Shown: in pieces, positions 1-24,040 of the stretch
Position numbering within the stretch: position 1 is the stretch's first letter
Layout of the letters: each line of letters begins with the position of its first letter
NCBI GenBank assembly: GCA_002428805.1
Contig: DIXX01000047.1
Location: 71,319 to 95,358, forward strand
Source of the DNA: Cetobacterium sp. UBA6069
Lineage (GTDB): Bacteria; Fusobacteriota; Fusobacteriia; Fusobacteriales; Fusobacteriaceae
Direction of reading: 5' to 3'
DNA length: 24,040 nucleotides
Notes under the pieces: generated by a model
The model's database searches: none
The model's input: the letters and a program-made list of their open reading frames with translations, nothing else
What the model was told of the DNA's origin: nothing
Translations under genes and position numbers: made by a program

Positions 1-900
1 AGTATATTTTTTATGCTTTCAATCTCTCTTAATGCGGTTGTAAGAAATGATAATAGTCCTAATTTTGCAATGGCTTCTATGGGGATTGGCGCTGTTGTTA
101 ATATTTTTTTAGATGCTTTATTTATTCTTAAATTCAAATGGGGAATGTATGGTGCTGCATACGCTACTGGTATTGCCCAAATGGCATCTGCACTATTTTT
201 ACTCTCATATTTTTTAAGAAAAGATTGTAAAATAAAATTTATAAAAGACAGTATTGATATAAACGCTGTTAAAAGAATCTGTTTAAATGGATTCCCATCA
301 TTTGTATTAGAATTTGCTGTTGCTGTAATCACTGTTTTATTTAATTCAACACTAATGATTTTAACTGGCGAAATAGGTGTCGCCGCTTTTAGTATAATAG
401 CTTATATTTTCTATGTTTTTAGAATGATTTTCAATGGCTTAGCTCAAGGAATTCAACCGATTATTAGTTACAATTTCGGTGCTAACCAATCAGGTAGAAT
501 AAAAGCTACATTAATTTTAGGACACAAAATATCTTTGTTCGTTTCTTTGCTAATTCTTTCGCTTGTATATTTTGAAAGAGATTTTATTATAGAATTTTTC
601 AATGGGGATATAGAACTTATTAAGCTAGCTTCTAGAGGCTTACTTATATATTCTTCTGCTGTAATCTTCTTAGGAGCAAATTTTATCAATATTTCCTACT
701 TACAATCTATGGAAAAATCTACAATTGCAAATTTTTTATCATTTGGTAGAAGTTTTGTATTTATCATTATTGGAATATTTACCTTGCCTAGTTTTATTGG
801 TGTGGACGGCGTTTGGCTTTCCCTTCCTTTTGCTGACTTCATGACCTTTGTAACCGGAGCAATAATTGGGTTAAAAAATAAAAATAAAAAAACAATTTAA
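1..900 (+). CDS. MATE family efflux transporter, 5'-truncated by the window edge
   Basis: This is the C-terminal part of a multidrug and toxin extrusion (MATE) transporter, an inner-membrane cation-coupled exporter. The frame is open to base 1 (S-I-F-F before the first Met at 13), so the gene starts outside the window. About 299 residues are visible against about 450 for the family. Typical MATE sequence follows: the N-D-N-S-P-N-F-A-M segment and the G-A-V-V-N-I-F-L-D-A-L-F-I loop near the start, then the second six-helix half with the motif F-N-G-L-A-Q-G-I-Q-P-I-I-S-Y-N-F-G-A. It ends in a Lys/Asn-rich tail. No clear terminator follows. The substrate cannot be told from sequence. It is not closely similar to the second MATE gene at 19320-20645. 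Confidence 0.9.
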   Translation, partial: SIFFMLSISLNAVVRNDNSPNFAMASMGIGAVVNIFLDALFILKFKWGMYGAAYATGIAQMASALFLLSYFLRKDCKIKFIKDSIDINAVKRICLNGFPSFVLEFAVAVITVLFNSTLMILTGEIGVAAFSIIAYIFYVFRMIFNGLAQGIQPIISYNFGANQSGRIKATLILGHKISLFVSLLILSLVYFERDFIIEFFNGDIELIKLASRGLLIYSSAVIFLGANFINISYLQSMEKSTIANFLSFGRSFVFIIIGIFTLPSFIGVDGVWLSLPFADFMTFVTGAIIGLKNKNKKTI

Positions 901-982
901 TTTTTTATCAGCCAGAAAAAGAAATTAGCTTTTATTTCGTATATAACTGACATAACACTTTTAACAAAAGGAGGGAAGTCTT

Positions 983-1222
983 ATGTTACATTTTCTACAC
1001 GATTATGAATTTTTAGGCCTAGCTAAAAAGAATTTTACAGATGATTATGGTAATGAGATGTGTCAGCTTTACTATATATACAAATGTAAAAAATGTCATA
1101 AAATTAAAACGAAAGAGTTTATGGTTTCAAAGGCTGATGAATCAGATGGGATCCCTACTGTTTTAGGTCTATATCGTAATGCTTTAGATTGCGATGTTCT
1201 TAAAGCTCTTGAAATTTCTTAA
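983..1222 (+). CDS. Small conserved-looking hypothetical protein with a CxxC pair
   Basis: This is a 79-residue protein with no function I recognise. It has a strong ribosome site (AAAGGAGGG at about 967-975) ahead of the ATG. In the middle it carries a basic K-C-K-K-C-H-K segment, which looks like half of a zinc knuckle, plus two more single cysteines (near residues 27 and 70). It has no signal peptide or membrane segment. It ends 28 bases before mscL in the same direction, so the two are probably co-transcribed. It could be a small metal-binding or nucleic-acid-binding protein, but this is only inferred from the cysteine pair and charge. The good ribosome site and the tight spacing make it very likely a real gene. 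Confidence 0.7.
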   Translation: MLHFLHDYEFLGLAKKNFTDDYGNEMCQLYYIYKCKKCHKIKTKEFMVSKADESDGIPTVLGLYRNALDCDVLKALEIS

Positions 1223-1250
1223 TATTTATAAGTTCTAAGGAGGGATAGAT

Positions 1251-1646
1251 ATGTTTTTAAAAGAATTTAAAGAATTTGCCATAAAAGGCAATGCAATTGA
1301 TTTAGCTGTCGGTGTTATTATTGGAGGTGCATTTGGTAAAATCGTTACATCTATTGTAAACGATATTCTAATGCCTATTGTTGGAATTTTATTAGGAGGA
1401 GTTAGCTTCACCGATTTAAAATATGTTATCAAACCTGCTGAAGGAACTATTCCTGAAGCAGCTATAAAATATGGTAACTTTATACAATCAGTTGTTGATT
1501 TCACTATAATAGCTTTCTGTATCTTTATTATGGTAAAAGCAATCAACGGGCTACGTAAAAAAGAGGAAACACCTGCTGCTCCTGCCGCTCCTACAAAAGA
1601 GGAAACTCTTCTAACAGAAATTAGAGATTTACTAGCTAAAAAATAG
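1251..1646 (+). CDS. mscL: Large-conductance mechanosensitive channel MscL
   Basis: This is the pressure-relief channel of the inner membrane. It forms a homopentamer that opens under membrane tension and releases solutes during hypo-osmotic shock. At 131 residues it matches the family length. The N-terminal [25 protein letters not shown] segment is the classic MscL amphipathic helix and first membrane helix. A second membrane helix lies near residues 75-97, followed by a charged cytoplasmic helix. Before that last helix is a flexible linker rich in Pro and Ala (P-A-A-P-A-A-P). The ribosome site is AAGGAGGG. It lies 28 bases after the 79-residue gene and is followed by an intrinsic terminator. 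Confidence 0.97.
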
Positions 1647-1657
1647 TTAAATATTAA

Positions 1658-1690
1658 AAAGAGGCTCTACAAAGTAAAGCCTCTTTTTTT
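1658..1690. terminator. Bidirectional intrinsic terminator between mscL and the M20 gene
   Basis: A 9-bp stem, AAAGAGGCT (1658-1666) with AGCCTCTTT (1678-1686), and an 11-base loop are followed by T residues. On the minus strand the stem is also followed by a T-rich run, so it can end the M20 gene from the right as well. The U-tract overlaps the last codons of the minus-strand gene. Confidence 0.8.
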
Positions 1691-2855
1691 ATCTATTGCT
1701 AAATTCTAATTTTATATCATCTAAAAGTTTAGAATCTTTTAAAAGCTTAATTCCTGTTGCAGCTAAGGCTAAAACAGCTTCTTCCATTCCTTTATAAGCA
1801 CCATCTTCTACCGTACATTGAGCCAATTCTCTACTGTGACTAATTACATTTTTATATAGAGGCAGATATGGATGAATAGTTGCACAAACATGACTTACAT
1901 CTCCTGCATCTGTAGAACCACTATCTTCTGAGTCCTGCATATTATCTACTCCGATATCCTTTAAACTTTCTTCATAAACTCCCATTAAAGTTTTGTTTGT
2001 AATTAAATCTAAGAAACTCGTTTCATAATTTTCTATTTCTAAAGTTGTTCCTGTTGAAACAGCAGCACCATTAGCACAATTTAAAACTTTGTTTAAAAGC
2101 ACATCCAACTCTTTTTTATTTCTTGATCTAACATAGAAGTTAGCTACAGCTAAATCTGGAATTATATTAGCTGCTTCTCCTCCTTTTGTTATTATTCCAT
2201 GAACTCTATCTGTTGGAAGAATCTGCTGTCTCAATGCATTTATAGTATTGAACAGTGTTATAACTCCATCTAGTGCATTTATCCCAAGATGAGGAGCTCC
2301 TGCAGCGTGTGAAGTCTTTCCTCTAAATGTAAATTGTAAAGCTTCCATAGCCTGACTAGAACTACTTCTTAAATGTATATTACCACTAGTTGGATGAACT
2401 ATCATAGCTACATCTATATTATTAAACGCACCCTCTTTTACCATCTTAACTTTAGCACCATCTGTTTCCTCTGCTGGAGTTCCAATCACTAAAACCTCTC
2501 CTCCATACATATTTACAAACTCTCTTAGTAATATTCCTGCAGCTGTACTCGTCACTCCTAACAGATTATGCCCACATCCATGACCTATCTCTGGTAAAGC
2601 GTCGTACTCAGCTAAATAAGCTATTCTCGGTCCTGGTTTTTTCGCTGCATAATTTGCTAAAAAAGCTGTTTCTATTCCACAATATCCTTTTTCAACAAAA
2701 AATCCATATTTACTTAACAGCTCACAATGCTTATCTCTAGCTTTTATCTCTTTCAATCCTAACTCTGGATTTTCAAAAAGAAATTGATTTAACTCTTTTA
2801 ATTCATCTAAAATTTTTGCATATCTCTCTTTTAAATCAACGATAATTTTTTCCAT
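1689..2855 (-). CDS. M20-family metallohydrolase (M20D amidohydrolase, AbgB/YhaA-like)
   Basis: This is a probable zinc-dependent cytoplasmic amidohydrolase that splits an N-acyl amino acid, a dipeptide or a similar amide. It is 388 residues long, normal for the M20D group. Visible metal-site signatures are E-Y-D-A-L-P-E-I-G-H-G-C-G-H-N (ligands including His92, Cys94 and His96), G-T-P-A-E-E (Glu129/Glu130) and V-H-P (His154). The R-G-K-T-S-H-A-A-G segment opens the lid/dimerisation domain. The exact substrate is unknown; p-aminobenzoyl-glutamate hydrolases and aminoacylases share this architecture. The ribosome site is GGGAG. It lies 13 bases downstream of an EutH-family permease and is almost certainly co-transcribed with it, so the permease may import this enzyme's substrate or handle its product. 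Confidence 0.88.
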   Translation of the reverse strand: MEKIIVDLKERYAKILDELKELNQFLFENPELGLKEIKARDKHCELLSKYGFFVEKGYCGIETAFLANYAAKKPGPRIAYLAEYDALPEIGHGCGHNLLGVTSTAAGILLREFVNMYGGEVLVIGTPAEETDGAKVKMVKEGAFNNIDVAMIVHPTSGNIHLRSSSSQAMEALQFTFRGKTSHAAGAPHLGINALDGVITLFNTINALRQQILPTDRVHGIITKGGEAANIIPDLAVANFYVRSRNKKELDVLLNKVLNCANGAAVSTGTTLEIENYETSFLDLITNKTLMGVYEESLKDIGVDNMQDSEDSGSTDAGDVSHVCATIHPYLPLYKNVISHSRELAQCTVEDGAYKGMEEAVLALAATGIKLLKDSKLLDDIKLEFSNR

Positions 2856-2868
2856 TTTATCTCCCTCT

Positions 2869-3981
2869 CTAATTTATCTTTAAACCTTTATTCAAAACAA
2901 AACTATTGTTTCTTTCCTTTTTATTTATAAACATAGTTTTAGCTAAGTAGATAGCTGCAAAACCAGATATTAGTTTAGCCACAATAAATGCTAAAATATT
3001 TTCCGGTGATACTCCTGCAACAAAACCTAATTGTCCGCCAAAAACATAAGACCCAGCAACAGCAAAAGCACTATTTATTATTTTACTATTATTATCCATT
3101 TTATTAAAAATTCCAAACATAGGTATACTACTCACTAAAGAGGCCATAAATCCTGCTGTTCCACTTTCATCTATTCCTAAAATACCACCTAATTTTTTCA
3201 AAGAATTTTTAAAATATTTCTCTATAAAATATAAACACGGATATGCTCCACTCAATGTCAGTGATACCCTTGTTACAATTTTCATACTTTCATCTATTGG
3301 ATTTAATCCTTCCACTATCGAGTAACCAAACATAGTTTCAATCAATGTTAAAACTAAGCCAAGAGTTATTAAAATTGTCATCATTTTTCCAAATTTTTCA
3401 AATATATTGCAAGTTTTTTCTGGATAAAACCATAGACCACCACAAATAACAGCCGAAAAAATAACTATAGGAACAAGATTGTAAATAATTAATCCCATAT
3501 CGAGCCCCATCATCATTCCACCTACGAAGCAACCAAGTGGAATTGTGGCTACCCCACTTAAAATCCCTTTAGAAAAGCTACTTTTCGAATCACTATCAAT
3601 AATTCCAAATGCAACAGGCATAGTAAATATAACTACAGTTCCTAACATCGAACCTAAAATTACACCTGAAAAATCTGCCAAATTCTTATTAATTGCTAAG
3701 TCTTGTGCTAGAAAATAACCTCCAATATCCGTTGCCAATATTGAATTTATATATATCGAAGGATCAATTCCCGTTAAATAATATAGCTGCTCTACAAAAG
3801 GCTTTGAGAACTTAGATATCAAGGGTGTTACAGAAAGTATTCCCAACATCGCTAAAATTAATGGACCTGCTACACATATTCCATCCTGAAATCTCTGACC
3901 ATATCCTAACTTATTTCCAAAACACCTATCCAAAGCTCCTAAAACAGCAAAAAAAGTTAAGATAAAAAATATAATCTGCAC
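2869..3981 (-). CDS. eutH: EutH-family membrane permease
   Basis: This is a polytopic inner-membrane protein of the EutH family, whose known member takes up ethanolamine. It has 370 residues and about ten hydrophobic segments. Family hallmarks include the N-terminal L-G-A-L-D-R region, G-Q-R-F-Q-D-G, the A-T-D-I-G-G-Y-F-L-A-Q-D-L-A segment (near residues 83-97) and the F-G-G-Q-L-G-F-V-A-G stretch near the C-terminus. It starts at a GTG, well placed 7 bases after AGGAGG; the family's N-terminus aligns with that start. No other eut gene (eutABC, shell proteins) is present, and its only partner is the M20 amidohydrolase 13 bases downstream. The substrate may therefore be ethanolamine or a different small amine or amide. 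Family call is firm, substrate is not. Confidence 0.85.
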   Translation of the reverse strand: MQIIFFILTFFAVLGALDRCFGNKLGYGQRFQDGICVAGPLILAMLGILSVTPLISKFSKPFVEQLYYLTGIDPSIYINSILATDIGGYFLAQDLAINKNLADFSGVILGSMLGTVVIFTMPVAFGIIDSDSKSSFSKGILSGVATIPLGCFVGGMMMGLDMGLIIYNLVPIVIFSAVICGGLWFYPEKTCNIFEKFGKMMTILITLGLVLTLIETMFGYSIVEGLNPIDESMKIVTRVSLTLSGAYPCLYFIEKYFKNSLKKLGGILGIDESGTAGFMASLVSSIPMFGIFNKMDNNSKIINSAFAVAGSYVFGGQLGFVAGVSPENILAFIVAKLISGFAAIYLAKTMFINKKERNNSFVLNKGLKIN

Positions 3982-4015
3982 TCTAATTCCTCCTATTTCT
4001 CTTTAATATCAATTG

Positions 4016-4024
4016 ATTATAACA
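4016..4024 (-). promoter_or_regulatory. Extended -10 promoter for the EutH-M20 pair
   Basis: On the minus strand the sequence reads TGTTATAAT, an extended -10 (TGnTATAAT), ending 35 bases before the GTG start. No good -35 is visible, because that position falls in the terminator hairpin of the upstream gene. An extended -10 can compensate for this. Confidence 0.45.
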
Positions 4025-4031
4025 CAAAAAG

Positions 4032-4063
4032 AAAAAAAATCTAGCACTAACGTACTAGATTTT
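4032..4063 (-). terminator. Intrinsic terminator of the nitronate monooxygenase-like gene
   Basis: Arms AAAATCTAG (4036-4044) and CTAGATTTT (4055-4063) form a 9-bp stem with a 10-base loop. On the minus strand this is followed by a run of T. It lies 11 bases past the stop codon of the gene ending at 4074. Confidence 0.75.
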
Positions 4064-4073
4064 CAAATTATTT

Positions 4074-5009
4074 TTATAAACTCACTTTTCCTTTAAATAT
4101 ATCAAACACCTCTTTTACAGATAAAATACTATCTATCTTCCAAGCATCTTTTCCAGCAAAGAAAATTCCTTCTAAAGCATTACCTTCATGACCTTTTATT
4201 AAACTATCTTTTACACAGAATTTTCTACTACATTTTTTTAAACAACTTGTACAACTTTTAGGTGTTAACTTCTCCTCTGCAATAACTCTATTTACATAAG
4301 GGGATACTATCGCATTTGCTGGTAATCCAGCAGAACTCATTATTTGAACCACATCTCCCTCTTTAGAATTCACATATACCTCTTTAAACTCTTGGCTAAC
4401 TTCACATTCATCAGTGGCAATAAATCTACTTCCCATTTGAACTCCTGCCACACCTAAAGCCATCATTCTTTCAGCATCTTCTGGAGTTATTACTCCACCA
4501 GCTCCAAATACAGGAATAGAAACTCCCTTAGCAATCTCTTCTACTATCTCCCAAGAATCTTTATCTGTTCCCAAGTGGCCACCAGCATTTCCACCTTCTA
4601 CAACTATTGCATCTGCACCTAATTTTTCAGCTATTTTAGCTAGTTTTAAACTTGATACAATTGGAACTATTTTCACTCCAGTTCCTTTAACTGTATCAAA
4701 TATATCTCTTGAAAAACCAGCTCCACATATAATCATATCAACTTTTTCCTCTATTGATACCTTTACAGCTTCTGCAAAGTTTGAAGCAGCTACCATTATA
4801 TTTACTCCTAGCGCTCCACCTTTTTCTATAATCATCTCTTTTGCTTTTCTTATTTCATCTCTAAATTCATCTGCAGGAATAGCTGTTCCAGATATAACTC
4901 CAACTCCACCTTGATTAGCTACTGCTGATGCTAACCTAGACATTGAAGCTCTTATCCCCATTCCCCCTTGAATTATTGGCACTTCTATATTCAAATCTCC
5001 AATTCTCAT
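4074..5009 (-). CDS. Nitronate monooxygenase / FabK-like FMN enzyme with a C-terminal cysteine cluster
   Basis: This is a TIM-barrel flavoprotein of the NMO (2-nitropropane dioxygenase) family, which includes FabK, the flavin enoyl-ACP reductase. Signatures seen are the N-terminal P-I-I-Q-G-G-M-G, the G-A-L-G-V-N-I-M segment, E-G-G-N-A-G-G-H-L-G (with the usual active-site His), V-F-G-A-G-G-V and G-V-Q-M-G-S-R-F, the last two binding FMN phosphate. A Cys-rich stretch (C-T-S-C-L-K-K-C-S-R-K-F-C) follows near residues 250-262 and could bind a metal or Fe-S cluster. The ATG at 5009 (311 residues, 9 bases after GGAGG) is preferred over the TTG at 5012. No other fatty-acid genes are nearby, so FabK identity is not supported by context. 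A tandem palindromic operator lies upstream. Confidence 0.85.
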   Translation of the reverse strand: MRIGDLNIEVPIIQGGMGIRASMSRLASAVANQGGVGVISGTAIPADEFRDEIRKAKEMIIEKGGALGVNIMVAASNFAEAVKVSIEEKVDMIICGAGFSRDIFDTVKGTGVKIVPIVSSLKLAKIAEKLGADAIVVEGGNAGGHLGTDKDSWEIVEEIAKGVSIPVFGAGGVITPEDAERMMALGVAGVQMGSRFIATDECEVSQEFKEVYVNSKEGDVVQIMSSAGLPANAIVSPYVNRVIAEEKLTPKSCTSCLKKCSRKFCVKDSLIKGHEGNALEGIFFAGKDAWKIDSILSVKEVFDIFKGKVSL

Positions 5010-5030
5010 CAAAAATCACCTCCAATAATA

Positions 5031-5059
5031 ATAACACATGTTATGATAACACATGTTAT
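5031..5059. promoter_or_regulatory. Tandem palindromic operator upstream of the NMO-like gene
   Basis: The inverted repeat ATAAC-ACAT-GTTAT occurs twice, at 5031-5044 and 5046-5059, with an exact 15-base period. The second copy extends to a 6-bp arm (GATAAC/GTTATC). It sits immediately upstream of the ribosome site of the minus-strand gene starting at 5009, so it overlaps any plausible promoter core or transcription start. This is the arrangement of a repressor operator. MarR or TetR family sites look like this, but the regulator is not in the window. Confidence 0.6.
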
Positions 5060-5113
5060 CTTAAATTGGAAACTTTTTTTGAACTTTTTTTAAAGCCTCT
5101 TTTTATTTATTTT

Positions 5114-6085
5114 TTATTCATCATAAAACTTCTCTAAACAATCTATTTGTGAGTATACTACTGCAGCTAATTTATGTGATAAATGTCTAACTCTTCTTTC
5201 ACTATCAATCTTTATTAATGGTTCTTTTATCACTTTCACTCTCATCTTTTTCAATCTATGCACATCTAACTGAACAGGAGTACTCCCCTCTTCGTTATAT
5301 CTTTCTATAATTTCATCTGGAATTTCAACAGAGTTAACTACGACCTTATCAATCATATCAAATCCAACATGCCTATTTATAGATTCTATATGATCTGCAA
5401 CACTATAGTTTTCTGTTTCTCCCATTTGACCCATCGCATTACATATGTATATCTTTTGAGCTTTTGACTTCTTCAGTGCTGCCTGCATATTTTCTAGAAG
5501 TAGATTTGGGATAATGCTCGTATAAAGACTTCCGATAGAAAAAACAATAAGATCTGCTTCTTCAATTGCTTTTATATTTTCTTTCGGGCTATTTACCTCT
5601 CCATCATAAAATACTCTTTTAATTTTCTCTCCCATAACCGGTATATCTGATTCTCCAAAAACAAATCCCCCACTTGTTTTTTCTGCAATCAACTCTATTT
5701 TTTCAAGAGTTGCAGGTAAAATTTTACCATTTATGTTAAACAGTTTTCTAAGTCTTTTTAAAGCAATTTGAACATCACCAGTTATTTCTGTCATAGCTGT
5801 TATCAATAAGTTTCCTAGTGGATGAGCTCCTATCGAAGAATCCTCTCTAAATCTAAATTGAAAAACCTCCTCTATTAGTGGCTCTACATTGCTCAGGGCT
5901 ATCATTACATTTCTTAAATCTCCTGGTGCTGGTATATTGAATTCTTTTTTTAATATACCACTACTTCCTCCACTGTCAGCTACAGATACAATCGCTGTTA
6001 CATCTATTGGAAAGTGTTTTAATCCACGTAAAACGACTGAAAGGCCACTTCCCCCTCCTATTACTACTACTTTTGGATTTCTCAT
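5114..6085 (-). CDS. yvcK: YvcK family gluconeogenesis factor / UDP-sugar-binding protein
   Basis: This is a CofD-like Rossmann protein of the YvcK/YbhK family. In Bacillus subtilis YvcK binds UDP-N-acetylglucosamine and is needed for growth on gluconeogenic carbon and for cell-wall regulation; it is cytoplasmic. The 323 residues fit the family. Diagnostic segments are V-V-V-I-G-G-G-S-G-L-S-V-V-L-R-G-L-K at the N-terminus, S-V-A-D-S-G-G-S-S-G, A-P-G-D-L-R-N-V, H-P-L-G-N-L and V-F-S-I-G-S-L-Y-T-S-I-I-P-N-L-L. The usual neighbours rapZ (yvcJ) and whiA are absent, so it is a stand-alone gene here. No convincing terminator separates it from the downstream NMO-like gene 104 bases away; only a weak AAAG/CTTT hairpin is visible. 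Confidence 0.95.
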   Translation of the reverse strand: MRNPKVVVIGGGSGLSVVLRGLKHFPIDVTAIVSVADSGGSSGILKKEFNIPAPGDLRNVMIALSNVEPLIEEVFQFRFREDSSIGAHPLGNLLITAMTEITGDVQIALKRLRKLFNINGKILPATLEKIELIAEKTSGGFVFGESDIPVMGEKIKRVFYDGEVNSPKENIKAIEEADLIVFSIGSLYTSIIPNLLLENMQAALKKSKAQKIYICNAMGQMGETENYSVADHIESINRHVGFDMIDKVVVNSVEIPDEIIERYNEEGSTPVQLDVHRLKKMRVKVIKEPLIKIDSERRVRHLSHKLAAVVYSQIDCLEKFYDE

Positions 6086-6118
6086 AATTATATATTCCCC
6101 TTTTTATTTTTAGTTTCT

Positions 6119-6146
6119 ACTATATTTTATAACATTATTTTGCAAA
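6119..6146 (-). promoter_or_regulatory. Possible yvcK promoter
   Basis: The minus strand reads TTTGCA (6146-6141), then 16 bases, then TATAGT (6124-6119). It shares its -35 with the divergent promoter on the plus strand because TTGCAA is self-complementary. Confidence 0.35.
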
Positions 6147-6168
6147 AAAAAACTATATTTGTTAAAAT
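6140..6168 (+). promoter_or_regulatory. Promoter of the CobD-like / Tsx operon
   Basis: The plus strand reads TTGCAA (6140-6145), a 17-base spacer, then TAAAAT (6163-6168). The ATG at 6199 follows about 25 bases after the expected transcription start. Confidence 0.5.
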
Positions 6169-6198
6169 AGTTATATATTTTAATAATGGAGGGGTTTT

Positions 6199-7281
6199 AT
6201 GAAAAGTAATCATGGAGCAAATCTTCATCAACTATCTGAAACACTTGGTATGAATCAAGATGCAATTATTGATTTTAGTTCAAATATAAATCCTTTTGGA
6301 TTGAGCCCTAGAGGATTGGAAAAACTAAAAAACAACTTAAATCTAGCTAGTATTTATCCTGATCCAGAGTATACCGAGCTAAAAAATAGTATCGCAAAAT
6401 ACTGTAACTGTAATACTCAAAATATTGTTCTCGGAAGTGGAGCAACTGAATTAATATCTTCAACAATAAAAGTTATTAATCCAAAAAAAGCTTTATTATT
6501 ATCACCAGCTTATTCAGAATATGAAAAAGAGTTAAATAAGATTGGGACTAAAATTACTAAATTCTTTTATAAAAAAGAATTGGATTTTAAAATAGAGATT
6601 GAGGAAATAATTAAATTAACTCAAATAGAAAATTTTGATTTAATTGTTATATGCAACCCTAATAATCCAACAGGAACTCTGATCTCTATTCAAGATATCG
6701 AAAATCTTTATAAAGTTTTCCAAAAGCCAATAATGATTGATGAGACTTATATAGAGTTTACAGATTCTTCAAAAACATCGGCAATAAATTTAGTCCAAAA
6801 ATATGATAAAATAGTTGTTATCAGAGGAACTTCAAAATTCTTTTCAACTCCTGGAATTAGATTGGGATATGCTATTATATCTAAGGGGGAGATTTTAGAT
6901 TTGATGAATCTCATTCCTAACCTTTGGAATATAAATATTTTTGCTGCAATTATGGGAGCAGCAATGTTTGATGATTTAGAGTATATAAATATGTGTCATT
7001 CAAAGTTTTTAAAAAATTTCACTATACTTTACGAAGGTCTTAAAAAGTTTAAAGATTTTAAAGTATATGACTCTAAAAGTAATTTTATTCTTTGCGAAAT
7101 ACAAAATCCAAATTATAATGCTAACGATTTATATGATTTTCTATTTATAAAGGGAATTATAATTAGAAAGGCTGAATCTTTCGATGGATTAAATGATAAG
7201 TTCTTTAGAGTTTGTGTATTAAGTGAAGAAAATATAAATCTTTTATTGAGTGAAATACAAAATTTTATGCTGACATTTTAA
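6199..7281 (+). CDS. PLP-dependent class I/II aminotransferase, CobD (threonine-phosphate decarboxylase)-like
   Basis: This is a fold-type I PLP enzyme of 360 residues. The N-terminal N-H-G-A-N followed by I-D-F-S-S-N-I-N-P-F-G is the pattern of CobD (L-threonine-O-3-phosphate decarboxylase, which makes the aminopropanol linker of cobalamin), which is related to histidinol-phosphate aminotransferase HisC. Other landmarks are N-P-N-N-P-T-G (153-159), D181 with Y184 for the PLP ring, the T-S-K-F-F-S Schiff-base lysine at 213, and G-I-R-L-G-Y with Arg221. The ribosome site is GGAGGGG. There are no cobalamin or histidine genes beside it. Instead it leads an operon with a Tsx-type channel (15 bases) and a small acidic protein, so its real substrate is open. 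Superfamily certain, CobD likely. Confidence 0.82.
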   Translation: MKSNHGANLHQLSETLGMNQDAIIDFSSNINPFGLSPRGLEKLKNNLNLASIYPDPEYTELKNSIAKYCNCNTQNIVLGSGATELISSTIKVINPKKALLLSPAYSEYEKELNKIGTKITKFFYKKELDFKIEIEEIIKLTQIENFDLIVICNPNNPTGTLISIQDIENLYKVFQKPIMIDETYIEFTDSSKTSAINLVQKYDKIVVIRGTSKFFSTPGIRLGYAIISKGEILDLMNLIPNLWNINIFAAIMGAAMFDDLEYINMCHSKFLKNFTILYEGLKKFKDFKVYDSKSNFILCEIQNPNYNANDLYDFLFIKGIIIRKAESFDGLNDKFFRVCVLSEENINLLLSEIQNFMLTF

Positions 7282-7296
7282 TTTAGGGAGGATTTT

Positions 7297-8142
7297 ATGC
7301 TAAAAAAGTTTTTACTTCTAGGTTCTATAGCTATTTCAGCTACTACTTTTGCAAAATATGAACCTTGGAATTTTACAATTTTAGAGGGAAGTCTTGTTAA
7401 GTCAAACTTTTTACCTGATGGGTGGGGGCCTTCAAAAAAAGAGACTTTATTCGAGATTCAAGGAACTACTAGATACAATCTTTTAGATTTATACTGGTTT
7501 ATTGATAGAACTAACGTTTTTAAAGACTCTAATTTAAGTGATAAAAATGGCAGCGACAATAATTACACTTATGCCGAATTTACACCGAGATTCTCAATAG
7601 ACGGATTAACTGGAAAAGATCTTTCTGTTGGTCCTGTTTCAGAGTGGTTTATCGCTTATCAGTTTGATTATGATAATGTTAACTCTAGAAGTGAATGGAC
7701 TGGTAAAAAAGACGGTCTTAGAAAGCATTATATAGGTATTGGTAACTACATCTCTATTCCAGAGATGAAGTATATGAAGTTCGATTACTTTAAAACAAAT
7801 CTATATGCTAGATATGTTGATAGAAATTATGGTAGAGATGAAAACGAATGGAATGGATATATGTTTAATATCGCTTATGGTGGAACTATATACCAATTCG
7901 AAAATGGAATGAAATTTGGATTTAGCGGTTGGGTAGATTACGACTTCGGAGCTAAGAATAACTCGTCATCGAATCAGACTCACGATTCTTTACAGTGGCA
8001 AAATCAAGTTAGATTTTTCTTAAATAACAATCTATCTCTTAGCTACACATACCAAATAAACAACCATTTCTCAGCAGTCGATCAAAATAGTTCAAATAGA
8101 AATAATGAATCATTTGGTATTCACTATGCCATTATGTTTTAA
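7297..8142 (+). CDS. Outer-membrane Tsx/OmpK-type channel
   Basis: This is a beta-barrel outer-membrane protein that looks like the nucleoside-specific channel family Channel_Tsx (Tsx, OmpK). It has a signal peptide (M-L-K-K, hydrophobic core, cleavage after T-T-F-A at residue 19), a mature chain of alternating aromatic strands, and a C-terminal F (A-I-M-F) that serves as the barrel assembly signal. The segment Y-N-L-L-D-L-Y-W-F-I-D-R-T-N-V-F matches the family's G-x-L-D-L-Y-x-F-I-D pattern. Its 281 residues are close to the family length (about 270-290). It is the second gene of a three-gene operon. Nucleosides are the expected cargo by family, but no nucleoside metabolism genes adjoin it. 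Its presence shows that the organism has an outer membrane. Confidence 0.82.
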   Translation: MLKKFLLLGSIAISATTFAKYEPWNFTILEGSLVKSNFLPDGWGPSKKETLFEIQGTTRYNLLDLYWFIDRTNVFKDSNLSDKNGSDNNYTYAEFTPRFSIDGLTGKDLSVGPVSEWFIAYQFDYDNVNSRSEWTGKKDGLRKHYIGIGNYISIPEMKYMKFDYFKTNLYARYVDRNYGRDENEWNGYMFNIAYGGTIYQFENGMKFGFSGWVDYDFGAKNNSSSNQTHDSLQWQNQVRFFLNNNLSLSYTYQINNHFSAVDQNSSNRNNESFGIHYAIMF

Positions 8143-8162
8143 AATATAAAAAGGAGGAAATT

Positions 8163-8414
8163 ATGTTAAAAAATGAGTTATCTCTAATAGGAAAAACTTT
8201 AACTCTTGAAGAGTTAAACAGCTTTATGACTCAAAACGATTATTATAATATACACAACGATTTAAGTCCATCTGAAGTTCAAGATTGTCTTAACGAAGGT
8301 GTAATTGCTTTTGAAAGCAAATTACAAGAAAGTGTTATCGATATCTATACATATGTCGAGTTTGAAGTTGAAGGAACAGACTCTTTAAAAATTCTAAATG
8401 TTTTCGAAATGTAA
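8163..8414 (+). CDS. Small acidic hypothetical protein
   Basis: This is an 83-residue protein I do not recognise. It has a strong ribosome site (AAAGGAGG) and follows the Tsx-type gene by 20 bases, as the last gene before the terminator. It is acidic, with one cysteine, no signal peptide and no membrane segment. The first half looks helical (L-T-L-E-E-L-N-S-F-M) and the second half may form strands (D-I-Y-T-Y-V-E-F-E-V-E-G). The strong translation signal and operon position support a real gene. No function can be inferred. Confidence 0.7.
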   Translation: MLKNELSLIGKTLTLEELNSFMTQNDYYNIHNDLSPSEVQDCLNEGVIAFESKLQESVIDIYTYVEFEVEGTDSLKILNVFEM

Positions 8415-8416
8415 AT

Positions 8417-8447
8417 AAAAATGCCCCCTATTAAGGGGGTATTTTTT
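8417..8447. terminator. Bidirectional intrinsic terminator
   Basis: A stem of CCCCC (8424-8428) with GGGGG (8435-8439) and a TATTAA loop is extended by A-T pairs, including one G-T wobble. It is followed by T6 on the plus strand and by a T run on the minus strand. It ends both the Tsx operon and the convergent aminopeptidase gene, whose stop is at 8446. Confidence 0.9.
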
Positions 8448-9837
8448 ATCTTTTTTCCAATATCTCTTCAACTTCATAGAAATACTTAGGCATTTTATCT
8501 CCTAACCTTCTATTTCCAGTTTCTGTTATTAAAAAATCACCTTCATATCTCATTCCACCAAAATCAATATATTCTTCAACTTTATCATAGTTTATAAACT
8601 CTTTAAACTGATTTTCTTTTTCCCATTTTTGAATTAATTCTGGAATAAAATAAATTCCTGGTTCAATTGTTAATACATATCCTGGCTTTAATTCTTTTCC
8701 CATTCTTAGAGATCTTATTCCAAATTCAGTCTCTCTTAAAGTTTTAGAATCATACCCCACTTTGTTCTCTCCAAAGTTTTCCATATCATGAACATCTAAG
8801 CCTATCATATGACCTAAACCATGTGGGAAGAATAAAGCATGAGCTCCAGCTTTTACAATCTCTTCAACTTCACCTTTCATAAATCCTCTTTCGATTAAAC
8901 CTTCTGCTAAAACCTTACAAACTTCTATATGTACAGATTTATTTGTAACTCCTGGCACAGTGCACTCTTCTGCTTTTTCAAACATCTCTATCAATAAAGA
9001 ATATAAGTCTTTTTGTCTCTTATCAAACTTTCCTGACACTGGAAAAACTGTTGTCATATCTCCACAATATCCATTTTCCAATCTAGCACCACAATCTAGT
9101 AAAATCAAATCTCCATCTTTAAATATATTCCCATGAAAATGATTATGTAATATCTGACCATTCGTTGTACATATTGTGTGGAACGACGGTGTTGCATTAT
9201 ATTTTTTAGCCTCACACTCTAATAGAGCTACTAATTCATAACCCTTCATCCCTGGTTTTACATTTTTCATAGCTGCTAGATGCATCTCTCTTGTAACATT
9301 TGTTGCTTTTTCCATCTCAGCAATTTCATAATCCTCTTTTGTATTTCTCATCTCAATTATCGATCTTACTAAATCCTCTGAAAATTCTTTCTCAACGTCA
9401 TCTAATGTTTTTCCTAATAGTTTAGATAACTTCAAACTATTTTCTAAACGATATTGATTTGTAAAATGAATCTTTTTTCCTTCTAATTTTGCTGCCTCTA
9501 AAATTTTATTTAGCTCTTCATTTTCTAAAAATTTATCTATTCCAACTTCCGCAGCTCTATCTTTAAAACTTTTTTGTCCACCCATCCATATAATATCATT
9601 CATTGTAAACTCTTTTCCAAAAATATACTCCTCATTAGATTCGGTATCTATTACACCTATCAAATCTGGAGAGTTCAATCCAAAATAATATAAAAATGTA
9701 GAATCTTGAATAAAGTTATAGCAATTATCACCATAAGACATTGGTGATTCTGAATTTCCAACAATTACAATCAACCCATTTTGCACTAATTTTTTTAATC
9801 TCTCTCTTCTTGAAATATATATATTCTTATCAAACAT
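8446..9837 (-). CDS. pepP: Aminopeptidase P family (Xaa-Pro aminopeptidase, M24B)
   Basis: This is a cytoplasmic dinuclear-metal peptidase that removes the N-terminal residue when proline is second. The N-terminal AMP_N domain spans roughly residues 1-150 and the pita-bread M24 domain follows. Metal ligands are visible in order: L-L-D-C-G-A, G-D-M-T-T-V-F-P, H-G-L-G-H-M-I-G-L-D-V-H-D, T-I-E-P-G-I-Y-F and R-Y-E-G-D-F-L-I-T. The ATG at 9837 (463 residues) is preferred over the ATG at 9852, because the GGGGAGGG ribosome site lies between the two and is ideally spaced for the inner one. It is a single-gene unit. It reads away from the nrd control region, whose NrdR boxes lie about 100-150 bases upstream of this start. 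Confidence 0.93.
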   Translation of the reverse strand: MFDKNIYISRRERLKKLVQNGLIVIVGNSESPMSYGDNCYNFIQDSTFLYYFGLNSPDLIGVIDTESNEEYIFGKEFTMNDIIWMGGQKSFKDRAAEVGIDKFLENEELNKILEAAKLEGKKIHFTNQYRLENSLKLSKLLGKTLDDVEKEFSEDLVRSIIEMRNTKEDYEIAEMEKATNVTREMHLAAMKNVKPGMKGYELVALLECEAKKYNATPSFHTICTTNGQILHNHFHGNIFKDGDLILLDCGARLENGYCGDMTTVFPVSGKFDKRQKDLYSLLIEMFEKAEECTVPGVTNKSVHIEVCKVLAEGLIERGFMKGEVEEIVKAGAHALFFPHGLGHMIGLDVHDMENFGENKVGYDSKTLRETEFGIRSLRMGKELKPGYVLTIEPGIYFIPELIQKWEKENQFKEFINYDKVEEYIDFGGMRYEGDFLITETGNRRLGDKMPKYFYEVEEILEKR

Positions 9838-9938
9838 AAAATCCCTCCCCATATCTTCGTATTTAAAAAATACTATATCATATTTTTTTAATCTTTTTTA
9901 TATTTTTTTAATAAAATGTGGTATTAAAAAAACGAAAA

Positions 9939-9954
9939 ACACAATATATAGTGT
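9939..9954. promoter_or_regulatory. NrdR box 1
   Basis: The 16-base sequence ACACAATATATAGTGT fits the published NrdR-box pattern (ACACwATATATwGTGT) at every position. NrdR is the ATP-cone and zinc-finger repressor of ribonucleotide reductase genes. Its centre is 32 bases from that of box 2, about three helical turns, which is the classic paired-box spacing. Confidence 0.88.
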
Positions 9955-9970
9955 TATTTTTTTAAACCTA

Positions 9971-9986
9971 ACAATATATATTGTGT
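9971..9986. promoter_or_regulatory. NrdR box 2
   Basis: The 16-base sequence ACAATATATATTGTGT matches the NrdR pattern at 15 of 16 positions and contains a perfect 14-base palindrome (9971-9984). Paired with box 1 on the same helical face, it supports NrdR control of the nrdD-nrdG operon. Confidence 0.85.
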
Positions 9987-10135
9987 TTTTCAAAAAAAAT
10001 ATTTGAATTTTTTTTGCTCGATTTTTTTCCATTTGATTATTTTTTTAACTTTATTTTTCTTTAATAACTCTATATTCTGGTGTCAAATATTTTTTTTTAA
10101 CCATTTTTGTAGCCATTTTTTACTTTTTTACACAT

Positions 10136-10164
10136 TTGTAGAATCATATAAAAGTGTGTATAAT
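10136..10164 (+). promoter_or_regulatory. Likely nrdD promoter
   Basis: TTGTAG (10136-10141), a 17-base spacer and a perfect TATAAT (10159-10164) predict a start near 10171. This lies downstream of the in-frame GTG (10154) and ATG (10163), so those cannot be used from this promoter. Confidence 0.6.
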
Positions 10165-10201
10165 GTTTGAAGAAAAAAAAATAAAAACTGGGGTGATTTT
10201 T

Positions 10202-12391
10202 TTGAAGGAAGTTATTAAAAGAGATGGTTCGACTGTACGTTTTGATAAAAGTAGAATTGTAAGAGCTATAACAATGTCTTTTACACAAAAAGAAAAAGCA
10301 GTCAATACTGAACTCATCGAAAAAATAGCAACTCAAATTGAAAATCTTGATACTCCTAAGATGCATGTTGAAGATATCCAAGATTTAGTTGTAAAAAAAC
10401 TTATGGGTTCTTCTGAAAAGGACATTGCTCTTTCTTATCAAGAGTACCGTACTATCAAAAACGAACTAAGAAAAAAAGAGGACGTTATATATAAAAAAAT
10501 TGGTGAATTAATTGATGCATCAAACGAGGATATGTTAAATGAAAATGCTAATAAAGATGGAAAAACTATATCTGTTCAAAGAGATCTTTTAGCTGGAATA
10601 TCATCTAAAGATTACTATTTAAACAGAATGCTTCCAAAACATTTAAAAGAAGCTCATGAAAGCGGAAGAATTCATATCCATGATTTAGATTATCTTCTTT
10701 TTAGAGAAACAAACTGTGAATTAGTAAATATTGAGCAAATGTTAAAAAATGGATGTAATATTGGTAATGCTAAAATGCTTGAGCCAAACTCTGTTGAAGT
10801 AGCTGTTGGACACATTGTACAAATAATAGCATCTGTTTCATCTAATACATATGGAGGATGTTCTATTCCTTATTTAGATAGAGCTCTAGTTCCATATATT
10901 GCAAAAAGTTTTAAAAAACACTTTGCAAAAGGATTAAAATACGTAGAGAGATTATCTACTGATATTATCCAAACTATTATTTCTGAAAACGAAATCAAAT
11001 ATGAGAATAACTCTTTAAAAGAGAAATATCCTCTGGCTTTTGAGTATGCCATAGATATGACTGAGGAATCTGTTAAACAGTCTATGCAAGGTTTAGAGTA
11101 TGAGATCAACAGTTTATCTACTGTTAATGGTCAAACTCCATTTACAACTGTTGGAGTAGGTACTGAAACATCTTGGGAAGGTAGACTTGTTCAAAAGTTT
11201 GTCTTCAAAACAAGAATGGAAGGATTTGGAGCTAAAAAAGAAACTGCAATCTTCCCTAAAATAGTTTATGCTGTATGTGAAGGTCTAAACTTTAGTGAAA
11301 ATGACCCTAACTGGGATATTTCTCAAATTGCATTTGAGTGTATGACAAAATCTGTTTATCCTGATATTTTATTTGTAACTCCAGAACAAGTTAAAAATGG
11401 AACTGTTGTTTACCCAATGGGATGTAGAGCTTTCTTATCTCCTTGGAAAGATGAAAATGGAAATGAAAAGTATTCTGGTAGATTTAATATTGGAGCTACA
11501 ACTATAAACTTACCTAGAATAGCTATTAAAAATAGAGGGGACGAAGCTGGATTCTATAAAGAGTTAGATGAAGTTTTAAATATGTGTAAAGAAAATAACA
11601 TCTTCAGAGCTAAATATTTAGAGAATACACCTGCTGAAATTGCACCTATTCTTTGGATGGCTGGAGCTCTTGCTGAAAAAAGTGCAAAAGAAACTATAAA
11701 AGATTTAATCTGGGGTGGATATGCTACTGTATCTATTGGATATATTGGATTAAGTGAAGTTTCTGAACTTCTTTATGGAAAAAACTTTGCTTTAGATGAA
11801 GAGTCATATGAAAAATCATTTAAAATTTTAGAATATATCTCTAATAAAGTAAAAGGCTTCAAAGAGGAAACTAATCTAGGATTTGCTCTTTATTCAACAC
11901 CATCTGAATCTCTTTGTGATAGATTTGCACAAATAGATTTAAAAGAATTTGGAGTAATAAAGGGAATCACTGATAAAGAGTACTACGATAACTCTTTCCA
12001 CGTTTCTTCGAAAATAAATATAAATCCTTTTGAAAAGTTAAGATTAGAAGCTCCTGGGCACACTTTAGCTGCCGGAGGACATATTAGCTATATCGAAACG
12101 GATTCATTAAAGAAAAATCTTGAAGCTGTTTATCAAGTTTTAAAATATGCTCAATCAATAGGAATACATTATATGGGGATTAATCAACCTGTTGATAAGT
12201 GTCACGTTTGTGATTTTAACGGTGAATTTTTAGCTACTGAGAGAGGTTTTGAATGCCCTCAATGTGGAAATAATGATTCAACTAAGATGAATGTTATAAG
12301 AAGAGTTTGTGGATACCTAGCTCAACCTGATAGCAGACCTTTCAATAAAGGAAAACAAAAAGAGGTAATAAACAGAGTTAAACATATGTAA
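10202..12391 (+). CDS. nrdD: Anaerobic (class III) ribonucleoside-triphosphate reductase, large subunit
   Basis: This glycyl-radical enzyme reduces NTPs to dNTPs without oxygen, using formate as reductant in the known enzymes. The N-terminal ATP-cone (V-I-K-R-D-G-S-T-V-R-F-D-K-S-R-I) senses ATP and dATP. The C-terminus carries a zinc site, C667-x2-C670 and C685-x2-C688, and the radical loop R-V-C-G-Y-L with Gly704. I chose the TTG at 10202 (729 residues): GGGGTGAT is 8 bases upstream, the protein then begins M-K-E-V-I-K-R-D-G as in homologues, and the predicted promoter lies over the upstream GTG and ATG. It is followed 18 bases later by nrdG, its activase. Two NrdR boxes upstream indicate repression by NrdR. 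Confidence 0.97.
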   Translation: MKEVIKRDGSTVRFDKSRIVRAITMSFTQKEKAVNTELIEKIATQIENLDTPKMHVEDIQDLVVKKLMGSSEKDIALSYQEYRTIKNELRKKEDVIYKKIGELIDASNEDMLNENANKDGKTISVQRDLLAGISSKDYYLNRMLPKHLKEAHESGRIHIHDLDYLLFRETNCELVNIEQMLKNGCNIGNAKMLEPNSVEVAVGHIVQIIASVSSNTYGGCSIPYLDRALVPYIAKSFKKHFAKGLKYVERLSTDIIQTIISENEIKYENNSLKEKYPLAFEYAIDMTEESVKQSMQGLEYEINSLSTVNGQTPFTTVGVGTETSWEGRLVQKFVFKTRMEGFGAKKETAIFPKIVYAVCEGLNFSENDPNWDISQIAFECMTKSVYPDILFVTPEQVKNGTVVYPMGCRAFLSPWKDENGNEKYSGRFNIGATTINLPRIAIKNRGDEAGFYKELDEVLNMCKENNIFRAKYLENTPAEIAPILWMAGALAEKSAKETIKDLIWGGYATVSIGYIGLSEVSELLYGKNFALDEESYEKSFKILEYISNKVKGFKEETNLGFALYSTPSESLCDRFAQIDLKEFGVIKGITDKEYYDNSFHVSSKININPFEKLRLEAPGHTLAAGGHISYIETDSLKKNLEAVYQVLKYAQSIGIHYMGINQPVDKCHVCDFNGEFLATERGFECPQCGNNDSTKMNVIRRVCGYLAQPDSRPFNKGKQKEVINRVKHM

Positions 12392-12409
12392 AAACGATGG
12401 GAGATTGTT

Positions 12410-12919
12410 ATGAACTATTCTGGTATTAAGTATACAGATATGATTAATGGAGAAGGGATTAGAGTTAGTCTTTTTGTAAGTGGGTGTTCTCACTTTTGCA
12501 AAGATTGCTTTAACTCAGACACATGGGACCCAAACTATGGGTCTCCTTTTACAGAAGAGATTGAAAATGAAATTTTGGACTATTTTAAAAAATATAATAA
12601 AAGTATCAAAGGGCTTTCATTATTAGGTGGGGATCCTACTTATATACATAACATCGATCCACTTATAAATTTTATAAAAAAGTTTAAAAATAGTTTTCCA
12701 GAAAAAGATATTTGGATTTGGTCTGGTTTTACATGGGAGATAATTATAGCTAATCCAAAGCTTCTATCTCTTATTGAGTTGTGTGATATTCTAGTTGATG
12801 GTAAATTTAAAATTGAAGAAAAAGATTTAAATCTAAAATGGCGTGGTAGTAAAAATCAAAGAGTTATAGATATCAAAAAAAGTTTAGAGTCAAAAGAAAC
12901 TATTACATATATAGATTAA
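12410..12919 (+). CDS. nrdG: Anaerobic ribonucleotide reductase activating protein (radical SAM)
   Basis: This is the activase that installs the glycyl radical on NrdD. It is a small radical-SAM protein of 169 residues. The [4Fe-4S] ligands are C26-x3-C30-x2-C33 in G-C-S-H-F-C-K-D-C-F-N, and the S-L-L-G-G-D-P-T SAM-binding segment follows, with D-I-L-V-D-G-K-F near the C-terminus as in the family. It lies 18 bases after nrdD in the same operon and is followed at once by a long-stem terminator. Confidence 0.97.
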   Translation: MNYSGIKYTDMINGEGIRVSLFVSGCSHFCKDCFNSDTWDPNYGSPFTEEIENEILDYFKKYNKSIKGLSLLGGDPTYIHNIDPLINFIKKFKNSFPEKDIWIWSGFTWEIIIANPKLLSLIELCDILVDGKFKIEEKDLNLKWRGSKNQRVIDIKKSLESKETITYID

Positions 12920-12957
12920 AAAAAGTTCTAGAGTTTTATTTCTCTAGAACTTTTTCT
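12920..12957. terminator. Bidirectional intrinsic terminator between nrdG and mglC
   Basis: AAAAAGTTCTAGAG (12920-12933) pairs with CTCTAGAACTTTTT (12942-12955) around an 8-base loop: a 14-bp stem flanked by T runs on both strands. It serves the two convergent operons. Confidence 0.92.
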
Positions 12958-12966
12958 ATTTTTTAT

Positions 12967-14004
12967 CTATTTTTTCTTTACATATTTCAATGTATCTAAA
13001 GCAACAGCCATAACTATAATTACCCCTTTTATAATATACTGCCAATAAGGATTTACTCCAATAAATGTAAGTCCATAGTTTATAACTGTAAATATAATAA
13101 CACCGATTAAAACTCCAGGAACTGTTCCAACTCCTCCAGAGAATGAAACTCCTCCAACAACACAAGCTGCTATCGCATCCATCTCATACATATTTCCTAA
13201 GTTATTTGTTGCACTTCCAACTCTTCCAGCCTCAAGCATTCCACCAAAAGCATAGAAAACTCCTGATAAAGTATAAACTAATAATAGTGTTTTCTTAACA
13301 TTTACTCCAGATACTTTTGCTGCCTCTGGGTTTCCTCCTACTGCAAACAGATTTTTTCCAAATGTCGTTTTGTTCCATAAAACCCAAATAAACAGTACCG
13401 CTAAAGCCGCATATATTATTAGATAATTAAATCTGAATCCTCCTATAGTAAAGAATCCTTGTGCAAAACTTGTAAAGCTCTTTGAAAACCCTGCAATTGG
13501 AGATGCTCCAACGTAATCATAGTACAACGAATTTGCACCATAAATTATTATCATCGAACCCAAAGTTGCAACAAACGGTGTTACATTTAGATACGCAACT
13601 ACAAATCCATTTAAGAAACCTACAAACGCACCTATAACACAAACAATTAAAATGACAACTGGTATTGGTAATGTGTCTAAAGATGGAAATACTTTATTTA
13701 CATTCGTAGCTGCTTGTAATAAGGTTGCCGATATAACTGCTGATAAACCAACTTGTCTTCCTACTGAAAGGTCCGTTCCCTGAGTTACAATTAATCCTGC
13801 AACACCAAGAGCTAAAATCGTTCTAACAGAAGATTGAGTTAAAATATTTCTCATATTTCTAAAACTTAAAAATGTCGGCTCTTTTATTATTATTCCTGCT
13901 ATTAAAATCAATAGAACAATATATAGTCCCCCGTCTAATAAAAGTTTTTTTGTATCTTTCCCTTTAAAGAAACCAGTTTTTTTCTCTTCGATATTTACTT
14001 CCAT
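12967..14004 (-). CDS. mglC: Galactose/methyl-galactoside ABC transporter, permease MglC
   Basis: This is the inner-membrane permease of a sugar ABC importer of the MglC/RbsC/XylH family (BPD_transp_2 fold). It has about 8-10 membrane helices and the family segments G-L-I-V-T-Q-G-T-D-L-S-V-G-R, N-T-T-F-G-K-N-L-F-A-V-G-G-N-P-E-A-A and A-A-C-V-V-G-G-V-S-F-S-G-G-V-G-T. The preferred start is the ATG at 14004 (345 residues), preceded by GGGAGGAG. The in-frame ATG at 14016 begins 3 bases after the mglA stop and has no ribosome site. It is the last gene of mglBAC. Confidence 0.94.
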   Translation of the reverse strand: MEVNIEEKKTGFFKGKDTKKLLLDGGLYIVLLILIAGIIIKEPTFLSFRNMRNILTQSSVRTILALGVAGLIVTQGTDLSVGRQVGLSAVISATLLQAATNVNKVFPSLDTLPIPVVILIVCVIGAFVGFLNGFVVAYLNVTPFVATLGSMIIIYGANSLYYDYVGASPIAGFSKSFTSFAQGFFTIGGFRFNYLIIYAALAVLFIWVLWNKTTFGKNLFAVGGNPEAAKVSGVNVKKTLLLVYTLSGVFYAFGGMLEAGRVGSATNNLGNMYEMDAIAACVVGGVSFSGGVGTVPGVLIGVIIFTVINYGLTFIGVNPYWQYIIKGVIIVMAVALDTLKYVKKK

Positions 14005-14019
14005 TTCTCCTCCCATAAC

Positions 14020-15516
14020 CTATAAATATTTTGATGCTAATTTTAAAATCTCTTCTTGAGTTGCTTCTTTTGTATTTACTATTCCTGCGACTCGACCATT
14101 ACTCATAACTAAGATTCTATCCGTAACTCCTAGAAGTTCTGGCATCTCAGAGGATATCATTATTATTCCTTTACCTTTATTTGCTAAGTCCAGCATCAGT
14201 TGGTAAATTTCATATTTAGCTCCAACATCTATTCCTCTTGTGGGCTCATCAAGCATTAAAATATCAGGACTTGTTAATAGCCATCTTCCTATAATTACCT
14301 TTTGCTGATTTCCACCAGAAAGATTTCCAATTGGTGTTTTTTGGTTTGGTGTCTTTACTCTCATAGAATCTATAACCCACTTTGTATCTCCATACATCTT
14401 ATTGCTATTTAAAAGTTTATTTTTCCCTTCATAATGAGTCATATTTGAGATAAGTGAATTAAACTCTATATTTAGTTGTGGAAATATTCCTGTTGCTCTT
14501 CTTTCTTCTGTAACTAGAGCAAATCCATTTTGAATAGCTTCTAAACTGCTTTTGTTTTCTATCTCTTTCCCATTCATTTTAACTATTCCAGAAGATTTTT
14601 CTCTAATTCCAAAAATTGTTTCAACTATATCAGTTCTTTTAGATCCTACTAAACCAGCTATTCCTAAAATTTCACCTTTTCTCAAATTAAATGTTACATC
14701 TGATATTGAAGGTGAATTTTTTGCTGTCAATTTTTCTACCTCTAGGATAACCTCTTCTGGGTGATTTGTTTTTTGCGGGAATCTTTGAGTCAAAGATCTT
14801 CCAACCATCATACTTATAATCTCATCCGTTGTTATTCCATCTAAACTTTTTGTAGCAACCCATGTACCATCTCTAAGTATTGTTATATCATCACAAATCT
14901 CTTTTATCTCTTCCATTTTATGAGAGATATATACAACGCCACAGCCTCTGTCTGTCAACTTTTTGATAATCTTAAAAAGATGTCCCACCTCTTTTTCCGT
15001 TAGAGAGGATGTTGGCTCATCCATTACTATTACTTTAGAATTGTAAGAAAAGGCTTTTGCTATTTCAACCATCTGCATCTGTGAAACAGATAAGGTTGAA
15101 ACCTTAGCTTTTGGATCTACATCTATTTCTAACTCTTTGAATATCTCTTTTGTATCTTCATACATCTTTTTATGATCTACAAATATCCCTTTCAATGGAT
15201 ATCTCCCTAACCAAACATTGTCCATAACAGTTCTTTGTAAAACCTGATTCAACTCTTGGTGAACCATTGAAACCCCATTTTCTAATGCATCTTTAGCAGA
15301 TACAAAACTAACCTCTTTTCCATCTAAAAATATTTTCCCCTCATCTTTTGAATATATCCCAAATAAACACTTCATCAAGGTTGATTTCCCTGCTCCATTC
15401 TCTCCCATTAAAGCATGTACAGTATGAGGTCTTATTTTCAAATTCACTTTATCTAGAGCTTTTACTCCAGGAAAAGACTTCGATACGTCTATCATCTCTA
15501 GTAAATATTTCTCCAT
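14020..15516 (-). CDS. mglA: Galactose/methyl-galactoside ABC transporter, ATPase MglA
   Basis: This is a two-domain ATPase (498 residues) energising sugar uptake. In domain 1, Walker A is G-E-N-G-A-G-K-S-T (38-46), the signature is [10 protein letters not shown] and Walker B is V-I-V-M-D-E-P-T-S. In domain 2, the Walker A is degenerate (G-L-V-G-S-K-R-T-D), the signature is L-S-G-G-N-Q-Q-K-V and Walker B is [15 protein letters not shown] degenerate second P-loop is normal for the MglA/RbsA group. The ribosome site is GAGGAG. It lies between mglB and mglC. Confidence 0.96.
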
Positions 15517-15548
15517 AATATCTCCTCTTTAGCTCATCAATTTCATTA

Positions 15549-15574
15549 AAGAAAGGGAGGCTTATACCTCCCCT
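15549..15574 (-). terminator. Intercistronic stem-loop between mglB and mglA
   Basis: GGGAGG (15555-15560) pairs with CCTCCC (15567-15572) around a 6-base loop, just after the mglB stop. On the minus strand it is followed by only a short T run (TTTCTTT), so it looks like a leaky terminator or a 3'-end-protecting stem. That would let the binding protein be made in excess over MglA and MglC. Confidence 0.6.
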
Positions 15575-15580
15575 CACCTA

Positions 15581-16564
15581 TTACTTTTTAAAATCCTTTA
15601 AATTGTCTTTATCTACACCTACATAAGGAACTCTTAATATTTTATCTTCTAACTGCCACTTAGTACCTTCTGTTGGAGCTTTCTTTCTAGCTAAATTTTT
15701 AGCTATCTCATAAGTTGCTTCACCTTGATTTTTACCATCGTTTAATACCGTTCCAGCTATATCTCCATTTTCAACCATAACTAAAACTTCTGCTAAAGCG
15801 TCAACTCCGAATACAGGTGTTTTGGCTCTTCCATTCGCTTTTAAAGCTTCAACTGCTCCCATAGCCATTCCATCATTATTGGCTATAACTACCTCTATTT
15901 TATCTCCATTTGGTCCTGATAACCAAGCTTCTATTTTATCCTTCGCCATAGCTGCATCCCACATTCCAGTATCCATATGTAATTCTTGAGTTTTCAATCC
16001 TTTTTCATTTAATGTTCTAGTTACATATGTCGTTCTAGCTTCTGCATCTGGATGTCCTGGCTCTCCTTTTAATAAAACATATTGAATTACTCCATCTTTA
16101 TTCAAATCCCATTCTGAATGCATTGCCCAATGCTTTGCTATAAGTTCACCCTGGATTACTCCTGATTCTTTCGAATCTGTTCCTACATAATAAGCTTTAT
16201 CATAGCTTTCCATATCAGCTTTTGACGGTTCTTTATTGTAAAATACAACTGGAATATCTTCTGCTTTTGCTTTTGCTATAACTGTTGATGCCGCTGCTGG
16301 ATCAACTAAATTAATTGCTAAAGCGTCAACACCTTTTGCAATTAAAATATCAACTTGATCATTTTGTTTTGATTGATCATTTTGTGAATCGTTCATTAAT
16401 ACTTCAACGTCTTTATCCTTTTTTGCAATCTCTTCAATACTTTGTCTCACTGTTGACATAAAATTGTCATCATAACGATAAATTGTAACTCCAATTTTTG
16501 TTGGTGCTGCCGATGCTACTGTTGTTAGAGCTAACGCTCCTAATAAAACCGAAACCTTCTTCAT
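15581..16564 (-). CDS. mglB: Galactose/glucose-binding periplasmic protein MglB
   Basis: This is the periplasmic receptor of the Mgl importer. It has 327 residues with a type I signal peptide (M-K-K, hydrophobic core, V-A-S-A cleavage at about residue 19) and no lipobox. Family landmarks include the start of the mature chain [13 protein letters not shown], the [10 protein letters not shown] segment, [14 protein letters not shown], and [15 protein letters not shown]-x-N-x-D-G-x-I-Q segment (D-L-N-K-D-G-V-I-Q) is the EF-hand-like calcium site of galactose-binding proteins. It is first in mglBAC and has a strong promoter 42-71 bases upstream. Confidence 0.96.
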
Positions 16565-16605
16565 AAAACCCCTCCAAAATTGTAATTATATGAAACATAA
16601 TGTCA

Positions 16606-16635
16606 ATTATACTTTATAATAAAGCCCATTGTCAA
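16606..16635 (-). promoter_or_regulatory. mglBAC promoter
   Basis: The minus strand reads TTGACA (16635-16630), an 18-base spacer and TATAAT (16611-16606): both hexamers are perfect. It begins 5 bases after the stop of the upstream DprA-like gene. A second TATAATT repeat follows closer to the start codon, but its distance to a nearby TTGACA (10 bases) is too short for a promoter. Confidence 0.75.
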
Positions 16636-16640
16636 GCACT

Positions 16641-17624
16641 TTAAGAAAATTTAAATGTAAATGATGTAGCAGGTCTTCCTGTCAAAATCTTTATTATCTC
16701 CATATCAGAATAACAACTTATAAATGTTAGCTTAGATATATTTTTTAAAGTAAACATGGTCTGATTCTTTTTTATATTTCTTATATAAACCTTTCTTTTT
16801 TCTGAAAAAGCTGTTTTTATAGTGCTTATAGTTCCCCCTTTATTTCCGCTTTCTAAAACCAATAACTCTTCAGTTAAATAAGCTTGTAATCTATTTCTTC
16901 CCAACAAATAAACTCCCCTTACACTTAAACTTGGTGGGATTTCTGTAAGAAGTGTTCCACTTGTTTCTAATATTTTTTCACTCAAAACTAAATTCTCTTT
17001 TGGATATATATCAGTTCCTAGTCCTTGACCTAGTATGGCTATATTTTTAACTCCATACTTCATACTTATCCTATGTCCAATCGAATCACAACCTAAAGCT
17101 AATCCACTAATGTTATACCTTACTTTGTCTTTTATATTTTTTACAATCTCTTCTGTAAACTGCTCTATTTTTTCATCCTCTGGGTTTCTAGTTCCTACAA
17201 TAGCTATACTTTCTTTTAGCATATCATTCTCCAAGCTTTTACCTTTATAATACAAAACAAAAGGTGGAGTTTTACACTCTCTTAATTTTACAGGATAATC
17301 TGCGCAAAAATAGGTGCTCATTTTTATATTTTTTGCTTCCATTAGTTCTTTTTCTTTTTGTATACCATTTTTCAAATCCCTTAAAGTTTTAAAATCTCCG
17401 AAAAGATTTTTTATCTTATCTTTTTCTACACCATCCTTCAATTCATTTATAATTTCTAAAACCTCTTTATAATTTCCTTTAAAAACATTTACTCCAGACT
17501 CACTCGATTTTCTAAAAACTCTAAACAAATGCTCAGGTGAAAAAGCTAAAACTTCTAATCTACCCACATCTATAACCATAGATCCTATCATAGACCATAA
17601 AATCATATCATCTTTCGAATACAT
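16641..17624 (-). CDS. Divergent DprA/Smf-family protein
   Basis: This is a Rossmann-like DprA-family protein. DprA binds incoming single-stranded DNA during transformation and loads RecA. The 327 residues show A-I-V-G-T-R-N-P (about residue 142), S-G-L-A-L-G-C-D-S-I-G-H, I-A-I-L-G-Q-G-L-G-T-D-I-Y-P-K-E-N, T-L-L-T-E-I-P-P, L-G-R-N-R-L-Q-A-Y-L-T and G-G-T-I-S-T-I-K-T-A. These follow the family order, but the usual S-G-x-A-x-G-I-D-x-x-A-H and R-N-R-I-I-A-G-L motifs are altered. No C-terminal winged helix is evident. It has a GGAGCGTGAT ribosome site. It stands alone upstream of mglBAC, not next to topA as is common for dprA. It may be a paralogue with a changed role. Confidence 0.8.
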   Translation of the reverse strand: MYSKDDMILWSMIGSMVIDVGRLEVLAFSPEHLFRVFRKSSESGVNVFKGNYKEVLEIINELKDGVEKDKIKNLFGDFKTLRDLKNGIQKEKELMEAKNIKMSTYFCADYPVKLRECKTPPFVLYYKGKSLENDMLKESIAIVGTRNPEDEKIEQFTEEIVKNIKDKVRYNISGLALGCDSIGHRISMKYGVKNIAILGQGLGTDIYPKENLVLSEKILETSGTLLTEIPPSLSVRGVYLLGRNRLQAYLTEELLVLESGNKGGTISTIKTAFSEKRKVYIRNIKKNQTMFTLKNISKLTFISCYSDMEIIKILTGRPATSFTFKFS

Positions 17625-17704
17625 AAAATCACGCTCCTTTTTAGTACTTATAGATTTATTACTTTACTTTTCTATTTTATCTTTTATTTATTTTTCATTT
17701 ATAC

Positions 17705-17733
17705 TTTACAATTTTATTTTTTTGCTGTATACT
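17705..17733 (+). promoter_or_regulatory. Promoter of the YjiH leader transcript
   Basis: TTTACA (17705-17710), a 17-base spacer and TATACT (17728-17733) predict a transcription start near 17740. That lies about 200 bases before the start codon, so a long leader is made. Confidence 0.65.
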
Positions 17734-17739
17734 AAGCTA

Positions 17740-17873
17740 ACAATTTAAACAGAGGTTAGTTCACTTATATGTTTTGAGCCTAAGGCCGATGGCGATGACG
17801 ACATGTTCCTGTGAATTAAGTATTACGAAGCTGCCATAGTAATACGCTTAATAATATAAGTTCTCAATTCAGG
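17740..17873 (+). ncRNA. Candidate structured regulatory leader (riboswitch-like), class not recognised
   Basis: This region is clearly richer in G and C than its flanks. An outer helix is ACTTATAT (17763-17770) with ATATAAGT (17854-17861), plus GAG/CTC beyond an internal loop. Inside is a 12-bp hairpin, ATTAAG-TATTAC (17815-17826) with GTAATA-cg-CTTAAT (17839-17852). Its loop contains GCCAT (17833-17837), which can pair with ATGGC (17789-17793) as a pseudoknot. A small GCC-TAA-GGC hairpin (17778-17786) lies between them. The bases GAATTAAGTAT (17813-17823) can alternatively pair with AATTC (17866-17870) and ATACTT (17875-17880), which would break the terminator. I see no signature of TPP, SAM, FMN, purine, lysine, glycine, cobalamin, c-di-GMP, M-box, guanidine or T-box elements. 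Confidence 0.6.
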
Positions 17874-17898
17874 CATACTTTTTTAAGTATGTTTTTTT
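17874..17898 (+). terminator. Intrinsic terminator at the end of the leader, before the YjiH gene
   Basis: CATACTT (17874-17880), a TTTT loop, AAGTATG (17885-17891) and then T7. It stands 39 bases upstream of the start codon in the same direction, so it acts as an attenuator for the downstream gene, not as the end of the preceding one (which is on the other strand). Confidence 0.8.
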
Positions 17899-17936
17899 AT
17901 TTGGCAGAAATTTTAAAAATTTCTGGAGGTTTTATA

Positions 17937-19259
17937 ATGGCAATACTAAAATTTGGTATTTATTCTTTAATAGGACTATTAGCGTTTCTAGCTCCTATTT
18001 CAATCGGTGGTGAATCATCTATTATAATGGGTCACCTAAAAAACTTCGTTCTTAACAACTATTCAAGTTGGGTGAACTTCCTAATAATGTTCTGTTCTAC
18101 ATTAACAATAGCTGGAACAATTTTAGGTTTTGTAAAAAAGAACTTTAAAGAGCAATACTTAAACGACCTTTTCGTGACTGATAAGCTTAGTGGTGTTTTA
18201 AGAATTGGTGGATCTTTAATGTTCATAATGATTTCTCTTGGAGTTGCTCCTGAATTCTTAAGCAACGAGAATACTGGTGGATTAATGGCTGGGGATATGA
18301 TTCCTCCTCTTATGGTTACTTTCTTTATAGGTGTTATGCTAATGCCACTACTTACATCATTTGGACTTGTAGAATTTATCGGAACACTGATTGCTCCAAT
18401 CATGAGAAAAGTATTCAAAGTACCTGGATATGCTGCTATTGATGCTCTTGCTTCATTCTTAGGAGATGGTACAATTGGTATCGTTGTTACAGATCAACAA
18501 TACCAAAAAGGATACTATACTCAAAGAGAAGCTGCTGTAATCGCAACATCATTCTCAATCGTTGGTATTTCATTTGCTGCTGTTGTTGCAGATTTATTAA
18601 AGTTTTCTAAAATTTTCTGGGTATTCTATGGAACGATAGCTTTCTCAACTATAATCGCTGGATTTATTATCGCTAGATTACCGCTAAAGAAATTTAAGAA
18701 TGAGTATTTCGAAGGAAATAAAGTTGACGATAATGGAGCTAAAAGTTTTGCAGACGCTTTACATCTAGCTACATCAACTGCTGGAAAAGCATCTGAAAAA
18801 GAGATTGTTGTAGATTCTCTATTCAAAGTTTTAGTTATCTACATAACATTTATTCCAGTTATTATGTGTGTTGGTTCTATCGGATTAGTTATTGCTGAAA
18901 ATACAAGCTTCTTCAATATCTTATCTATGCCTTTAATGCCAATTTTAAAAATGCTTGGATTCTCACAAGAGGTTGCGTCTCAAATGGCTCCGGCTATGAT
19001 AGTTGGATTCTCTGACATGTATTTACCAGCTCTTTTCATAGAGAACACTACAAGCGAAGTTGCTAGATTTATTGTTGGAACTTTATCATTTGCACAATTA
19101 ATATTCCTAAGTGAAACTGGTATGATACTTGTTAACTCTAAAATGGGATTCTCTATCTTAGATGTTGCTAAATTCTTTATCCTAAGAACAATAATTACAT
19201 TCCCAGTTATATACGCAATTGCTATGACACTTGTAAAATTTGGAATTTTATCATACTAA
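17937..19259 (+). CDS. YjiH family inner-membrane protein (nucleoside-recognition Gate domain)
   Basis: This polytopic membrane protein of 440 residues has about 10 hydrophobic segments. It belongs to the YjiH group, which carries Gate (nucleoside recognition, SpmA/FeoB-like) domains. Recognisable parts are L-A-P-I-S-I-G-G-E-S-S-I-I-M-G-H near the N-terminus, the first Gate region around T-L-I-A-P-I-M-R-K-V-F-K-V-P-G-Y-A-A-I-D-A-L-A-S-F-L-G-D, and the second around M-P-L-M-P-I-L-K-M-L-G. It is probably a transporter of unknown substrate. The ATG at 17937 has a GGAGGT site; the in-frame ATG at 17889 lies inside the terminator hairpin and is rejected. It is the only gene under the leader RNA, so the leader's ligand is likely its substrate or a related metabolite. 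Confidence 0.87.
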   Translation: MAILKFGIYSLIGLLAFLAPISIGGESSIIMGHLKNFVLNNYSSWVNFLIMFCSTLTIAGTILGFVKKNFKEQYLNDLFVTDKLSGVLRIGGSLMFIMISLGVAPEFLSNENTGGLMAGDMIPPLMVTFFIGVMLMPLLTSFGLVEFIGTLIAPIMRKVFKVPGYAAIDALASFLGDGTIGIVVTDQQYQKGYYTQREAAVIATSFSIVGISFAAVVADLLKFSKIFWVFYGTIAFSTIIAGFIIARLPLKKFKNEYFEGNKVDDNGAKSFADALHLATSTAGKASEKEIVVDSLFKVLVIYITFIPVIMCVGSIGLVIAENTSFFNILSMPLMPILKMLGFSQEVASQMAPAMIVGFSDMYLPALFIENTTSEVARFIVGTLSFAQLIFLSETGMILVNSKMGFSILDVAKFFILRTIITFPVIYAIAMTLVKFGILSY

Positions 19260-19280
19260 GATAATTTTAAATGACAAACA

Positions 19281-19309
19281 AAAAAACGGATTTTTCAATC
19301 CGTTTTTTT
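19281..19309. terminator. Bidirectional intrinsic terminator
   Basis: AAAAAACGGATT (19281-19292), a TTTC loop and AATCCGTTTTTT (19297-19308): a 12-bp stem with T runs on both strands. It closes the YjiH gene and the convergent MATE gene. Confidence 0.9.
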
Positions 19310-19319
19310 ATTTGCTTAT

Positions 19320-20645
19320 CTATACGAAACCTTTAGCCATCCATCTCTTTGTTTTCCAACGCCAAAGCATTCCAAATCCTCTTATCCATTCATCCGTTCC
19401 ATTAGCTATCCAAACTCCAACTAATAGCCACTCCATCTTTATTCCAAGAACCCACGAAAGCGGTGCTGCAACTCCTAACATAACGATACATCCCATCGCC
19501 ATCGGGAATTTTATATCTCCTGCTGCATGAAGTGCATTTATCACTACTATATTAAAAGTTCTTCCTGTTTCAATATATATCATCCACGGGAAAACTTTAG
19601 CTGCAGTTTTTATAACCTCTGCATCTTTTGTAAACATCTCCATAATCCCATATCTAAAGAAATAAACAAGTAGAGATATTACTGTTGCCGCTATAAATGA
19701 AAGAGTTAAACTCTTCATACACTGCTCATAAGCTTTCTCTTTATCTCCAGCTCCGACAAGTTGCCCTACTTGAATAGCTGTTCCATGACCTAAAGCTATT
19801 GAGAATATCATAATAAAAGATGAGATTAAAGCTAAATATGTTCTTGCTGTTATCTGAACTGTTCCCATTGTATTTACCATAGATAAAATTATGACCTGTG
19901 TTAAACTCCAAGTCAGATGCTCTCCAGCCGTTGGAATCCCTATCGATAAAATTTGCTTAACCTTATCAAACGTAAATTTTTTCAAATCTCTGAATTTAAA
20001 TTTACAGAAATACGACATTACCATACACGAAACTATCGCTCCTATAAATCTAGAGAAAACTGTTGAAATTCCAACTCCAGTTACTCCTAAAACCGGTGCA
20101 CCTAACCACCCAAATATAAACATACCATTTCCTAAAATATTTAATAAATTAACTCCTATATTTACAAAAAGCATAGGTTTTGTATTTCCATAACTTTTTA
20201 AAATAGCTCCATTTGTCAAAGCGATTGCCTGAAATATGCAAAGCCCTCCAACAAGTTTAAAGTAATTCATTCCCATATCTCTTAAAGCTAGTGGTAATTT
20301 TATTTTTACAAGAATCCATTCCCAACCTACAAAATAAAGCAATCCTAAAGTTAATCCTATAAATAGATTCATTATTAAAGAAACTGCTATTACCTCTTTT
20401 GTCGATTTATGATTTTTAGCTCCTATAAATTGAGCCATTAATATCGTCGTCCCCAAACAGATAAAACTTAATATTGTATTTTGAATCAGCAATACCTGAC
20501 TCATTCCTCCTACAGCTCCTACAGCTTTATCACTAAACCTCCCAAGCATAATCGTATCAATATTTCCTACTACTGTCACCAGTAACAACTCTAAAAATAT
20601 TGGAATTGTTATTGAAAATAATGATTTTTTTCGTTCTAATGTCAT
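19320..20645 (-). CDS. MATE family (NorM-like) multidrug efflux transporter
   Basis: This is a full-length MATE exporter of 441 residues with about 12 membrane helices. Typical features are P-I-F-L-E-L-L-L-V-T-V-V-G-N-I-D-T-I-M-L-G near the N-terminus, A-Q-F-I-G-A-K-N, L-K-S-Y-G-N-T-K-P-M in the middle and the second-half T-A-R-T-Y-L-A-L-I with Q-V-G-Q-L-V-G-A-G. The start is the ATG at 20645, 7 bases after GGGAG; the ATG at 20651 overlaps that ribosome site. It has its own strong promoter with an inverted repeat in the spacer, suggesting a drug-responsive repressor that is not encoded in the window. Substrates cannot be predicted. Confidence 0.93.
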   Translation of the reverse strand: MTLERKKSLFSITIPIFLELLLVTVVGNIDTIMLGRFSDKAVGAVGGMSQVLLIQNTILSFICLGTTILMAQFIGAKNHKSTKEVIAVSLIMNLFIGLTLGLLYFVGWEWILVKIKLPLALRDMGMNYFKLVGGLCIFQAIALTNGAILKSYGNTKPMLFVNIGVNLLNILGNGMFIFGWLGAPVLGVTGVGISTVFSRFIGAIVSCMVMSYFCKFKFRDLKKFTFDKVKQILSIGIPTAGEHLTWSLTQVIILSMVNTMGTVQITARTYLALISSFIMIFSIALGHGTAIQVGQLVGAGDKEKAYEQCMKSLTLSFIAATVISLLVYFFRYGIMEMFTKDAEVIKTAAKVFPWMIYIETGRTFNIVVINALHAAGDIKFPMAMGCIVMLGVAAPLSWVLGIKMEWLLVGVWIANGTDEWIRGFGMLWRWKTKRWMAKGFV

Positions 20646-20683
20646 TTTCATCTCCCGCTTTTTTTAATTTTTTATATCTTTTT

Positions 20684-20712
20684 ATTATACTACACCTTTT
20701 GTTAAGTGTAAA
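20684..20712 (-). promoter_or_regulatory. Promoter of the MATE gene
   Basis: The minus strand reads TTTACA (20712-20707), 17 bases, TATAAT (20689-20684). The start codon follows about 40 bases after the -10. Confidence 0.65.
20691..20710. promoter_or_regulatory. Inverted repeat inside the MATE promoter (candidate repressor operator)
   Basis: TACACCT (20691-20697) and AAGTGTA (20704-20710) match at 6 of 7 positions around a 6-base centre. The repeat fills the spacer between -35 and -10 of the MATE promoter, a common position for TetR or MarR type operators of drug exporters. Confidence 0.42.
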
Positions 20713-20719
20713 TTTTTTA

Positions 20720-20748
20720 TTGATTTTTTATTGATTCTCATATATAAT
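20720..20748 (+). promoter_or_regulatory. Promoter of the Bax-like gene
   Basis: TTGATT (20720-20725), a 17-base spacer and TATAAT (20743-20748). The expected start near 20755 lies after the upstream in-frame start at 20731 and so supports the ATG at 20788. Confidence 0.65.
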
Positions 20749-20787
20749 CTAACCTATACAAAAAAATATTTTAATAAAGGAGAGGTT

Positions 20788-21537
20788 ATGTTGAAAAAAT
20801 TAATATCTTGCATACTTACTTTTTTCCTTTATTCATCTATCTCATTCTCTGCTGAAATCGATTTTCATATTCCACATGAAATCAAATATAAAACTATTGA
20901 AGTTAAATCGATTAAAGATTTAGAGAAAAAACCTACAGGAAACCACGTCTACTCTTTAGATGGATTGGATCTAAAAAGATTAAGTGTCACGAATAGAAAA
21001 GAAGCCTTTATTTCAATGCTACTTCCTAGTATTGAAATAGTAAATAAAGAAATCGATAGAGACATCTCGATTATAAATGCTCTATCAAAAAAATCTTCAC
21101 ATAGTATTGAAGAAAAAAAAGAATTAGATAGAATTTTTAAAGCTTATAAAGTTTCTGCTTACAATTGGCCCGAGTTAAAAAAAAGAATGATTAAGTATCC
21201 TACATCTTTAATTTTATCTCAAGCAGCAATTGAAAGTGGTTGGGGAACATCTAGAGTTTTTAGAGAGAAGAACAATCTTTTTGGTATGAATGCTTTTAAG
21301 CATACTAATGCTACCTATAAAGAATACGACTCTATAAAAGACTCCGTTAAAGATTTTGTTCTAACTCTTTCTAGAGTAAGTGTTTATAAATCTCTTAGAA
21401 CTAGTGTTCATGCGGGAAAATCTCCAGCTGAAATAGCTTATGGTTTAAAGAGTTATTCAGAGTTAAAAAATACTTACATAAAAAAAGTTCAAACAATGCT
21501 AAAACATAATAATTTTGAAAAATATGATGATGTATAA
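20788..21537 (+). CDS. Secreted glucosaminidase-domain (Bax-like) peptidoglycan hydrolase
   Basis: This is a 249-residue exported protein. It has a signal peptide (M-L-K-K, hydrophobic core, S-F-S-A cleavage at about residue 22), a helical spacer of about 90 residues and a C-terminal glucosaminidase (Flg_hydrolase/Bax) domain from about residue 120. The domain shows S-Q-A-A-I-E-S-G-W-G-T-S-R with the likely catalytic Glu149, then N-N-L-F-G-M, and S-V-K-D-F-V-L-T-L, A-Y-G-L-K-S-Y-S and Y-I-K-K-V near the end. It probably cleaves glycan strands in the periplasm during wall turnover. The ATG at 20788 has an AAAGGAGAGG site and begins the signal peptide directly. It has its own promoter and terminator. 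Confidence 0.87.
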   Translation: MLKKLISCILTFFLYSSISFSAEIDFHIPHEIKYKTIEVKSIKDLEKKPTGNHVYSLDGLDLKRLSVTNRKEAFISMLLPSIEIVNKEIDRDISIINALSKKSSHSIEEKKELDRIFKAYKVSAYNWPELKKRMIKYPTSLILSQAAIESGWGTSRVFREKNNLFGMNAFKHTNATYKEYDSIKDSVKDFVLTLSRVSVYKSLRTSVHAGKSPAEIAYGLKSYSELKNTYIKKVQTMLKHNNFEKYDDV

Positions 21538-21543
21538 AAAAAG

Positions 21544-21577
21544 AGGGAATCAAACTGATTGTTTGATTCCCTTTTTT
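21544..21577. terminator. Bidirectional intrinsic terminator
   Basis: GGGAATCAAAC (21545-21555) pairs perfectly with GTTTGATTCCC (21561-21571) around TGATT, with T6 following on the plus strand and a T run on the minus strand. It serves the Bax-like gene and the convergent rhodanese gene. Confidence 0.92.
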
Positions 21578-21579
21578 AT

Positions 21580-22854
21580 TTACTCTCCAATTTCAGTAGG
21601 ATTTTCCGAGTTTCCACTCCACCCTATCCATCCATCAGAATAAAGCGAATTGTTTTTCAATCCCATAACTTCTGAATAAAACAGAACTTCAGCAGCTCTC
21701 CACCCTGATCCACAGAAGAAAGTTAGCTCTTTTTTCTCTGAAATTCCTAATCCATTCCACATAGAGATGATTTCATAACCATTTCTCATAGTATTATCCA
21801 CATTTCTATAATCTTCTAAAGTCGTTGACTTACTACCTGATTTTCCCCAAATCGACCCTGGAATTCTTCCTTTTCTATGCATATAAGAATACCCAGATTC
21901 TTTTCCAATTCTTTCATTATACGATCTGATATCTACTAAAATTTTAGAATTATCTTTCAATATCTCTTTCGCACCGTTTTCATCCACAATTAAGTTTTTG
22001 TTAATTGGAGTTTTAGAACCAAAATCTTTTATTGGTACAGCTTTTACTACACCCATGTCCGTTTTGTATCCCGCTTTTTTCCAAGCTGCTAATCCACCGT
22101 TTAAAACTCTAACGTCTTTAACCCCTAGATATTTAAAAATAACAGCTAATCTATAAGAAGCCATAACATCATCACCATAAAAAACAATTGCATCATTTTT
22201 TGAAATACCAATCTCTTCTGCAAATTTAATCAGATTTTCATCGGTATTTATCATCCACTCAGGTGGTGGTTCAACACTGTCAGTATTGATATGAGGAGCC
22301 CCAGGTATATGGTTAGCCACATAAACTGCAGCATCCTTTATACTTCCCCAAGAAGCTTCATAAACTTTAACCTCTTTCTTTTCAAGTTTTTCCTTTAACC
22401 AACTTGGCGGAACTAACATCTCATAACCCTCATAAGTTTCAAAAGGAATTTCAGTGTAATTTTCATTTTCAGTTAAGTTATATGTATAAACTTCATCTAA
22501 ACCATTTTGTTTTAAATAGTTCTCCACTTTTTCTATTTGAGTTTTATTCACACCGTATAAAACTATATTTTTCCCCTTAACAATCCCTTTTTCAGAAATT
22601 CTTTCTTTTAATATCGCTTCATTTTTAGAGTTTAAATACTCAGAATCTAACCAAGTATAAGAAAAGTCTGTAGCTCCTTTTATATGCCCATTCTTTTCTA
22701 AATTTGACAAATTCCATCCATTGTATTCGTTACTATCTCTAGTATCAACAAAAACCCACTCTGGATTGTTTAAATTTTTTAAAATTTCATCTGTACTAAT
22801 ATTTTTTCCAAATATCAGCGTTGATAAAGTAATCATAAATAGTAATATTTTCAT
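21580..22854 (-). CDS. ynjE: YnjE-type periplasmic sulfurtransferase with three rhodanese domains
   Basis: This is an exported 424-residue protein: an N-terminal signal peptide (hydrophobic to about residue 16), then three rhodanese domains near 20-135, 150-275 and 290-415. Only the third has a catalytic cysteine, Cys381 in F-F-C-G-S-G-W-R-A-A-E. In the first two, the loop position is occupied by Y-G-V-N and Y-G-D-D. One active domain after two inactive ones, with a C-G-x-G-W-R loop, is the layout of E. coli YnjE, a sulfurtransferase of similar size. The physiological sulfur acceptor is not known from this sequence. The ribosome site is AAGGAGA. It begins 18 bases after the CDF transporter gene and is probably in its operon. 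Confidence 0.9.
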   Translation of the reverse strand: MKILLFMITLSTLIFGKNISTDEILKNLNNPEWVFVDTRDSNEYNGWNLSNLEKNGHIKGATDFSYTWLDSEYLNSKNEAILKERISEKGIVKGKNIVLYGVNKTQIEKVENYLKQNGLDEVYTYNLTENENYTEIPFETYEGYEMLVPPSWLKEKLEKKEVKVYEASWGSIKDAAVYVANHIPGAPHINTDSVEPPPEWMINTDENLIKFAEEIGISKNDAIVFYGDDVMASYRLAVIFKYLGVKDVRVLNGGLAAWKKAGYKTDMGVVKAVPIKDFGSKTPINKNLIVDENGAKEILKDNSKILVDIRSYNERIGKESGYSYMHRKGRIPGSIWGKSGSKSTTLEDYRNVDNTMRNGYEIISMWNGLGISEKKELTFFCGSGWRAAEVLFYSEVMGLKNNSLYSDGWIGWSGNSENPTEIGE

Positions 22855-22872
22855 CTGTTCTCCTTTTTCTAT

Positions 22873-24040
22873 TTAATTTATTATACAATCTAAATGTATC
22901 GTTATATTTTTTACCAATGGAAAATCCTGTTTTATCGAATTCTCTAAATCATCGGCTATTTTATGAGCTCTATAGAGACTCATGTCTTTAGGCATTCTTA
23001 TGTGAAATTCTAAAAAGATTTTATCCCCAGATTTTCTCATCGTCAAGTCATGAACATTTTTTATTTCTGTATTCTCATTGATATATTTTTTAATCTCATC
23101 TAAAAACTCAGTATCTTGTTTATCTAAAATCGTGTCCGTTATATCCAAAATAACATGTACTCCCTCTTTAAAAATTAAAACAGAAACTAGAATACTTATT
23201 ATCAAATCAAATACGGGATTTATAACTATTGATAATCCAATACCTAAAACAACTCCTAGTGACGAAAATATATCATTTCTGCTATCTTTTGCATCAGCTA
23301 TTAAAGCTCTATTTTCAGTTTCAATTCCAACCCTCATTTTTTGTTTGTACATAAAATACTTTACAAGAGATGAAAAAAGTGCAAAATATATTGCAACAGT
23401 TGATGGAACCTCTCTCTTCTCTCCAGACAATAGCAGTTCAATTCCACCTTTTCCAAGTTCAAATGCAGTCAAAATCATAAATATCCCCATAACCACACCT
23501 ATCACACTCTCTATCTTTTCGTGACCAAAGGGATGGGCATCATCTTCTGGCATATTGCTAAAATGAATCCCTAATAAAATTCCAGTTGACGTAACAACAT
23601 CTGACAATGAATTAAATCCATCCGCTAACAAAGCTCTTGAATTAGATATCGTTCCAAAACCTATTTTAGTTACCGCTAAGATTATGTTCCATAATATTGA
23701 CGATATAACTGTTTTTTGCCCCTCTTTTTTTCTAGAATCTTTCTCTTCTAAATTTTTCAGAAGGTATACTTCATCTTCATTTTTTTCAAAACCTATTTTT
23801 ATTAAAAAATTACAAATTTCCCTCGGATTATCTACGATTAAACTTCCTTTTTTTATTTCAGTATTAACTATAAAAAAAATAAGTTTTTTACCATAGGATT
23901 TAAATCGTTCATCTTTTTTTACAAAAATTCTATTCAAAAAATAATCTTTATTTTCTTTCGTTAAAAAAGCATATCCTATAATTTCATCCTTAATTTCAAT
24001 AACAAAAAATAAATCACCTTTTTTCAGTTTTTTTTCAAAG
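22873..24040 (-). CDS. GNAT-like domain fused to a cation diffusion facilitator (5' end outside the window)
   Basis: The frame is open to the right edge, giving 388 visible residues. The last ~290 are a CDF metal exporter: six membrane helices, A-L-L-A-D-G-F-N-S-L-S-D in helix 2, H-P-F-G-H-E-K-I-E-S, A-L-I-A-D-A-K-D-S-R-N-D in helix 5 and a C-terminal cytoplasmic domain. The transport-site residues read N-x3-D and D-x3-D, the pattern linked to Mn2+ exporters rather than the His/Asp Zn2+ type. The first ~95 residues resemble a GNAT acetyltransferase: I-G-Y-A-F-L, N-R-I-F-V-K-K-D-E-R-F-K-S-Y-G-K-K-L, then N-F-L-I-K-I-G-F. The TTG at 23937 has no ribosome site and falls inside the GNAT part, so it is not the start. 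Confidence 0.85.
   Translation of the reverse strand, partial: FEKKLKKGDLFFVIEIKDEIIGYAFLTKENKDYFLNRIFVKKDERFKSYGKKLIFFIVNTEIKKGSLIVDNPREICNFLIKIGFEKNEDEVYLLKNLEEKDSRKKEGQKTVISSILWNIILAVTKIGFGTISNSRALLADGFNSLSDVVTSTGILLGIHFSNMPEDDAHPFGHEKIESVIGVVMGIFMILTAFELGKGGIELLLSGEKREVPSTVAIYFALFSSLVKYFMYKQKMRVGIETENRALIADAKDSRNDIFSSLGVVLGIGLSIVINPVFDLIISILVSVLIFKEGVHVILDITDTILDKQDTEFLDEIKKYINENTEIKNVHDLTMRKSGDKIFLEFHIRMPKDMSLYRAHKIADDLENSIKQDFPLVKNITIHLDCIIN

What the first reader, a model, noticed from the sequence alone, without database searches (positions are those of the whole stretch)
17740..17936. Riboswitch-like leader of unrecognised class controlling a YjiH-family transporter
A good promoter (17705-17733) starts a ~200-base leader with a branched fold, a possible loop pseudoknot (ATGGC 17789-17793 with GCCAT 17833-17837) and an intrinsic terminator (17874-17898) just before the gene. 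GAATTAAGTAT (17813-17823) can either form the long inner hairpin (partner 17839-17852) or pair with AATTC plus ATACTT (17866-17880), which would destroy the terminator. These are mutually exclusive, the logic of an OFF switch where ligand binding stabilises the aptamer and allows termination. I could not match it to any riboswitch class I know.
Basis: partly seen in the sequence, partly recalled or inferred. Interest (0 to 1): 0.72.

Follow-up and report, generated by a model that had tools for sequence, protein, structure and literature searches.

The report
Likely arginine-sensing RNA switch family
A short folded RNA in front of a transporter gene turns out to be one of 45 related copies in Cetobacterium and a few related bacteria, in front of arginine-linked genes and transporters, so it is probably a new kind of RNA switch that senses arginine or a close relative of it.

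Summary
The leader at 17740-17936 is real and not unique. The own genome has 4 copies; a covariance model finds 45 copies in 17 of 98 phylum genomes, all in one family, 40 of them in the window's genus, Cetobacterium. No Rfam family matches. The 45 copies (35 distinct) share a six-helix fold: 19 of 31 pairs change on both sides in at least one copy (alignment fitted to the model); an unguided alignment of 32 agrees (98.1% of cells paired). Two loops are nearly invariant and a k-turn signature is present. A terminator follows in 43 of 45. First genes: YjiH transporters 22, AstE/AspA-like enzyme 9, NhaC-like antiporter 8 (argH next in 7), YfcC 4, argH 1; one contig ends first. ArgR was not found in 61 family genomes. 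In sister genera a YjiH relative sits in arg operons with Arg-rich leader peptides. Best reading: a new riboswitch class, probably an arginine OFF switch; ligand and polarity are inferred.

The parts
17705..17733 (+). sigma-70-like promoter TTTACA-17-TATACT
   Evidence: 10 of 12 matches; similar boxes are visible by eye upstream of many other copies in the printed flanks
17752..17865 (+). aptamer-like structured RNA, closed by P1 (17752-17755 GAGG with 17862-17865 UCUC)
   Evidence: covariance model R1, 130.5 bits at 17751-17867 (the window's copy is in the training set); 2 of 4 P1 pairs change on both sides, 94.5% of cells paired
17759..17816 (+). P2: 17759-17764 with 17811-17816
   Evidence: 4 of 6 pairs change on both sides, 99.5% of cells paired in 32 sequences
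17768..17805 (+). P3: 17768-17771 with 17802-17805
   Evidence: 3 of 4 pairs change on both sides, 98.4% of cells paired
17776..17798 (+). k-turn signature: GA at 17776-17777, P4, then three-base bulge 17794-17796 and GA at 17797-17798
   Evidence: columns 26, 27 and 48 invariant in 45 of 45, column 47 G in 43 of 45; k-turn consensus recalled
17778..17793 (+). P4 (17778-17780 GCC with 17791-17793 GGC) with nearly invariant loop UAAGGCYGAN (17781-17790)
   Evidence: one both-side change (G-C to A-U in L105) supports P4; one sequence breaks one pair
17820..17845 (+). P5 (17820-17826 with 17839-17845) with loop GANGCUGCCAUA (17827-17838), GCUGCCAUA invariant in 32 of 32
   Evidence: 4 of 7 pairs change on both sides, 100% of cells paired; loop counts
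17847..17860 (+). P6: 17847-17850 with 17857-17860
   Evidence: 3 of 4 pairs change on both sides, 93.8% of cells paired
17871..17900 (+). intrinsic terminator, stem-loop 17871-17894 plus U-run
   Evidence: present in 43 of 45 copies
17937..19259 (+). YjiH-family membrane transporter (Gate/nucleoside recognition domain, PF07670), SD GGAGG at 17925-17929
   Evidence: the PLSDB table names the Cetobacterium somerae gene behind the matching leader 'YjiH family protein'

Best explanation
17752-17900 is a member of a cis-regulatory RNA class of Fusobacteriaceae that I found described nowhere, most likely a riboswitch that binds L-arginine (or a direct arginine-pathway metabolite) and switches transcription off. 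Steps SHOWN by computation: the RNA is a conserved six-helix fold with a k-turn signature between P3 and P4 and two nearly invariant terminal loops (L4 UAAGGCYGA, L5 GCUGCCAUA), followed by an intrinsic terminator, in front of argininosuccinate lyase, basic-amino-acid-type and ion-coupled-type transporters, and a secreted-looking AstE/AspA-like enzyme. Steps INFERRED: the k-turn folds P4 back so that L4 docks on L5 (GGC with GCC); arginine in the junction or loop interface stabilises P1; stable P1 lets the terminator that follows form, so uptake and synthesis stop; without ligand the P5/L5 strand or another part competes with the terminator's 5' arm.
For: 4 copies in the own genome; 45 copies in 17 of 98 phylum genomes. 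A wide score gap with model R2, which was built from these copies: weakest member 81 bits, next match 27.9. Covariation: 19 of 31 pairs with both-side changes, 0 of 500 shuffles reach the score, slid controls 35-45% of cells paired against 95.8% (alignment fitted to the model); unguided MAFFT alignment of 32: 98.1%, 17 pairs (3 of its 31 pairs are the invariant docking pairs). Terminator in 43 of 45. First genes of 45 copies (names): YjiH 22, AstE/AspA-like 9, NhaC-like 8, YfcC 'putative basic amino acid antiporter' 4 (two seen only as their first codons), argH 1, and 1 whose contig ends. argH follows the NhaC-like gene in 7 of 8. All 7 argH genes found in the 12 Cetobacterium genomes lie in such units. 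ArgR model TIGR01529: 0 of 61 family genomes, 9 of 14 controls. A YjiH relative (46% identical in G058) lies in arg operons in 3 sister genomes, and those operons carry Arg-rich leader peptides (resampling control). Lysine is sensed separately: lysine riboswitches over the cut-off in 12 of 12 Cetobacterium genomes.
Against: No ligand binding or expression data. The competing fold is not settled: the terminator 5' arm pairs with L5/P5 in 8 of 8 YjiH-2 sequences, but in the other 24 of 32 distinct sequences it pairs elsewhere (P3 strands in L077, L072, L105; mixed in L104) or mostly stays free, 0.13 for the window. L4-L5 docking is invariant, so covariation cannot test it. The RNA is absent at argH in the one g2 and the two g5 genomes scanned there (L191-L193), and five of seven g5 genomes have YjiH without it. 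Methionine-related genes neighbour some copies (methionine gamma-lyase before YjiH-2 in L068; a homocysteine S-methyltransferase two genes from YjiH-1 on the other strand in C. somerae), and PAS-regulator and 2-oxoacid oxidoreductase genes follow YjiH-2 in some. Substrates of YjiH, the NhaC-like and the AstE-like proteins are unknown. Four YfcC copies lack recognisable P1/P2.
Confidence: 0.5

Rival explanations
1. A riboswitch of the same architecture but for another ligand: ornithine, citrulline, another cationic amino acid, methionine-related compounds, or Na+/H+ (the transporters look ion-coupled).
For: YjiH, NhaC-like and YfcC substrates are untested; the NhaC-like protein resembles Na+/H+ antiporters; methionine gamma-lyase and a homocysteine S-methyltransferase lie near some copies.
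Against: argH lies in a leader-run unit in all 7 Cetobacterium genomes in which argH was found, which does not fit an ion or methionine ligand; the two methionine genes named are not downstream of the leader; lysine has its own riboswitch in the same genomes.
Confidence: 0.25
2. A structured leader read by a protein (for example an arginine-responsive or k-turn-binding protein) rather than by a metabolite directly.
For: k-turns are often protein sites (recalled); the absence of ArgR leaves room for another protein.
Against: Conservation sits in two loops and a complex fold, as in metabolite aptamers; no protein partner was looked for.
Confidence: 0.15
3. An attenuator with an arginine-rich leader peptide, or a tRNA-sensing T-box.
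For: The six arg operon upstream regions that I scanned, the Cetobacterium SBP-argG operon among them, each hold an SD-preceded short ORF with 2 to 7 arginines.
Against: Only 6 of 45 copies of the RNA hold any SD-preceded ORF of six or more codons and none printed has more than one arginine; no Rfam family matched.
Confidence: 0.04
4. An ordinary AT-rich leader whose fold and terminator are chance or unconnected.
For: The single-sequence fold is only mildly unusual (z -1.99).
Against: 45 dispersed copies with covariation and nearly invariant loops.
Confidence: 0.02

Closest known systems
Lysine riboswitch (L box, RF00168)
   Same: Senses a basic amino acid and controls its uptake and synthesis genes (recalled); recalled architecture includes a kinked P2 arm and a P2-P3 loop-loop contact, which the inferred L4-L5 docking resembles.
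   Different: No Rfam match of the leader to it; 120 against 182 model positions; lysine riboswitches over the cut-off occur separately in 12 of 12 Cetobacterium genomes.
trpB motif (SRC-39-1, PMC11109978; passages and part 1 of section 11 read)
   Same: A riboswitch candidate of Firmicutes and Fusobacteria, most often before an ABC transporter of amino-acid type, with a terminator.
   Different: Described as at least two hairpins, one like a terminator, with over 900 members; argH, NhaC and YfcC do not occur in that paper's main text. Its alignment was not available here, so identity is not formally excluded.
Arginine leader-peptide attenuators of arg operons
   Same: argH and a YjiH relative in sister genera appear to be under Arg-codon leader peptides.
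   Different: The new RNA has no conserved ORF; its conservation is in structure and loops.
Proposed fungal arginine riboswitch (Aspergillus arginase mRNA)
   Same: Arginine as presumed ligand.
   Different: Eukaryotic, and judged to lack sufficient support in PMC10043782 (passage read).

Membership tests
Riboswitch (as a kind) | Conserved complex structure supported by covariation | tested here: met
   counts are sequences, not independent events
Riboswitch (as a kind) | Lies in 5' leaders of functionally linked genes | tested here: met
   argH and amino-acid-type transporters; some gene functions unknown
Riboswitch (as a kind) | Expression platform next to the aptamer | tested here: met
   terminator in 43 of 45
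Riboswitch (as a kind) | Mutually exclusive alternative (antiterminated) fold | tested here: inconclusive
Riboswitch (as a kind) | Direct, specific ligand binding that changes expression | not testable with these tools
   needs probing and reporter assays
Lysine riboswitch RF00168 | Match to the covariance model | tested here: not met
   no match; the model does find other copies in the same genomes
Any other Rfam 15 family (4227 models) | Match to a covariance model | tested here: not met
   0 at gathering score in the whole window; none near its gathering score at E up to 10; TPP riboswitches were found in other loci by the same scan
Leader-peptide attenuator | Conserved SD-preceded short ORF with the regulating codons | tested here: not met
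   6 of 45 copies have an SD-preceded ORF of six or more codons, none printed with more than one arginine
trpB motif | Match to its published alignment | not tested
   the alignment is in supplementary files, which were not readable here; text description differs
k-turn | Three-base bulge followed by tandem G-A/A-G between two helices | tested here: met
   sequence signature in 43 of 45; consensus recalled; three-dimensional kink not tested

The most novel reading that the evidence does not exclude
The first natural bacterial arginine riboswitch: a compact k-turn and loop-docking aptamer that in Cetobacterium and close kin took over arginine control of argH and several transporters, in a family where no ArgR was found and where arg operons elsewhere appear to use arginine-codon leader peptides for the same genes.
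Probability: 0.45. Interest if true: 0.88.

Novelty: new variant of a known kind. Interest (0 to 1): 0.76.

Why it matters
Of the encoded amino acids only glycine, lysine and glutamine were named as having riboswitches in a 2017 abstract (PMC5584792, start of abstract seen in the listing); my searches of the held library found no bacterial arginine riboswitch. A small RNA that selects the guanidinium side chain of arginine would be a new recognition problem with an obvious test set (arginine, ornithine, citrulline, lysine, agmatine). It would also help explain how a family without ArgR controls arginine uptake, and would give the YjiH, NhaC-like and YfcC transporters a predicted substrate.

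Tried and rejected
Pattern hits outside the group: Ruminococcus L117 lies inside a 398-aa reading frame and the model does not match there; viral L122 scores 15.0 bits, E 0.21, and is rejected on the score alone (no reading frame of 100 aa covers it). Members at YjiH of other genomes or at arg loci of other genera: none with R1, filters off, at 12 YjiH loci (in one, L133, the contig begins 43 bases before the gene) and 15 arg loci (best 17.8 bits). A second model that includes the divergent YfcC copies found no further clear member in 40 genomes (weak matches of 28 bits and less not followed up). Arginine deiminase as a partner: 0 of 61 over the cut-off, 4 weak matches. Phage and plasmid collections: no phage; two Cetobacterium somerae records at 97%. 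YjiH literature: 2 papers hold YjiH, transporter and arginine; in the one opened, only a table row. Leader-peptide search: 1 paper, listing seen. Not done: trees to count independent changes; a covariance-model search outside Fusobacteriota; any structure prediction of proteins.

Full report
WHAT IS THERE. The window lies in genome G000 (1.73 Mb in 97 contigs, 67.5% complete). Downstream of a sigma-70-like promoter at 17705-17733 runs a leader to the YjiH gene at 17937. The fold of 17740-17936 is -43.5 kcal/mol, z -1.99, with 5 of 200 shuffles as good. Taken alone that is weak evidence.

IT IS A FAMILY. A DNA search of the own genome gives four copies: the window, and places on contigs C84, C10 and C23. 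A search of 61 family genomes finds matches in 17. I aligned 25 distinct copies, built covariance model R1 and searched 98 genomes of the phylum: 45 copies in 17 genomes of 4 genera, all in one family, 40 of the copies in the window's genus (strict filters, which can lose weak matches). All 45 were re-found in fetched DNA. A wider model, R2, built from the 45, re-found 43 in 40 genomes (a set without G002 and G033, one copy each) and no new clear one; its weakest member scores 81 bits and the next match 27.9. An exact two-loop pattern over genome contigs gave 14 stretches: 12 Cetobacterium, 1 Fusobacteriaceae, and 1 Ruminococcus that lies inside a 398-aa reading frame. A viral scan gave one hit, 15.0 bits, E 0.21, which I reject on the score. 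No Rfam family matches (window at gathering score: 0; relaxed: none near its gathering score).

STRUCTURE. RNAalifold on the first alignment gives P1 to P6 with 17 of 31 pairs changed on both sides in at least one sequence. On the 45-copy alignment fitted to the model (35 distinct): 95.8% of cells paired, 19 pairs with both-side changes, covariation score 0.354 against 0.164 in shuffles (0 of 500 reach it), and 35-45% of cells paired when partners are slid. On an unguided alignment of 32 distinct sequences, without the four YfcC copies (three distinct rows) which I left out as too divergent: 98.1% paired, 17 of 31 pairs with both-side changes; 'further pair types' was not unusual there (50 of 500 shuffles reach it). 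These counts are sequences, not independent events. L4 (UAAGGC, then C in 30 and U in 2, then GA) and L5 (GCUGCCAUA) are otherwise invariant in 32 of 32. P3 and P4 are joined by a k-turn signature: GA before P4, three variable bases after it, then GA (column 47 is G in 43 of 45, the other three positions are invariant in 45 of 45); the k-turn consensus is recalled. GGC of L4 can pair with GCC of L5, but both are invariant, so docking is an inference.

PLATFORM. 43 of 45 copies have an intrinsic terminator by my scan, starting between 2 bases inside and 6 bases past the end of the model in the main types and 21-22 past it in the YfcC type; of the other two, one (L102) has, by eye, a mismatched stem and one contig ends. 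When the RNA is folded only up to the terminator's 5' arm, that arm pairs with L5/P5 in eight of eight YjiH-2 sequences (0.58-0.78); of the other 24 distinct sequences it pairs with P3 strands in L077 (0.75), L072 (0.58) and L105 (0.49) and with mixed partners in L104 (0.54), and is 0.37 or less in the rest, 0.13 in the window. So the competing fold is not settled.

GENES. First genes of the 45 copies: YjiH type 1 in 14, YjiH type 2 in 8, NhaC-like in 8, AstE/AspA-like in 9, YfcC in 4 (two only as first codons before the contig ends), argH in 1; for one (L104) the contig ends after 29 bases, and a YjiH gene begins 44 bases into another contig of that genome, which may be its continuation. Names, each from one representative: argH TIGR00838 601 bits; YfcC 'putative basic amino acid antiporter' 741 bits; the NhaC-like protein has no NCBIfam family over its cut-off, its best partial matches being a tetracycline-efflux Na+/H+ antiporter model (Tet(35), 130 bits against a cut-off of 750), NhaC and ArcD, while Pfam gives Na_H_antiporter over its cut-off; AstE_AspA_cat for the AstE-like protein, which looks secreted by eye. 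argH follows the NhaC-like gene in 7 of 8 (the eighth contig ends). argH was found in 44 of 61 family genomes; in the 12 Cetobacterium genomes 7 have it and all 7 are in units led by this RNA, as is G047's. At 15 arg loci of other genomes scanned with filters off no copy was found. YjiH type 2 in the own genome is followed by a binding protein whose best model is the lysine/arginine/ornithine type, under its cut-off (148 against 256 bits). In five other genomes (L068, L071, L075, L085, L087) two similar genes follow, named in L068 as a PAS-domain protein and, further on, 2-oxoacid oxidoreductase; in L068 a methionine gamma-lyase gene precedes the leader.

WHY ARGININE. Four lines. First, argH is the last step of arginine synthesis. 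Second, ArgR is not found in 61 of 61 family genomes at E 0.001, though the same search finds it in 9 of 14 controls. Third, in three sister-genus genomes (G052, G053, G058) a YjiH relative lies within 5 kb of argH in what reads as one operon with an ABC transporter and argG. argG was named by model in G058 and by eye in the other two; ornithine carbamoyltransferase was named in G053; a binding protein of G058 is best matched by the lysine/arginine/ornithine model, under its cut-off. The YjiH match in G052 has one in-frame stop. Fourth, six of six arg operon upstream regions that I checked (five genera, with Cetobacterium SBP-argG among them) hold an SD-preceded short ORF with 2 to 7 arginines; ORFs as Arg-rich appear in 0.1% to 6.8% of first-order resamples of each region. 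So argH and a YjiH relative appear to be arginine-controlled by another device next door. Lysine is unlikely as ligand, since lysine riboswitches over the cut-off occur at other loci in 12 of 12 Cetobacterium genomes. Ornithine, citrulline and argininosuccinate stay open.

LITERATURE. Full-text searches: riboswitch with YjiH (0 papers); 'arginine riboswitch' (1, a magnesium-chelation paper, listing seen); riboswitch with Cetobacterium (3, listings seen); riboswitch candidate with Fusobacteri (12, listings seen); novel classes with arginine (4); argH with riboswitch and Fusobacterium (1, passages read); YjiH with transporter and arginine (2; passage of one read); leader peptide with arginine biosynthesis (1); arginine-sensing with riboswitch (6, the listed abstracts mostly on c-di-GMP). 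What I saw of these describes neither this RNA nor a bacterial arginine riboswitch. Of the closest surveys I read passages of PMC8632094 and of PMC10043782, and passages plus part 1 of section 11 of PMC11109978. The library holds open-licence papers only, and supplementary alignments were not readable.

VERDICT. Real, not matched by Rfam, narrow in distribution, and structurally rich. I hold it very likely a cis-regulatory RNA class (about 0.95), likely a metabolite riboswitch (about 0.75) and about even odds that arginine is the ligand.

Noticed in passing
L183, L184, L185, L200, L201, L204 upstream regions of arg operons: Short ORFs with 2 to 7 arginines and Shine-Dalgarno-like sites precede arg operons in six of six regions checked; in the three I read (L183, L201, L204) an apparent terminator follows, by eye. 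This suggests arginine-codon attenuation in a family in which no ArgR was found (resampling control, 0.1% to 6.8%).
   Followed up: partly
L080:265-376, L076:134-252, L069:6465-6583, L072:6527-6645: Four YfcC leaders keep the k-turn arm, both loops and P5 but lack recognisable P1 and P2; by eye their promoter places the likely transcription start close to P3, so they may be a shortened variant with different logic.
   Followed up: partly
window 17902-17929: A second hairpin (AGAAAUU/AAUUUCU type) directly before the Shine-Dalgarno is visible by eye in many YjiH-1 leaders and might affect translation or mRNA stability (sequences).
   Followed up: no
G000:C36:72972-74376 (L204, L209): A lysine riboswitch sits between argG and a gene that looks by eye like aspartate kinase, so lysine and arginine control elements are neighbours.
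   Followed up: no
NZ_CP092520.1 and NZ_CP143320.1: In two C. somerae strains the leader of the window type lies on records of 0.66 and 0.70 Mb in the plasmid collection; the one opened is titled 'plasmid unnamed1'.
   Followed up: no
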